This document shows, in pieces, positions 1 to 64,000 of a stretch of 64,000 nt of DNA. The notes under the pieces are model-generated. The model saw only the letters and a program-made list of their open reading frames with translations, was not told the origin of the DNA and ran no database searches. Both the position numbers and the translations under genes were made by a program. The stretch's first letter is position 1. Each line of letters opens with the position of its first letter. Source of the DNA: Vibrio ruber DSM 16370 (lineage in GTDB: Bacteria; Pseudomonadota; Gammaproteobacteria; Enterobacterales; Vibrionaceae); NCBI RefSeq assembly GCF_900163965.1, contig NZ_FULE01000031.1, positions 124,001 to 188,000 of the forward strand. Direction: 5' to 3'.

Positions 1-2
1 TT

Positions 3-698
3 GTATGTGTAACTAGTGATAAATGTTATGAGAACCGTGAATGGGTGTGGGGGTATCGTGAAGTTGACCCCATGGGCGGATATGACCCATATTCTAATAG
101 TAAGGGATGCTCCGAGTTAGTTATCAACGCATACCGTAATTCTTATTTTAATCCTGATAATTATGCCAGACATGGTGTTGCAATTGCCTCAGCCAGAGCT
201 GGTAATGTCATCGGTGGCGGAGACTGGGCATCAGATCGGTTAATCCCTGATGTGTTAAAGGCATTTGAACAACAACAAGAAGTTGAGATTCGTAACCCAA
301 ATGCGATCCGGCCTTGGCAGCATGTCCTTGAACCTTTATCCGGATATTTGGTATTAGCGAAAAAATTATATGAGCAAGGAGCTGACTATAGCGGCGGCTG
401 GAATTTTGGCCCTTATAGTGCCGATGTCCGTACCGTTCAATATATTGTTGATAAACTCGCTCAGTTCTGGGGGAATGGCGCATCATGGAGAGTTACAAAA
501 GGCGAGCATCCTCATGAAGCTCATTACTTAAAATTAGATTGTTCTAAAGCAGCTCAACTGCTTGATTGGCATCCCCGTTGGAATTTATCAAAAAGTTTAA
601 AAGGTATTGTGAATTGGCACCATGCATGGCTAGGTGGTGAAAATATGCAAGATTATGGTTTGAATGAAATTAAAAATTATATCGAGAGCAGAGATTAA
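3..698 (+). CDS. rfbG: CDP-glucose 4,6-dehydratase, C-terminal part (5' end outside window)
   Basis: This enzyme converts CDP-D-glucose to CDP-4-keto-6-deoxy-D-glucose, the first committed step to CDP-linked 3,6-dideoxyhexoses. The frame is open from base 3, so the gene enters from upstream. About 231 residues are visible, against roughly 360 in full-length family members. The SDR active-site segment is present: VTSDKCYEN, then YDPYSNSKG, which supplies the Tyr-x3-Lys pair. The conserved [11 protein letters not shown] and [14 protein letters not shown] blocks of RfbG proteins follow. The stop lies two bases before rfbH, so the two are co-transcribed. The cytidylyltransferase (rfbF) that makes its substrate would be expected just upstream, outside the window. 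Confidence 0.93.
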
Positions 699-700
699 GC

Positions 701-2017
701 ATGACTGAGCAAGAACTACGAACTCAAATCGCAGAATTAGTGAGCCAATATGCTGAACAAAAATATCAACATAAGGCTTTTAATCCGGGTGCAGATGTTA
801 TCCCACCTTCTGGTAAAGTTCTTGGTAAAGAAGAGCTTCAATATATGGTTGAAGCATCCTTAGATGGCTGGTTGACAACGGGGCGGTTTAATCGAGCTTT
901 TGAGAAAAAATTAGGCGAATCCTTTGGTGGGGGGCATGTATTGACAACGACGTCAGGCTCTTCTGCGAATTTATTGGCAATGACAGCCCTGACATCACCA
1001 AAGCTAAAGGATCGTGCTCTCAAACCAGGGGATGAAGTGATTACTGTGGCTGCAGGATTCCCAACAACTGTAAATCCCATTATTCAGAATGGATTAATTC
1101 CTGTCTTTGTTGACGTAGATATACCAACTTATAATGTGGATGCGCGGTTAATTGAAGCTGCTGTGACAGAAAAAACTAAAGCAATTATGATTGCTCACAC
1201 CTTAGGGAATCCATTTAATCTAGCCGAAATTAAGCAAATTACTGACAAGTATAATTTGTGGCTTGTCGAAGATTGTTGTGATGCATTGGGAACCCTTTAT
1301 GATGGTAAGCATGTCGGCACTTTTGGTGATATAGCAACGGTCAGTTTTTACCCAGCTCATCATATTACTATGGGAGAAGGTGGAGCAATTTTCACTCAGT
1401 CAGGTAAGTTGAGACGAATAATCGAATCATTTAGAGATTGGGGCAGAGATTGTTACTGTGATCCTGGATGCGATAATACATGTGGACAACGCTTTTGCCA
1501 GCAATTGGGGGCACTACCCTACGGTTATGATCATAAGTACACATATTCGCACTTAGGTTACAATCTTAAAATTACAGATATGCAAGCTGCTTGTGGATTA
1601 GCCCAACTTGATAAACTGCCGGAATTTGTTCGAAAACGAAAAGAAAATTTTATTTATTTAAAGGAAAAATTACAGAGTTGTGCTGATTTTATTGAATTGC
1701 CAGAGTCCACCAATAATTCAGAGCCATCTTGGTTTGGATTCCCAATTACATTGAAAGAAAGCTCGAAGGTAAGTCGTGTTGAATTGATCCAATTCTTAGA
1801 TGAAGCGAAGATTGGTACGCGACTATTATTTGCTGGAAACTTAACTCGGCAGCCTTATTTTTCTAATGTCAAATACCGAGTTGTTGGAGAACTAACCAAC
1901 ACTGACCGAATTATGAATCAAACATTCTGGATTGGTTTGTATCCTGGACTAGATATAATTCATTTTGACTATATTGTGCATAAATTTGAAGAGTTTTTCG
2001 GGCTGAGCTATTCATAA
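701..2017 (+). CDS. rfbH: CDP-4-keto-6-deoxy-D-glucose 3-dehydrase (E1)
   Basis: This PMP-dependent iron-sulfur dehydrase removes the 3-hydroxyl of CDP-4-keto-6-deoxyglucose, working with a separate reductase (E3). At 438 residues it is full length. It has the aminotransferase fold, but the usual PLP-binding lysine is replaced by histidine at position 220 ([13 protein letters not shown]), the hallmark of E1. The [2Fe-2S] cysteines match the family spacing Cys-x57-Cys-x-Cys-x7-Cys exactly (C193, C251, C253, C261). It sits directly between rfbG and a CDP-sugar reductase-like gene. The E3 reductase gene (rfbI/ddhD) is not in the window and would have to lie upstream or elsewhere. Confidence 0.95.
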
Positions 2018-2021
2018 TCAT

Positions 2022-2879
2022 ATGAGAATTATAATCCTAGGGGTAAATGGCTACTTGGGGAGAAATCTATCCAAGTATTTATCACGAAAAAACAATTCTA
2101 TAGTTGGGTTGGTTAGACATCCGTTTTCTAGTGAATATTGCCAAGTTGTCGATATAAACCATCCTGAGTGGAAACAATCTATTTTAAATTTTAATCCAGA
2201 GTTAATTATTAATACAGTGACATGCTATGGAAGAAATGGAGAGTCAATCAATGAAATTTTAGAGGCAAATGTTACGTTCCCTATAAAAATTATTGATAGC
2301 ATACTTGAAGAAAATAAAAATTTTAGAATTATTAATTGTGGGAGTAGTTTGCCCAAAAATATTAACTTATATTCTCTAACAAAACATCATCTTGACGAAA
2401 TTTTTATTCATTATTCACACCTGCATAATATTGATTATATTAATCTGAATCTGGAAGGGTTTTATGGGGTTCAGTGTCATAATTCGTTTGTTAATAATAT
2501 TTTTCAACTCTGTGTTCGTGGTGATGAAATTAAATTAACACCCGGAGAGCAATATAGAGATTACATTCATATAGAAGATGTGTTAACAGCTATTGAAACG
2601 GTGATAAAAAACATTTATCCACTTAGTGGGTATAATAAAGTAGATATAGGTACAGGAAGTTCTATACAAATAAAAGAACTAGTAGATAAAATATGTAATT
2701 TAACAGGTTATAATAAAAAACCATTATATGGTGTTTTGAAATATAGAGATAACGAGTTAATGAAGAGTTGTGCTGATATTAGTGTATTGTCTAGTCTAGG
2801 GTGGAAAGCATCACACAATATAGATAGTGGGTTATCTGATCTATACTTGAATGAGTTTAGTGATTGTTTTGAAGGATAA
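2022..2879 (+). CDS. NAD(P)-dependent CDP-sugar reductase, abequose/paratose synthase-like
   Basis: This is an extended SDR protein of 285 residues. It has an N-terminal nucleotide-binding glycine motif (GVNGYLGR, residues 7-14) and a YSLTK active-site pair (Y117, K121). Its size and its place right after rfbG-rfbH fit the enzyme that reduces CDP-4-keto-3,6-dideoxyglucose at C4. That product would be CDP-abequose (RfbJ type) or CDP-paratose (RfbS type). The sequence alone does not let me choose the stereochemistry. The gene is clearly more AT-rich than rfbGH. It overlaps the flippase gene by 29 bases, so translation is probably coupled. Confidence 0.75.
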   Translation: MRIIILGVNGYLGRNLSKYLSRKNNSIVGLVRHPFSSEYCQVVDINHPEWKQSILNFNPELIINTVTCYGRNGESINEILEANVTFPIKIIDSILEENKNFRIINCGSSLPKNINLYSLTKHHLDEIFIHYSHLHNIDYINLNLEGFYGVQCHNSFVNNIFQLCVRGDEIKLTPGEQYRDYIHIEDVLTAIETVIKNIYPLSGYNKVDIGTGSSIQIKELVDKICNLTGYNKKPLYGVLKYRDNELMKSCADISVLSSLGWKASHNIDSGLSDLYLNEFSDCFEG

Positions 2880-4134
2880 GATATTTTTATCTATATTTAA
2901 TTCTGGTTGGCTTATTCTGGATAAAATAATCAGATTAATGATTGGTATTCTTGTTAATATATATTTAGCAAGAACAATGGGTGCTGAATATTATGGTGAA
3001 GTTAGCTATGCTATTGCTTTTGTTGCTTTCTTTGATGCAGTCAACCTTCTTGGACTAAATCAAATTGTCGTCAGAGAACTCAGTCAGTCCCAAAACAATA
3101 AAAAATTTATATTAGATGTAACAATATCCCTGAGACTCATTTCTGCATTTTTAAGTTTTTTTCTGAGTGTTTTTTTTGCATTTGCTCTTGGAAAAAATCT
3201 CTTAGCAATTGTTATAGTATCTTGTGGTTTAATATTTTCATTAGGTAATGTTTGTGATTTATTTTTTCAAAGTGAGATTAAAAGCAAATATACAGTAATT
3301 GCTAAAATAATTGCTTATGTTTTTTCTGCTTTTTTCAAGGTTTTTATTATATGGTATGGTGGTTCAGTATCTTTTTACTTAATTGCTGTCCCTCTAGAAA
3401 TGATGACGATAAGCTTTATTTTAATCTATCTTCTCTATCGTAAATATAAATTAGTATTTACAATAAATTTTCCCAAATTTAAAAATGATAGTTATTATCT
3501 AGAAATATTAAGAGAATCTCTTCCTTTAATGATGTCCAATCTTGCTGTTGTAACATTTATGCGTTCAGGGGTCATGGCTGTTGAATATTTTTTGGGTAGT
3601 CGAGCTGTTGGATTATACTCTGTAGGTGCCAATCTTGCTGAGATGATATTTTTTGTACCAGGTATTATCGTTACAAGTTTCTCACCTATTTTGGCTAATT
3701 TATCTAAGAATAATAAAGAACGGTATTTTTTATTGTATCAACGACTGATGTTTGTTTTCTGGTGGGGGAGTTTTATTAGTATATTATTCTATGGTAGTTT
3801 ATTGTATTATTTGATTCCTTTTTTATATGGTGCTGATTTTTCTTTAAGTAAGTATATATTTATTGTCCATCTATTATCCTTTTTACCCGTGTGTATGGGA
3901 TGCTGCCAGACTATTTGGGTTATCAATGAGAAGAAACCTAATATTATATTAATTCAAACTATAGTCGGTGCATTGTTGGCTTTGATTTTAAATATCTACT
4001 TTGTTCAATCTATGGGAGTTATAGGAGCTCCGATTGCAATATTAATTGCCCAGATTGTTCAATCCTTTATTGTTAACTATTTTTTCTGTAAAGATTTATT
4101 TGTATTTACTTTCCGTTCTCTTCTGTGGAGATGA
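2851..4134 (+). CDS. wzx: O-antigen/polysaccharide flippase (Wzx family)
   Basis: This is a 427-residue, highly hydrophobic protein with about 12 predicted membrane helices. It has the N-terminal features of the polysaccharide transporter family (an early amphipathic segment, then NIYLARTMGAEYYGEVSYA). Wzx moves undecaprenyl-diphosphate-linked repeat units across the inner membrane so that Wzy can polymerise them. It starts inside the end of the preceding reductase gene. An alternative GTG start lies three codons downstream, so the exact N-terminus is uncertain. Base composition is very AT-rich, as is usual for wzx and wzy genes. It is the only flippase seen in the cluster. Confidence 0.87.
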   Translation: MSLVIVLKDKIFLSIFNSGWLILDKIIRLMIGILVNIYLARTMGAEYYGEVSYAIAFVAFFDAVNLLGLNQIVVRELSQSQNNKKFILDVTISLRLISAFLSFFLSVFFAFALGKNLLAIVIVSCGLIFSLGNVCDLFFQSEIKSKYTVIAKIIAYVFSAFFKVFIIWYGGSVSFYLIAVPLEMMTISFILIYLLYRKYKLVFTINFPKFKNDSYYLEILRESLPLMMSNLAVVTFMRSGVMAVEYFLGSRAVGLYSVGANLAEMIFFVPGIIVTSFSPILANLSKNNKERYFLLYQRLMFVFWWGSFISILFYGSLLYYLIPFLYGADFSLSKYIFIVHLLSFLPVCMGCCQTIWVINEKKPNIILIQTIVGALLALILNIYFVQSMGVIGAPIAILIAQIVQSFIVNYFFCKDLFVFTFRSLLWR

Positions 4135-4135
4135 T

Positions 4136-5074
4136 ATGTTAAGCATTTGTATTCCTACTTTGAACAGACCCTATTATTTATTTAAAGCACTTTATTCTAT
4201 CTATCACCAAGAAAAAAATATAATACCTTTTGAAATATGTATATCTAACAACTCTTCAGATTCTGATTACACCGAAGTAGAACTATATATACAACAAATT
4301 AATGAAATACATAAGAATATAAATTACATTAAACAAGAAGAGCGACTATCTTTAGATGAACATATGCACTTTGTACTCAATATGTCAGAAGGGGAGTATG
4401 TCTATCTATTAGGCGATGATGATTACTTCAAAAAAAATGCTTTTACTATTTTAGATAAACTTATTCATGATGATATTGATTTGGCAGTTGTTAATGCAAA
4501 CTGGATTGATGGTGAAGGTAAATTGATTTCACCAGTACATTCAGAACCTGTAAATATTGAAGGGTTATCTAAATACGAAAAATACTTGCATCTTTATAAT
4601 AAATGCACGTATGGCGCTCTTCTGGTAAAAAGAACATTATTTTCTGATGAAAATTTTAAAGAATTATATAGTACTTCACATGCGTATAGCTGTTTTTGGA
4701 TTGAGTTGCTGAATAATGACATACCAAGAAAAATTACATGTCAAAGTGGTAATGTCTGCGTTAATTTGAGAGCAGCCGAAAAAAGTTACAATTTAGTAAA
4801 TGTTATTTTTAATGATGTCAACCTGTTTTTTATTAAATTAATAAATTGTATTCGATCTGAAGAAGGGAAAAATTCTGTATTAGAAGCATATAGAAAGTAT
4901 AAGAAAAGGAATGCTAGTATCCAATTTTTATGTTGGTTACAAAAAAGTGGTGTAGATATATCACAGATAAAATATATCAATAATAGTGATAACTCACTTG
5001 TTTTTAAAATGAAGAAGTTATTTTCTTATGCTATATTTAAATTACTTGTTCTTACTAAAGTTGTTAATATATAA
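4136..5074 (+). CDS. Family 2 glycosyltransferase, abequosyltransferase-like
   Basis: This is a cytoplasmic GT-A fold glycosyltransferase of about 312 residues. It opens with the GT2 start MLSICIPTLNRP, and the nucleotide/metal-binding DDD motif appears near residue 101 (LGDDDYF). I chose the ATG at 4136 because GGAG stands just before it and the family domain starts at that methionine; an in-frame upstream start would lie inside wzx. The wzx stop ends one base earlier. Its place beside the dideoxyhexose genes, and its resemblance to RfbV/WbaV-type enzymes, suggest transfer of the dideoxyhexose. That substrate is inferred from context, not proven. Confidence 0.8.
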   Translation: MLSICIPTLNRPYYLFKALYSIYHQEKNIIPFEICISNNSSDSDYTEVELYIQQINEIHKNINYIKQEERLSLDEHMHFVLNMSEGEYVYLLGDDDYFKKNAFTILDKLIHDDIDLAVVNANWIDGEGKLISPVHSEPVNIEGLSKYEKYLHLYNKCTYGALLVKRTLFSDENFKELYSTSHAYSCFWIELLNNDIPRKITCQSGNVCVNLRAAEKSYNLVNVIFNDVNLFFIKLINCIRSEEGKNSVLEAYRKYKKRNASIQFLCWLQKSGVDISQIKYINNSDNSLVFKMKKLFSYAIFKLLVLTKVVNI

Positions 5075-5080
5075 ACGATT

Positions 5081-5980
5081 ATGAAAATTGACTTTATTGT
5101 TGTTGGTGCTGCTAAGTCCGGAACGACTTCTTTATTTTATTATTTGAACAATCATCCAGATATTTTTATTCCAGATGTAAAAGAGTGCCGTTTTTTTTCT
5201 AAGCTAGATAAAAATTTCAAAGGTCTCGGTGCAGAATATTATAGTAATGAAGGTATTACTGATGATAACGACTACAGGAATCTTTTTGCTGGAAATGAGG
5301 ATAAAGTCTGTGGTGATATCTCAAATGATTACTTATATTACTCTACTCGTAGTATCGAAAATATAAAGAAATATGTGGGGACACAAGTTAAAATAATTAT
5401 TATTTTAAGAAACCCTGTCGAAAGAGCATTTTCTAGTTATATGCATCACATTCGTGAAGGGTGGGAAACGCTATCTTTTCGTGAGGCTCTTGATCATGAA
5501 GAGCAACGTTTGGCTGATAACTGGGGGTGGACGTATCATTTCAAAAGAGCGGGATTATATAGTCAATCTGTAAAAGAGTATATTGATAACTTTGATAATG
5601 TGAAAATATACACTTATGAGGATCTTCGTAATTTAGATTGGTTACTGAATGATATCTGTTCATTTTTGAATGTCGATGAAAATGTTATTAATGTCAGTAG
5701 TGTGGAGAAGTTTAACGAATCAGGTAGGCCTCGATCTAAGTTTATTCATGATTTTTCAAATGGTAGAGGAATCTTTGCTAATATAATTAAGCCTATTGTT
5801 AAATACTTAATACCTAAATCATTGATAAATAAAGCTAAGAGAAAAATAAGTAATGTTAATTTAATTCGAGAGTCTATAAAATCTGAAGATAAAAATTATC
5901 TAATTTATTATTATAAGAATGATATTCATAAGCTCGAGACAATCATTAGAAAGGATTTATCTAACTGGTTAGATAAGTGA
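5081..5980 (+). CDS. PAPS-dependent sulfotransferase
   Basis: This 299-residue protein has both signatures of the Sulfotransfer_1/3 fold. The 5'-phosphosulfate-binding loop is GAAKSGTTSL (residues 9-18). The 3'-phosphate-binding segment is LRNPVERAFSSYMHH, with R110 and S118/S119. Such enzymes move sulfate from PAPS to a sugar hydroxyl or other acceptor. Inside an O-antigen operon the likely acceptor is a repeat-unit sugar, made on the cytoplasmic face before flipping. It starts seven bases after the GT2 gene. No PAPS-synthesis genes are in the window, so sulfate activation must come from core metabolism. The acceptor sugar cannot be read from the sequence. Confidence 0.86.
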   Translation: MKIDFIVVGAAKSGTTSLFYYLNNHPDIFIPDVKECRFFSKLDKNFKGLGAEYYSNEGITDDNDYRNLFAGNEDKVCGDISNDYLYYSTRSIENIKKYVGTQVKIIIILRNPVERAFSSYMHHIREGWETLSFREALDHEEQRLADNWGWTYHFKRAGLYSQSVKEYIDNFDNVKIYTYEDLRNLDWLLNDICSFLNVDENVINVSSVEKFNESGRPRSKFIHDFSNGRGIFANIIKPIVKYLIPKSLINKAKRKISNVNLIRESIKSEDKNYLIYYYKNDIHKLETIIRKDLSNWLDK

Positions 5981-5995
5981 TTTTTAAGGGAATAT

Positions 5996-6778
5996 ATGTG
6001 TAAATGTCCAATCGATTCCGACAAAATGAGTTTTATTTTCCAAGAGAAAGTTTTGGAGAAGTACGATGTGAATTATTATAAATGTAGTCATTGCGGAATT
6101 ATAAAAACAGAGACACCTTATTGGCTTGATGAAGCATACAGTGATGCAATTGCTAACTCTGATATCGGTCTGTTAGACAGAAATAATTATAATTCCAAAA
6201 TGGTTTTGACAATTTTAAGTATTTTGAATCGTGTTCATGATAGAGTCGTTGATAGTGCTGGGGGATATGGTATTTTAACAAGATTGTTGAGAGATCGAGG
6301 TATTCATTGTTACTCTTCAGATAAGTATTGTGAAAATCTGTTCTCAAGTGAATTTTGTGGTGATAATGTCAAGAATATAAAAGTATTATTAGCTTTTGAA
6401 GTTATGGAACATTTGTCAAACCCCATAGAATTTTTGAGTGAGAATATAGATAAATACAATCCGGATCTGTTGATATTTTCGACTCAGACTTTTATTGATA
6501 ACCCTCCTTTAAATTGGTGGTATTACTCATTTCATACAGGACAGCATATCACCTTCTATCAACAGAAATCACTTGCTATACTCGCAAATAAATTTAACTT
6601 AAAATACTATATGATTAATGATTCTTACCATATCTTTTCTAGAAATAAAATAAATTCAGTGAAACTATTTTTTATGAAAAATAAAATCTCTAGAAAAATT
6701 ATTCATGTTTTTTGTGAAAGAATATCTAAGTCAAGAAGCCTCTTACAGAGTGATTATAATAAAATAATATCAAAATAG
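5996..6778 (+). CDS. Class I SAM-dependent methyltransferase with N-terminal Cys motifs
   Basis: This 260-residue protein carries a Rossmann methyltransferase motif I (VDSAGGYGILTRLL, about residues 83-96). A post-I segment with LLAFEVMEHLSNP follows, typical of the Methyltransf_23 type. The N-terminus has paired cysteines (CKC near residue 2, CSHC near residue 30) that look like a small metal-binding knuckle. This arrangement is seen in some sugar or polyketide methyltransferases. A strong AAGGGA ribosome site precedes the ATG. Given the operon, it probably methylates a sugar or the non-reducing chain end, but the target is not visible. It is very AT-rich, like its neighbours. Confidence 0.75.
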   Translation: MCKCPIDSDKMSFIFQEKVLEKYDVNYYKCSHCGIIKTETPYWLDEAYSDAIANSDIGLLDRNNYNSKMVLTILSILNRVHDRVVDSAGGYGILTRLLRDRGIHCYSSDKYCENLFSSEFCGDNVKNIKVLLAFEVMEHLSNPIEFLSENIDKYNPDLLIFSTQTFIDNPPLNWWYYSFHTGQHITFYQQKSLAILANKFNLKYYMINDSYHIFSRNKINSVKLFFMKNKISRKIIHVFCERISKSRSLLQSDYNKIISK

Positions 6779-6785
6779 TGGATGC

Positions 6786-7958
6786 ATGATTAGATTTAAA
6801 AGGTGTAGTTTAAAAATATATTACTCTTTAGCTTTTTATATATCAAAGCTGTATATTATAATCAGTACTTTTTTTTTAAAAAAGAGCATGCCCAAGGAAA
6901 ATATCCTGGTTGTTCTTAAGCCGGATGCTATGGGGGATTATGTATTATTAAGGAATTTTTTATATCATCTTGAAAAAAACAATTATAAAATATTTTTAAT
7001 TGGTAATGATTCCTGGATAGAAATTGTACAATATTGTGATTCTGTTTGTATTGATCAATTTCTTCCATTAAATCGTAAGAAGTTTATAAGAAATTTTTTA
7101 TATAGAACCAAAATATTATCTCAGTTAGGCATGCTGAATAATGTAGAGATGGTTTTGTACCCTTGCTATAGTAGAGAAGGATATTCCTTTGAAGATATCG
7201 TTAAAGCTATTCCAGCTCCCAGTAAGATAGCATGGTTTGGTGATCTCTCAAATCAGAATAAGAAACATCGTGAAAAAACTCAGTCCTTGTATACTGAACT
7301 GTATGATGATGATGATGGTGATATTGTTTTTGAATTTGACAGAAACCGTCAGTTTTTTACTCGGTTTTTAGAAAAGGAACTCACTCATGTACGACCTTAT
7401 TTAGATATTCCAGTTGATTCTTCTTTGACTTTACCTAAACTGTATGCATTTATTTTTGTTGGTGCTAGTGCGATATTTCGTCAATGGTCGGTTGAAAAGT
7501 ATGCGGAAGTGGCAACATATATTTATCATGAATACGGATTTGAGATTGTTTTGGGGGGAGCTCCTAACGATATTATTTTAGGGAAGCATTTAGAAAAACT
7601 ATTATATAAAACGTGCCCGTGTATCAACTATGTAGGAAAAACAACGCAGGTGGAATTGATTGAACTCATTGCTCGTTCAACACTGCTTTTATCAAATGAA
7701 ACGGCCATTCCGCATATTGCTGTATCTTTACAACATCCTAATATTTTCGTCGTTTCCAACGGAAATCATTATGGTCGCTTCACACCATACCCAAATTACT
7801 TATGTGATCGATATTTTGCAATTTATCCCCCAGAGCTGGAGGAGATTAGCAATGAAAAGGAGAAGATTGCAAGATTTAGCCGTGGAAGCTCACTTGATAT
7901 ACAAAGAATTACGTCGCAGAGTGTCATTAAGAAAATCTCCGAATATATTAAACTATAA
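6786..7958 (+). CDS. Glycosyltransferase family 9 (heptosyltransferase-like)
   Basis: This 390-residue protein resembles ADP-heptose:LPS heptosyltransferases. It has [23 protein letters not shown] near residue 40 (the GT9 N-terminal GD motif) and the C-terminal GT9 acceptor/donor block with [21 protein letters not shown]. The first 35 residues are hydrophobic and may anchor it at the membrane. GT9 enzymes usually build the LPS core, so finding one between O-antigen genes is less common. It could add a heptose or a different sugar to the repeat unit. It starts seven bases after the methyltransferase and ends eight bases before gmd. Confidence 0.78.
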
Positions 7959-7966
7959 GATATTTT

Positions 7967-9088
7967 ATGATGAAAAAAGCATTAATTACCGGTATTACAG
8001 GTCAGGATGGTTCCTATCTTGCAGAATTATTACTGAAAAAAGGATATGAGGTTCATGGTATTAAGAGACGTGCTTCATCATTTAATACCCAACGAATCGA
8101 TCATTTATATCAGGATCCGCATGATGAGAATCCAAAGTTAAAGCTCCACTATGGTGATTTGACTGATAGCTCGAATTTAACCCGAATTCTTGAGCAGGTT
8201 CGTCCGGATGAAGTTTATAATTTAGGGGCTCAGTCTCATGTTGCAGTATCTTTTGAGTCTCCAGAATATACTGCAGATGTTGATGCTATGGGGACGCTAC
8301 GCTTATTAGAAGCCATTCGCTTTCTTGGGCTGGAAAAAACAACACGTTTCTATCAGGCCTCTACTTCAGAGCTCTATGGATTAGTTCAAGAAATCCCACA
8401 ACGTGAGAAGACTCCTTTTTATCCTCGTTCTCCCTATGCTGTGGCTAAACTTTATGCTTATTGGATCACCGTCAACTATCGGGAAAGTTACGGCATGTAT
8501 GCCTGTAATGGCATTTTATTTAATCACGAGTCTCCTCGGCGGGGGGAAACATTTGTGACCCGAAAAATCACTCGAGGACTTGCAAATATTGCACAAGGAT
8601 TAGAAGCGTGTCTGTATATGGGCAATATGGATGCTTTGCGCGACTGGGGCCATGCAAAAGATTATGTTGAAATGCAATGGTTGATGCTTCAACAAGAGCA
8701 GGCAGAAGATTTCGTTATTGCTACAGGCGTTCAATATTCTGTACGCCAGTTTATTTCCTGGAGTGCAGCTGAGCTTGGTATTGAACTTGAATTTCATGGT
8801 AATGGCGTGGAAGAAGTTGGAATCATTAAATCAATTCAAGGAGATAAAGCACCATCTGTGAAAATTGGTGATGTTATTGTTCGTGTTGATCCTCGTTACT
8901 TCCGTCCGGCAGAGGTTGAAACGTTGCTGGGTGATCCGAGTTATGCAAAACAGAAATTAGGCTGGGAGCCAACAACAACGGTTCAGGAAATGTGCTCAGA
9001 GATGGTCGCTGAAGACCTAAAAATAGCTCAGCAACATGCATTTATGAAAGCAAACGGCTTTGATGTCCCTGTTTCTCTGGAGAACTGA
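7967..9088 (+). CDS. gmd: GDP-mannose 4,6-dehydratase
   Basis: This 373-residue enzyme is full length. It converts GDP-D-mannose to GDP-4-keto-6-deoxy-D-mannose, the entry step to GDP-L-fucose and related sugars. It shows the NADP-binding [15 protein letters not shown] motif, GDLTDSSNL, the STSELYG catalytic region, and the YAVAKLYA segment that holds the Tyr-x3-Lys pair. The [17 protein letters not shown] block is diagnostic of Gmd. Base composition is noticeably less AT-rich than the preceding glycosyltransferase. It pairs with fcl one base downstream, and its substrate is supplied by manC/manB at the other end of the operon. Confidence 0.97.
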
Positions 9089-9089
9089 A

Positions 9090-10064
9090 ATGACAAACTT
9101 AAATGCCCGGATCTTTGTAGCCGGCCATAATGGTATGGTTGGGAGTGCTATTGTTCGCCAATTACAGCGTCGAGGATATCAACACATTGTGACTCGTTCT
9201 TCTAAAGAATTGGATCTAAGAAATCAGGCCCAAGTTGCTGCTTTTTTTGCTGAGCAGCAGATCGATGAAGTCTACCTTGCCGCGGCTAAAGTCGGGGGGA
9301 TACATGCGAATAACACATATCCTGCTGATTTTATTTACGATAATTTGATGATTGAAACGAATGTGATTCATCAGGCGTATACAAATGGGGTCAAGAAGTT
9401 GCTGTTTCTTGGCTCATCTTGTATTTATCCTAAATTAGCAGCACAGCCGATGCTGGAGTCGGAGCTTATGAATGGCTATCTTGAACCGACGAATGAACCC
9501 TATGCGATTGCTAAAATTACCGGGATCAAGTTGTGTGAGTCATATAATCGTCAATATGGTGTGGATTACCGTAGTGTGATGCCAACTAATCTTTATGGTC
9601 CGGGAGATAATTTTCACCCAGAGAACAGTCATGTTGTGCCTGCACTGATGCGTCGTATTCATGAAGCAAAACTATCTGGATTAGAAGAAGTCATGATTTG
9701 GGGAACCGGATCGCCGAAGAGAGAGTTTCTGCATGTCGATGATATGGCTGAGGCCTGTGTCTTTGTCATGAATTTGGATGATACTATTTATCAAGAAAAC
9801 ACCCAGCCTATGCTGAGTCATATTAATGTGGGAACCGGGCAAGATTGTACGATTCTGGAACTTGCTCAAACGATTGCAAAAGTCGTTGGGTTTCAGGGCA
9901 GAATTACAACTGATCCGATTAAACCGGATGGAACGCCTCGTAAACTTATGAGTGTTGAACGCTTGAAAGCGCTGGGGTGGCAGGCTCAAATCGATCTTGA
10001 AAGTGGTTTAAGCAATGCTTATCAATGGTTTGTTGAGCATCAGCAAGAGTTAAGAGGTATCTAG
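9090..10064 (+). CDS. fcl: GDP-L-fucose synthase (epimerase/reductase)
   Basis: This bifunctional 3,5-epimerase/4-reductase turns GDP-4-keto-6-deoxymannose into GDP-L-fucose. I chose the ATG at 9090, one base after the gmd stop, because the family begins with the NADP-binding [10 protein letters not shown] motif shortly after this point. That gives 324 residues, the normal length. The SSCIYP segment and YAIAKITG supply the Ser-Tyr-Lys triad, and [18 protein letters not shown] is a strong Fcl signature. Its base composition is like that of gmd. No colitose or perosamine branch gene (colC/colD, per) is visible, so GDP-L-fucose is the expected product. Confidence 0.96.
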
Positions 10065-10970
10065 GTGTTACAGACTCGTATTGAAGGTGGGCGGGAGTTG
10101 ACTGATGGCGTCAAGCAAGGGACTCCTGAGCAACCGCTGATTACCATTATTACCTCGACTTTCAATGCAGCAAAGGACTTGCATTGGACTATCGAATCTA
10201 TTCGGGCTCAGACCTATCCACATATTCAGTGGATTATTGCCGATGGTGCCTCAACGGATGGGACTGTTGAAATTCTTAAGCAAAATGAAGATATTATTGA
10301 TTATTGGTTTAGTGAGCCGGATAAAGGTATATATCATGCGTGGAATAAAGCTCTTCCGTACATAAAAGGTGAGTGGGTTCAGTTTCTTGGGGCTGGGGAT
10401 GAGTTGACAGATAGCTCTGTCTATCAAAATATTTCTGTTGAACTAAGGAACTATATTAATCAATATGATCTTATCTATGGTTCTATTGAGATCATTAGCT
10501 ATGAAAGTAGGAGACATATCGAAAGGATTGGAGAGTCTTGGAGTTCGTTGAAGTTTCAATGGCAGGGTTTTAGACCTGCACTCCCCGTGCACCCTGAAGT
10601 ATTTCATAAAGCATCCATCTTTATAAATGGTCATAAATTTGACGAAAAATATAAAATAGCAGCTGACTCAAAGCTATTATTGGAAGTTATTAATAACGAT
10701 AATATTTTATTTATTGATAGAGATGTTGTTCGAATGCCTTTTGGCGGGGTATCTACAGATATTTCCCATTCTTTATTGGTGAGAAAAGAACTGCTTTCTA
10801 TCTGTCAAGATTTAAATATTAGTCAGGATAAGTTTTCTTATATATGGTGTTCTATTAAAGAATCATCTAAATATATAATATTCAAGGTGTTAGGACAACG
10901 ATTTTTTTGTAATGTGATGGATATTGCAAGATTTCTTTGTGGAAGGCGTCGCAAGTGGACAGTAAAATAG
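10065..10970 (+). CDS. Family 2 glycosyltransferase (WcaA-like)
   Basis: This 301-residue GT-A glycosyltransferase starts at a GTG directly after the fcl stop. The catalytic domain shows PLITIITSTFNAAKDLHWTI, then WIIADGASTDGT and WVQFLGAGDEL. This is the pattern of GT2 enzymes in fucose-containing polysaccharide clusters. The first half has the same composition as fcl, while the last third becomes much more AT-rich, suggesting a compositional joint inside the gene. Its donor is probably GDP-fucose or another sugar made in the cluster, but this cannot be fixed from the sequence. Confidence 0.83.
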   Translation: MLQTRIEGGRELTDGVKQGTPEQPLITIITSTFNAAKDLHWTIESIRAQTYPHIQWIIADGASTDGTVEILKQNEDIIDYWFSEPDKGIYHAWNKALPYIKGEWVQFLGAGDELTDSSVYQNISVELRNYINQYDLIYGSIEIISYESRRHIERIGESWSSLKFQWQGFRPALPVHPEVFHKASIFINGHKFDEKYKIAADSKLLLEVINNDNILFIDRDVVRMPFGGVSTDISHSLLVRKELLSICQDLNISQDKFSYIWCSIKESSKYIIFKVLGQRFFCNVMDIARFLCGRRRKWTVK

Positions 10971-12269
10971 ATGATAATTAATACATTAAATTCAATATCG
11001 ATGACTCTTATTTTACAAATTTTTTCTTGTCTCGTTTTGTGCGGTTTTTTTCTTTTTATTGTAAAAAAAAGTGCAGTTAACATATATGATCCATTATTTT
11101 ATTTTTTCGTTGTTTTTCTGATTCCAGCAATTTTTGGGTTATTTGTTAGTGGTATTTTTGGGGGGACATTTACATACTTTTTAATATGTGCACTTATATT
11201 TGTATATGTATTTCTTATTTTATTATTTAGACCAGTGCGGAATATTAACCTAGAAGATAATTTACCAAAAGATTTTCAGTTTATTCTTCTGTTTTTTTTT
11301 CTTATGATAACTATTTCTAATTTTTATATTAATGTTTATCTTTCAGGAAATATACCTCTGTTTTCTACACAAGGAGTTGAGAATAGATTTTTAGCTACTC
11401 AAAATAGTCGAATGTTGTATTGGATGAATTTAGCTATTAACTCTATCCCACTAGTTTTATTTGCAATTAGCAGTTATCGGAGAGTTCGTCTTTTTGCTTT
11501 TTTCTCTTTTATTGTGGCGTTTATTATATCTTTGATGATGGCCTCGAAAGGTGCTATTCTCTCGTTTGTGATTATGGAAATACTGGTTCTTTTTGTAGCT
11601 AAAGCTAGAAATGATGTGAAAAGATTTAGATATCATAAGAAAATATTTTATCTGATCATAATTTTAACGATGTTAGTTATTCCTATATATCTTGTTAAAA
11701 TTGGTGTTGGTCATGGTAGTGATGGGGTAATAAGAACTATTATAGTTAAATTGTTAATAAGATTTTTTTATGCATTTGATCAATTGATACCAGCCTCGCA
11801 ACTTGATTTATTGAATAATCAATATATGCCTGATTCTCAGATTGGACTGAATTTAATACAATATCAATTCCTGTCTTATTATAAGTCTATTTCTGGTGTG
11901 TCAGTCGAATATAATTCTATTGGTGAATTCATTATATATAAATTATATGGACAAACATATTCTAGCCCTCATGCTTATCCAAATTCTAATCTAATCTTAG
12001 AATGTCTGCTTACTAGTGGGATTATTCTTGGTAGTATTTTCTTTATTATTGAAGTGTCTACTTTCCTTTTTATGAGAAAGCTTGTTTTGAGTAAAAGTAT
12101 TAACACATTTTCAATAATATTTGTAGTCGCTATTGTTTTTACTCCATACGGTATTTTCTTGTCTGGATATGAGTGGATAAATAAATTTATATTTTTAACT
12201 GTTTATATATTTATCTCATGGGCGATTTATTATCTTCTAGCAAATGTTTCTCAAAAAATAAAATCATGA
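10971..12269 (+). CDS. wzy: O-antigen polymerase (Wzy-like)
   Basis: This is a 432-residue, very hydrophobic and very AT-rich protein with about 11-12 predicted membrane helices. It has a larger hydrophilic loop around residues 270-340, as expected for Wzy polymerases, which join repeat units in the periplasm. Sequence similarity in this family is always low. The call therefore rests on topology, length, position between glycosyltransferase genes, and the absence of any other polymerase candidate. It starts directly after the preceding stop. Its TGA overlaps the ATG of the next gene in an ATGA junction. Confidence 0.8.
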   Translation: MIINTLNSISMTLILQIFSCLVLCGFFLFIVKKSAVNIYDPLFYFFVVFLIPAIFGLFVSGIFGGTFTYFLICALIFVYVFLILLFRPVRNINLEDNLPKDFQFILLFFFLMITISNFYINVYLSGNIPLFSTQGVENRFLATQNSRMLYWMNLAINSIPLVLFAISSYRRVRLFAFFSFIVAFIISLMMASKGAILSFVIMEILVLFVAKARNDVKRFRYHKKIFYLIIILTMLVIPIYLVKIGVGHGSDGVIRTIIVKLLIRFFYAFDQLIPASQLDLLNNQYMPDSQIGLNLIQYQFLSYYKSISGVSVEYNSIGEFIIYKLYGQTYSSPHAYPNSNLILECLLTSGIILGSIFFIIEVSTFLFMRKLVLSKSINTFSIIFVVAIVFTPYGIFLSGYEWINKFIFLTVYIFISWAIYYLLANVSQKIKS

Positions 12270-13303
12270 ATATTTATGTTAACAGTCGAGTATTGAGTGG
12301 GCCATTTAGTGGTGTGTCACGATATTTGAAAAATATTTTAAGTGAACTAGATGAAAATCATCCATATATAACTTGTGACTCCGATTGTAGAGGAGTTAAA
12401 GGCCATTTATGGGAGCAACTACTCCTACCTAAGTCATTAGATACCGGTTCATTATTATGGAGTCCGAGTAATACAGGACCGTTATATATAAAAAGTAGAC
12501 ATGTGGTTACAATACATGATCTTGCTCCATTAGATAATCCTGAATGGACATCATTTAAATTTAGAACTTATTACTTATATTTATTACCCCGATTGTTAAA
12601 AAAAGTTAACCATATTATTACCATATCTGAATTTACTAAATCTAGAATTATAGAATATGTGGATATTGATGAAAGTAAAATTAGTGTAATACCTAATGGT
12701 GTGGATAAAAATAATCATTTTTCATATGACTCTAATTGTTGTGAAAGTATAAAGTTAAACATGGGGATAAGTGATAAAAGGTATGTGCTGTCCGTTTCAT
12801 CAATAGAACCAAGAAAAAATATTAAAGGTATTTTACATGCATGGTCAAAAATAGTTGATCTAATTGATGATGATATCTGGCTAGTGCTTGTCGGAAAGAC
12901 TAATCCCCATATTTTTTCTGATGTCGGCGTAAAGAATATACCTAAAAGAGTCAAGTTTGTTGGTTTCGTAGAAGATCAATGGTTACCTTTCATGTATAAA
13001 TTTTCCGAAGCTTTTATTTATGTCCCCTTTTATGAAGGTTTTGGCCTGCCTCCTTTAGAAGCTATGTCTCATGGTTCGCCAGTTATAACAAGTAATTGCA
13101 CGTCATTACCAGAGGTTGTAGGTAACTCAGCACTGTTAGTCAATCCGTATTGTGTTGATGAGATAGCTCAAGGGTTAAAATCTATATTAAGTGATAGCCG
13201 TTTAAGAAATGAATATGTTAGAAAAGGATATGAGCAATCTGAGAAATTTTCATGGAAGAGCACAGCAGAAAAAACTTATTCAGTATTAATGAATCACACA
13301 TGA
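12266..13303 (+). CDS. Family 4 glycosyltransferase (mannosyltransferase-like)
   Basis: This GT-B fold glycosyltransferase has about 345 residues. The start at 12266 overlaps the wzy stop (ATGA) and begins MNIYVNSRVLSGPFSGVSRY, the normal GT4 N-terminal loop. The C-terminal donor-binding EX7E-type block reads YVPFYEGFGLPPLEAMSHGSPVI. Many such enzymes use GDP-mannose or GDP-fucose, both of which this cluster can make. The gene is AT-rich, unlike the WbaZ-like gene that follows. Donor, acceptor and linkage are unknown. Confidence 0.85.
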   Translation: MNIYVNSRVLSGPFSGVSRYLKNILSELDENHPYITCDSDCRGVKGHLWEQLLLPKSLDTGSLLWSPSNTGPLYIKSRHVVTIHDLAPLDNPEWTSFKFRTYYLYLLPRLLKKVNHIITISEFTKSRIIEYVDIDESKISVIPNGVDKNNHFSYDSNCCESIKLNMGISDKRYVLSVSSIEPRKNIKGILHAWSKIVDLIDDDIWLVLVGKTNPHIFSDVGVKNIPKRVKFVGFVEDQWLPFMYKFSEAFIYVPFYEGFGLPPLEAMSHGSPVITSNCTSLPEVVGNSALLVNPYCVDEIAQGLKSILSDSRLRNEYVRKGYEQSEKFSWKSTAEKTYSVLMNHT

Positions 13304-13311
13304 GGTAGTTT

Positions 13312-14403
13312 TTGAAAGTAGCAATCATCCACTACTGGTTGGTTAATCTTCGGGGTGGTGAGAAGGTATTGGAAGCTTTGTGCGAATTGTATCCGCAGGC
13401 TGATATCTACACTCATATTTATCACGCTGAGGGATTTCAAGACAGTATTATTTCCAGGCATCACGTCTATCAAAGCTTTATCGGTAAATTACCCAGAGCC
13501 AGACAGTGGTATCAGAGTTATCTGCCATTCATGCCACTAGCATTGGAGCAATTCGATCTTTCTGGTTATGATTTGATTATCTCTAGCGAGTCTGGACCAG
13601 CAAAAGGGATTATACCGGCACCGGGTAAACCGCATATCTGCTATTGTCATTCCCCGATGCGTTATGCTTGGGATATGTACCACGAATATAGAAATCGATG
13701 TGGTTGGTTAAAACGACAATTGATGGTGCCATTGCTGCATTATATTCGTCGTTGGGATCAGTTGAGTTCGATGTCGGTCAGTCATTTTGTTGCCAACAGT
13801 CATTTTGTTGCCGGGCGCATCCACAGTTTTTATCATCGGCATGCCGATGTGATCCACCCTCCGGTCAGTTTTGATGAATTTTCTCCAACGGGTAATCCTC
13901 CGGAAGATTATTATTTAATACTCGGACAACTGGTTCCCTATAAAAAAACTGATTTAGCAGTGAAAGCTTTTAATCAGACTGGCCGAAAATTGAAGATTGT
14001 AGGAGAAGGAGAGCAACTTGAGTTGTTGCGCCGGATTGCTCAGCCAAATATTGATATCATGGGGCGTCAGCCGTTTAGTAAAATTAAGACTTTGTTGGCG
14101 AATTGCAAGGCATTGATATTTCCCGGCGTTGAAGATTTTGGCATTGTTCCCTTAGAAGCAATGGCTTCGGGACGCCCTGTGATTGCTTATAAAGCTGGCG
14201 GAGCGTTGGAGACGGTTCAGGAAAATTTGTCCGGAATGTTTTTTGAACAACAGACGGAGCAATCACTGAATAAGACTTTGGACCGATTTGAAGAAAATCA
14301 ATCCTCGTTTGATAGTGAGATGATCAGAAATTACTCAGAGCGCTTTAGTAAGGAAAATTTCAAAAAGCAATTTTCTGATTATGTAAATAAAATTATATTA
14401 TGA
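13312..14403 (+). CDS. Family 4 glycosyltransferase (WbaZ-like)
   Basis: This 363-residue GT4 enzyme starts at a TTG codon at 13312, eight bases after the previous stop. The family motif MKVAIIHYWLVNLRGGEKVLEAL begins at once, so I see no better start. Later blocks are ICYCHSPMRYAWDMYHEY and the donor site FPGVEDFGIVPLEAMASGRPV. This is the pattern of WbaZ-type mannosyl- or rhamnosyltransferases acting on undecaprenyl-linked intermediates. GDP-mannose from manC/manB, the next two genes, is the natural donor. Composition shifts back toward the genome average here. Confidence 0.87.
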   Translation: MKVAIIHYWLVNLRGGEKVLEALCELYPQADIYTHIYHAEGFQDSIISRHHVYQSFIGKLPRARQWYQSYLPFMPLALEQFDLSGYDLIISSESGPAKGIIPAPGKPHICYCHSPMRYAWDMYHEYRNRCGWLKRQLMVPLLHYIRRWDQLSSMSVSHFVANSHFVAGRIHSFYHRHADVIHPPVSFDEFSPTGNPPEDYYLILGQLVPYKKTDLAVKAFNQTGRKLKIVGEGEQLELLRRIAQPNIDIMGRQPFSKIKTLLANCKALIFPGVEDFGIVPLEAMASGRPVIAYKAGGALETVQENLSGMFFEQQTEQSLNKTLDRFEENQSSFDSEMIRNYSERFSKENFKKQFSDYVNKIIL

Positions 14404-14427
14404 ATCATTGATTAAGGTTACAAATAG

Positions 14428-15834
14428 ATGATCCTTCCTGTCATTATGTGCGGTGGGTCGGGGAGTAGACTCTGGCCGCTCTCTCGGACGGCTTACCCAA
14501 AACAATTCCTGTCACTCGTATCTGAACAGACCATGTTGCAAGATACCGTGCATCGTCTGGATACTCTCGCTAAGCAAGACCCATTATTTATCTGCAATGA
14601 AGAGCACCGTTTTATCGTTGCCGAGCAATTGCGCCGTTGTGACATGCCACATAGTGGGATCATATTGGAACCCGTGGGGCGAAACACAGCGCCTGCGATT
14701 GCACTTGCTGCACTGAAAGCATTGCAAGATGGCGATGACCCGTTACTTTTGGTTCTTGCTGCGGATCATGTAATTCAGGATGCGCAGCGTTTTGTCGATG
14801 CCGTTGAGCTGGCAGTACCGCTGGCAGAACAGGGAAAACTGGTGACTTTCGGTATTGTGCCGACAGAACCTCATACTGGGTATGGTTATATCCTACAAGG
14901 GGAACCTTTGCCAAACGCTGGCTTTGAAGTGGCAAAGTTTATCGAAAAACCCGATTTATCAACCGCTGAACACTATCTGCAAGTCGGTGGCTATTTGTGG
15001 AACAGTGGTATGTTCTTGTTTCAGTCATCCCGCTACCTTGAAGAATTACGCCGCTTCCGGCCTGATATTTTAACGGCTTGTGAAACGGCTTTAACGCAAA
15101 GTCGTCTTGATTTGGATTTCATCAGAGTCGATGCCGGTGCATTTACCCATTGTCCAGAGGAATCGATTGATTACGCGGTGATGGAAAAGACACAAAGTGC
15201 CGCCGTGATCCCTATGGATGCCGGTTGGAGTGATGTGGGGAGCTGGTCATCGCTCTGGGAAGTGAATCACAAGGATCAGGATGGCAATGCGTTGCGTGGT
15301 GATGTCCTGACTGAACAGACAAGCAATAGCTATATCTACTCTGAAGATCGATTAGTCGCTGCTGTCGGGATAGAAAATGCTGTCATTGTTGAAACGAAAG
15401 ATGCAGTGCTCGTCGCGAGTAAAGATAAGGTCCAGCAAGTTAAACAGATTGTTGAACAGTTGAAAACAACCAATCGTTGTGAACACTTGCATCATCGTGA
15501 AGTGTTTCGTCCATGGGGTTCTCATGATGAAATTGCAGAAGGTGAACGTTATCTGGTCAAAAAAGTGATGGTAAAGCCGGGTCAACGCACAGCAACTCAG
15601 ATGCATTATCACCGGGCGGAGCATTGGATTGTCGTTTCCGGAACAGCAAAAGTATACAACGGTGATGAAAGCTATCTCGTTAGTGAAAATGAATCGACCT
15701 ATATTCCGATTGGCGCGCCACATGCGTTTGAAAATCCGGGTAAAGTTCCTTTAGAAATCATCGAGGTTCGCAGTGGTAGTTATTTAGCAGAAGACGATAT
15801 TATTCGTTTAGATTCACATGGAGTTGGATATTAA
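14428..15834 (+). CDS. manC: Mannose-1-phosphate guanylyltransferase / mannose-6-phosphate isomerase
   Basis: This bifunctional type II enzyme of 468 residues makes GDP-mannose. The N-terminal nucleotidyltransferase has the pyrophosphorylase signature [20 protein letters not shown], followed by FIEKPD and the sugar-binding [11 protein letters not shown]. The C-terminal cupin domain carries the isomerase motif [16 protein letters not shown]. It feeds gmd/fcl as well as any mannosyltransferase. Its final TAA overlaps the manB ATG by one base, indicating coupled translation. The gene is less AT-rich than the wzx/wzy genes and looks well conserved. Confidence 0.97.
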
Positions 15835-17201
15835 TGCAGTCACTCACTTGTTTTAAAGCTTATGATATTCGGGGACGGTTAGGGGATGAGCTCAATGAAG
15901 AGATTGCTTATCGGATAGGCCGAGCTTATGCCAAACATCTTCGTCCTCAATGTATTGTTGTTGGTGGCGATGTCCGCTTAAGTTCTGAGTCACTGAAGAT
16001 GGCCTTGGCAAATGGCCTCCAAGATGAAGGTGTGGATGTGATCGATATCGGTATGACCGGAACCGAGGAAATCTACTTCGCGGCTCAGTCACTGCCGGTT
16101 GACGGTGGTATTGAAGTGACGGCCAGTCATAATCCGATGGATTACAACGGGATGAAACTTGTTCGTGAAGGTGCCAGACCGATTAGCGGTGATAGCGGAT
16201 TAAGAGAAATCCAGCAGTTGGCGGAACGAAATGAGTTTTCTCCGGTAGAAAACCGAGGCACTTATCGCAAACAAGATCACTTGTCTGTTTATGTTGATCA
16301 TCTGATGAGTTATGTCACACCTGAAAACTTTCGGCCGCTCAAGCTGGTCGTCAATTCTGGTAACGGTGCTGCCGGGCATGTGATTGACGAAATTGAGCAG
16401 CGATTTCAGGCATTAAATATTCCGGTGACTTTTGTCAAAGTACATCATGAAGCCGATGGTAACTTTCCGAATGGGATCCCGAACCCTCTCTTGCCTGAAT
16501 GCCGGGAGGATACATCAAGAGCGGTGATTGAGCATCAGGCTGATTTTGGGATTGCATGGGATGGGGATTTTGACCGCTGTTTCCTGTTTGATGAAACGGG
16601 GGCATTCATCGAAGGATATTATATTGTCGGTTTGCTGGCTGAAGCATTTTTGCAGAAGCAGCCCGGTAGTAAAATTATTCATGACCCTCGTTTGTCCTGG
16701 AACACCATTGATGTCGTGCAGCGTGCTGGGGGAATTCCGGTACTGTCTAAAACTGGTCATGCTTTCATTAAAGAGCGGATGCGGTGTGAAGATGCTATCT
16801 ATGGCGGGGAAATGAGTGCTCACCATTATTTTAAAACCTTTGCTTATTGTGATAGCGGCATGATTCCTTGGTTACTTGTGGCTGAGTTACTTTGTGTAAA
16901 AGGCGTCAGACTTTCTCAAACAGTACGGGAAAGAATTCAGGCTTATCCTTCTTCCGGTGAAATTAATGCCAAGCTGAGTGATCCCGTATTGTCAATAGCC
17001 CATGTCAGAGCCGCATTTGAAAACGACGCTCTTTCAATCGATGAGACGGACGGTATTAGTCTGGAGTTCTCTGACTGGCGATTTAATTTGAGATCCTCGA
17101 ATACGGAGCCTGTGGTTCGGTTGAATGTTGAAGCACGATTGAATTCTGAACTTATGAAAATGAAAACAGAAGAAATATTGATGTTGTTAAATTGTTCATA
17201 A
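15834..17201 (+). CDS. manB: Phosphomannomutase
   Basis: This alpha-D-phosphohexomutase of 455 residues interconverts mannose-6-phosphate and mannose-1-phosphate for ManC. The phosphoserine loop is [13 protein letters not shown] (S98). The metal-binding loop is DGDFDR, and the sugar-binding segment [10 protein letters not shown] follows. The C-terminal phosphate-binding region is RSSNTEP. It resembles the CpsG/RfbK branch. It is the last gene of the long + strand cluster, and a stem-loop lies 145 bases downstream of its stop. Confidence 0.97.
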
Positions 17202-18057
17202 TACTATTGCTACAGGGTTATACTGGAATTTTTGATTTTATCATTTGGTAAAAGTGAGATTGAATTTTATGGATGAAATGATAAGCAAAAATAGCCTAAA
17301 TTAGTATTATTTTTACTATATTATAATAAATGTAAATTTATAGATTAGCCTATCTCATAGCTAGATAGGCTTCTTGAACATATATCATAAATCATGAGGT
17401 TAACCCTGAGAACTATATGGGGTTTAATTAATCATGGAAGTAATATCAATACATTGGGGATGATTGAAGAATAATCCTATATAAATAAAAAATTAAAAGT
17501 AATAAATTATCTAAGCATCATTTTGAAGTCTTTAGTCGATTTACTATTCTTTTGGAGATAATTATTCGAATAAAGACTTGATATCAAGAAATATCTTCAT
17601 TTGCCAATAGATTTTTATGTATATGAGAAACGCTAGTTAATCTTAGTGATGATTCAATTTTATTGTTGTCCTATCTAACATGTTAGATATGTTAAGGGAT
17701 AGGATGAACTTATCAGTCTGATGTCGCGTTGTCTCTACTTAGTCAAATCGCAGTTATATTCTAGAGCTTCAAGTATCGTCGATAGAAATTTTGTGGAAAG
17801 TAGAGCACCAATAGTCTAGAAATAATATATATTCGTTATGAATAGAGAAACGAGTGGGAGCGTCCTTACTCGTGATTTCAAATAATAAAGGCCATTCTTG
17901 GTGGATTCATCTCCTTGATTATATTTGATTGTTATTACATACAAAATGGATGTTTTTGAATAGTCGATAACAAATTGAAAATCAAACAGAATCGGCAATT
18001 TTTTATTTTTTGTACATCTCGTTGTGCACACATTTAAAGGTTTACCAAATACAAATT
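17202..18057 (+). other. 856-base AT-rich gap between manB and the wbaP-type gene
   Basis: I see no convincing protein-coding gene here. The stretch is AT-rich like the middle of the cluster and holds three dyads: 17347-17371 (perfect), 17669-17704 (13 paired bases with a 3-base bulge) and 17850-17873 (six pairs plus wobble). The first is well placed to end the manB transcript. The others could belong to a leader or small RNA of the downstream gene. No JUMPstart/ops sequence was recognised. A decayed gene cannot be excluded. Confidence 0.6.
17347..17371 (+). terminator. Stem-loop after manB, probable end of O-antigen operon
   Basis: AGCCTATCT and AGATAGGCT form a perfect 9-bp stem around a 7-base loop. 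TCTTG follows rather than a long T run. It is the first strong hairpin after manB, 145 bases past the stop, so it is a likely but not textbook terminator. Confidence 0.5.
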
Positions 18058-19509
18058 ATGGAACAATTCACACTTTCCCATGAAAAACTGTTAGAAATGA
18101 GAGCTCACTTCTCGCAGAGAATCAATAAAGTGACTTTAATTTTATTTGACTTTCTTGCCTTTGGGGTTTCTATCTTGCTGACTCATGCCTTTATTTTAGA
18201 GGGGAAAAATCTAAATTTGGCATATTCATTACTGAGCTTGCAAGCGATCACATTTTTGTTTTCCGGGGGGATCTCTGTTTTGTGGTTTTGGGGCAATAAA
18301 CGTCACTATAGCTACCGGAAACCATTTTGGGATGAACTCAGAGATATGCTGTCTACGTTATCGTTCATGGCGTTAGTTTCCATTGCGGTCAATGCAATTT
18401 TTAGCCGTGAATATTCCGTGACGATTTGGGGAACGGAATGGGCTTTGGTACTTGTATTTATCCCGTTATTTCGTAACTTTGCTAAGATTCTGCTCAATAA
18501 AGTTGATGTGTGGAAAATGCCCTGTGTCATTATCGGTGATGCTGAAAATGCGAAGGATGTGTTTTTAGCTATAGAAAGTGAACCTTCAACTGGGTTTGAA
18601 GTTCTCGCTGTTGTTCAGCCATCAGGGGAAGCTCGTGTAGATAAAGTTTTTGGCATTTCTTATATTAGTAAAACAGAATTTCTCCATAATTCGGGGGCAT
18701 TTCACAAAGTATTTATTGCACTTGAAAAGGATCAAAGCGGACTAAGAGAGATTTGGATCCGTGAGCTCTATAAGCGAGGTATTCGTGATATATCCATTGT
18801 GCCAGCCCTGAGAGGAATCCCTCTTTATGGTACTGATATATCTCATTTTTTTAGTCATGAAGTGATGATGTTGCGATTGAAAAATAATCTGCCCCGTAAG
18901 TCCTCACGATTTATTAAACGCTTATTCGATATTGTTGGTTCTGCAACATTACTGGTATTACTTGCACCATTTTTCTTATTTATCGCTTGGCGAATCTCGC
19001 GTGACGGTGGTTCCGTGACTTATGGGCATGAGCGTATCGGGCTCGACGGTAAAAAATTCAACTGCCTGAAGTTCCGCTCGATGGTGATGAACTCTCAAGA
19101 GTTGTTGGATGAGCTTCTGGCAACGGATCCGGAGGCTAAAGCTGAATGGGAGCAATGGTTTAAATTGAAAAACGATCCGCGGATTACTTCGATTGGCCGC
19201 TTCTTGCGTGAAACTAGTCTGGATGAATTACCACAGCTGTGGAATGTGCTAAAAGGTGAAATGAGTCTGGTCGGCCCAAGACCGGTTATCGATGAAGAAT
19301 TGGAACGTTATGGAGATGATGTCGACTATTACTTATGCGCGAAGCCGGGTATTTCAGGGCTTTGGCAAGTCAGCGGCCGTAGCGACATCGATTATAACAC
19401 CCGCGTTTATCTGGATTGTTGGTATGTTAAAAACTGGTCGCTTTGGAATGATATCGTGATCTTATTTAAAACCGTGAATGTAGTCCTCCGGCGCGATGGT
19501 GCCTACTAA
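18058..19509 (+). CDS. wbaP: Undecaprenyl-phosphate hexose-1-phosphate transferase (WbaP family)
   Basis: This polyprenyl-phosphate glycosyl-1-phosphate transferase of about 483 residues loads the first sugar (galactose in WbaP itself) onto undecaprenyl phosphate. The N-terminal half has four hydrophobic helices and a CoA-binding-like Rossmann domain (VIIGDAENAKDV). The C-terminal catalytic part has one membrane segment, then ERIGLDGKKFNCLKFRSM, DELPQLWNVLKGEMSLVGPRP and GISGLWQVSGRS. I chose the ATG at 18058; an in-frame TTG at 18010 would add 16 residues, and neither has a strong ribosome site. It is separated from the cluster by the 856-base gap and probably has its own promoter. The actual sugar specificity is not certain. 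Confidence 0.92.
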   Translation: MEQFTLSHEKLLEMRAHFSQRINKVTLILFDFLAFGVSILLTHAFILEGKNLNLAYSLLSLQAITFLFSGGISVLWFWGNKRHYSYRKPFWDELRDMLSTLSFMALVSIAVNAIFSREYSVTIWGTEWALVLVFIPLFRNFAKILLNKVDVWKMPCVIIGDAENAKDVFLAIESEPSTGFEVLAVVQPSGEARVDKVFGISYISKTEFLHNSGAFHKVFIALEKDQSGLREIWIRELYKRGIRDISIVPALRGIPLYGTDISHFFSHEVMMLRLKNNLPRKSSRFIKRLFDIVGSATLLVLLAPFFLFIAWRISRDGGSVTYGHERIGLDGKKFNCLKFRSMVMNSQELLDELLATDPEAKAEWEQWFKLKNDPRITSIGRFLRETSLDELPQLWNVLKGEMSLVGPRPVIDEELERYGDDVDYYLCAKPGISGLWQVSGRSDIDYNTRVYLDCWYVKNWSLWNDIVILFKTVNVVLRRDGAY

Positions 19510-19542
19510 CGAGACGATACAACCTCTCAGCTAGTCAAATAT

Positions 19543-19552
19543 GGGGGGGGGG
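19543..19552. repeat. G10 homopolymer
   Basis: Ten consecutive G lie between the convergent ends of the wbaP-type gene and the DUF416 gene, immediately next to the latter's stop codon. The tract is non-coding in both genes. Confidence 0.9.
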
Positions 19553-20140
19553 CTACAGACCTACCCCGATATTTGATATCCGTTCTTCTCTCAGCTCATC
19601 TCTGAGGGATTTTATCAGTTCTATATCCCGCTCTTCGGCTTCTTTCAGTGCTCTGAAAATGGCCCACTGCACATCCCACTCAGTACAAACCGCTTCGTTT
19701 TCCTTTTGATTGTCATTCGTGATGACCGAATCTGTTTGCGCTTCTTCGAGTTGCACCACCGTATTGACCGAAATGGTACTGACCTCTTGCTGTGCTTCTG
19801 TGAGCTGGTCTTTATCTAACAGGCTATGTAAGAGCGTTGACAGTGCTTCGCAGGCATCGATTGCCGGATAAACGGCATAAACGTCAAATGCTTCCTGAGA
19901 TGGGATCAGTTCTTCCAGTTTTTCGAGTTGACGCTCGAAGTCTATCTTGGCACTTTTGACTGTGAGCGATTCCCATACTGTATCCAATATCTGACGATAC
20001 GTCGCATGAGAAGTAAACGCAGTATGCTCGCAGAACATGGCATAGTTAGGATACATGCGTTCACACAGGCAAGCCATAAAGGTAATTTGTTGCCAGGGAA
20101 TAAGTTTCTGAAGACGTAGCTGAACAGGGTTTTGTAGCAT
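19553..20140 (-). CDS. yjaG: DUF416 family protein (YjaG)
   Basis: This 195-residue protein of unknown function matches the YjaG/DUF416 family in length (about 196) and in its start (MLQNPVQLRLQKLIPWQQITFMACLCERMYPNY). It is largely helical and soluble, with no signal peptide. In enterobacteria yjaG lies next to hupA, and here hupA is two genes away, which supports the assignment. It is convergent with the wbaP-type gene and divergent from the dehydrogenase gene. I know of no established biochemical role. Confidence 0.82.
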   Translation of the reverse strand: MLQNPVQLRLQKLIPWQQITFMACLCERMYPNYAMFCEHTAFTSHATYRQILDTVWESLTVKSAKIDFERQLEKLEELIPSQEAFDVYAVYPAIDACEALSTLLHSLLDKDQLTEAQQEVSTISVNTVVQLEEAQTDSVITNDNQKENEAVCTEWDVQWAIFRALKEAEERDIELIKSLRDELREERISNIGVGL

Positions 20141-20365
20141 GTTGACCGGGCTCCGAAATAAGACTTCGGCAGTGTACTTGATAATCTATGTTCAAGCTAG
20201 CCTGACATCCGGCCACGTTCCTTGCCGATGCCTGTCTCAATGGGGATATCTGCATATTACGACGGTTGTGATACATCTTTTTTGAGAATATTTCTGAGAG
20301 TCGGGGCTGGATCAATCATGTATGATGAATCACTCTGAAATCATCACAAGGCAGAGGTGGAGCGT

Positions 20366-21283
20366 ATGACGCATTATCTTTATCTGCTCACCGGGCAGGA
20401 TGATACATACCGGACTTTGATTGAAAAGCGACAGCTACCTGATTTACGACTAACACAACAGAAACAAGACGCAACCATTGTACTGGCTGCGCCACCGCTG
20501 GCCGCCAAAGTGATCAATGACTTTCCCGCGTTGCGCTGGTTACAGTCAACATTCGCAGGTGTTGATGCGCTCGTTCAGTCTGGCGGACGGCAAGACTACC
20601 TGCTGACGAATGTAAAGGGGATTTTTGGTCAGGCCATCGCTGAATATGTACTGGGCTATATGATTGCGCATTACCGACATTTTAACTGCTACCGACAGCA
20701 GCAACAGCAGCAATCTTGGCAGCCACATCCGTATGAATCGTTGACCGGAAAGACGATGGTGATTCTCGGTACCGGTAATATTGCCTCCTTTCTTGCGCAG
20801 GCTGCCCGTCAGATGGGGTTGCGTGTCATCGGGGTCAATCGAACGGGCAAGCAACCAGAACCGAATCTGTTTGATGATGTCTATGCAGTACATGATATTG
20901 AAAAAGCATTGACTGTGGCTGATGTCGTGGTCAGCACTTTACCGAATACCCCTGCGACTGAGTCATTGTTGGATCTTAAGCGGCTGAAAAACTGTCATCA
21001 GGCATTATTGTTCAATGTCGGGCGTGGTAATACGCTGAAAGAAAATGATTTGATTACCGCAATCGAGGCCGGTGCAATACAACATGCATTTCTGGATGTT
21101 TTTGTCACAGAGCCACTTTGCTCCTCCCATCCTTTTTGGTTTCATCCACAGATTACTCTGACACCGCATATTGCGGCAATCAGTTTCCCTGAGCAGATCA
21201 CCGATATTTTTGTCGAAAATTTGCGGTTATGGGAGCAAGGGAAAGATTTAAATTATCTCATTGATTTTAATAAAGGTTACTGA
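20366..21283 (+). CDS. D-2-hydroxyacid dehydrogenase (GhrA-like)
   Basis: This NAD(P)-dependent 2-hydroxyacid dehydrogenase of about 305 residues probably reduces a short 2-keto acid such as glyoxylate or hydroxypyruvate. The cofactor motif is ILGTGNIASFLAQAARQMG. The catalytic Arg-Glu-His triad is seen in NVGRGNTL, VTEPL and LTPHIAAIS. I chose the ATG at 20366, with AGAGG nine bases before it; a GTG three codons earlier is possible. Its TGA overlaps the ATG of the UDG-like gene, so the two form a small operon. The exact substrate is not clear. Confidence 0.85.
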   Translation: MTHYLYLLTGQDDTYRTLIEKRQLPDLRLTQQKQDATIVLAAPPLAAKVINDFPALRWLQSTFAGVDALVQSGGRQDYLLTNVKGIFGQAIAEYVLGYMIAHYRHFNCYRQQQQQQSWQPHPYESLTGKTMVILGTGNIASFLAQAARQMGLRVIGVNRTGKQPEPNLFDDVYAVHDIEKALTVADVVVSTLPNTPATESLLDLKRLKNCHQALLFNVGRGNTLKENDLITAIEAGAIQHAFLDVFVTEPLCSSHPFWFHPQITLTPHIAAISFPEQITDIFVENLRLWEQGKDLNYLIDFNKGY

Positions 21284-21873
21284 TGAGTGAAGGTGACGGA
21301 TTAGATATCATATTACAGCAAATCAGGCAGTGTCGGCTTTGTGAACCGGATTTACCGCTGGGAGCCAACCCTGTGATTCGTGCGCATCGGGAGGCGCGAA
21401 TTCTGATTGTCGGACAAGCACCGGGTATCCGGGTTCATCAAACATCGATCCCGTGGAATGATCCAAGTGGTGATCGGCTCAGAAGCTGGCTGAATATTGA
21501 TCGGGATACTTTTTATAATGAACGACAAATCGCCATTATGCCGATGGGATTGTGCTATCCGGGAAAAGGGCGTTCCGGTGATTTACCACCACGGAAGGAA
21601 TGTGCCCCACAGTGGCATCAGCGGGTTTTAGATGAGTTGCCCAATATTGCGCTGACATTATTGATTGGTCAGTACGCTCAGAACTACTATTTGCCGAATA
21701 AACCCAAAACGCTGACTGATACGGTTCGCAACTGGTCTCAATGGAGTCCTGATGCGATCCCGTTACCACATCCTTCACCCAGGAACACCTTATGGTTGAA
21801 AAAGCACCCGTGGTTTGAAAGTGAGGTGGTTCCTTTTATAAGAAACCGGGTTCATCAATTGTTAGCAATATGA
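21283..21873 (+). CDS. Uracil-DNA glycosylase superfamily protein
   Basis: This 196-residue protein of the COG1573-like UDG superfamily has the N-terminal motif ILIVGQAPGIRVHQ and the C-terminal motif LPHPSPRN, which correspond to UDG motifs 1 and 3. A CRLCEPDLPLGANP segment near the N-terminus resembles a Cys pair, but a complete four-Cys iron-sulfur set is not evident. It may remove damaged bases or may be a non-enzymatic relative. It is translationally coupled to the dehydrogenase gene. Confidence 0.82.
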   Translation: MSEGDGLDIILQQIRQCRLCEPDLPLGANPVIRAHREARILIVGQAPGIRVHQTSIPWNDPSGDRLRSWLNIDRDTFYNERQIAIMPMGLCYPGKGRSGDLPPRKECAPQWHQRVLDELPNIALTLLIGQYAQNYYLPNKPKTLTDTVRNWSQWSPDAIPLPHPSPRNTLWLKKHPWFESEVVPFIRNRVHQLLAI

Positions 21874-22044
21874 GCAAATTTTACGACTGAAATATGAGAA
21901 CAAACAGTTGTCAGACCTGATTTTTCGGGCTTGTTTAGCTGATTTCAGCAGGGAAATATCATCACCAAACGCTGAAAATTGTGAGTTGTTGCTCAGTTTA
22001 TAGCTAAATTTTCATCAAATAAGCAAAAGAACATCGACAAACCT

Positions 22045-22074
22045 TTGCCAGACGGGGGCTTTATGCTTTAGAGT
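22045..22074 (+). promoter_or_regulatory. Candidate sigma-70 promoter of hupA
   Basis: TTGCCA (22045-22050) is followed after 18 bases by TAGAGT (22069-22074), about 35 bases before the hupA start. The match is moderate and the -10 is weak. Confidence 0.4.
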
Positions 22075-22110
22075 TGATGAGGTTTGATAACATATTAGAA
22101 GGGAAACCGA

Positions 22111-22383
22111 ATGAACAAGACCCAATTAATCGACTTTATTGCAGAAAAAGCAGATCTCTCTAAGGCGCAAGCAAAGTCTGCTCTAGAAGCGACTCTAGGT
22201 GCAGTTGAAGAGGCACTCAAATCAGGTGACCAAGTTCAACTAATTGGTTTTGGTACATTTAAAGTCAATCATCGTGCTGCACGCACTGGACGTAATCCAA
22301 AAACTGGTGCTGAAATCCAAATCGCTGCAGCTAACGTTCCTGCATTCGTTGCCGGAAAAGCACTGAAAGAATCAGTAAATTAA
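22111..22383 (+). CDS. hupA: DNA-binding protein HU-alpha
   Basis: This 90-residue nucleoid protein bends and compacts DNA as a dimer. It has the full HU sequence: [20 protein letters not shown] at the start, and the HU signature [20 protein letters not shown] in the beta-arm region. GAAGGGAAACC precedes the ATG. Neighbouring DUF416 and DUF1481 genes match the hupA (not hupB) neighbourhood of gammaproteobacteria. A strong terminator follows eight bases after the stop. Confidence 0.98.
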
Positions 22384-22391
22384 TTTATACT

Positions 22392-22431
22392 CTACGCCAA
22401 GGCAGTTTTGTGTTCTTGGCGTAGTTTTTTT
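22392..22431 (+). terminator. hupA rho-independent terminator
   Basis: CTACGCCAAG (22392-22401) pairs perfectly with CTTGGCGTAG (22415-22424), and seven T follow. The T run ends directly at the ATG of the DUF1481 gene. Confidence 0.93.
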
Positions 22432-23136
22432 ATGAAAAAGTTTTTTATTTCCTGTCTCCTTTCCGGGCTGATGCTCGGCTGTTCCTCTTCCCAACAATCG
22501 ACGTCTGTCTCGCTAGAAAACTATTCCGGTGGTGAGCGCATGGGAGATGCGACGAGCTTGTACTGGTATACCGAAGAATCTAATCACCCTTATGCTGCCG
22601 ATGACTACATTCAGTCTCGTCATGATGGTTGGTATCAAACCAGCTACCGTTGGGAAAATAGTGTTTTAAAAGAACTGATTCGTGAAGGTGAACAAATCTC
22701 TGGTACCGCAGGGAAACAAGAATTGGTGCCGTTTCGGGTGCATGTCCGTTTTGATAAAAATGGTGACGCGGTTTATCAGCAGTATCGGGTCAATCATAAA
22801 GTCTTCCCGTTAACCGCTGAAGCATTGGAGCATTATAAATCTCAAGCTGAGGCGATTGTCGATACGGTCAAAAAACAGGACAAACAAGATCAGACGCTGA
22901 TTCAGGGCGTTTGGGACGGTGAGACGTTTGAAACCTGTCGTGGACAGGAATATGAGAAAGTCGAGTTTAATAAGACGCTGCCTGGTTTCGTGATTCAGCG
23001 GCTTTCCAGTCTGGATAACTATATGGCCTTTCTGGGGAATATCAGAAATGGTCGGGTTTACATTCAAGAGTTACTCATGCTTGCTGATGATGGACATGAG
23101 TGTATCACTCGTCCGAACCTGCTTGAAAAATCTTAG
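22432..23136 (+). CDS. DUF1481 lipoprotein (YjaH-like)
   Basis: This protein of about 234 residues has a lipoprotein signal: MKKFFISCLLSGLMLGC, with lipidated Cys at residue 17 (lipobox LMLGC). It should be anchored in the envelope. The rest is soluble, with no recognised catalytic motif. The family sits after hupA in enterobacteria (yjaH) and in vibrios, in keeping with the order here. The ATG at 22432 lies right after the hupA terminator T run, so there is no ordinary ribosome site. An upstream in-frame ATG-less extension gives a poorer signal peptide. Function is unknown. Confidence 0.8.
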   Translation: MKKFFISCLLSGLMLGCSSSQQSTSVSLENYSGGERMGDATSLYWYTEESNHPYAADDYIQSRHDGWYQTSYRWENSVLKELIREGEQISGTAGKQELVPFRVHVRFDKNGDAVYQQYRVNHKVFPLTAEALEHYKSQAEAIVDTVKKQDKQDQTLIQGVWDGETFETCRGQEYEKVEFNKTLPGFVIQRLSSLDNYMAFLGNIRNGRVYIQELLMLADDGHECITRPNLLEKS

Positions 23137-23214
23137 ATTTTTGCTGATTTCTTGCACATGGTTATGGCACAGGTTAAGGCAAATATCTCCTTTTTTGAGC
23201 CCCTCATACACTCA

Positions 23215-23238
23215 AACAGGCGGATGACTCCGCCTGTT
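23215..23238 (-). terminator. Stem-loop between DUF1481 and pectate lyase genes
   Basis: AACAGGCGG and CCGCCTGTT form a perfect 9-bp stem around a 6-base loop. It lies between two convergent genes and could serve either. T tracts are short on both sides. Confidence 0.55.
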
Positions 23239-23253
23239 GAAGTTGAGCCCTAT

Positions 23254-23287
23254 CACTTAGTTGAGATTACCACTTAGTTGATATTAC
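23254..23287. repeat. 17-bp tandem duplication across the pectate lyase stop
   Basis: CACTTAGTTGAGATTAC (23254-23270) is repeated at once with one change (G to T) at 23271-23287. The second copy holds the last codons and stop of the pectate lyase gene on the minus strand. Confidence 0.9.
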
Positions 23288-24923
23288 CCTGTGGGCCAAA
23301 GTTGAAGCTACGAACGGTTGCTGTACTGACTGGTTTTGTTGCCCGGAGACCTGAGCGCCAGCTACCATTCGAGTTAACGGCATTCATGACATTGCCGCTG
23401 AGGGCAAAGTTGCGTTGTCCGTTTTCATCGTAGTTTTCAACACAAGCACGACCGAGCACATTGAAGCAGCTTGAATTCGCCTGTCCGAGCGTTGAACTGA
23501 GCGGGGCGAAGAGTGTGCCTGATTTGACTGAACTAATCGGAGCAAAATTATTGCCGCGAGTGTAGTAGTTTCCTTCCATCACCATATAGGCATCAACGCC
23601 TTGTAGTCCGCCACCATAGTTGCCATCAAAATAATTATTCACCATATGTACAATCCCGCTGTCTATTTTTGGGGCTCTTCCTGATGAATTACGGATGCGG
23701 TTGTTTGCCAGAGTAATACTCTGGTTTTCACCGATAAGTAGCATCGTCCAGTAATGTTTGGCATTACAGTAGTGTCCGTAATCGGTTGTACCGTCGAAGT
23801 AATTATTTGAAACCGTCATCTGTTTGGCGGTACCCCATCCGGTCACCAACATCTGACGCCCGATACGGGCAATATAGTTATGGTCGATCCAGATACGACT
23901 GGCGTTATCGACCGTGATTGCATCACCCCCCCAGACGAGCCCATCATTAATATCCGTGATCGACAGGTTACGGATGATAATGTTCGAGACACCATCCCGG
24001 AGATAAAACCCTTTCCCCTTAATCCCGGAGCGGGCACCGATCCCGATAATGGTTTTATTCGATCCGACACGCATGGGTTCTGGCCCTGCGGCATCGTAGG
24101 TAATGTTATAGGTCTGGCGACCGTCACAGTAACCTAAACGGTCAAGAATTTTTTCTTGCTTACCGTTATAACGACAGTTGTTATCAGAATAGGTACAGCC
24201 GGCTGATGTCGTTCTGTTTCCCCGAAAATCAATGATGCCATTGACTCGGATAATTCTGGGCGTGTTGCCTCGAATCGCGTTTTCAAGCTGGTCTGGTGTC
24301 GAGACCGTCACGACCTGACCACCGGCACCGCCCGTTGTACCAGCAGCGAACCCAAACGGCGTATTAGTGGTATTCGTATTGGTGGAACCGGAAGATGATG
24401 AAGGGAATGTCCAGCGCTGGTTATCCGCCCCGGTCCACGTGTATTGAACGACTCGTGAGCCATTCTCTTTCCGTGCGCCATAGACGTCGACGGCCAGCCC
24501 GCTATATTTCGAAATAATTGCATATTGACCGTTGCCTTGGGCGCTGATATTCCAAGTTTGATTTTCACCGCCACTGCAACCCCACTGTTGCAAGTTAGTT
24601 CCGGGCTCGGCTGACTGATTGGTGACATCAATACATTGACCACTGCCCATGTTTTTGATGGTGGCCCAGTTTGAGGCATCAAGGCTGACTTGCCATTTTT
24701 GGTAGTCAGATCCGCTACAATTCTGAATCTGTAACTGAGCGCCGGAGCTGCTCGATGAACCTTTAACACCTAAACATAAGCCCGAGTTCACATCAATGAT
24801 TGGTGAAATGGTGCCGTTCGGGAGCGTTGCTGCGGTTGCTGACGAAGGTAATCCGAGGGGGAATAAGGCCGTAAAAAGCAGCCCTGCAAGGTGAGAACTG
24901 ATGGTTTTGCTATGTCGCATCAT
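23274..24923 (-). CDS. Secreted pectate/pectin lyase with ricin-type lectin domain
   Basis: This 549-residue secreted protein has a signal peptide of about 31 residues, then a ricin B/CBM13 carbohydrate-binding domain (about 38-165). The lectin domain has three Q-x-W repeats: YQKWQV, NQTWNI and NQRWTF. A Ser/Thr/Asn linker leads into a polysaccharide lyase family 1 beta-helix. The lyase shows GDAITVDNASRIWIDHN and SSGRAPKID, which corresponds to the family RxPxxR region with the last Arg replaced. It should cleave pectin or pectate outside the cell by beta-elimination. It stands alone, with an AT-rich upstream region. The ending GNIN follows a 17-bp duplication. Confidence 0.9.
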   Translation of the reverse strand: MMRHSKTISSHLAGLLFTALFPLGLPSSATAATLPNGTISPIIDVNSGLCLGVKGSSSSSGAQLQIQNCSGSDYQKWQVSLDASNWATIKNMGSGQCIDVTNQSAEPGTNLQQWGCSGGENQTWNISAQGNGQYAIISKYSGLAVDVYGARKENGSRVVQYTWTGADNQRWTFPSSSSGSTNTNTTNTPFGFAAGTTGGAGGQVVTVSTPDQLENAIRGNTPRIIRVNGIIDFRGNRTTSAGCTYSDNNCRYNGKQEKILDRLGYCDGRQTYNITYDAAGPEPMRVGSNKTIIGIGARSGIKGKGFYLRDGVSNIIIRNLSITDINDGLVWGGDAITVDNASRIWIDHNYIARIGRQMLVTGWGTAKQMTVSNNYFDGTTDYGHYCNAKHYWTMLLIGENQSITLANNRIRNSSGRAPKIDSGIVHMVNNYFDGNYGGGLQGVDAYMVMEGNYYTRGNNFAPISSVKSGTLFAPLSSTLGQANSSCFNVLGRACVENYDENGQRNFALSGNVMNAVNSNGSWRSGLRATKPVSTATVRSFNFGPQGNIN

Positions 24924-25278
24924 TCTGAAGTCCTTCTCTGTGTTTATATCGGTTAAACCACTCCATCAAACAACATATTGAGATGAATACTTCTGGTTGA
25001 GAGCCCGCAGGAGACTCACCATTGGCGCAATGATAAGTGTCTGGGGCATGAATGAATCGTGCCTAAAAAGTAATCGATACGGTGATTAAAAAGTAGCCGA
25101 AAATGCAGAGAAATCAGTCGAATGATTCAAGGTGTGAATTAACGTAGGAAATAGCGACTTTATGTTTTATAGAATTATTTTTATAACATGATGTTTTATT
25201 TTTTTTAAAACAAATTGAGATGCTGGAGGACAGCCAGATCGATGATCAGTCATCAACTATTGCAACGCTTCACAGCTC
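24924..25278 (-). other. 355-base gap upstream of the pectate lyase gene
   Basis: This should hold the pectate lyase promoter and the end of the MocR-type gene. An AT-rich dyad, TGTTTTA-N7-TAAAACA, lies at 25192-25212, and a second TGTTTTA-like dyad lies near 25162-25190. Neither matches a KdgR or CRP box well. I found no small gene. Confidence 0.5.
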
Positions 25279-26625
25279 TCAAACCTGAAAAGGGAGTGTG
25301 CTGGTCGTATATGTATCCATCAAGGCTTTTAACTGGGTTAGCCCCTCGCGAAAACGGGCTTCGGAGTTGATTGACATCAGCGACAGGCGGATATGGTCAG
25401 TGGGTTGCCGGACTGCAAAATAGCTGCCGCTACTGACTAAAAGGTGCTGCTTAGCGGCTTCCTGAACAAACCGTTCGGGCTGCCAGTGCTGCGGCAGTTT
25501 CAGCCAGATATGGTAGCCATATTGATGGGGGGGGGCTGGGTGGAGGATCTCCTGAACGATCTGTTGTCGCTGCTGTGCGAGACGCTGTTGGCGTTGAGCC
25601 AGCTCAAAAGCGGTACCCGATGAGACTAACTCGGCAGCAACTTGATAATTCAATGGTGAAGAAAGCCAAATATTCGCTCGGATATGGGCATTGATTGTAT
25701 CGACTTGTGCATCCGGTGCTTTGATAAACCCGCACCGCAGTGCAGGACTGATGGCTTTTGATAAACTCGTGACATGAAAACCCTGTTCCGGAAGCCAGTT
25801 ACAAATGGCTGGAATCGGTTCTGGGTTGAGAAATCCATAAATATCATCTTCAATGAGCCAGACGTTCGAATCGCGAATCAGTTGGGCAATGATTTCTCGC
25901 CGCGCCGCAGGCATCGTAACCCCGGTGGGATTCTGGTGTGAGGGCACGACAATTACCACTTTGGGCCTGGCGGTCTGCAGCACCTGTTGCAGACTATCGG
26001 GGGTCATACCGTTTTCATCCATTTCGACCCCGATCACTTCACGTCTCATCAGACTGGCGATAGCAAGAATTCCCGGATAAGTCAGTGACTCAACTGCAAT
26101 AGTATCTCCCGGTTTAGTCAGAGCTTCGAGCAACAGAGCGAGGGCATTCTGGGCACCGTCGGTTAACAGTGTATTCTCGACAGTTCCGCCGGCGAGACCG
26201 TAGCGTGCCGCCCATTCGACCCCCACTTGTCGATGCTGCTGGTGGCCTGAATGTTCGGCATAGCCGATTAATTGTGGGGTAATTCGGGGAGCCGTTTTTT
26301 GAAAGGCATCTTGCAGTGCAGCAATGTTATGGCTTAAGCAGGGTTGGAGAATCGAAAAATTGAATTCCGTGGCATCATCTTCCGAAGCATGAATGACTTG
26401 AGAGAGCTTTGATTCACCGCAGACAAAGGTGCCCCGGCCGACAAAAGATTCGACCCGGTTTTGTTCCGCCAGTCGCTGATAGGCTTTTGCCACGGTCACC
26501 GGTGTGGTATTGAGCTCGTCAGCCAAGACCCGGTGAGGGGGGAGTTTCGAATTCGGTGGATAATAACCTGACGTGATGCGGGAGATAATCGTCTCGGCTA
26601 TCTGTTTAAACTTGGCCTCACTCAC
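25279..26625 (-). CDS. MocR-type GntR regulator with aminotransferase-like domain
   Basis: This fusion protein of about 448 residues has an N-terminal GntR winged helix-turn-helix (KLPPHRVLADELNTTPVTVAKAYQRL). A fold-type I aminotransferase-like domain follows, with the PLP-lysine segment VTSLSKAISPALRCGF. MocR proteins use PLP or an amino acid adduct to control nearby or vitamin B6/amino acid genes. I chose the GTG at 26625, which has AGG six bases upstream; an upstream ATG at 26697 would add 24 residues outside the domain. A C9 run lies in the coding strand at 25527-25535. The target genes are unknown. Confidence 0.88.
   Translation of the reverse strand: MSEAKFKQIAETIISRITSGYYPPNSKLPPHRVLADELNTTPVTVAKAYQRLAEQNRVESFVGRGTFVCGESKLSQVIHASEDDATEFNFSILQPCLSHNIAALQDAFQKTAPRITPQLIGYAEHSGHQQHRQVGVEWAARYGLAGGTVENTLLTDGAQNALALLLEALTKPGDTIAVESLTYPGILAIASLMRREVIGVEMDENGMTPDSLQQVLQTARPKVVIVVPSHQNPTGVTMPAARREIIAQLIRDSNVWLIEDDIYGFLNPEPIPAICNWLPEQGFHVTSLSKAISPALRCGFIKAPDAQVDTINAHIRANIWLSSPLNYQVAAELVSSGTAFELAQRQQRLAQQRQQIVQEILHPAPPHQYGYHIWLKLPQHWQPERFVQEAAKQHLLVSSGSYFAVRQPTDHIRLSLMSINSEARFREGLTQLKALMDTYTTSTLPFQV
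25527..25535 (-). repeat. C9 homopolymer inside the MocR-type gene
   Basis: Nine consecutive G on the + strand read as nine C in the coding strand (Ala-Pro-Pro-His). A one-base slip would frameshift the C-terminal quarter of the protein. Confidence 0.9.
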
Positions 26626-26700
26626 AATGTACCTATTTCTTATGCTTGGTTTCTGCCGCTTAGTGTACTGAACTCTGTAAGGGATGGAAATAATCATGAG

Positions 26701-26745
26701 TGTGGGTTGTGTGGGTTGTGTGGGTTGTGTGGGTTGTGTGGCTTG
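26701..26745. repeat. 9-bp tandem repeat upstream of ompR and the MocR-type gene
   Basis: TGTGGGTTG is repeated four times perfectly (26701-26736), with a fifth copy carrying one change (TGTGGCTTG). It lies between the two divergent genes, 104 bases before ompR. Confidence 0.95.
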
Positions 26746-26848
26746 GTGGGGTGATAAGACATAATCATTAACAATTCTTTTCGCTCTTCGTTAAGAAATG
26801 GTGATACATTAAATTCAGAGAATTCGTATCAGATGATTGAGGTGATGC

Positions 26849-27568
26849 GTGCAGGAAAATGAAAAGATTTTAGTGGTCGATGATGATGCCCGGCTCCGGT
26901 CATTGCTGGAACGTTATCTTTCAGATCAGGGTTATCATGTTCGGAGTGTTGCCAATAGTGAGCAAATGAATCGTTTGTTGGCTCGTGAGAATTTTCATCT
27001 GATGGTGTTGGATCTGATGCTGCCCGGAGAAGATGGGCTATCCATTTGTCACCGTTTACGTCAGTCGAATAATCAGTTACCGATTCTGATGTTGACAGCT
27101 AAAGGCGATGAAGAGGATCGGATTACCGGGCTTGAACAGGGTGCTGACGATTATCTGCCTAAGCCTTTTAATCCTCGGGAATTGCTGGCTCGGATCAAAG
27201 CTGTTTTACGTCGTCAGGTGAATGAATTACCCGGTGCACCGAGTGCTGAAGAAACGCTAATTGAATTCGGTGAGTTCCGGCTCAACCTCGGGACTCGGGA
27301 GATGTTTCGCGGAGATGAGGTGATGCCACTGACTTCGGGCGAATTTGCGGTTCTGAAAGTTTTGGTATCCAACCCGCGTGAGCCAATGTCACGAGACAAA
27401 CTGATGAATATGGCAAGAGGACGAGAGTATTCCGCCATGGAACGCTCAATCGATGTGCAAATTTCTCGCTTGCGTCGCATGTTGGAAGTGGATCCGGCCA
27501 AACCCCGTTATATTCAGACCGTTTGGGGGTTAGGGTATGTGTTTGTGCCTGATGGTCAACTCAATTAA
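26849..27568 (+). CDS. ompR: Osmolarity response regulator OmpR
   Basis: This 239-residue OmpR-family DNA-binding response regulator is controlled by EnvZ. The receiver domain has the acidic pocket DDD (11-13) and phosphoacceptor D55 (LDLMLPGEDG). The C-terminal winged helix contains RDKLMNMARGREYSAMERSI and ends YIQTVWGLGYVFVPDG. The start is a GTG that gives MQENEKILVVDDD, as in other OmpR proteins. The envZ gene follows after 69 bases that hold a 10-bp hairpin. In vibrios it regulates porins and osmotic and acid responses. Confidence 0.98.
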   Translation: MQENEKILVVDDDARLRSLLERYLSDQGYHVRSVANSEQMNRLLARENFHLMVLDLMLPGEDGLSICHRLRQSNNQLPILMLTAKGDEEDRITGLEQGADDYLPKPFNPRELLARIKAVLRRQVNELPGAPSAEETLIEFGEFRLNLGTREMFRGDEVMPLTSGEFAVLKVLVSNPREPMSRDKLMNMARGREYSAMERSIDVQISRLRRMLEVDPAKPRYIQTVWGLGYVFVPDGQLN

Positions 27569-27590
27569 CCCGCCAATCACTATCTTTTAC

Positions 27591-27623
27591 ATTGGGTAGT
27601 TACTGATACTCGGACTACCCAAT
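27591..27623 (+). other. Inverted repeat in the ompR-envZ spacer
   Basis: ATTGGGTAGT (27591-27600) and ACTACCCAAT (27614-27623) form a perfect 10-bp stem with a 13-base loop. It ends just before the envZ ribosome site and is not followed by T residues, so it may tune envZ expression or protect the ompR message. Confidence 0.7.
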
Positions 27624-27637
27624 GATGCAGGAGTCCC

Positions 27638-28960
27638 ATGATGCGTGCCCGCAGCGCTTTTAGCCAAACCATTTTACTTTTCCTCGTCTTACTGGTTGCC
27701 AATCAGCTCTACTCTTATTACGCCGTCTTTCACTATGCGTTGCTGCCGAGCCTGCAACAGTTTAATAAGATTTTAAGTCATGAAATTCATTTGATGCTGG
27801 ATGACACGATGGATGAGTATCATGACATTCCGTTGAATGCTCTGATGCGTCGGCAAGTACTGGAGAAGCTTGGGGTGACGATTCATCCGTTACAAAGTCA
27901 GGCCGGCACCGTTTATCAGCAAGCGACGTCGATTGATCTGATGAGCGAACAGATGAGTAAGGAGCTTGATTCACCGACCGATGTGCGGATGAGTCTCGGG
28001 GAAAAGAGTTATGTATTGTGGATGAAAATCGATGCATTACCCGATGTCTTGCTGCGGATTCCGCTATCGGAATTACAGGAAGACGACTTCTTACCACTGT
28101 TTTGGAACAGCCTCATGATGGCTTGTCTGATTCTATTTGGTGGCTGGTTATTCATTCGTTGGCAAAACCGCCCCTTGATCACATTGGAAAAAGCAGCGAA
28201 AGCCGTCGGGGAAGGCGATATTCCGCCACCGCTTGAAATCAAAGGTTCCTCCGAAATTCGTTCGGTGACACATGCATTTAATCAGATGGCGAAAGGGATT
28301 CAGGCGCTGGGGGAAGACCGGGCACTGTTGATGGCCGGGATCAGTCATGATTTACGTACCCCACTGACGCGTATTCGTTTGGCGACAGAGATGATGTCTG
28401 CCGAAGATCGCTATCTGGCTGAAGGGATTATCAGTGATACCGAAGAGTGTAACGAAATTATTAGTCAGTTCATGGACTACCTCAAGCCAGTTAATGCCCA
28501 GACTTTCCAGCCCGTCAATATTAACGATTTAATTCTGGAAGTTGCCCGCTCCGGAGAGCGAACGGTTGCCGTTGAAACGGAATTAGCCAAGACATTGAAA
28601 CCCGCATTCGGTCATGCGATTGCGATTAAGCGAGCACTGACTAACTTGATTGTCAACGCCAGCCGATACGGTCATGGCTGGATCAAAGTCAGCTCAGGAA
28701 TGACGGCAGATAATCGGCTGGTCTGGATCTGTGTTGAAGATAACGGGCCCGGAATCATGAATGAGCAAATGGGAAAAGTTTTTGAACCCTTTACTCGCGG
28801 TGATTCAGCCCGGGGGAGTGAAGGCTCCGGACTGGGACTTGCAATCGTGAAACGAATTGTCAGTCAACATCAGGGGTCTGTTTCCATGAATAACCGCTCG
28901 GATGGCGGTCTCAAAGTTCAGATCAGCTTCCCGGTGAGCGGGAAGCTGAAGCAGGCCTGA
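27638..28960 (+). CDS. envZ: Osmosensor histidine kinase EnvZ
   Basis: This 440-residue inner-membrane sensor kinase phosphorylates and dephosphorylates OmpR. It has TM1 near residues 8-30, a periplasmic domain to about 155, TM2 around 156-176, and a HAMP domain (ENRP-like turn RWQNRPL). The H-box is [17 protein letters not shown], with H237 if the first ATG is used. The HATPase domain contains NASRYG, DNGPGI and GSGLGLAIV. Two adjacent ATG codons could serve as start. Its stop is only 24 bases from the end of the convergent emrB-like gene. Confidence 0.97.
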
Positions 28961-28984
28961 TGATTGGGCTACTGAGATGAGCAG

Positions 28985-30484
28985 TTATGGCGTCTTTACT
29001 GCTTTACGGGTCAAGAATATCAGTGGCACTAATACCGCAAACAGAATCGTCAGGATGGAAAAGAGATCGATAGTAGACATCATAAATGACTGAGACGTGA
29101 TGATACCGTTCCACTGCGCAAGCAAGCTCAACGTATCCCCATGATGCAAAGCCGGTGCAACTTGTGGGTTATAAGGCGAGATTTGTTCGGCTAAGATTGA
29201 ATGATGCACACCGGCATTTCTCGACCAAATCCAACTGGTGAGCGATGAGGCAAAACTGGCACCAATCGTCCGGATAAATGTGGAGAGTGACGTTGCGTCC
29301 GCAATTTCCGGACCATGGAGATCGGAGAGCAAAATCGTGGTCATTGGCATAAAAAACAGTGCAATACCGATGCCCATGAATAGCTGGACCGATGCAATGG
29401 TGGCAAAGTCCACATCACTATTAAATCGGGCACGTGCATAGCAACTCAGGCCAATAACGACAAATGATAACGACGCAAGTTTGCGCATATCGAGGTGACT
29501 GCCGAAGCGACCTAAAATGGGTGTCATAAAGAGTGGAATAATCCCCATCGGTGCCGCAGCCAGCCCGGCCCAGAGCGCAGTGTAGTCCATTTGACTTTGT
29601 AACCATTGCGGCAAGATCAGGTTGATACTGAAAAAGCCGGCGAAGCCCAAGGTCAGGATGATGGTACCGATACAGAAATTGCGATTGGCAAATAGACGCA
29701 AGTTAATGATCGGATTTTCATCGGTCAGCTCCCAAATCACCATAAAGCTCAGCATGATGACTGAAAAAATAACCCCGCCGACAATCCAGTTATTGGCAAA
29801 CCAGTCCAACTCATTCCCTTTATCAAGCACAATTTGTAAGGCACCAACGCCTAAAGCCATGGTGACTAAACCGACGATGTCCAGTTTGGTTTTCATCGGT
29901 TGATGAGGGCGGTCTTTCAATTGACTGAGGATGACAATGACCGAGAATATTCCAACGGGAATATTAATGAAGAAAATCCAAGGCCAGCTATAGTCGTAGG
30001 TGAGCCAGCCACCAAGAATCGGCCCGACAATCGGACCAACCACAGCAACCATGCCGATGAGTGCCAGAGCCATACTGCGCTTTTCTTTCGGGAACACCGA
30101 CATCAGTAAGACCTGACTCATCGGAAACAGTGGAGCAGCGGCAAGTCCTTGCAGGGTGCGGAATACAACCAGCTCTCCCATCGTCTGGGAGATACCACAA
30201 AGAAATGATGTCGTACTGAAAGCGATGAGAGCACCGACATAAAGATGAACTTCACCGATACGACGGCTCAACCAGGCAGTAATCGGCAAACCGATCGCAT
30301 TACTGACCGTGAATGATGTGATGACCCAGGTTCCCTGATTGAGACTGACACCCATATTCCCGGCAATCGTCGGCAGTGATACGTTGGCAATCGTGGTATC
30401 GAGCACTTGCATGAAGACACCCAGCGCGATTGCGAATACACACAGTGCCATATTGGCGGGCTGAAATTCCTGCGATTGACTCAT
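28985..30484 (-). CDS. emrB: DHA2-family multidrug efflux permease (EmrB)
   Basis: This 499-residue major facilitator transporter should have 14 membrane helices. It carries the DHA2/EmrB N-terminal pattern (QVLDTTIANVSLPTIAGNMG, then GTWVITSFTVSNAIGLPITAWLSRRIGE) and the motif C region ALIGMVAVVGPIVGPILGGWL. It pumps hydrophobic drugs using the proton gradient. It partners EmrA, encoded 12 bases upstream, and the outer-membrane factor two genes upstream. It is the last gene of a four-gene minus-strand operon. Confidence 0.94.
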   Translation of the reverse strand: MSQSQEFQPANMALCVFAIALGVFMQVLDTTIANVSLPTIAGNMGVSLNQGTWVITSFTVSNAIGLPITAWLSRRIGEVHLYVGALIAFSTTSFLCGISQTMGELVVFRTLQGLAAAPLFPMSQVLLMSVFPKEKRSMALALIGMVAVVGPIVGPILGGWLTYDYSWPWIFFINIPVGIFSVIVILSQLKDRPHQPMKTKLDIVGLVTMALGVGALQIVLDKGNELDWFANNWIVGGVIFSVIMLSFMVIWELTDENPIINLRLFANRNFCIGTIILTLGFAGFFSINLILPQWLQSQMDYTALWAGLAAAPMGIIPLFMTPILGRFGSHLDMRKLASLSFVVIGLSCYARARFNSDVDFATIASVQLFMGIGIALFFMPMTTILLSDLHGPEIADATSLSTFIRTIGASFASSLTSWIWSRNAGVHHSILAEQISPYNPQVAPALHHGDTLSLLAQWNGIITSQSFMMSTIDLFSILTILFAVLVPLIFLTRKAVKTP

Positions 30485-30496
30485 CTCGTCACCTGC

Positions 30497-31693
30497 TTAC
30501 TGATTCGCTGTGTATTGTTTGGTCGCAATATCATTTTCGGTAATGATTTGGTCGATTAGTCGATCGACACCGTCAAGTGCTTGGTTATAGACGTTGGTCT
30601 GATAACGTGGTGTTTCAGGCGTATTCTGTGATAGTAACTGCCCACTTGTATCTGAGATATCCACATCAACTTTCATCGATAAACCAATTCTGAGCGGGTG
30701 TTTTTGCACATCTTCTTTATCTAACTGGATGCGGACGGGAAGGCGTTGTACGACTTTGATCCAGTTTCCGGTTGCATTCTGAGCCGGCAGAATCGAGAAG
30801 GCACTGCCTGTCCCGATCCCCAGACTTTCGACGGTACCGTGAAATACCACATCTTCACCGTACAAATCGGATGTGAGGATAACCGGTTGTCCGATACGCA
30901 TATCGGTCAACTGAGTTTCTTTGAAATTGGCATCAACCCAGACACTCTTTAAAGGAACGACAGCCATCAGTATGGAGCTTTGATTGATCCGTTGTCCGAC
31001 CTGTACATTGCGCCGGGCAATATAGCCCGAAACGGGAGCAACCAACTGAGTCCGTTGTTTCTCCAGATAGGTTTGTTTGACTTTCGCAATTGCGGTCTTG
31101 ACCAAAGGATGTGTCTCTACAGTGGTATTATGAATCATCGCTTGTTGAGATTTGAGTTGTTGCTCTGCGACGGCCAAGGCTTTTTCCGCGGAGTTCATCA
31201 TATCTTGCGCATGACTGAGTTCTTCCTGAGACAGTCCGCCGGCAGCGACCATATTTTTACGTCGTTCAAAGTCTGTTTTAGCCTTATTCAAGGCGATTTT
31301 TCTTTCTTCTACAACAGCGTTAGCTTGTTGGACATTATTGAATAAGCCCCGAACTTTGCGCACGGTCTGAGCGAGATTTGCCGTTGCATTCTCAAATGCT
31401 AACTGAGCATCGGCATCATCAAGGCTAACTAAAACCTGCCCCTGTTTGACATAGTCACCATCTTCAGCGGCTATCTGAGTGACTGTACCGCTAATCTCCG
31501 GTGTGATTTGTACCAGATTACCTTTCACATAAGCATCTTCGGTTTCCTGATGACCAACCACGTAATGCGTGTAATAAAATCCCGTCCCAACGGCTGCAAT
31601 CAAAATGATAACCAGCAAAATCGTTAAGCTTTTTTTGCGCTGCCCTTTGCGAGGTGAATCAACCGTTTCATTTGTATGATCTTGCATATTCAT
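30497..31693 (-). CDS. emrA: Membrane fusion protein of efflux pump (EmrA)
   Basis: This 398-residue periplasmic adaptor has one N-terminal membrane helix (LTILLVIILIAAVGTGFYYTHYV, about residues 24-46). A biotinyl-lipoyl-like half-motif follows (ITPEISGTVTQIAAEDGDYVKQGQ), then a coiled-coil hairpin (about 85-210), a second lipoyl half (VAPVSGYIARRNVQVGQ) and a beta-barrel. It links EmrB to the outer-membrane channel. Two in-frame ATGs two codons apart are possible starts; AAGG precedes the first. It begins 15 bases after the outer-membrane factor gene. Confidence 0.94.
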   Translation of the reverse strand: MNMQDHTNETVDSPRKGQRKKSLTILLVIILIAAVGTGFYYTHYVVGHQETEDAYVKGNLVQITPEISGTVTQIAAEDGDYVKQGQVLVSLDDADAQLAFENATANLAQTVRKVRGLFNNVQQANAVVEERKIALNKAKTDFERRKNMVAAGGLSQEELSHAQDMMNSAEKALAVAEQQLKSQQAMIHNTTVETHPLVKTAIAKVKQTYLEKQRTQLVAPVSGYIARRNVQVGQRINQSSILMAVVPLKSVWVDANFKETQLTDMRIGQPVILTSDLYGEDVVFHGTVESLGIGTGSAFSILPAQNATGNWIKVVQRLPVRIQLDKEDVQKHPLRIGLSMKVDVDISDTSGQLLSQNTPETPRYQTNVYNQALDGVDRLIDQIITENDIATKQYTANQ

Positions 31694-31708
31694 AAACCTT
31701 CATCATGA

Positions 31709-33157
31709 TTAATTTGCTGTGGTCGTGAGATGATCGCTTGGAGACGTATTGTGAAAGCCGCCTCCCAATGAACGAATTAAGTAAACTTGCTGTTCTTGTT
31801 GCTGATTCTTTAGCTGAGTAAATGATGATTCAGCCTGAATCAGTTGTTGCTCCGCCAGAAGCACCTCAAGATGGCTCCCCATGCCTGCTTCATAGCGTTT
31901 TTCTGTAATATGGTAGCTTTTGTCAGCCAATCGCATACTTTGCTGAGCATCTTTAAGCTGTAACTCGAGTGATTTGATGATCAGTATGTTATCGCTCACT
32001 TCGCCCAGCGCCTTGATCAATGTGTCATTGTATTGGGCGACCGCGCGATCGTAGCCAGCCGTTTTCTCAATCAGATTCGCTTTTAAATCTCTGGTAAATA
32101 GGGGCAGGGAAATTGCCGGCCCCACCCGCCATGAACGGCTGACATCCTCAAATACGGCGTCCCCGAGCATGGCTTTGAATCCAGCCCAGAAGCTTAAATT
32201 TACATTCGGATAGAAACGTGTTTTGGCCGCATCGATTTCTTTGCTCATCGCTTCAACGCGCCACTTGGCAGCGACAATATCGGGACGATGAGACAGCAGG
32301 CTGGCCGGGAGGTTCTGTGGCAGTGATAGTGCAGTTTTCATTTGTATCGAAGGGCGTTGAATCGTTGTCGCCAGATCCGGCCCTTGTCCCACCAATGTTG
32401 CCAGTGCATTTTTCAGTTGGCGAATCACCAAAGCCCGTTGCTTCACAATTTGTCTTGCTGCTGCCGCACTGCTTTGAGCGGTGTATAAGCGATCTTCTGA
32501 GGTTAAACCATTTTTCAGCAGGCGCTGGGTAATCTCGACAATACGCTGGGTTCGCTCAAGATCTTGTCGCGCTAAATCTTGTAGTGCATAAGCATTGGAC
32601 AGTTGTATATAGGTTTGGGCAATTGCGCTGGAAAGTGTAATTTTCGCTGCCTGATGATCGATTTCGGCTGCGCGTTGGTTATTGACGGAGGCTTCCCAGA
32701 TATCACGGTTGCCGCCCCACAAATCGAATGTATAGTTTCCCGTTAGCCCGAGGGTGTACAGTGTGCCGTAACGATTGCCTTGCAGCGTGGAATCTTCAGA
32801 ACGGGAAAGTCTGGAGCGTGTTGCCCCTGCGGTCGCAGACAAGGTCGGATCAAAATGCGCGTTGGCAGCCATGACCATGGCTGATGCATTGACCAGATTC
32901 GCATCTGCTAACTGCATCGTCGGACTGTGATTTAAAGCCGTTTGGATCAGGTGATCCAATTGTGTATCACCCAATCGTTGCCACCATGTTTGAGTCGGCC
33001 ATTTGGCTGGCGATAGTTGAGGATGATTTAACTGATGACTGTGGGCTAAAACCGCTTGATTTGTAAGATGATTTTTCGGCTGAATGCTATTCGGCGCAGC
33101 ACAGCCACACAAGCTCAAGGTGATGGCAATAGAAAAGCGCTTCACTAAATGTTTCAT
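31709..33157 (-). CDS. Outer-membrane efflux lipoprotein (NodT/TolC-like)
   Basis: This 482-residue outer-membrane factor has a lipoprotein signal (MKHLVKRFSIAITLSLCGC, lipobox LCGC). Two repeated long helical hairpins, typical of RND/EmrAB-linked channels of the NodT family, follow (for example LASLLSHRPDIVAAKWRVEAMSKEIDAAKTRFYPN split over the second repeat). It provides the exit duct for the EmrAB pump. Its ATG overlaps the marR-type stop (ATGA), so translation is coupled. Having its own channel gene means the system does not depend on TolC. Confidence 0.92.
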   Translation of the reverse strand: MKHLVKRFSIAITLSLCGCAAPNSIQPKNHLTNQAVLAHSHQLNHPQLSPAKWPTQTWWQRLGDTQLDHLIQTALNHSPTMQLADANLVNASAMVMAANAHFDPTLSATAGATRSRLSRSEDSTLQGNRYGTLYTLGLTGNYTFDLWGGNRDIWEASVNNQRAAEIDHQAAKITLSSAIAQTYIQLSNAYALQDLARQDLERTQRIVEITQRLLKNGLTSEDRLYTAQSSAAAARQIVKQRALVIRQLKNALATLVGQGPDLATTIQRPSIQMKTALSLPQNLPASLLSHRPDIVAAKWRVEAMSKEIDAAKTRFYPNVNLSFWAGFKAMLGDAVFEDVSRSWRVGPAISLPLFTRDLKANLIEKTAGYDRAVAQYNDTLIKALGEVSDNILIIKSLELQLKDAQQSMRLADKSYHITEKRYEAGMGSHLEVLLAEQQLIQAESSFTQLKNQQQEQQVYLIRSLGGGFHNTSPSDHLTTTAN

Positions 33158-33630
33158 TCTGCTCCCTCGATAAACTTATCTTTACAATTGGCTGGTGTAT
33201 TTGACAGGACAATTTTCTTCAGACAGTGACGCAGTTGGTCGAATTCTGCTTTGTTCAGGGCTTGGGTCAGTTCATCCAGAGAGTTCATGGCTAGTGGTGT
33301 GGCACGTTTTACGACTTCAACACCTTTGGGGGTTAAAGCCAGTCGTATTGAACGGCGATCATTGGGATCGGGTAAACGTTGAATGAGTTGTTTTTTCTCC
33401 AACCTATCAAGTGTCCGGGTAATCGCACTGTTATCTACATTTAAAGATTTACCGATGAGTGACGGACGGTCACAGTCAAAGTGGTAGATTTTAAACAGCA
33501 CTTTGCATTGGGTTGAGGTGATGTCTTCGGGCATCAAGTGAGCATCAAGGATACGATCTTTGATTTGCACCGCTTTCGTTAACAGAAAGCCGAGGTTTTC
33601 AAAGATATGATCTGGTGTTTTTTCTGTCAT
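33154..33630 (-). CDS. MarR-family transcriptional regulator
   Basis: This winged-helix repressor of about 158 residues has the MarR DNA-binding core KSLNVDNSAITRTLDRLEKKQLIQRLPDPNDRRS (split: recognition helix near residues 72-88, wing near 92-104). It heads the efflux operon and probably represses it until a drug or phenolic ligand binds. I chose the ATG at 33630, with GGAGG 11 bases upstream, because it gives the usual family length. An upstream ATG at 33696 would add 22 residues, and GGAGG would then lie within its coding part. Confidence 0.88.
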   Translation of the reverse strand: MTEKTPDHIFENLGFLLTKAVQIKDRILDAHLMPEDITSTQCKVLFKIYHFDCDRPSLIGKSLNVDNSAITRTLDRLEKKQLIQRLPDPNDRRSIRLALTPKGVEVVKRATPLAMNSLDELTQALNKAEFDQLRHCLKKIVLSNTPANCKDKFIEGAE

Positions 33631-33958
33631 GATGCTGATGTCCTCCGTATCCATGTTATGTCTATCAATGTCGCTACTTTGATAGGGTGCAATCATTTCA
33701 ATGACAGATATTATTTACTTGCCTTATCATTTATTGTCATATCATTAATTGACTATGCAACTATTATTGAATGCGTTTTGAGCGAAGTCAACCGAAAATA
33801 TAATGGCATTCACTCAATCTTTGACAGCATCAATCACAACAAGAAATAACCGATGAAAATAAAGAGGATGGCACAAATGACTGACTGGTGAGTCGGGGGA
33901 GATGTGGTGTTATTTGAGTATTATCGTTAACTGACCGATATCGATATTAAGAGAGTTA
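33631..33958 (-). other. Control region upstream of the efflux operon
   Basis: This AT-rich stretch should hold the promoter and MarR-type operator. On the minus strand, ATGACA (33738-33743) lies 17 bases before TAAATA (33715-33720), a plausible weak promoter. I could not settle an operator palindrome. Beyond it, on the recG side, lies the short MITE-like copy. No gene is seen. Confidence 0.4.
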
Positions 33959-34054
33959 GGGGGTGTTGACCTTTTGTGGTTAAATTTTGTTCAATCTGAA
34001 CGGGTATTGATCGCAGCGCGGGGCATGCCGCTTAGCTATCCTAAGCAAATCCCC
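33959..34054. mobile_element. Short MITE-like element copy abutting recG
   Basis: This 96-base segment starts GGGGGTGTTGACC and ends GCAAATCCCC, and TA stands on both outer sides (33957-33958 and 34055-34056). About 90 of its bases match, in the opposite orientation and with only four differences, the right arm of the larger element at 54739-55002. It looks like an internally deleted or single-arm derivative. It carries no coding capacity. Its last bases overlap the recG stop codon. Confidence 0.8.
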
Positions 34055-36132
34055 TAGGCTTTTACATAAACATCCCGTTCGCCAAGCCAGCGATCAATAA
34101 TGGCTGTCGCGTTGTCCGGGTAACGTTCATGAATGTGTCGTGCAATGCGTTGTACTTCCGGAATGAGTTGTTGATCCCGCACCAGATCCGCAATCTTAAA
34201 GTCAGCCAGTCCGGTCTGTTTGGTGCCGAGTAGTTCACCGGGGCCGCGGATTTCCAGATCTCGCTGAGCGATAATAAAACCATCGTTGCTCTCGCGCATA
34301 ACGCCCAAGCGTTTCTGTGCGGTTTTCGACAGTGGGGGATGATAAAGCAACACGCAGTGACTTGCGACAGAGCCTCGGCCGACACGCCCTCTCAGCTGGT
34401 GGAGCTGAGCCAACCCGAGTCGTTCCGGATTTTCGATGATCATCAGACTTGCGTTGGGGACGTCCACCCCAACTTCAATGACGGTGGTCGCGACAAGCAG
34501 ATGGATCTGATTCTCTTTAAAATCTTGCATGACTTGTTGTTTTTCTGCCGATTTCATCCGTCCGTGTACCAAACCGATCCGAACGCCGGGTAGCTGTTGC
34601 TGAAGCAACTGGCTGACTTCTTCTGCCGCCTGCGCTTCAAGAATTTCAGACTCGTCAATGAGGGTACAAACCCAATAAGCTTGTTTGCCTTCGGTCAGGC
34701 AAGCATGACGTACCCGTTCAATGACATCATCTCGCTTGGTATCCGGGATGGCTACCGTTTGAATCGGTGTGCGACCCGGCGGCAGTTCATCAATGATGGA
34801 TGTTTCCAGATCGGCATAAGCTGTCATTGCCAGTGTGCGTGGAATCGGGGTCGCAGTCATAATCAGCTGGTGAGGGAAACACCCATTTTTTACGCCTTTT
34901 TCCCGCAGTTCCAGACGTTGATGAACACCAAAGCGGTGCTGTTCATCAATAATGATCAACGCAAGATGATGAAATGCGACCTGTTCCTGAAACAATGCAT
35001 GAGTGCCGACGACCATGTGAATCGCACCGGATGCAATGTCAGCCAACGCTTGTTCTTTGGCTTTGCCTTTTAGTTTTCCGGCCAGCCAGCCGACGCGTAA
35101 TCCCATACTGGCAAACCAGTTGTTGAAGTTGAGTGTATGTTGTTCCGCCAACAGCTCCGTGGGTGCCATCAGGGCAACCTGATAGCCATGCTCAATGGCT
35201 CGTAGTGCGGCCATTGCTGCGACCAGCGTTTTCCCTGAGCCGACATCGCCCTGTACTAAACGCATCATCGGATGATGCTTCTCCAAATCGGATTCAATTT
35301 CACGAACCACACGTTCTTGTGCTCCCGTCGGCCGGAAAGGAAGTTGAGACAAAAGCTGCTGTTTGTATTGGTCGGCAGGCGGCAGCGCTAATGCCAAGTC
35401 TTGTTGACCACGATGCCGGACTGCCAGCATCGATAAGTTTTGTGCGAGCAGCTCTTCTATAATCAGGCGTAGCTGTGCTGGGTGGCGCCCCTGATCAAAT
35501 AACTCAAGCTCAATATCTGCCGCAGGTCGGTGAATGGTATGCAGTGCTTGTGATAAAGAGATTTGATGATGATACAGCCCTTCGGGTAACAGTTCTTGCA
35601 CCGCGGCTTTATCAAGGAGCGCCAGCGCCTGCTCGGTTAATTGACGGAGTGTCAGTTGCCTCAGTCCGTCTGTTGTCGGGTAAACCGGAGTCAGGCTGGC
35701 TTCTGCATCAACCGGTTGCTGTGGGGTATAAAACTTATATTCCGGGTGAATGATCTCAAGGCCGCTATTGCCACGTTTAATTTCCCCGTATGCATGAACA
35801 AATTTCCCCTCGGAGAAATTATTTTTCATTGCTGCTGTGAAATTAAAGAATCGGAGTGTCAGCGAACCGTGTCCGTCGCTAATTTTGACCGTCAGCATTT
35901 TTTTGCGTCCGAAAACCGTACTTGTGTGCATGACTTCGCCCTGAGTGGCACACCATAATCCCGGATGGAGTTGAGCAATGGGATAAACACGTGTTCTGTC
36001 TTCGTAACGGAGGGGAAGGTGAAACAGCAGATCTTGTACGGAATTCAAACCGATCCGGCTGAGTTTTTCAGCGACTTTGGCTCCGACGCCTGACAGTGAT
36101 GTTAACGGAATAGCTGAAAGCAATTGCGACAT
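34054..36132 (-). CDS. recG: ATP-dependent DNA helicase RecG
   Basis: This superfamily 2 helicase of about 692 residues rescues stalled replication forks and migrates branched DNA. It has the N-terminal wedge/OB domain (RYEDRTRVYPI, GSLTLRFFNF), Walker A GDVGSGKTLVA, the DEQH box (IIIDEQHRFGVHQR), motif III TATPIPRTLAMTAY, and the C-terminal helicase block QLRGRVGRG. I chose the ATG at 36132 because it matches the E. coli start and length (693); an ATG 21 bases upstream is possible. The TAG stop is formed where the MITE-like element meets the gene, yet the C-terminus (DVYVKA) keeps normal length. Confidence 0.96.
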   Translation of the reverse strand: MSQLLSAIPLTSLSGVGAKVAEKLSRIGLNSVQDLLFHLPLRYEDRTRVYPIAQLHPGLWCATQGEVMHTSTVFGRKKMLTVKISDGHGSLTLRFFNFTAAMKNNFSEGKFVHAYGEIKRGNSGLEIIHPEYKFYTPQQPVDAEASLTPVYPTTDGLRQLTLRQLTEQALALLDKAAVQELLPEGLYHHQISLSQALHTIHRPAADIELELFDQGRHPAQLRLIIEELLAQNLSMLAVRHRGQQDLALALPPADQYKQQLLSQLPFRPTGAQERVVREIESDLEKHHPMMRLVQGDVGSGKTLVAAMAALRAIEHGYQVALMAPTELLAEQHTLNFNNWFASMGLRVGWLAGKLKGKAKEQALADIASGAIHMVVGTHALFQEQVAFHHLALIIIDEQHRFGVHQRLELREKGVKNGCFPHQLIMTATPIPRTLAMTAYADLETSIIDELPPGRTPIQTVAIPDTKRDDVIERVRHACLTEGKQAYWVCTLIDESEILEAQAAEEVSQLLQQQLPGVRIGLVHGRMKSAEKQQVMQDFKENQIHLLVATTVIEVGVDVPNASLMIIENPERLGLAQLHQLRGRVGRGSVASHCVLLYHPPLSKTAQKRLGVMRESNDGFIIAQRDLEIRGPGELLGTKQTGLADFKIADLVRDQQLIPEVQRIARHIHERYPDNATAIIDRWLGERDVYVKA

Positions 36133-36283
36133 GAGCGGTTGTTTATAATGCATTGAGTTAGCAAATATTCAACCATCGAACTGTTTTTTTGTACAGGTTT
36201 TTTATGCTTTTATTTTAAGTTGAGTCGCATTGTGACCGGTTAATCAATCGGATTGATGATTGGTGACCCGGGCAAAAACAACA

Positions 36284-36303
36284 AAGACCCGATATCGGGT
36301 CTT
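36284..36303 (-). terminator. Terminator after spoT
   Basis: A perfect 20-bp palindrome (AAGACCCGAT/ATCGGGTCTT) lies 25 bases beyond the spoT stop. On the minus strand TTGTTGTTTTT follows. Confidence 0.8.
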
Positions 36304-36328
36304 ATGCTGAAGAATAGCGTGATATCGC

Positions 36329-38443
36329 TTAGCTACGTTTGCGCCGGACTTTCAGAGCGTGAGGCATAACACGGATTTTACGCATGATTCCCGCAAGGTG
36401 AACCCGATCTTTGGTGGTCAGTAGTACCGTCACGGTATACAGACGTCCGTCTCTTTCTTCGGTTGAGATACCGTGAATATTCGAACCGGTTTGGGAAATC
36501 ACATTTGTCAGTTCTGCCAGCGCACCCTGATGATTCTGCATATCGATTTTCAGTTCGGTGATAAATTCCTGATCATAGTCATTCGACCATTCGACAGCCA
36601 TATATCTTTCAGGCTCACGTTGATAACCCCGGACATTGGCACAGGTTTCACGGTGAACGACCAGTCCTCTTCCCGGAGAAATATGCGCCACAATATGGTC
36701 ATCGGGAATCGGGTGACAGCAGTTGGCAAAGTTCAGCAAAATACCATCAGCCCCCCGGATCGGCAGTTTCCGTTTCGGTCTGTTGCTATCATTAACGGCC
36801 ATACCATCGGTATTCCCCAGCAGGCGGCGGGCAATCACGATACTCATGAGTTCACCGAGACCAATTGCTGCCAGCATATCGTCCAGTTGTTCCATTTTCA
36901 GTTCAGAGAGAACTTTCTGGATACTTTCCGGATCAATACTGGTGATGGTTTGTTCACCCAAAGCGTGATTGAGCAGGCGTCGTCCCAGCGTCACCGACTC
37001 TTCTCTGCGCATGGTTTTGAGCACCTGACGAATCTTTGTCCGTGCCCGGGAGGTCACCACATAATTGAGCCATGCCGCATTCGGACGAGCCCCCGGTGCA
37101 CTGATGATTTCTACGGTTTGTCCGTTCTTTAACGATTTACTCAGCGGATACGGATTCCGGTCTACCCGGGCTCCGACACAGGTATTGCCGACATCGGTGT
37201 GCACAGCATAGGCAAAATCGACGGCGGTTGCGTCTGCCGGAAGTTCGACGATTCGCCCTTTCGGGGTAAATACGTAAATCTCATCGGGGAATAAATCAGA
37301 TTTGACGTTTTCAATGAATTCAAATGAATTACCGGCGCTTTGCTGAAGTTCCAGCAAACTTTGCATCCAGCGTTGCGCTTTGACTTGCGCGGTGGTTCCG
37401 GTCCGTTCCCCGTTGCCTTTGTAAGACCAGTGCGCTGCCACACCTTTGTCGGCCATCTGATCCATGTCATCAGTTCGGATCTGAACTTCTACCGGAACAC
37501 CGTGCGGGCCGACCATTGAAGTATGGATTGACTGATAGCCGTTGGCTTTCGGTACAGCGATATAATCTTTGATACGCCCCGGACGAGGTTTGTACAGGCT
37601 ATGCACCTGACCAAGAACCCGATAACACGTGTCCGCAGTATCGACGATAATCCGGAAGGCATAGATATCCATAATACTATGGAAGCGCTGCTCTTTCGTT
37701 TTCATCTTGTTATAGATAGAAAACAGATTTTTTTCACGCCCCACGACTTTGGCCGTCAGCCCGACTTCTTTCAGTCGGCCTTCAATCTCGGTATGGATAC
37801 GCTGAATCATCTCTTTACGATTGCCCCGTGCTGATTTGACAACATTTTTCAGCACGCGGAAGCGATTGGGATAAAGGGCTTCAAAGCCAAGCTCTTCCAA
37901 CTCAACTTTAATATTGTGTATCCCGAGGCGGTGAGCCAGTGGTGCATAGATTTCCAGCGTTTCTCTGGCGATCCGGCGTTTCTTGTCCGGACGAAGTGCA
38001 CCGAGCGTTCGCATATTATGAGTCCGGTCAGACAGTTTGATCAGAATGACACGGATATCCTGAACCATGGCCAGCACCATTTTGCGGAAGTTTTCCGCTT
38101 GTGCTTCTTTGCGATCTCGAAATTTGAGTTTGTCGAGTTTGGAAACACCGTCAACAAGTTCAGCGACAGCGGTACCGAACTGGGTTTCCAATGCTTCTTT
38201 GGTGACTTCTGTATCTTCGATGACATCGTGGAGGAGTGCAGCTTGCAACGTTTCCAAATCCAAACGCATTTCTGCCAGAATTCGGGCAACTGCGACCGGA
38301 TGGATAATATAAGGTTCTCCGCTGGAACGTGTCTGACCCTCGTGAGCATCTCTCGCGACGACATAAGAGTGACGTAGAGCCTCAATTTGAGGCTCTGTCA
38401 GATATTCCTGGGCAACGGCTTTGAGGCTATCGAATAGATACAA
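36329..38443 (-). CDS. spoT: Bifunctional (p)ppGpp synthetase/hydrolase SpoT
   Basis: This 704-residue RelA/SpoT protein degrades, and weakly makes, the stringent alarmone. The N-terminal HD hydrolase has LLHDVIEDT (H72, D73), with the upstream HPVAVARIL histidine. The synthetase region follows (about 230-345, RFHSIMDIYAFRIIV). A TGS domain (about 387-447, EIYVFTPKGRIVELP) and a C-terminal ACT domain (about 630-704) complete it. It is downstream of rpoZ and gmk on the same strand, the usual gamma-proteobacterial order. The trmH gene that often sits between spoT and recG in enterobacteria is not present. Confidence 0.98.
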   Translation of the reverse strand: MYLFDSLKAVAQEYLTEPQIEALRHSYVVARDAHEGQTRSSGEPYIIHPVAVARILAEMRLDLETLQAALLHDVIEDTEVTKEALETQFGTAVAELVDGVSKLDKLKFRDRKEAQAENFRKMVLAMVQDIRVILIKLSDRTHNMRTLGALRPDKKRRIARETLEIYAPLAHRLGIHNIKVELEELGFEALYPNRFRVLKNVVKSARGNRKEMIQRIHTEIEGRLKEVGLTAKVVGREKNLFSIYNKMKTKEQRFHSIMDIYAFRIIVDTADTCYRVLGQVHSLYKPRPGRIKDYIAVPKANGYQSIHTSMVGPHGVPVEVQIRTDDMDQMADKGVAAHWSYKGNGERTGTTAQVKAQRWMQSLLELQQSAGNSFEFIENVKSDLFPDEIYVFTPKGRIVELPADATAVDFAYAVHTDVGNTCVGARVDRNPYPLSKSLKNGQTVEIISAPGARPNAAWLNYVVTSRARTKIRQVLKTMRREESVTLGRRLLNHALGEQTITSIDPESIQKVLSELKMEQLDDMLAAIGLGELMSIVIARRLLGNTDGMAVNDSNRPKRKLPIRGADGILLNFANCCHPIPDDHIVAHISPGRGLVVHRETCANVRGYQREPERYMAVEWSNDYDQEFITELKIDMQNHQGALAELTNVISQTGSNIHGISTEERDGRLYTVTVLLTTKDRVHLAGIMRKIRVMPHALKVRRKRS

Positions 38444-38477
38444 ATTTTAGGCCCGTCTGTTGTGTTACCTGCAAAAA

Positions 38478-38750
38478 TTAACGGTTATGAGCGATACTGC
38501 TCACTGCTGCCAGTTCTGCGGCTTCTTGTTCTTGTTGCTCTTGACGCTCACGAGCATCAAGCACGTCTTTTGTAATCAGACCATCTTCAATCTCGCGCAG
38601 AGCGATAACGGTCGCTTTATCGTTTTCTTCAGGCACCAATGGATCTTTTCCACCTGTTTGCATTTGACGAGCGCGGCGGGCCGCAATAAGAACCAAATCG
38701 AAACGGTTACCAACTTTTTCAACTGCGTCTTGAACAGTTACGCGTGCCAT
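38478..38750 (-). CDS. rpoZ: RNA polymerase omega subunit
   Basis: This 90-residue small subunit of RNA polymerase helps fold beta-prime and forms part of a ppGpp site. It begins [20 protein letters not shown] and contains [21 protein letters not shown], which is diagnostic. It lies between gmk (99-base gap) and spoT (34-base gap) in one transcription unit. This places an alarmone enzyme and an alarmone-binding subunit together. Confidence 0.98.
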
Positions 38751-38849
38751 GAGAACTCCAAATTGTTAATAAAAATCTATAAATGACCAGAAATTATACA
38801 ACCGAACGGAACGAATTGTAAACTTCATGGGGTATCTCGTCGGGGGTTT

Positions 38850-39914
<1,065 letters not shown>

Positions 39915-41198
39915 ATGAAAAAAATGAAGTTGACCACCAAAATCTTCATTGGTCTTGCTGCCGGGGTCGCAGTCGGATTGCTTCTGCAAGGAGCACCGGA
40001 TATTGCGAATACTTATATAAAACCCATCGGAACATTATTCATCAACTTGATCAAAATGCTAATCGTCCCTTTAGTATTTTCATCGTTAATTGTTGGTGCC
40101 GCCAGTATTGGTGATATTAAAACACTCGGAAGAATCGGAGGAAAAACACTTAGTTACTACCTATTAACGACCGCTTTTGCAGTGACAATCGGTTTGTTTT
40201 TGGCAACAATCTTTATGCCGGGGGCTGGATTGACCATTCCGGTCAGCGGTACGAGTAAAGCCGTAGCAAGTGTCAGTCTGGTGGATACATTTTTAAATAT
40301 TATCCCACAGAACCCGTTAAAGGGACTTGTTGAAGGCAATATGCTCCAGATTATTGCTTTTGCTCTATTCCTTGGGATGGGAGCGACCTCTCTTCCAGAA
40401 AACAAAGCTCAGCCATTTATTTCATTTTTCGAAAGTGTGGCTGAAATTATGTATAAAATTACCGGCTTTATTATGTCATTAGCACCTTATGGGGTGTTTG
40501 GCCTGATTGTCCCTGTTGTTGCCTCAAATGGTGCCGCTGTCCTGATTCCTTTAATTAAGGTCATTGGTGCGGTATATGTGGGCTGTATCATACAGATGGC
40601 ATTGGTCTATGCAGTCACCGTCAAAGGATTTGCGGGCATTTCGCCATTACGGTTTATGAAAGGTATTTTACCTGCAGCTGCCACGGCATTTAGTACGTCG
40701 AGCAGCTCCGGCACTTTGCCTGTCAGTATCCGGACAATTAAGGAAAACTTCGGCGTATCGGACAAAATAGCAAGTTTTGTTCTGCCACTCGGGGCAACTA
40801 TCAATATGGGCGGCACATCCCTCTATCAAGGGGTTTGCGCACTCTTTATTGCTCAGGTTTATGGCATCGATTTAACCTTCGCACAAATGGGAACCATTAT
40901 TCTGACGGCAACGTTAGGTGCAATTGGGACGGCCGGTGTTCCCGGTGGTGGCTTAATTATGCTATCCATTGTTTTAACGTCAGTGGGACTGCCGTTAGAA
41001 GGTCTAACACTGATTGCGGGAATCGATCGCATATTGGATATGGCAAGAACATCGATTAACGTGATTGGCGATCTGGCTGCATCAATTGTGGTTGGCGCTT
41101 CAGAAAAAGAAATTCAGTATCCTCAAGGACAAGAGCAAACATCTGAACAAGGAAGAGAACAAGAACGGGAAGTGGAATCAGCAACTTCACTTTCATAA
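39915..41198 (+). CDS. Dicarboxylate/amino acid:cation symporter (DAACS family)
   Basis: This inner-membrane transporter of about 427 residues is in the GltP/GltT/DctA family. It has eight helices and two re-entrant loops. The first hairpin shows TAFSTSSSSGTLPVSI, the family serine-rich motif. The second shows the NMGGTSLYQG metal/substrate region, followed by GTAGVPGGGLIML and the TM8 segment DRILDMARTSINVIGD. It imports glutamate, aspartate or C4-dicarboxylates with sodium or protons. I chose the ATG at 39915, with GAGGA placed correctly before it. The C-terminal tail is rich in Gln and Glu. Confidence 0.93.
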   Translation: MKKMKLTTKIFIGLAAGVAVGLLLQGAPDIANTYIKPIGTLFINLIKMLIVPLVFSSLIVGAASIGDIKTLGRIGGKTLSYYLLTTAFAVTIGLFLATIFMPGAGLTIPVSGTSKAVASVSLVDTFLNIIPQNPLKGLVEGNMLQIIAFALFLGMGATSLPENKAQPFISFFESVAEIMYKITGFIMSLAPYGVFGLIVPVVASNGAAVLIPLIKVIGAVYVGCIIQMALVYAVTVKGFAGISPLRFMKGILPAAATAFSTSSSSGTLPVSIRTIKENFGVSDKIASFVLPLGATINMGGTSLYQGVCALFIAQVYGIDLTFAQMGTIILTATLGAIGTAGVPGGGLIMLSIVLTSVGLPLEGLTLIAGIDRILDMARTSINVIGDLAASIVVGASEKEIQYPQGQEQTSEQGREQEREVESATSLS

Positions 41199-41377
41199 TC
41201 ATCTTATCTCTGTCCCCTGTATAGACCTACCTGCACAGGGGCTGATTGCTACAGTCAAGACATCGCCCGTCTTTACCTGCTTCTAGCGAAAATATTCCGG
41301 TTTGTCCGTCAGGATGAGCCGGAATATCTCTTATCCATATCCTCAATCTCTGACTTTTTTTACGCCATTGAACCCGC

Positions 41378-41405
41378 TTGCGCTCATCGGTCGTTGCTGT
41401 ATAAT
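41378..41405 (+). promoter_or_regulatory. Candidate promoter of yhhQ
   Basis: A perfect TATAAT -10 lies at 41400-41405, preceded after 16 bases by TTGCGC (41378-41383). Transcription would begin near 41412, leaving a leader of about 105 bases that contains the riboswitch-like element. Confidence 0.65.
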
Positions 41406-41476
41406 CCGCCCTCTTTTTTGCGCAAGATTGGCTCAAAAGAGTATTGAACCGAGGCAAATTGTCTCAGATGCATAGA

Positions 41477-41511
41477 TTTGGGTTCCCTCACCCCAAACCA
41501 AAAGAAAAAGG
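41477..41511 (+). promoter_or_regulatory. Probable preQ1-I riboswitch controlling yhhQ
   Basis: The 35-base element has a TTTGGG/CCCAAA P1 stem (41477-41482, 41492-41497) and a C-rich loop TTCCCTCAC. An A-rich tail CCAAAAGAAAAAGG follows, in which the final AGG is the ribosome site of yhhQ. The loop CCT can pair with that AGG, giving the class I H-type pseudoknot, and the unpaired C at 41491 is in the place of the ligand-pairing cytosine. preQ1-I elements are known before queuosine-precursor transporter genes. Ligand binding would hide the ribosome site and shut off import. Confidence 0.75.
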
Positions 41512-41517
41512 TACATC

Positions 41518-42189
41518 ATGAGTATTTTTACCATAGCACAGCAACGCAAGGCGCTGAGTTTTCTTGTTTTATTCCACTTACTGATTATTGCTTCCAGTAA
41601 CTACTTAGTGCAGATCCCCTTTACTGTCATGGGCTATCACACGACTTGGGGAGCATTTACATTCCCGTTCATTTTTCTCGCGACGGATCTGACGGTCAGA
41701 ATCTTTGGTGCTTCACTGGCCCGGCGAATTATCTTTTTAGTGATGATCCCGGCTTTAGCCGTTTCATATCTTTTATCGGTACTGTTCTTTCAAGGCCATT
41801 TTCAGGGCGTTGAACCATTGAGTCAGATCAACTGGTTTGTGGCCCGAATCGCGATTGCCAGTTTTATGGCCTATCTGTTCGGGCAAGTGTTGGATGTTCA
41901 AGTCTTTAACCGCTTACGCCAGCTGAAGCAGTGGTGGGTGGCACCAACGTGTTCAACACTGTTTGGTAATGCGCTGGATACTGTGGCCTTTTTTGGGATT
42001 GCTTTCTATCAAAGTCCAGACCCGTTTATGGCACAGCATTGGCAGGAAATCGCTATGGTCGATTATGGTTTTAAACTGGTGATTAGTTTAGGGCTGTTTG
42101 TGCCAATGTATGGGGTATTACTGAACTATTTGGTGAGCCGTATTACTGCAATCAATCCGAACTTTTCACTGACGAGTGCCAAGGCTTAA
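41518..42189 (+). CDS. yhhQ: Queuosine precursor transporter (YhhQ family)
   Basis: This 223-residue membrane protein with about six helices is from the VUT/YhhQ (COG1738) family, which imports preQ0/preQ1 for queuosine tRNA modification. Signature segments are MGYHTTWGAFTFPFIFLATDLTVRIFG, split by a helix boundary, and VAPTCSTLFGNALDTVAFFGIAF near residue 140. The AAGG ribosome site lies six bases before the ATG and forms part of the preQ1-like element, so regulation at translation start is likely. Confidence 0.94.
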   Translation: MSIFTIAQQRKALSFLVLFHLLIIASSNYLVQIPFTVMGYHTTWGAFTFPFIFLATDLTVRIFGASLARRIIFLVMIPALAVSYLLSVLFFQGHFQGVEPLSQINWFVARIAIASFMAYLFGQVLDVQVFNRLRQLKQWWVAPTCSTLFGNALDTVAFFGIAFYQSPDPFMAQHWQEIAMVDYGFKLVISLGLFVPMYGVLLNYLVSRITAINPNFSLTSAKA

Positions 42190-42291
42190 AGGTCATTGTG
42201 TGCGTTGTATTGAGCGACACTGTTGTTGTGTTCAGGATGGCAAGCTGACAGGGAACTGATGAATCTGTATTGATCCGGTGCCTGATTGAGA

Positions 42292-42327
42292 GATGTGACC
42301 CGCTATGTTTCGGGTCACATCTGGTTT
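42292..42327. terminator. Terminator between convergent yhhQ and symporter genes
   Basis: GATGTGACCCG (42292-42302) and CGGGTCACATC (42311-42321) form a perfect 11-bp stem with an 8-base loop. TGGTTTT follows on the + strand. It can serve yhhQ and perhaps the opposing gene. Confidence 0.8.
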
Positions 42328-42336
42328 TGATGGTTA

Positions 42337-44040
42337 TTAATGGTTATGCGCTGTACCTGCACCCTTCGGATAGCGAATGGATTCCACCATTTCCTGCACA
42401 TCATCGGGCACTTCTGCCGTAAATTTATTGACCACAATGGCGACCACAAAATTCAGACACATCCCTAATGTTCCTATTCCTTCCGGACTGATACCGAACC
42501 ACCAGTTGGCGGGGGTATTGTCTGCCGGATTGATGAACTTAAAGTAGATGATGTATGCCGCAGTGAAAACAATTCCCGAAAGCATACCTGTTATCGCCCC
42601 TTCTTTATTCATTTTCTTATAGAAAATCCCCATGATAATGGCCGGGAAGAAGGATGCGGCAGCAAGGCCGAAGGCAAAGGCGACCACCTGCGCCACGAAT
42701 CCCGGAGGATTGATTCCCAGATAGCCAGCACCGATCACGGCCAGTGCGGCGCCGATTCTCGCTGCAAGTAGTTCTTGCCTGTCGGTCATGTCTGGTTTGA
42801 AGCCTTTTTTGAGTAAGTCATGTGAGATTGAGGTGGAGATTACCAGTAGCAGACCCGCTGCGGTTGAGAGTGCAGCAGCAAGACCACCGGCAGCCAGTAA
42901 GGCAACGACCCAGTTTGGCAATTTGGCTAACTCCGGAGAAGCCAGTACGATGATATCGCGGTTGATCTGCACTTCATTACGCGAATCGCCTGCATAGAAC
43001 ATGCGGCCATCACCATTTTTATCTTCCCATGACACCAGCCCGGTACTCTCCCAGTTTTTAAACCAACTGGGTGCATCGGCAGACTGAACCCCTTGCATAT
43101 CGGGACCATTGATCGTATCAATCATATTTACCCGGGCAAATGCCGCAACCGCCGGAGCTGTGGTATAGAGCAAGGCGATAAACACCAACGCCCATCCGGC
43201 AGAAATCCGTGCATCAGAGACTTTCGGTACGGTAAAGAAGCGGATAATGACGTGGGGGAGTCCTGCCGTACCAACCATCAAGGCGGCACAGATAAAGAAG
43301 ACATCGACCATACTTTTTGAACCGTCAGTATAGGCGGTAAAGCCCAATTCCTGAGTTAAGCCATCTAATCGATCCAAGAGATAAGTATCAGTATCGGAGA
43401 TGGTTGAACCGAATCCCAGTTGTGGAATCGGTGTCCCCGTCATCATCAGTGAGGTGAAAATGGCAGGTACCAGAAACGCGAAAATCAGTACGCAATATTG
43501 GGCGACCTGTGTATAAGTAATACCTTTCATCCCACCCATGACCGCATAAAAGAATACGATCGCCATGCCGATAATAATTCCCATGTTGATATCGACTTCG
43601 AGAAAGCGGGCGAAAACAACGCCAACGCCGCGCATCTGGCCGGCAACATAGGTGAAAGAGACAAAAATAGCGCAGAATACCGCTACCATTCGTGCTGTTC
43701 TGGAATAATAGCGATCACCGATAAAATCGGGAACGGTAAATTTGCCGAATTTTCTGAGGTAAGGGGCGAGGCAAAGTGCAAGTAAGACATAGCCGCCGGT
43801 CCAACCCATCAGGTAGACACCACCGTCATAGCCAATAAAAGAGATGATCCCCGCCATAGAAATAAATGATGCCGCAGACATCCAGTCCGCCGCGGTTGCC
43901 ATCCCGTTTGCCACCGGATGAACGCCACCACCGGCGACATAAAACTCACTGGTTGAAGCGGCTCTTGCCCAGATTGCAATGCCGATGTACAAGGCAAAGG
44001 TCACACCCACGAGGATAAATGTCCAAGTTTGAATATCCAT
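42337..44040 (-). CDS. Sodium:solute symporter, large subunit (ActP-like, VC_2705 type)
   Basis: This 567-residue SSS-family transporter should have 13 or more helices. It begins DIQTWTFILVGVTFALYIGIAIW and carries GMATAADWMSAASFISMAGI and GGLAAALSTAAGLLLVISTS, which hold the sodium-binding Ser/Thr helices. The subfamily is always paired with a small DUF4212 protein, encoded here 14 bases upstream. An adjacent CrbR-like regulator makes acetate or another short organic acid the probable substrate. The insertion between helices around residues 310-360 contains an acidic DKNGDGR loop resembling an EF-hand. Confidence 0.92.
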   Translation of the reverse strand: MDIQTWTFILVGVTFALYIGIAIWARAASTSEFYVAGGGVHPVANGMATAADWMSAASFISMAGIISFIGYDGGVYLMGWTGGYVLLALCLAPYLRKFGKFTVPDFIGDRYYSRTARMVAVFCAIFVSFTYVAGQMRGVGVVFARFLEVDINMGIIIGMAIVFFYAVMGGMKGITYTQVAQYCVLIFAFLVPAIFTSLMMTGTPIPQLGFGSTISDTDTYLLDRLDGLTQELGFTAYTDGSKSMVDVFFICAALMVGTAGLPHVIIRFFTVPKVSDARISAGWALVFIALLYTTAPAVAAFARVNMIDTINGPDMQGVQSADAPSWFKNWESTGLVSWEDKNGDGRMFYAGDSRNEVQINRDIIVLASPELAKLPNWVVALLAAGGLAAALSTAAGLLLVISTSISHDLLKKGFKPDMTDRQELLAARIGAALAVIGAGYLGINPPGFVAQVVAFAFGLAAASFFPAIIMGIFYKKMNKEGAITGMLSGIVFTAAYIIYFKFINPADNTPANWWFGISPEGIGTLGMCLNFVVAIVVNKFTAEVPDDVQEMVESIRYPKGAGTAHNH

Positions 44041-44054
44041 ACGTCACTCCTTGA

Positions 44055-44321
44055 TTAGTCTTCGTGGACGTTATATTTCTTGTCGAGTGCGTTCATTCGC
44101 CAGACATAGATGAAAATAAGGGCAACGAAAACATAGATCGATCCCTGTTGGGAAAACCAAAACCCGAGTTTAAAACCAGCGAATTGAATGGTGTTCAGTG
44201 CGTCTACAAATAAAACCCCTGCACCGTAAGAAACCAGAAACCAAATAGCGAGCAGGGTTCCCATGATTCCTAAATTCTCTTTCCAGTAAGCTTGTGCGTG
44301 CTCCGATGATTCGAACGCCAT
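44055..44321 (-). CDS. DUF4212 symporter small subunit
   Basis: This 88-residue protein has two membrane helices (LGIMGTLLAIWFLVSYGAGVL and the region around YVFVALIFIYVWRM). The family is encoded just before SSS symporters of the VC_2705 type and is thought to be part of the transporter. The FAGFKLGFWFSQQGSIY segment between the helices is the family hallmark. A short Asp/Glu tail ends the protein. It forms a two-gene operon with the large subunit. Confidence 0.93.
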   Translation of the reverse strand: MAFESSEHAQAYWKENLGIMGTLLAIWFLVSYGAGVLFVDALNTIQFAGFKLGFWFSQQGSIYVFVALIFIYVWRMNALDKKYNVHED

Positions 44322-44645
44322 AGCCGTCTCCTTCCTGTTATCGGTATTATTGTTAATACAATGTTACGATTATAAAATAGCAGGTCGTTGTGGTTTGATC
44401 TTTGCAACTTTAGTCGGGTAGTGATTTTTAATGGTATCAATGGATTGTCTGATTTTTATAGATGAGGGGAATGTGAATAATGTGTTAAATAATATAATTG
44501 TTAGCCAAAAGTATATACACCCAGCCTCATCGGAGGAGTACTGAGTATCCCACTTTATGAAATGGTCACATTAAATGGGGCACGGGCACAGCCAGACGGT
44601 ATCGCGTTGAACGTATTCGGTGTTGATCAGTGAAAGATGAGCGAT
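44322..44645 (-). other. 324-base gap between the symporter pair and the response regulator
   Basis: This should hold the symporter promoter and the binding sites of the neighbouring LuxR-type regulator. I saw no gene, no clear terminator for the regulator, and no confident -35/-10 pair. The half nearest the symporter is AT-rich. Confidence 0.4.
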
Positions 44646-45275
44646 TCAGTCATTCATTTCATTTAATAGAATAACCGCCTGAGTGCGGTTTTTGACCCCG
44701 AGTTTGCGAAAAATAGCTGTCATGTGGGCTTTGATGGTGGCTTCGGAAACGTTCAGTTCATAGGCAATTTGTTTATTGAGTAAGCCATCTGACAACATTC
44801 CTAATACTTTGTATTGCTGTGGGGTTAATGCTGCAATTTTTTCAGCCAGATCACTGCCGGGCTGGTTGGTCATCACCAGATCTTCGGGGAAGTATGGGTC
44901 ACCATTGAGCACTTTATTCAGGGCATCAACGAGGGTACGCATATCGCTGGATTTGGGAATAAAGCCAAAAGCACCATGCTTTTTCACTTGCGCAACAACA
45001 GAAGGTTCTTCACTGGCTGATACCACCACAATCGGTAAATCCGGATAGGTGTTTTTGAGGTGAATTAACCCTGAGATCCCATTACTGCCCGGCATTTTCA
45101 GGTCGAGTAAAACCAGATCCGGTTCTGGCTCTTTTGCCAGCAGGGTCAGCAGTGCATCCAGCGTGTCTGCTTCCTGTAGATTGGCACCGCTCACCGCCAT
45201 ATGCACCGATTGGAACAGTGCATTACGGAAGAGCGGATGATCATCTGCGATGATAATGGTGTAGGTCGCGTCCAT
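44646..45275 (-). CDS. crbR: LuxR-family response regulator (CrbR-like)
   Basis: This 209-residue two-domain response regulator has a receiver domain with DDH at 11-13 and phosphoacceptor D58 (LLDLKMPGSNG). The C-terminal LuxR/GerE helix-turn-helix contains LNKQIAYELNVSEATIKAHMTAIFRKLG. In V. cholerae the equivalent gene next to the VC_2705-type symporter is CrbR, which with the sensor CrbS controls the acetate switch (acs1). The position here is the same, so I use that name, with moderate certainty. No sensor kinase gene is adjacent. Confidence 0.85.
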   Translation of the reverse strand: MDATYTIIIADDHPLFRNALFQSVHMAVSGANLQEADTLDALLTLLAKEPEPDLVLLDLKMPGSNGISGLIHLKNTYPDLPIVVVSASEEPSVVAQVKKHGAFGFIPKSSDMRTLVDALNKVLNGDPYFPEDLVMTNQPGSDLAEKIAALTPQQYKVLGMLSDGLLNKQIAYELNVSEATIKAHMTAIFRKLGVKNRTQAVILLNEMND

Positions 45276-45512
45276 TACAATTCATATTTTTACAAGCTAT
45301 TAACCAAATTATTGTTCCGTTTATAGTTTTGAACAATGTCGGAGCACGAAAACTCTGAACTCTATCCCCTTTTTTGCAGACATCTGCGTGGCCTGTGTCG
45401 CGATTGTATGTTGATACATTAATCGTGTGATCCAGATTGCTTTTATGCCGTAAAAGGAGAACCAAGACTCAACCATTGCAACTTGGGTTGCTTTGAGCAT
45501 TCTGACCGGACG

Positions 45513-47312
45513 TTATAAAGCATACTGATGAAGATGTTGCAAGAACTCATCGGCAGACATAAAACCGGTAATCCGGGCTTGCGGGACTCGTTCTCCAGCG
45601 CTATTCCAAAAGCTGAGGGTTGGTAATCCAAGTACCCCTAAGTGGTTCAGCAGGGCTTTATTTTGCGCATTATTTGCCGTGACATCGGCCTGAATGAGAC
45701 GATAATTGGCGAGTTTTTGCTGTACGCCATGATCTGAAAACGTATATTTTTCGAACTCTTTGCAGGCGACGCACCAGTCAGCATAAAAGTCGATCATGAC
45801 GGGTTGTTGATTCGCTTTGGCTAAAGCAAGCTGTTGTGCCAGTTCATCGATATTCTCAACCTGAACAAAAGACAGCGATTCAGCGTTTGTTGGAGATGTG
45901 ATGATGCCGGAATACAATGCGACTGGTGTCAGCGAAAATCCGACCCCGACCAGAGAAAAGACAAGCAGCAATGTTTTTCTGAGATGGCTGGTCGCAGAGC
46001 GGAGACTGGTCAGTAATATCCAGAGGAAAAGACTCACACCAAGCAGTGCCCATAAGCTGACTGACCATAATTCGGGGATGATTCGCTCCAGAAGGAAAAT
46101 CGGGGCAGCAAGGAGGATAAAGCCGAACAGCGTTTTCATTTTTTCCATCCACGGACCTGATTTGGGCAGAAAACGCTGACCGAAAACAGCAATGACGATC
46201 AATGGTATCCCCATGCCGAGCCCTAACAGATAAAGCGCGATACCACCGAGCATCAAGTCACCCGTCTGTGCCACGTATAGTAAAGCACCAGAGAGTGGGG
46301 CGGTGGTACAGGGAGAACAGATCAGCCCGGAAATCGCGCCCATGATAAAGACACCGAACTGACGACCACCGGACTGGCGTTGGCTGAGGTTATTCAGCGC
46401 GGTTTGTAAAGCCGCTGGCATTTGAATGGTGTAGAGCCCAAACATGGAGAGTGACAACAGGATGAAAAGCAGGCTGAACGTGATGAGAATTGCCGGGCTT
46501 TGTAGCGCTGCCTGAAACTGTAATCCAGCCGAGGCAACGACCAGTCCGAGTAATGTATAGGTGAGAGCCATCCCCTGAACATAAATCACGGCCAGTCCGA
46601 AGGCCTGCTTCTTATTGAGGTTATTCTGACCCAGCACGATACTGGTCACAATCGGATACATGGGAAAAACACAAGGTGTGAAGGCTAACCCGATACCGAG
46701 AAACAGGAAGAGCACGACCGTCCATAGATCTTCTCCCAGCGCATTGGCCAAGCGATCTTGTTCGGCTTGCGGCAACACTTGTGACGATTGGTCATTGTGT
46801 TTTTCTGACCGCTGGCTTGACTGAGATTGAACACCGCTTGATTCTGAATTTGTTGCTGCCGTCGGAATCGGTGCGATCGGCACGGTGCGCACTTCCGGCG
46901 GATAACAAAACCCCTGTTCGGCACAGCCTTGATATCCGACCTGAATTTCGGCATTTTCCCCCGCATCGGCCAGTTCCAGCGTAATTTGCAGCGGGGTGTT
47001 ATAGATATTCACATCCCCGAAAAACTCATCTTGGTGTGATTCACCCTGACGCATATGCGTTGAGAGGATGCGTACTTGTTGTGGGTCGAAATTCAGTTTG
47101 TGTTGATACAGATAATAGCCGGGTTTGATATCCCAGCTCAGGGTTAATTGATTTCCTTGTTGATAGGCGAGAAAGGGAAACGCCTGATCGACCGTCACGA
47201 ATCGCGATTGATTCGGGCTAAAAGCGGAGGACAACGGCGCATCAAATTGCTGAGCATGAAGCGGTAATAAGGCCGATACCAGCAGTGTCCAAATGAGAAA
47301 AATAGTCCGCAT
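45513..47312 (-). CDS. dsbD: Thiol:disulfide interchange protein DsbD
   Basis: This three-part transmembrane protein of about 599 residues carries electrons from cytoplasmic thioredoxin to periplasmic DsbC, DsbG and CcmG. After a signal peptide (MRTIFLIWTLLVSALLPLHA), the N-terminal domain has the GCAEQGFCYPPEV cysteine pair. The eight-helix core has FTPCVFPMYPI and ICSPCTTAPL, each with a redox cysteine. The C-terminal thioredoxin-like domain has ADWCVACKEFE. I chose the ATG at 47312 because it starts a proper signal peptide; the upstream in-frame ATG would bury it. Confidence 0.95.
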   Translation of the reverse strand: MRTIFLIWTLLVSALLPLHAQQFDAPLSSAFSPNQSRFVTVDQAFPFLAYQQGNQLTLSWDIKPGYYLYQHKLNFDPQQVRILSTHMRQGESHQDEFFGDVNIYNTPLQITLELADAGENAEIQVGYQGCAEQGFCYPPEVRTVPIAPIPTAATNSESSGVQSQSSQRSEKHNDQSSQVLPQAEQDRLANALGEDLWTVVLFLFLGIGLAFTPCVFPMYPIVTSIVLGQNNLNKKQAFGLAVIYVQGMALTYTLLGLVVASAGLQFQAALQSPAILITFSLLFILLSLSMFGLYTIQMPAALQTALNNLSQRQSGGRQFGVFIMGAISGLICSPCTTAPLSGALLYVAQTGDLMLGGIALYLLGLGMGIPLIVIAVFGQRFLPKSGPWMEKMKTLFGFILLAAPIFLLERIIPELWSVSLWALLGVSLFLWILLTSLRSATSHLRKTLLLVFSLVGVGFSLTPVALYSGIITSPTNAESLSFVQVENIDELAQQLALAKANQQPVMIDFYADWCVACKEFEKYTFSDHGVQQKLANYRLIQADVTANNAQNKALLNHLGVLGLPTLSFWNSAGERVPQARITGFMSADEFLQHLHQYAL

Positions 47313-47529
47313 AATTGTCCGTATTAAAAGGATATGTTTGACTTGAGTTGGCTCATCATAACGCAAGTTTTCCGCGAAATGCGAGAGATAGCAGCCAGTC
47401 TTAGGCAGATAGATTCAAGTATTCGACCAAAAGCCAAAAAAAGGCGATGGCTCTCTGACGATATTCTCAGAATAGAAGGAAGAATTTGTGTGATAGGGTG
47501 GATATTTGAATTTACAGGAGCTGTGAATT

Positions 47530-47561
47530 CATACTGCGATATCCGTAGATACCGCAGTATG
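47530..47561. other. Strong hairpin between aspA and dsbD
   Basis: Arms 47530-47543 and 47548-47561 pair over 14 positions with one mismatch and a 4-base loop. It sits 19 bases beyond the aspA stop on the minus strand. No T run follows on either strand, so it may be an mRNA 3'-end stabiliser rather than a classic terminator. Confidence 0.65.
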
Positions 47562-47579
47562 TGGTACATAAAACGATGC

Positions 47580-49025
47580 TTATTCGTAGCGTTTCGCTTT
47601 ATATTGAGGGTGTCTCAGGTTTTCGATAGATAGAATTTCATCCACCTCTGCTTCGGTCAGCAAGCCGCGTTCCAGAACGACTTCGCGGACACTTTTACCT
47701 GTCTGAGCACAGATTTTGCCAACAATATCACCTTCATGATGACCGATATATGGGTTCAGATAGGTCACAATGCCGATAGAGTTGAAAACATAGTTCTCAC
47801 AAACTTCTTTGTTGACGGTAATCCCATCAATACACTTATCGCGCAGATTGATACATGCATTAGACAGAATCGAGATTGACTCAAACATTGCCTGACCGAT
47901 AACCGGTTCCATCACGTTCAGTTGGAGTTGTCCTCCTTCCGCAGCAAAAGAGATGGTATTGTCGTTACCCAGCACTTTAAAGCACACCTGATTGACGACT
48001 TCAGGAACAACTGGATTCACTTTCGCCGGCATAATGGATGAACCGGCTTGAAGTTCTGGCAGGTTCAGTTCATTTAGCCCGGCTCTTGGTCCGGAAGACA
48101 GCAGACGTAAGTCATTACAGATTTTAGAAAGCTTCACAGCGAGGCGTTTGAGTGCACCATGTGTCATCACATATGCGCCACAGTCAGAAGTCGCTTCAAT
48201 CAGGTCTTCTGCCGGAACAACATCCAGTCCGGTAACGGCTGCCAGATGTTTGACTGCCAGCGCCTGATAACCTTCAGCAGCATTGAGACCGGTACCGATA
48301 GCGGTTGCGCCCAAGTTGACTTCAAGCAGAAGCTTTGAAGTATATTCCAGCGCACGAATTTCTTCATTTAAGGTCACAGCCCAAGCGTGGAATTCCTGAC
48401 CAACGGTCATTGGTACCGCGTCCTGAAGCTGAGTTCGACCCATCTTGAGGATATTGCTGAACTCATGGCTCTTAAGTTCAAATGCTTCTTTGAGGTAACT
48501 CACTGCACTGACGAGCTTTTGTACGCTGTTAAACACAGCAATACGGAACCCGGTTGGGTAAGCACAGTTGGTTGATTGACTCTTGTTGACATGATCATTG
48601 GGATTGATCACATCGTATTGTCCTTTTTCTTTACCCATCAGTTCCAGAGCAAGGTTGGCAATGACTTCGTTGGTGTTCATGTTGACCGAAGTCCCTGCGC
48701 CGCCCTGAAATACATCTGACGGGAATTGATCCATACACTTCCCTGTTTCGAGCATTACATCACATGCTTGGATAATGTAAGATGCAATCTCTTTTGGAAT
48801 CACGCCTAGTTCTTTGTTAGCAAGGGCTGCCGCTTTTTTAGTCATAACCATGCCACGGACAAATTCAGGTACATCTGAAATGGTGACATTGGAGATATTG
48901 AAGTTTTCTACAGCACGTAAAGTGTGGATGCCGTAATATGCATCAGCAGGGACATGACGTTCGCCGAGTAAATCTTCTTCCAGACGGGTAGCGGTTTCAG
49001 CAACTGCTTCAGAGAGGGTTGTCAT
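47580..49025 (-). CDS. aspA: Aspartate ammonia-lyase
   Basis: This 481-residue enzyme deaminates L-aspartate to fumarate and ammonia, supplying fumarate for anaerobic respiration. The fumarase/aspartase signature [15 protein letters not shown] is intact. [14 protein letters not shown] and the [13 protein letters not shown] region are also typical of AspA. The N-terminus resembles that of E. coli AspA (478 residues). Gene order with dsbD and fxsA matches other gammaproteobacteria, although cutA and dcuA, often found here in E. coli, are absent. Confidence 0.97.
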
Positions 49026-49162
49026 AGTATAGGATCCTTAGGTAACTCAACTTCGTAGTTATCAATTTATAGGGATTAATTCTTCAAAGAATCCATTCTG
49101 GTAGTGTTAACGTTTGGAAATCCGACCAAAACGCATAGAACATCATACTGAGTCTGCTGGAT

Positions 49163-49188
49163 AAAAAAAGTGACTTGATCACCTTTTT
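49163..49188 (-). terminator. Terminator after the diguanylate cyclase gene
   Basis: On the minus strand GTGA and TCAC flank a 5-base loop, with A-rich sequence before and seven T after. The stem is short unless A-T pairs extend it. It lies 27 bases beyond the cyclase stop and before aspA. Confidence 0.6.
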
Positions 49189-49214
49189 CACTACCGACGA
49201 TAACTTTATTGTCT

Positions 49215-51116
49215 TTAGTGGTTTTGCACAACAGTCAATTGTTCGATTCCATGAGCGGAAACACAATTTTTCCCTTTTTTCTTAGAACGATAGAGTGCTT
49301 TGTCCGCATTGACGAAGGATTGGTGATGGCTGGATGTGATTTCAGCAATTCCGATGCTGATCGTGGTGTCATATTCTTGCCACGACTCAATGGCAAGGCT
49401 GATTCTTTCCATTAATTTTTGTGATGTTTTGACATCGGCATGTTGAATGATGACGGCAAATTCATCGCCACCGATGCGCGAGACAAAATCCGTATCGCGC
49501 AGGATCGACAACATTTGATTTGCCAAACGCAGCAGGACCTGATCACCAACGGCGTGGCCGTAGGTATCATTGATCCGTTTGAAATCATCGACATCAATGA
49601 TGGCCAGACTACTTTGGGGCTGGTTGCTATATCGTTCCTGCAATCTGGAATAATGCAGTAACGTCTGGTTGAATTTTTTCTTATTCCACAGTCCGGTCAT
49701 TATATCCCGTTCATTCTTCTCTTTGAGCGCTAAAATCGCGTTGTAGTGCTCTGAGATATCACTGAATGAATAAACGTAATGACTGATCTGTCTGATGGAA
49801 CCTTCCAGAGCCCGCACTTCAACTTTACAGACGTGCGGGGGTTCTTCATTGCCGATCCGCACTTGACCCTGCCATTCTCCACTGGTCTGGAGTTGTTTGA
49901 GAATATTTTTGTACCTGGTTTTGGCCGGTTGTAAATCGAGAATATTTTTCCCTTGAATTTCAGATGGTTCAGTATCAAAAAGTTCACAGAAACGTATATT
50001 TGCCCGCAGAATGATGTGGTGGGCGTTGGTTAGGGCGACAGCAACACTGTTGTCGAGTACGACCTGATTGAATGTTTGCTCCAGCCGGTTGATTAAATAA
50101 CTCTCCCATAGCAGTGCAAAAAAGCCGGCAATAATGCCGAAGAAGAGCAGCAGCATGATAACAGTCATCCGAATTTCTTCATCTCTTTGCGTAAAGCCTT
50201 GATTGATGAGGTTCTGCGGATACATCGCCAGTAGTGTCATATCATGACTATTACCGAATAGTGATGCCTGAAATGGTTGAAATACATATAAACCGTCGGG
50301 GGTTTGAAGGCTACCGGACTGGTAGGGGGCTTGATGAATCGACTCCCAGAGTTTGGGATGTTGATAAGCAAGATTGACATTTTCCCGCTCTTTGAGTAAC
50401 CGGCCGAAGAGTTTATTCTTATTATTACTGAGAATGTAATAACCACTTTTATCAATAAAATCAACTGAATATCCAAGTTCATTGGATGTGATGTTTTTGA
50501 TAATGCCGAATACTTCAAGATTAGCGATGAAGTACCCCAAGCGTTGCTGAGCATGATCGATTGGATAGATCATGCGAAATCCCGGTTTGTATGGGGTCAC
50601 AATTTGGCCGAATTCTCGTTCCAGATCGATTCCGAAATAGCCCTGTTCTCCCGGTGCAAGCCGTTGTGCATAATAAAAATAATCTCGTTTCCCTTTATAT
50701 TGTAATGCATTGTCCGGGACGATATAGGGGTGACTCATCTGCGGTGTATAATCAACACGAATGATTTCTTGCCCCTGAGAATCGAGATAGCGCAACTGGT
50801 AGAAAAATTCCACATTTGCAGCGGTCAGATACCATTGATTTTTAAGATAATTCCGGTAGGTCGGATTGCCTGTTTTGGCAAAGTCGAGGAGCAAAGGAGA
50901 TTGGCTCAGTTGTGCAAAATTCTGTTGGATGAGTTTAGTCAGTTGAGTTGCTTTGGTTTCGACATGTTCAAGATATTGTCGACTCTGCGTTTCCAGCTGT
51001 TGAACAAAAAAGCGATGCGCTTCATTGGTGAGATGGAAATAGTATCCAAACGGGATCACCGAGAGACACAGCCATATAAGCATCATCTTTTTAATGGTTC
51101 TTTTTGCTCGTTTCAT
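49215..51116 (-). CDS. Membrane diguanylate cyclase (Cache/PAS/GGDEF)
   Basis: This 633-residue inner-membrane protein has TM1 near residues 8-28, a periplasmic Cache-like sensor domain (about 35-315), and TM2 near 321-345. A PAS domain follows (about 350-460), then a GGDEF domain. The catalytic GGDEF (549-553) is intact, and the product-inhibition site RxxD (RDTD, 540-543) stands five residues before it. It should therefore make cyclic di-GMP under feedback control in response to an external ligand. It is followed by aspA on the same strand but is separated by a terminator-like stem. Confidence 0.93.
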   Translation of the reverse strand: MKRAKRTIKKMMLIWLCLSVIPFGYYFHLTNEAHRFFVQQLETQSRQYLEHVETKATQLTKLIQQNFAQLSQSPLLLDFAKTGNPTYRNYLKNQWYLTAANVEFFYQLRYLDSQGQEIIRVDYTPQMSHPYIVPDNALQYKGKRDYFYYAQRLAPGEQGYFGIDLEREFGQIVTPYKPGFRMIYPIDHAQQRLGYFIANLEVFGIIKNITSNELGYSVDFIDKSGYYILSNNKNKLFGRLLKERENVNLAYQHPKLWESIHQAPYQSGSLQTPDGLYVFQPFQASLFGNSHDMTLLAMYPQNLINQGFTQRDEEIRMTVIMLLLFFGIIAGFFALLWESYLINRLEQTFNQVVLDNSVAVALTNAHHIILRANIRFCELFDTEPSEIQGKNILDLQPAKTRYKNILKQLQTSGEWQGQVRIGNEEPPHVCKVEVRALEGSIRQISHYVYSFSDISEHYNAILALKEKNERDIMTGLWNKKKFNQTLLHYSRLQERYSNQPQSSLAIIDVDDFKRINDTYGHAVGDQVLLRLANQMLSILRDTDFVSRIGGDEFAVIIQHADVKTSQKLMERISLAIESWQEYDTTISIGIAEITSSHHQSFVNADKALYRSKKKGKNCVSAHGIEQLTVVQNH

Positions 51117-51415
51117 TATGCAGCTAACTGACTATTTATTTCTTAAAACTTAGATCAGGATCTGTCGGGATACCAGAAAGTACGGCTATTTTTATGGATT
51201 TTCTGGCCACTTTGTCTAATTTCAGTGATAAAACAGGGCAATGAAAAACATCATCACAGAGCACATATATACTCTTTTTCTTGATAAGCCTGCTTTGGGG
51301 GAAGTTTATGAGGCTGGTAACGCTCAAAATAGTAAGGAAGTGAAACTCAGGGGTCGGCTTTATCGATAGATTTCGTTACACTCAACAGGTTTGCAGACCT
51401 ATAAAAGGAGGCGCT

Positions 51416-51895
51416 GTGTTTCCCCTTATTTTATTTTTATTCATTGCAGTACCAATCATTGAAATTGGTTTATTTATTCAGGTCGGCGGATATCTCGGAC
51501 TGTGGCCGACTATCGGTTTAGTGTTGATCACGGCGTTTGTCGGCGCCTCTCTGGTACGAAGTCAGGGATTACAGACTTTGCTGACCGTGCAACAGCGACT
51601 TCAGGCGGGCGAACTACCGGCACAACAAATTCTCGAAGGGGTACTTCTGGCGGTTGCCGGGGTACTGTTATTGACGCCCGGCTTTATGACGGATTTTATG
51701 GGGATGTTTGTGTTGCTTCCGGGACCGCGTGCGATGCTGGCTCGTAAGCTGATGGCTAAAGTCGTGATTCAAGGAAATGTTCAACAGCCATTCGGCACCG
51801 GTGAGCCTCATGATCGGCAATCCCATCGCGGTAACACTTATGAAGGTGAATATGATCGCAAAGACGATGATGACGATCATGATAAATTGAATTAA
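51416..51895 (+). CDS. fxsA: FxsA family membrane protein
   Basis: This 159-residue inner-membrane protein has about four hydrophobic segments in the first 115 residues, then a His/Asp-rich hydrophilic tail. It begins [23 protein letters not shown], as in FxsA, which lessens F-exclusion of phage T7 in E. coli. The cellular role is otherwise unclear. The GTG start at 51416 has an ideal AGGAGG five bases upstream. It is close to aspA, as in enterobacteria. Confidence 0.93.
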
Positions 51896-51948
51896 TGTAT
51901 CGCGGCATTGAGAATGTATCACTAACAATAAAAATAGGCGTCAATTCC

Positions 51949-52413
51949 ATGTTTCACATTGCATTATATTGTCCGAACATTGCCCAAAATACGGGCAATA
52001 TTATTCGGTTATCAACCAACAATGGTTGTCATCTTCACCTGATTGAGCCATTAGGTTTTGATCTTGAAGAAAAAAATCTGCGGCGAGCTGCTCTCGATTA
52101 CAGAGACATGGCGAAGGTGAGTGTCCACCCGAACTACGAAGCATTTTTAGCTGCGATTGGTGATCAACGAATCTTCGCGCTGACGACCAAAGGTTCCAGA
52201 CCGCATGATGAGCCGGCCTATCAAGCTGGCGATGTATTGCTATTTGGATCTGAAACCGCGGGTTTACCGGATGATATTCGTAATGGTTTCCCTGAAGAGC
52301 GCAGAATTCGGATCCCGATGTTGCCCGATGCGCGAAGCATGAACCTCTCCAATTCTGTGGCTGTCGTCAGCTACGAAGCATGGCGTCAACTTGGTTTCCC
52401 CGGTGGAAAGTAA
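51949..52413 (+). CDS. trmL: tRNA (cytidine/uridine-2'-O-)-methyltransferase TrmL
   Basis: This SPOUT methyltransferase of about 154 residues methylates the wobble base ribose of two tRNA-Leu species. The start at 51949 ([21 protein letters not shown]) matches the family N-terminus; an upstream in-frame ATG at 51895 is unlikely. The knotted SAM-binding core is seen in [12 protein letters not shown] and the C-terminal [18 protein letters not shown]. It follows fxsA with a 53-base gap. Confidence 0.95.
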
Positions 52414-52454
52414 GCCATTATCAAACATTTCATCACCATGTAAAAAAACATGTA

Positions 52455-52489
52455 AAAAGCCAGTCGAGTGACTGGCTTTTGTCTTTTTA
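52455..52489. terminator. Bidirectional terminator between trmL and cpxA
   Basis: AAAAGCCAGTC (52455-52465) and GACTGGCTTTT (52470-52480) make a perfect 11-bp stem with a 4-base loop. A T-rich tail follows on the + strand and an A-rich flank precedes it. Confidence 0.92.
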
Positions 52490-52505
52490 TCCTTTCGATC
52501 ACTAT

Positions 52506-52547
52506 GGTGAATGGTGAATGGTGAATGGTGAATGGTGAATGGTGAGT
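52506..52547. repeat. 7-bp tandem repeat near the cpxA 3' end
   Basis: GGTGAAT is repeated five times perfectly (52506-52540), with a sixth imperfect copy (GGTGAGT). It lies between the terminator and the cpxA stop codon. Confidence 0.95.
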
Positions 52548-52561
52548 TGCGAGGAGCGGGA

Positions 52562-53986
52562 TTATGAGGCTGGTATATCCAGCGGCAGCATGATGGTAAC
52601 CCTCAGCCCGCCCATGGCGCTGCGGCTGGCTTGAATTGTGCCACGATGCTGACGGATGGCATTTTCGCTAATCGCTAGCCCCAGTCCTGTGCCACCGCTG
52701 TGCCGCTCTCGGGTGGTTGATACGCGATAGAAGGGGCGAAATATATTGGCGAGTTCATTCTCCGGCACGCCTTCACCGTTATCTTCGACACAAAGGGTTA
52801 ACTGCTGTGATGTATCACTGAAGGTGACCCGGATTTGATCTTTGCCGTAGTAGATCGCGTTACGGACGATATTTTCAACGGCACTCATCAGTTGTTGTGG
52901 GTTGCCTGATATCCGGCGCTCCGGAATGGCTGAATAGGTGAGGGTTTTTGCCATCTGTTCAGCTTCGAATACGGCATCGTCAAGCAAAGCTTCCCATAAA
53001 CTGGACAAGGGTTGTGTTTCTTGTTCGGAGTGGCTGTTGAGCTGCATTCTGGACAGTTCTAACAGCTCGCCAATCATCTGTTCCAAGCGTTGGGCTTCGA
53101 GATCAACTCGTTCCAGTTCGGGGCTGCTTCCCTGTTTGCGAGTGGCAAGTGCTGTCGCCATTCTTAAACGGGTGAGGGGGGAGCGAAGCTCATGAGAGAT
53201 ATCGGATAATAGTCGTTGTTGCCCTGAAATCATCTCATTGACGGCTTCGACCATATGGTTGAAGCTCTGTCCTGCCTGACGAAATTCGGTGGTTCCCTGC
53301 TCCAGAGTGCGATCAACCTGAAACTCACCCTGAGCAACACGTTGTGATGCCTGAGCCAGTTTTTGAGCGGGTTGACTTAATGCCCATGCCAGCCAGAGCA
53401 GCAATGGTGTACTGATCAACATGACGACCAGTAGCAGCGAAACCGGGTGATCCAGCAAACGAATAAACAATGGTGGGAGCTGATTGTCTGGGAAGGCAAC
53501 GTAGAGTAACAAAGATTGTTGAGCCAGCTGAACCGGCATCGGCCCCGCCATCAGAAAATGGCCGTAGAGGCGCTGCTGCGGTTGATCGACCGATTCAATG
53601 CCAGTGATGAAATTTTGGAGAATCCGGCGACTGACCATTTGATTACCGTTGACCAGCAGAATGTTGTTGTCCGTATCGGTCAAAAACAGATGAGGTTTGT
53701 CCTGATTTTCCCTGAGCGGGCGATAATGCATATTATGTCGGGGTTGCCGGATGAGCCGGTCGGATAGCGTTCTGAGAATCGTGGTGAGGTCTTGCTCTCC
53801 GGCAAATCTGGTTTCAAGGTTTTGTTTGATGGCAGCCAGACGTTGACGTTCCGAATTGGGTAAATCTTTGGCTTTTCTCGGGTCAAGATTCGGCAGTAAA
53901 AGCACCACGATTAAAATCAGTAACATCGTGAACCAGAAAATGGCAAAGATTCGGCCGTAGAGACTGTTTAACTTGGGCAGATGCAT
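52562..53986 (-). CDS. cpxA: Envelope stress sensor histidine kinase CpxA
   Basis: This 474-residue inner-membrane sensor has TM1 near residues 11-31, a periplasmic domain to about 180, and TM2 near 181-203. HAMP and a HisKA domain with DISHELRSPLTRLR (H265) follow. The HATPase domain has NAIYYG, DNGEGVP and GTGLGLAIS. It phosphorylates CpxR when periplasmic protein folding is disturbed. Its ATG overlaps the cpxR stop, so the two are coupled. The convergent neighbour is trmL. Confidence 0.97.
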   Translation of the reverse strand: MHLPKLNSLYGRIFAIFWFTMLLILIVVLLLPNLDPRKAKDLPNSERQRLAAIKQNLETRFAGEQDLTTILRTLSDRLIRQPRHNMHYRPLRENQDKPHLFLTDTDNNILLVNGNQMVSRRILQNFITGIESVDQPQQRLYGHFLMAGPMPVQLAQQSLLLYVAFPDNQLPPLFIRLLDHPVSLLLVVMLISTPLLLWLAWALSQPAQKLAQASQRVAQGEFQVDRTLEQGTTEFRQAGQSFNHMVEAVNEMISGQQRLLSDISHELRSPLTRLRMATALATRKQGSSPELERVDLEAQRLEQMIGELLELSRMQLNSHSEQETQPLSSLWEALLDDAVFEAEQMAKTLTYSAIPERRISGNPQQLMSAVENIVRNAIYYGKDQIRVTFSDTSQQLTLCVEDNGEGVPENELANIFRPFYRVSTTRERHSGGTGLGLAISENAIRQHRGTIQASRSAMGGLRVTIMLPLDIPAS

Positions 53987-54681
53987 CAGTCCTCCGCAAT
54001 CATCAGATAACCGCGCCCGCGCAGTGTTTTGATTCTTTCCCGTCCATCATGGCGGGGTGGGAGTTTTTTTCTCAGGTTGGAGACATGCATATCAATGGCA
54101 CGGTCAAAGGCCGCCAGCCGCTTGCCGAGCACATCCAGACTCAGGGTTTCTTTCGTGAGCGTTTCTCCCGGCTGCTGAACAAAGTGAGTCAGCAATGCAA
54201 ACTCTGTGGTCGTTAGATCAAGCAATTGATCGTGGCAGTATGCTTCTTGTTTTTTGGGGTATAGGCGTAAATCATCGCACTCGAGCACCTCACTCGATTT
54301 ATGCATCGGAGCTGGTTGTGTGCGACGGAGAATCGCGCGGATTCGGGCCAGAAGTTCCCGATCACTGAATGGTTTTGGCAGATAGTCATCAGCACCCAGT
54401 TCAAGACCGATGACCCGATCAATTTCTTCACCTTTGGCTGTCAGCATCAGCACCGGTAATTGCGCATATTGAGATGAGGTACGGATTCTTTTCAGCGTTT
54501 CCATGCCATTCAGTTTCGGCATCATTACATCCAATAAGACAATGTCTGTCCGTTCATCAAGCATCCCGAGACCGGCTTCACCATCGTGAGCCTCAGTAAC
54601 ACTGAATCCTTCAAGGGTGAGCACTTCTTTGAGCAGTGTCGTTAACTCGGTATCGTCATCAATGATTAGGATATGGGACAT
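53986..54681 (-). CDS. cpxR: Envelope stress response regulator CpxR
   Basis: This 231-residue OmpR-type regulator has the acidic pocket DDD (8-10), phosphoacceptor D51 (LLDVMMPKLNG), and a C-terminal winged helix with DVLGKRLAAFDRAIDMHVSNLRKKL. It controls periplasmic folding and degradation genes, including its own operon and cpxP. Between its start and cpxP lie 57 native bases, the 264-bp MITE-like element, and then the CpxR box. Its promoter arrangement is therefore altered compared with the compact region of other genomes. Confidence 0.97.
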   Translation of the reverse strand: MSHILIIDDDTELTTLLKEVLTLEGFSVTEAHDGEAGLGMLDERTDIVLLDVMMPKLNGMETLKRIRTSSQYAQLPVLMLTAKGEEIDRVIGLELGADDYLPKPFSDRELLARIRAILRRTQPAPMHKSSEVLECDDLRLYPKKQEAYCHDQLLDLTTTEFALLTHFVQQPGETLTKETLSLDVLGKRLAAFDRAIDMHVSNLRKKLPPRHDGRERIKTLRGRGYLMIAED

Positions 54682-54738
54682 CAGTGGTTCTCCGCGCGTC
54701 CTGTGAACGTTTTATTTTTGTCAGCCAAGGGCTTCCTA

Positions 54739-55002
54739 GGGGCTGTTGACCTTTCGTGATGGTTTTTGCAGCAATTTGTCGTGCATTTAGTCAAGGCAGG
54801 TCATGTGAAGTGTAGCGATCTACATGAATCATGACCTAACGCTGGATAAATGAGCGACAAATGCTGCCCAGAGGGTTCATCTGAACGTGTCTTGCTCTTT
54901 GTTGCGGGTCATTTGCTTAGGATAGCTAAGCGGCATGCCCCGCGCCGCGATCAATACCCGTTCAGATTGAACAAAATTCAACCACGAAAGGTCAACAACC
55001 CC
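54739..55002. mobile_element. 264-bp MITE-like element in the cpxR-cpxP region
   Basis: The element starts GGGGCTGTTGACCTTTCGTG and ends with the near-perfect inverse, CACGAAAGGTCAACAACCCC. TA flanks both ends (54737-54738 and 55003-55004). The interior holds a long imperfect hairpin with arms GCAGCAATTTGTCG (54768-54781) and CGACAAATGCTGC (54855-54867). It encodes no protein. The TA flanks and the terminal sequence suggest mobilisation by an IS5-like transposase in trans, but that is inference. A shortened copy lies next to recG. Confidence 0.85.
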
Positions 55003-55050
55003 TAATAGTTTACCTTTAAAATCCACGGATAAAGATCGTTTGGTGCCTCA

Positions 55051-55065
55051 TTTACACTCTTTTAC
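55051..55065 (-). promoter_or_regulatory. CpxR box upstream of cpxP
   Basis: TTTAC-ACTCT-TTTAC is the exact reverse complement of the CpxR consensus GTAAA-N5-GTAAA. It lies 16 bases before a TTGACC -35 element (55082-55087), a normal activator position for cpxP. Confidence 0.85.
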
Positions 55066-55081
55066 CGACGCTATACACCAG

Positions 55082-55109
55082 TTGACCTTAGAGAATGTAA
55101 GCTTAATTT
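55082..55109 (+). promoter_or_regulatory. Candidate cpxP promoter
   Basis: TTGACC (55082-55087) is followed after 16 bases by TAATTT (55104-55109). The weak -10 fits an activator-dependent promoter with the CpxR box just upstream. Confidence 0.55.
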
Positions 55110-55168
55110 ACCGACATACGAAAGGCTGATGATAATTCAGTCTGTCCACCAAGCAAGAGGTAACAGAG

Positions 55169-55672
55169 ATGAACACTTTAACAAAAGTAATATTGGCAGC
55201 CGCTGTTCTCCCGTTCACGCTCGGCAGTATGAATGTTTTTGCCGGCTATAACCATCATGGCGGTGGTCATTGGGGGAATCAACGTTCCGAATGCCAGGGT
55301 TATGATCAGCGTGGGATGTTGCGAGGATTTAACCTTACAGCAGAACAGCAAAATCAACTGACAGCACTCCGACAACAACACCGGGAGCAAAGACAGGCTC
55401 AGATGCAAGCTTTTCATCAAGAGATGGTGCCGATTGTTACGGCAAAAAATTTTGATGAGCAAGCCGCTCAGAAACTGGCCGGCAAAATGGAAAATGCACG
55501 CGTTGACAGACGGGTAGAGATGATGCGTCAACGGCATGACATGCTCAGTATCTTGACGCCAGAGCAACAACAACAGTGGCAAAAGATGTTTCAGGAAAGA
55601 AGACCGTACAACAATATGACCGGCCCCGGTCAAGGTGGTAATGGCCCTAGCTTCATGATGAACCAATGGTAG
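55169..55672 (+). CDS. cpxP: Periplasmic CpxP/Spy-family protein
   Basis: This 167-residue periplasmic protein has a signal peptide (to about residue 25, NVFA/GYNHHGGGHW). Two LTxxQ motifs define the family: LTAEQQ near residue 56 and LTPEQQ near residue 130. A Gln/Arg-rich helical body lies between them. CpxP damps CpxA signalling and helps remove misfolded proteins. A His/Gly-rich N-terminus could bind metal. It is divergent from cpxRA, as in enterobacteria, and is preceded by a perfect CpxR box. Confidence 0.92.
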   Translation: MNTLTKVILAAAVLPFTLGSMNVFAGYNHHGGGHWGNQRSECQGYDQRGMLRGFNLTAEQQNQLTALRQQHREQRQAQMQAFHQEMVPIVTAKNFDEQAAQKLAGKMENARVDRRVEMMRQRHDMLSILTPEQQQQWQKMFQERRPYNNMTGPGQGGNGPSFMMNQW

Positions 55673-55758
55673 GATAACATCTGCGATTGTTGAGTTGTGA
55701 GAATTGTGAAAACAGCATGTTGTTGGATAGTGCTTTGATGAAACCAATGACGTCAGTG

Positions 55759-55791
55759 AAGAAAGAGGTGACAAGGATGCGCCTCTTTCTT
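55759..55791 (+). terminator. Stem-loop after cpxP
   Basis: AAGAAAGAGG (55759-55768) pairs with CCTCTTTCTT (55782-55791) around a 13-base loop. It lies 86 bases past the cpxP stop and is a plausible terminator before fieF. Confidence 0.6.
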
Positions 55792-55933
55792 GTGACTACT
55801 ACTAATAATTATTATCACTTTCATGTTAAAAATCAGCTAATTATATTATCTGTTGATAAATAAATCGCCTGCAATGAAGCTGATTTCGTTATATAGTTAA
55901 TCATCATTGATGGCATTCATTCAGAGTTTTTTG

Positions 55934-56845
55934 ATGCACACAAATTATATTCGTTTAGTGAAATCAGCAGCATGGAGTGCGACCGTGGTCGCGATAACGT
56001 TACTGCTCATTAAAATGTTTGCCTGGTGGCAGACAGGTTCAGTCAGTTTACTTGCATCGGTGATTGACTCTTTGCTGGATATCGCCGCATCGGTGGTCAA
56101 TCTTTGGGTGGTTCGTTATGCGCTGCAACCGGCTGATCGGGAACATACGTTTGGCCACGGGAAGGCAGAATCTTTGGCGGCACTGGCACAAGCGATGTTT
56201 ATTTCGGGTTCTGCCTGCTTTTTGCTGCTCAATGGGGTTGATCGTTTCTTCCGCCCTCAGCCGCTACAAACACCGGAGCTTGGGATTTATGTCAGTGCGC
56301 TGGCGATAGTTGTGACATTCTTGTTGGTTAGGTATCAAAAATATGTGGTTCGTAAAACAGGGAGTCAGGCGATTGCTGCCGATTCTTTGCATTATCAGTC
56401 TGATTTATGGATGAATATTGCGATTATGATCGCGTTAGCGCTGAGTTGGCAAGGGGTGACCCAAGCCGATGCGATTTTTGCCGTCGGAATCGGCGTTTAT
56501 ATTTTATATAGTGCCTATCAGATTATTCATGAGGCGATTCAGACGTTGTTGGATCGTAAGTTGCCGGATGAGGAAATCAGTCACATTCGTCAGTTGAGTT
56601 TATCGGTGGACGGGGTGTTAGGAATTCATGGTTTACGAACGCGAATGTCCGGGCCGGTGCGTTTTATTCAACTGCATCTGGAATTAGATGATCACTTACC
56701 GCTGATTCAGGCTCATGAGATTTCTGATCAGGTTGAAGCATTATTACTGGAACAGTTCCCCGGTTCCGATGTTCTGGTTCACCAAGACCCTTATTCTGTG
56801 ATTCTGCAGTCAGAGTATGAGCAGAAAGTGGCAGAATGGTCGTGA
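55934..56845 (+). CDS. fieF: Ferrous-iron/zinc efflux pump FieF
   Basis: This cation diffusion facilitator of about 303 residues has six membrane helices and a C-terminal cytoplasmic domain. It exports Zn(II) and Fe(II) by proton exchange. I chose the ATG at 55934 because it places the transport-site residues at the same numbers as in E. coli FieF: D45 and D49 ([11 protein letters not shown]), H153 and D157 ([10 protein letters not shown]). An upstream ATG at 55910 would add eight residues. It follows cpxP, the usual cpxP-fieF-pfkA order. Confidence 0.94.
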
Positions 56846-56900
56846 AACAGTGTCGGTGTATATCAGAGATGAAGGGATGTTATTGAATCGACATCGGCAA

Positions 56901-56929
56901 GATAGCCTGAAACTGTGTTTCAGGCTATC
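56901..56929. terminator. Hairpin between convergent fieF and aminopeptidase genes
   Basis: GATAGCCTGAAAC and GTTTCAGGCTATC form a perfect 13-bp stem with a 3-base loop, placed between two converging genes. T tracts are weak on both sides. Confidence 0.75.
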
Positions 56930-56954
56930 TGTATGACTGACTTATTTAGTACTT

Positions 56955-59007
<2,053 letters not shown>

Positions 59008-59970
59008 ATGATTAAAAAGATCGGGATATTAACAAGTGGCGGTGATGCACCAGGGATGAACGCTGCGATTCGTGGCGTTGTACGTACTGCATTAGGCGCT
59101 GGTTTGGAAGTCTTCGGCATCTACGATGGCTATCTGGGACTTTATGAAGACCGGATTGTTAAGCTGGAGCGTTCAAGTGTTTCTGACGTGATTAACCGAG
59201 GTGGGACATTCCTTGGTTCTGCCCGTTTTCCTGAATTTAAAGAGGTTCACGTTCGCGAAAAAGCGATTGAGAACCTGAAGAAGCATGGTATCGAAGCACT
59301 GGTTGTCATCGGTGGTGACGGTTCTTACATGGGCGCGAAGAAGCTGACAGAGATGGGATATCCATGTATCGGTCTGCCGGGCACCATTGATAACGATATT
59401 GCCGGTACCGATTATACCATCGGTTATCTGACCGCTTTGAATACCGTCATTGATGCGATTGACCGCCTGCGCGATACATCTTCATCTCACCAACGGATTT
59501 CTATTGTTGAAATCATGGGACGTCATTGTGGTGATTTAACACTCATGTCAGCCATCGCCGGCGGATGTGAATATATCATCACCCCGGAGACGGGATTGAA
59601 TATGGATGAGCTGATTTCCAACCTGAAAGACGGCATTGCCAAAGGTAAGAAACATGCCATTATTGCTTTGACTGAGCTGATGATGGATGCCAACGTTCTG
59701 GCGAAGAAAATTGAAGAAGCGACAAAACGCGAGACTCGAGCGACTGTTCTGGGCCACATTCAGCGTGGTGGTCGTCCGACAGCATTTGACCGGGTTTTAG
59801 CGTCTCGTATGGGGAACTATGCGGTTCATCTTCTGCTGCAAGGCTATGGTGGCCGTTGTGTCGGCATTCAGAAAGAAGATCTGGTTCACCACGATATCGT
59901 TGACGCGATTGAGAATATGAAACGTCCGGTTCGTAAGGATTTGTATAAAGTCGCTGAAGAACTGTTTTAA
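59008..59970 (+). CDS. pfkA: 6-phosphofructokinase I
   Basis: This 320-residue glycolytic kinase phosphorylates fructose-6-phosphate with ATP. It has [17 protein letters not shown] at the N-terminus, the ATP-binding GGDGSYMGA, the catalytic [16 protein letters not shown], and [11 protein letters not shown] chose the ATG at 59008, with AGAGGG five bases upstream, which gives the same length as E. coli PfkA; a GTG two codons earlier is within the ribosome site. A strong terminator follows. Confidence 0.98.
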
Positions 59971-59993
59971 GTTTTTTCGTCGCACATATTAAT

Positions 59994-60020
59994 AAAGACC
60001 GCACTGAGCGGTCTTTTTTT
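59994..60020 (+). terminator. pfkA terminator
   Basis: AAAGACCGC and GCGGTCTTT pair around a 5-base loop (ACTGA) and are followed by further T (seven or more in total). The stem starts 24 bases past the pfkA stop. Confidence 0.95.
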
Positions 60021-60101
60021 GTATCGGTTATTAAGTCTGTTTGCTTTGGTGCAGCTTTTTGGTACGGGTCACCTTTTTGATACCCCGATTACGGAAAGCT
60101 G

Positions 60102-61109
60102 TCAGACGATCCACATCCGTTCTTCCGGGTCTTTTCTGTTCAGATAATGGGTGGATTGAATCCGACGAATCGTCCGGCACTTGCCGCGGATAAGTAAGGT
60201 CTCTGTGACGGCAATATTGCCTTGGCGAGTGACGCCATCCAGTAAGTCACCTTTGGTGATGCCTGTTGCAGAAAAAATTACATTATCACTGCGCACCATA
60301 TCTTCCATCTTCAGCACTTTTCCGGCTTCAACGCCCATTTTCTGACAGCGCTCGATTTCCTGCTGGCCGATCTGGCGGTTTTCATCGGTATCACCTTTCA
60401 CTTCGTGGCGCGGCAGAAGACGGCCATGCATATCACCATCCAGAGCACGAATTACGGCTGCGGAGACGACACCTTCAGGGGCACCACCGATACAATACAT
60501 CACATCAACTTCACTGTCGGGCATACAAGTTAAAATGGAGGCTGCCACATCACCATCGGGCACGGCAAATACGCGGACGCCCCACTGTTGCATCTGGGCA
60601 ATGGTTTGCTCGTGGCGCGGTTTAGCCAGAGTAATGACGACCAGCCCATCCAGTGATTTACCTAATGCCTGGGCGATATGTTCGAGATTTTGTTTGAGCG
60701 GCAAATTGAGATCGATACATCCTTTGGCTCCCGGCCCGACGACCAGTTTTTCCATGTACATATCGGGCGCTTTCAAAAAGCTGCCTTTTTCCGCGGCTGC
60801 CAGTACAGAGAGTGCATTCGACTGCCCCATGGCTGTCATTCGGGTTCCTTCGATCGGATCAACGGCGATATCCACTTCATCGCCACCCAAACCGACTTTT
60901 TCACCAATATAGAGCATCGGAGCATCATCAATTTCTCCTTCTCCGATGACAATTTCCCCCGTGATCTCGGTCTTATTCAACAGGCTCCGCATGACCTCAA
61001 CGGCTGCACCATCCGCTGCATTTTTATCACCGCGCCCAAGCCATTTATACCCGGCTAAAGCGGCACCTTCGGTCACCCGGGAAAAGGCCATTGCTAAATC
61101 ACGTTTCAT
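60102..61109 (-). CDS. glpX: Class II fructose-1,6-bisphosphatase
   Basis: This 335-residue metal-dependent phosphatase of gluconeogenesis has YKWLGRGDKNAADGAAVEVM near the N-terminus. It also has the metal/substrate motifs GEGEIDDAPMLYIGE and VDPIEGTRMTAMG, and later IGGAPEGVVSAAVIRALDGD. The ATG at 61109 has GGAG five bases before it and matches E. coli GlpX (MRRELAIEFSRVTE); an upstream in-frame ATG at 61160 is unlikely. It faces pfkA tail to tail, so the opposing glycolytic and gluconeogenic enzymes are neighbours. Confidence 0.97.
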   Translation of the reverse strand: MKRDLAMAFSRVTEGAALAGYKWLGRGDKNAADGAAVEVMRSLLNKTEITGEIVIGEGEIDDAPMLYIGEKVGLGGDEVDIAVDPIEGTRMTAMGQSNALSVLAAAEKGSFLKAPDMYMEKLVVGPGAKGCIDLNLPLKQNLEHIAQALGKSLDGLVVITLAKPRHEQTIAQMQQWGVRVFAVPDGDVAASILTCMPDSEVDVMYCIGGAPEGVVSAAVIRALDGDMHGRLLPRHEVKGDTDENRQIGQQEIERCQKMGVEAGKVLKMEDMVRSDNVIFSATGITKGDLLDGVTRQGNIAVTETLLIRGKCRTIRRIQSTHYLNRKDPEERMWIV

Positions 61110-61427
61110 GTGAACTCCATCTTGACGGAAAACTGAGAAATTTGCGTCGAATTTTAGCATATCCCGACGAAAACGTTTGCTGAAATGCTTGTAGATTATT
61201 GCACTTGATCAAAGCTGCTTCAGATCTTCAGCGCTATTTCAGGGCTCAGACGAGGGGAATCCTGCCACGGAGAACAACAAAAGTAAGAATAGTGTCAATT
61301 CACGCCGATTTTTTAATCGAATGGTGAAAATATTCAATATAGAGCGTGTTTCTCCAGCGATGGCTGAGTAGAATGAACAGTCAGGTACAATCATTATTGC
61401 AAGCGCAGAATCGTAAAGGATATAAGC
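61110..61427. other. Divergent region between glpX and zapB
   Basis: This 318-base stretch must hold the promoters of both genes. I saw no small gene, no strong dyad, and no promoter match good enough to assign. Confidence 0.4.
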
Positions 61428-61670
61428 ATGTCTTTTGAAGTGTTAGAGAAATTAGAAGCCAAAATTCAAACTGCCGTTGATACAATCACTCTCCTGCAAA
61501 TGGAAGTTGAAGAATTAAAAGAAGAAAAGCAGAAATTGATTGAAGAAGCGACCGAGCTGAAAACCAGTCGTGATGAACTGGAACAACGTTTACAGGATAT
61601 TCAGCAAGAGCAATCAGCATGGCAGGAGCGCATTCGCAACTTGCTTGGAAAAATGGAAGAGATGGAGTAA
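61428..61670 (+). CDS. zapB: Cell division protein ZapB
   Basis: This 80-residue protein is coiled coil over almost its whole length ([20 protein letters not shown] start, Glu/Leu heptads, LLGKMEEME end). ZapB binds ZapA and links the Z ring to MatP at the division site. Length and both termini match E. coli ZapB. An AAAGGA ribosome site lies before the ATG. A strong terminator lies 61 bases after the stop. Confidence 0.94.
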
Positions 61671-61731
61671 GGCTCGAAACCTTCTATATCAGCGATCTGG
61701 TTCAAGCTTTCTATATCATCAATGCGATAGT

Positions 61732-61763
61732 AAAAAATGCCGATATTTCTATCGGCATTTTTT
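61732..61763. terminator. Bidirectional terminator between zapB and metF
   Basis: AAAAAATGCCGAT (61732-61744) and ATCGGCATTTTTT (61751-61763) pair perfectly around a 6-base loop, giving A and T tracts for both converging genes. Confidence 0.95.
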
Positions 61764-61786
61764 CATGGGAGAGTCTGTTATACGAT

Positions 61787-62744
<958 letters not shown>

Positions 62745-62748
<4 letters not shown>

Positions 62749-62772
62749 TATTGAATTGTTTTTTATGTCAAC
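62745..62772 (-). promoter_or_regulatory. metF promoter
   Basis: On the minus strand a perfect TTGACA -35 (62772-62767) is followed after 16 bases by TAGAAT (62750-62745). The start site would be near 62738, inside the met boxes. Confidence 0.85.
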
Positions 62773-62773
62773 A

Positions 62774-62804
62774 ATATAAGCATGAATTTTATTCATGCTT
62801 ATAT
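62774..62804. other. 14-bp perfect hairpin upstream of the metF promoter
   Basis: ATATAAGCATGAAT (62774-62787) and ATTCATGCTTATAT (62791-62804) form a perfect 14-bp stem with a 3-base loop. It ends one base from the -35 element of metF. No T tract follows, so an operator or cruciform role is as likely as termination. Confidence 0.8.
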
Positions 62805-62865
62805 GAAGGCTTTTCACCTCTGTTGATTGAAATAGATCGATTTATAAATCTTAGTTGAGAAACAA

Positions 62866-62889
62866 ATCAGGAGCCAAATGGCCCCTGAT
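62866..62889 (-). terminator. metL terminator
   Basis: On the minus strand ATCAGGGGCC pairs with GGCTCCTGAT (one G-U) around a 4-base loop. TTGTTTC follows. It lies 28 bases beyond the metL stop. Confidence 0.75.
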
Positions 62890-62917
62890 ATATTGAATCC
62901 GTGAACGAATGGGTTCG

Positions 62918-64000
62918 TTATAACAAGCTGGAAAGGAGATTAATGTCTGATTGAATGGCACCGGCGGTGACATTCCGCCCGGCGCCGGGGCCGCGAATCA
63001 CTAACGGATTGTCTTTATACCATTTGCTTTCAATGGCAAAGATATTATCGCACGGTAGCAAGTTGGCTAATGGATGCTCCCGGTGTAAAGCTTCCACACC
63101 GACAGAGGCCTTTCCGGATTTTTCCAAACGGGCGACATAACGTAATACTTTATCTTCCCGTTGGGCTTTTGCCAGACGTTCGGCAAGCTGGATATCGAGC
63201 AGGGCACTCTGATCAAGAAAATCATCCAGAGAGAGGCATTGCAATTCATCCGGAACCAGTGATTCAACAGTGACCTGATCCGGTTCAAGCTCCAGTCCGG
63301 ATTCACGCGCCAAAATGACCAATTTTCTCATCACGTCGGAACCATCCAGATCATTTCTCGGATCGGGCTCGGTTAAACCTTGTTGCCAAGCCAGATCAAC
63401 CAATTCACTGAAAGGGACGGTGCCATCATATTGTTGGAATAACCAGGACAGTGTTCCGGAGAAAATCCCGGAGAGGGCAACAATTTCATCTCCGCTTTCC
63501 CGTAGATCCCTCACCGTATGGTTAATCGGCAGACCGGCACCCACCGTCGCATTGTAAAACCAGTGACGACTGATTTTGGCAAAAGAGTCTTTGACCTGAT
63601 AGTAATATTCACTGCTGGAAGAGCCTGCGACCTTGTTTGCAGAAATCAGGTGCATTCCTTGCTCTGCAATCTGAATATACTGTGAAGCAAGTTCTGCACT
63701 GGCTGTGACATCCAGCACTATCACATCATCATAGCCGCGGATCTGCCCCAGTTTGAGTAGCCATTCCTGACCGTCATTGGGACGCGATTCTTCAAGGAAA
63801 TGGCGTTCAACCTTTGTCGGATCAATCCCTTGTTCATCAAACCAGTAGGTTTGACTATCGATGACTGCAACCAGCTCAAAATTCATGCCCCGGCGTTTCT
63901 CCAGCTCTGCTTTCTGTTCCGCAAATAGTTTGAGCCAGCTCGAACCGATATTGCCTTTGCCACAGAGTGCGAGAGCCACGCGTTTTTGTGCCTGAAAAAG
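62918..64000 (-). CDS. metL: Bifunctional aspartokinase/homoserine dehydrogenase II, C-terminal part
   Basis: The frame is open to the window edge, so only the homoserine dehydrogenase half is seen (about 360 residues of about 800). It begins LFQAQKRVALALCGKGNIGSSW, where GKGNIG is the NAD(P)-binding glycine motif. It continues with SANKVAGSSS, NATVGAGLPI, the catalytic Asp/Lys region GIFSGTLSWLF, and DLDGSDVMRKLVILAR. The product reduces aspartate semialdehyde to homoserine. metL (rather than thrA) is favoured by adjacency to metF. The upstream half, and probably metB, lie beyond the window. Confidence 0.95.
   Translation of the reverse strand, partial: LFQAQKRVALALCGKGNIGSSWLKLFAEQKAELEKRRGMNFELVAVIDSQTYWFDEQGIDPTKVERHFLEESRPNDGQEWLLKLGQIRGYDDVIVLDVTASAELASQYIQIAEQGMHLISANKVAGSSSSEYYYQVKDSFAKISRHWFYNATVGAGLPINHTVRDLRESGDEIVALSGIFSGTLSWLFQQYDGTVPFSELVDLAWQQGLTEPDPRNDLDGSDVMRKLVILARESGLELEPDQVTVESLVPDELQCLSLDDFLDQSALLDIQLAERLAKAQREDKVLRYVARLEKSGKASVGVEALHREHPLANLLPCDNIFAIESKWYKDNPLVIRGPGAGRNVTAGAIQSDINLLSSLL

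Follow-up and report, generated by a model that had tools for sequence, protein, structure and literature searches.

A structured MITE in the cpxR/cpxP intergenic region of Vibrio ruber, most likely lying in the cpxR leader past a conserved -10-like hexamer

On the usual view a MITE needs nothing but its ends, and among the described repeats ERIC is about half the length of the 264-bp element that is the subject here. ERIC occurs in Enterobacteriaceae and Vibrionaceae and is a MITE-like repeat found across genera, and SonMITE_1 of Shewanella oneidensis is named as a MITE (both according to the review PMC10969869). We liken ERIC to our element by description, not by sequence, and SonMITE_1 by name and host only, as a MITE in a bacterium that also carries ISSod6. 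In its predicted position, just past a promoter and ahead of a regulated operon, the element would resemble the Correia elements of Neisseria, which sit in other hosts, and above all the copy that follows the mtrCDE promoter (PMC10969869). According to that review, transcription went up when the IHF site of this Correia copy was deleted, and RNase III cleaves its transcript at the two ends of the element (PMC10969869).

In sequence, the element is comparable with IS5-family IS of the ISSod6 type. Elsewhere in the genus, one genome contains an 883-bp IS with similar ends, TA flanks and a 253-aa IS5-family transposase (NF033580), and ISSod6 (Shewanella oneidensis), 74% identical to this IS, was the nearest IS-named match among the matches listed. 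In three copies of this type (the 883-bp IS, ISSod6 and an IS of V. alginolyticus), TA flanks both ends, the tips GGGTCTG or GGGCGTG are followed by TTGATCTTT, the left ends read TTGATCTTTCG and the right ends TTGATCTTTGC. The tips found in the MITE family are GGGTCTG, GGGCGTG, GGGCCTG, GGGGCTG and others, with those of the IS copies among them. However, these IS are about 880 bp long and contain a transposase gene, while the MITE contains none; and both MITE ends are of the IS left type (TTTCG), whereas the IS right ends have TTTGC, so that the MITE is no plain internal deletion of these IS copies.

We analysed a 64-kb window (the whole stretch of Vibrio ruber DNA, 64,000 nucleotides), in which the element lies between cpxR and a cpxP-family gene. 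In the protein-family search, CpxA scored above the NCBI cut-off, and CpxR and CpxP-family were the best matches for their proteins but with scores below the NCBI cut-offs; the Pfam domains of CpxR, CpxA and CpxP are as expected. Vibrio sp. MEBiC08052 gave the one named match to the CpxP of the window, in keeping with the genus Vibrio. No listed ORF (at least 60 aa) lies within 54682-55168. The features of the region, in window coordinates, are as follows.

52562-53986, minus strand: cpxA, open frame of 474 aa (ORF list, protein-family and Pfam search)
53986-54681, minus strand: cpxR, open frame of 231 aa (ORF list, protein-family and Pfam search)
54682-54738, minus strand: 57 native leader bases with the cpxR ribosome-binding region (aligns with the leader of relatives; predicted accessibility little altered)
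54737-54738, no strand: left TA, target duplication (sequence; present in 11 of 11 full copies)
54739-55002, no strand: 264-bp MITE with basal stem, two long arms and one small hairpin (11 genome copies of 263-264 bp at 98-100%; empty site in 34 of 34 other loci)
54739-54758, plus strand: left terminal inverted repeat GGGGCTGTTGACCTTTCGTG (resembles left ends of ISSod6-type IS)
54768-54867, no strand: arm 1 of the fold (consensus fold and pair counts, 35 sequences)
54875-54972, no strand: arm 2 of the fold (consensus fold and pair counts, 35 sequences)
54983-55002, minus strand: right terminal inverted repeat GGGGTTGTTGACCTTTCGTG (inverted-repeat comparison)
54999-55001, minus strand: predicted cpxR transcription start, 6-8 nt past the proposed -10 and within the terminal G run of the element
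55003-55004, no strand: right TA, target duplication (sequence; present in 11 of 11 full copies)
55007-55012, minus strand: proposed cpxR -10 hexamer TAAACT, 38 nt past the CpxR box (TANNNT at one of two spacings in 35 of 35 loci)
55051-55065, minus strand: perfect CpxR box GTAAAAGAGTGTAAA (box of the same form in 34 of 34 other loci)
55169-55672, plus strand: cpxP-family gene, open frame of 167 aa (ORF list, protein-family and Pfam search)

The spacing between cpxR and cpxP is 487 bp in the window, compared with 218-220 bp in five close relatives and 174-202 bp in 29 more distant loci of the genus (for 8 of these, whose alignments started within the protein, the cpxP start is an extrapolation), and we therefore take the 264-bp element as an insertion. 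All 34 other genus loci examined lack an insertion at the site (close relatives, 5 of 5; further loci, 29 of 29). The close relatives are those 5 of 226 other genus genomes in which cpxP together with its upstream DNA finds a match at E <= 1e-10, and the further loci are best matches, those returned from 60 other genomes drawn. The outer bases of the element are GGGG...CCCC, and the two 20-bp ends form inverted repeats that differ at one position. An earlier note on this DNA had described a 264-bp structured element between cpxR and the CpxR box with 57 native bases left on the cpxR side, and both statements agree with the boundaries found here: TA on each side of 54739-55002, a stable fold, the empty site in the other loci, and 57 bases in 54682-54738 when the TA is counted in. 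An assembly chimera was ruled out, as both flanks of the element align to one continuous intergenic region of the relatives.

In the V. ruber genome, the element has matches in 41 places, 11 of which are full copies at 98-100% identity. All copies of 263-264 bp (11 of 11) are flanked by YTA on the left and TAR on the right, and a twelfth copy (259 bp, 91%) is without the left TA. The five close relatives contain 53, 49, 4, 2 and 0 matching places. The copy number, the TA flanks and the IS-like ends support the identification of the cpxR-site element as a MITE, which the earlier note had placed in the shared cpxR/cpxP control region. Around the copies, 16 gene pairs are tandem, 8 divergent and 5 convergent (29 classed of 38 loci), but the crude ORF caller behind these counts mis-called the cpx site, and we base no conclusion on them.

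The CpxR box is the sole exact GTAAA-N5-GTAAA in the 64-kb window, which bears out the perfect box reported at 55051-55065. A match of this form also arises in 17 of 100 shuffled windows, and the weight of the box comes from its presence in 34 of 34 relatives. On the cpxR side of the box, every one of the 35 loci has a TANNNT hexamer near the expected distance: counted from the end of the box, 24 of them (the window among these) have it 38-39 nt away and the other 11 have it 27-28 nt away. Base shuffling, repeated 2000 times, gave such a hexamer in 3.2 of 35 loci on average and in 10 at most; both spacings were picked after inspection of the data, and the 35 loci are related and not independent events. 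For example, TAATTT lies 27 nt from the CpxR box in the E. coli K-12 cpxR region. In the window, the hexamer is TAAACT, and its 38-nt spacing from the box equals that in close relatives, as seen by alignment to the window's empty site. The element begins only beyond this hexamer as seen from the box, and four bases, TA included, separate the two. We propose that this conserved hexamer is the cpxR -10, although TAAACT is weak and the promoter scan saw no good -35 ahead of it; limited literature listings gave no transcription start for a Vibrio cpxR. The two registers are about one helical turn apart, and the 27-28 nt spacing is that of L059, L061-L064 and L066-L071 as well as E. coli (L199).

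Since the hexamer lies between box and element at its native spacing, box and promoter would be unseparated, and judging from the sequence the element most likely fell in the cpxR leader rather than between box and promoter. We consider it likely that it entered the leader past the -10, that CpxR-dependent initiation was kept, and that any effect on cpxR is post-initiation; autoregulated initiation of cpxRA is probably retained. The earlier note had concluded instead that the box is cut off from the cpxR promoter, so that autoregulation of cpxRA must span about 370 bp, use a promoter in the element, or be lost. Its distance is correct, as 369 bases now lie between the box and the start codon, and several other MITEs are reported with sigma-70-like promoter sequences in the review PMC10969869. 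But its choice of three outcomes is not supported, as the conserved -10-like hexamer is kept box-side at native spacing. Moreover, no minus-strand sigma-70-like promoter was found in 54600-55250 at the threshold of a scan that misses the proposed native promoter as well, and a separation of box and promoter appears improbable to us. On the same scan, equally blind to the proposed native promoter, a promoter inside the element toward cpxR was set aside for want of a minus-strand hit. No minus-strand terminator was found in 54600-55250 either, and one plus-strand terminator-like site (54891-54908) lies inside the element facing away from cpxR, where 0.5 are expected by chance.

In the mechanism that we propose, a non-autonomous element, probably moved by an ISSod6-type IS5-family transposase, would have entered the TA a few bases past the cpxR -10. 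Box and -10 would hold their native geometry and give CpxR-dependent initiation of cpxRA, and the cpxR message would start in the element's terminal G run. With read-through, the leader would grow from about 55 to about 320 nt, nearly all of the gain being a 264-nt hairpin before the native ribosome-binding region, and the possible outcomes for cpxR expression would be RNase III cleavage, changed stability or attenuation. In the predicted leader, 190 element bases are paired, all within the element and none to the outside, and the 20 nt ahead of the cpxR start codon are unpaired with a mean probability of 0.36 when the element is present and 0.32 when it is absent. Translation initiation is thus not obviously blocked, which makes those three the plausible effects. 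The insertion also swaps the bases around the start point and could itself alter promoter strength. Control of cpxP would seemingly be unaffected; it had been said to look intact, and the cpxP side indeed aligns to the relatives without a large break.

Besides such an effect, there is a real possibility, though we would not bet on it, that this leader insertion is without consequence, a passenger that the cell tolerates. The frames of cpxR, cpxA and cpxP are open with the expected domains, the ribosome-binding region is predicted to be little affected, and two related genomes each tolerate some 50 matching places; on the other side stands the Correia element past the mtrCDE promoter, which has effects (PMC10969869) and is an analogy only. 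The cpxR insertion is a natural test of a large leader hairpin in an autoregulated envelope-stress operon, with the relatives lacking the insertion as controls. A Correia-like IHF site in the cpxR-site element was ruled out, as the exact IHF consensus WATCAANNNNTTR has no match there.

The MITE family is order-wide. In the order-level search, 53 of 197 genomes (this one counted) from 17 of 79 genera and nine families have matches, some of them partial copies only, and a class-wide draw gave matches in 2 of 143 genomes, this one and another of the same order. Plasmid records of Vibrio, Pseudoalteromonas and Catenovulum also match (12 in one search and 15 in another); their unannotated surroundings were not counted as intergenic, two such records having 2 annotated features each. 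A phage origin was ruled out, with no match among phage records. We assembled 77 sequences, of which 72 have lengths of 261-265 bp; the pairwise identity goes down to 53%, and each of the nine families has a 261-265-bp member; this set is biased to constant length, since near end-to-end matches of the query were fetched and two 304-bp members (L082, L089) were omitted. Two members from different genomes (L154, L155) have a common 13-bp internal insertion, the mark of a subfamily.

The fold of 54737-55004 has a predicted energy of -127.5 kcal/mol, compared with -75.2 +/- 4.8 for shuffled sequences (z -11; 0 of 200 as low). For 35 sequences (39 minus the longer L154, L155, L082 and L089), we derived an 80-pair consensus structure that consists of a basal stem, a pair of long arms and a small hairpin. 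In it, 97.4% of cells are paired, and in 201 cells both partners of the pair have changed. In the controls, shuffles gave 89.9% paired and 54 double-changed cells, and slid structures at most 48% and 31, where the 80-pair structure is favoured over its slid versions by being drawn from the same alignment. On a tree of the 77 sequences, 204 changes are compensated doubles, and the single changes from Watson-Crick pairs lead to G-U in 104 cases, to A-C in 93 and to other mismatches in 116; in all of these fold statistics the cells are not independent, and tree and counts come from one alignment of possibly recombining repeats.

The stable fold and its covariation would also fit a structured RNA, a leader regulator or sRNA that is selected for RNA function, and the raw cells of the 77 members seem to point the same way, with 255 G-U against 130 A-C. 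However, this raw excess stems from two pairs that most members have as T-G (68 and 49 cells of 77); once both are left out, the numbers are 138 and 130. Selection on a one-strand RNA should favour G-U, which the single changes on the tree (104 vs 93; p 0.48) do not, and so the signal looks like that of DNA, or of both strands. The element is moreover multicopy, with TA flanks and IS-like ends, and reaches no Rfam family at gathering score, all of which makes an RNA function as the selected trait very improbable in our opinion. The Rfam search of the window returned 0 matches at the gathering threshold and, with E up to 10, only MIR4372 at 23.5 bits against a threshold of 100; a known RNA family was ruled out on this basis.

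Compensatory changes could also come from copying between the halves of a hairpin, by template switching or gene conversion, with no selection on the fold. The near strand symmetry of the single changes is what a DNA process of this kind would give. But doubles on the same branch are unclustered (14 adjacent vs 12 expected), and the young copies behave otherwise: we compared 33 of them from the own genome and relatives (the window plus 40 loci, less 8 of unsuitable length), and at their Watson-Crick pairs each of the 57 changed cells differs on one side only (32 A-C, 16 G-U, 9 mismatch), with 0 compensated doubles. This argues for no constant arm-to-arm correction, and for a filter by which the well-paired lineages keep spreading; we hold hairpin copying to be unlikely. 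On the internal branches of the tree, 108 doubles stand against 71 singles leaving Watson-Crick (15 G-U, 27 A-C, 29 mismatch), and on the terminal branches 96 doubles against 242 singles. The advantage of paired positions is modest, however: among the young copies they change somewhat less per site than unpaired ones (0.0117 vs 0.0163), and as columns they are somewhat better conserved (0.85 vs 0.78).

Our tentative reading, which we put forward as a possibility short of an expectation, is that the whole branched fold, beyond the ends, would be selected for propagation, largely at the DNA level, while fresh copies decay, and that the insertion at cpxR would add post-initiation control. As part of this reading, the MITE family would have held its base pairing and a length of about 264 bp in nine families of a single order, at identities down to 53%. 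Length and internal pairing kept across an order suggest a role of the internal fold in mobility or in tolerance by the host. Open-access literature listings, limited and weak as a source, gave no description of this MITE family, and we regard the element as an order-wide member of structured MITEs whose description was not found in those listings or in Rfam; SonMITE_1 could be the same. Stem-loop families of V. cholerae are tabulated in PMC2267715, and the MITE family may overlap with them.

For the partner transposase, no intact gene was found in the own genome (103 contigs, in which one could be missed), and as a candidate in the own genome or the five relatives it was set aside, with partial matches only, in 3 of 6 genomes. 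In the own genome, positions 203-380 of L040 (C9:11901-12078) make a stretch of 178 bp with MITE-like ends and a piece of an IS5-type transposase (35 residues, 74% identical), and from these letters it is probably a fossil of the partner IS.

Shortened copies are common in the own genome and its relatives. Among 14 inspected, five from the own genome (L033, L034, L037, L038 and L039) are 84-97 bp long, with the terminal repeat at the start and CCC next to TA at the end, and the left TA is present in 4 of 5; such copies are perhaps a second, smaller mobile form. In the window itself, a 96-bp single-arm copy of the element (33959-34054) has TA on both sides and ends a 699-aa frame (34054-36153, minus strand), presumably recG by its appearance, and the stop codon TAG of this frame consists of the flanking TA and the element's terminal G.
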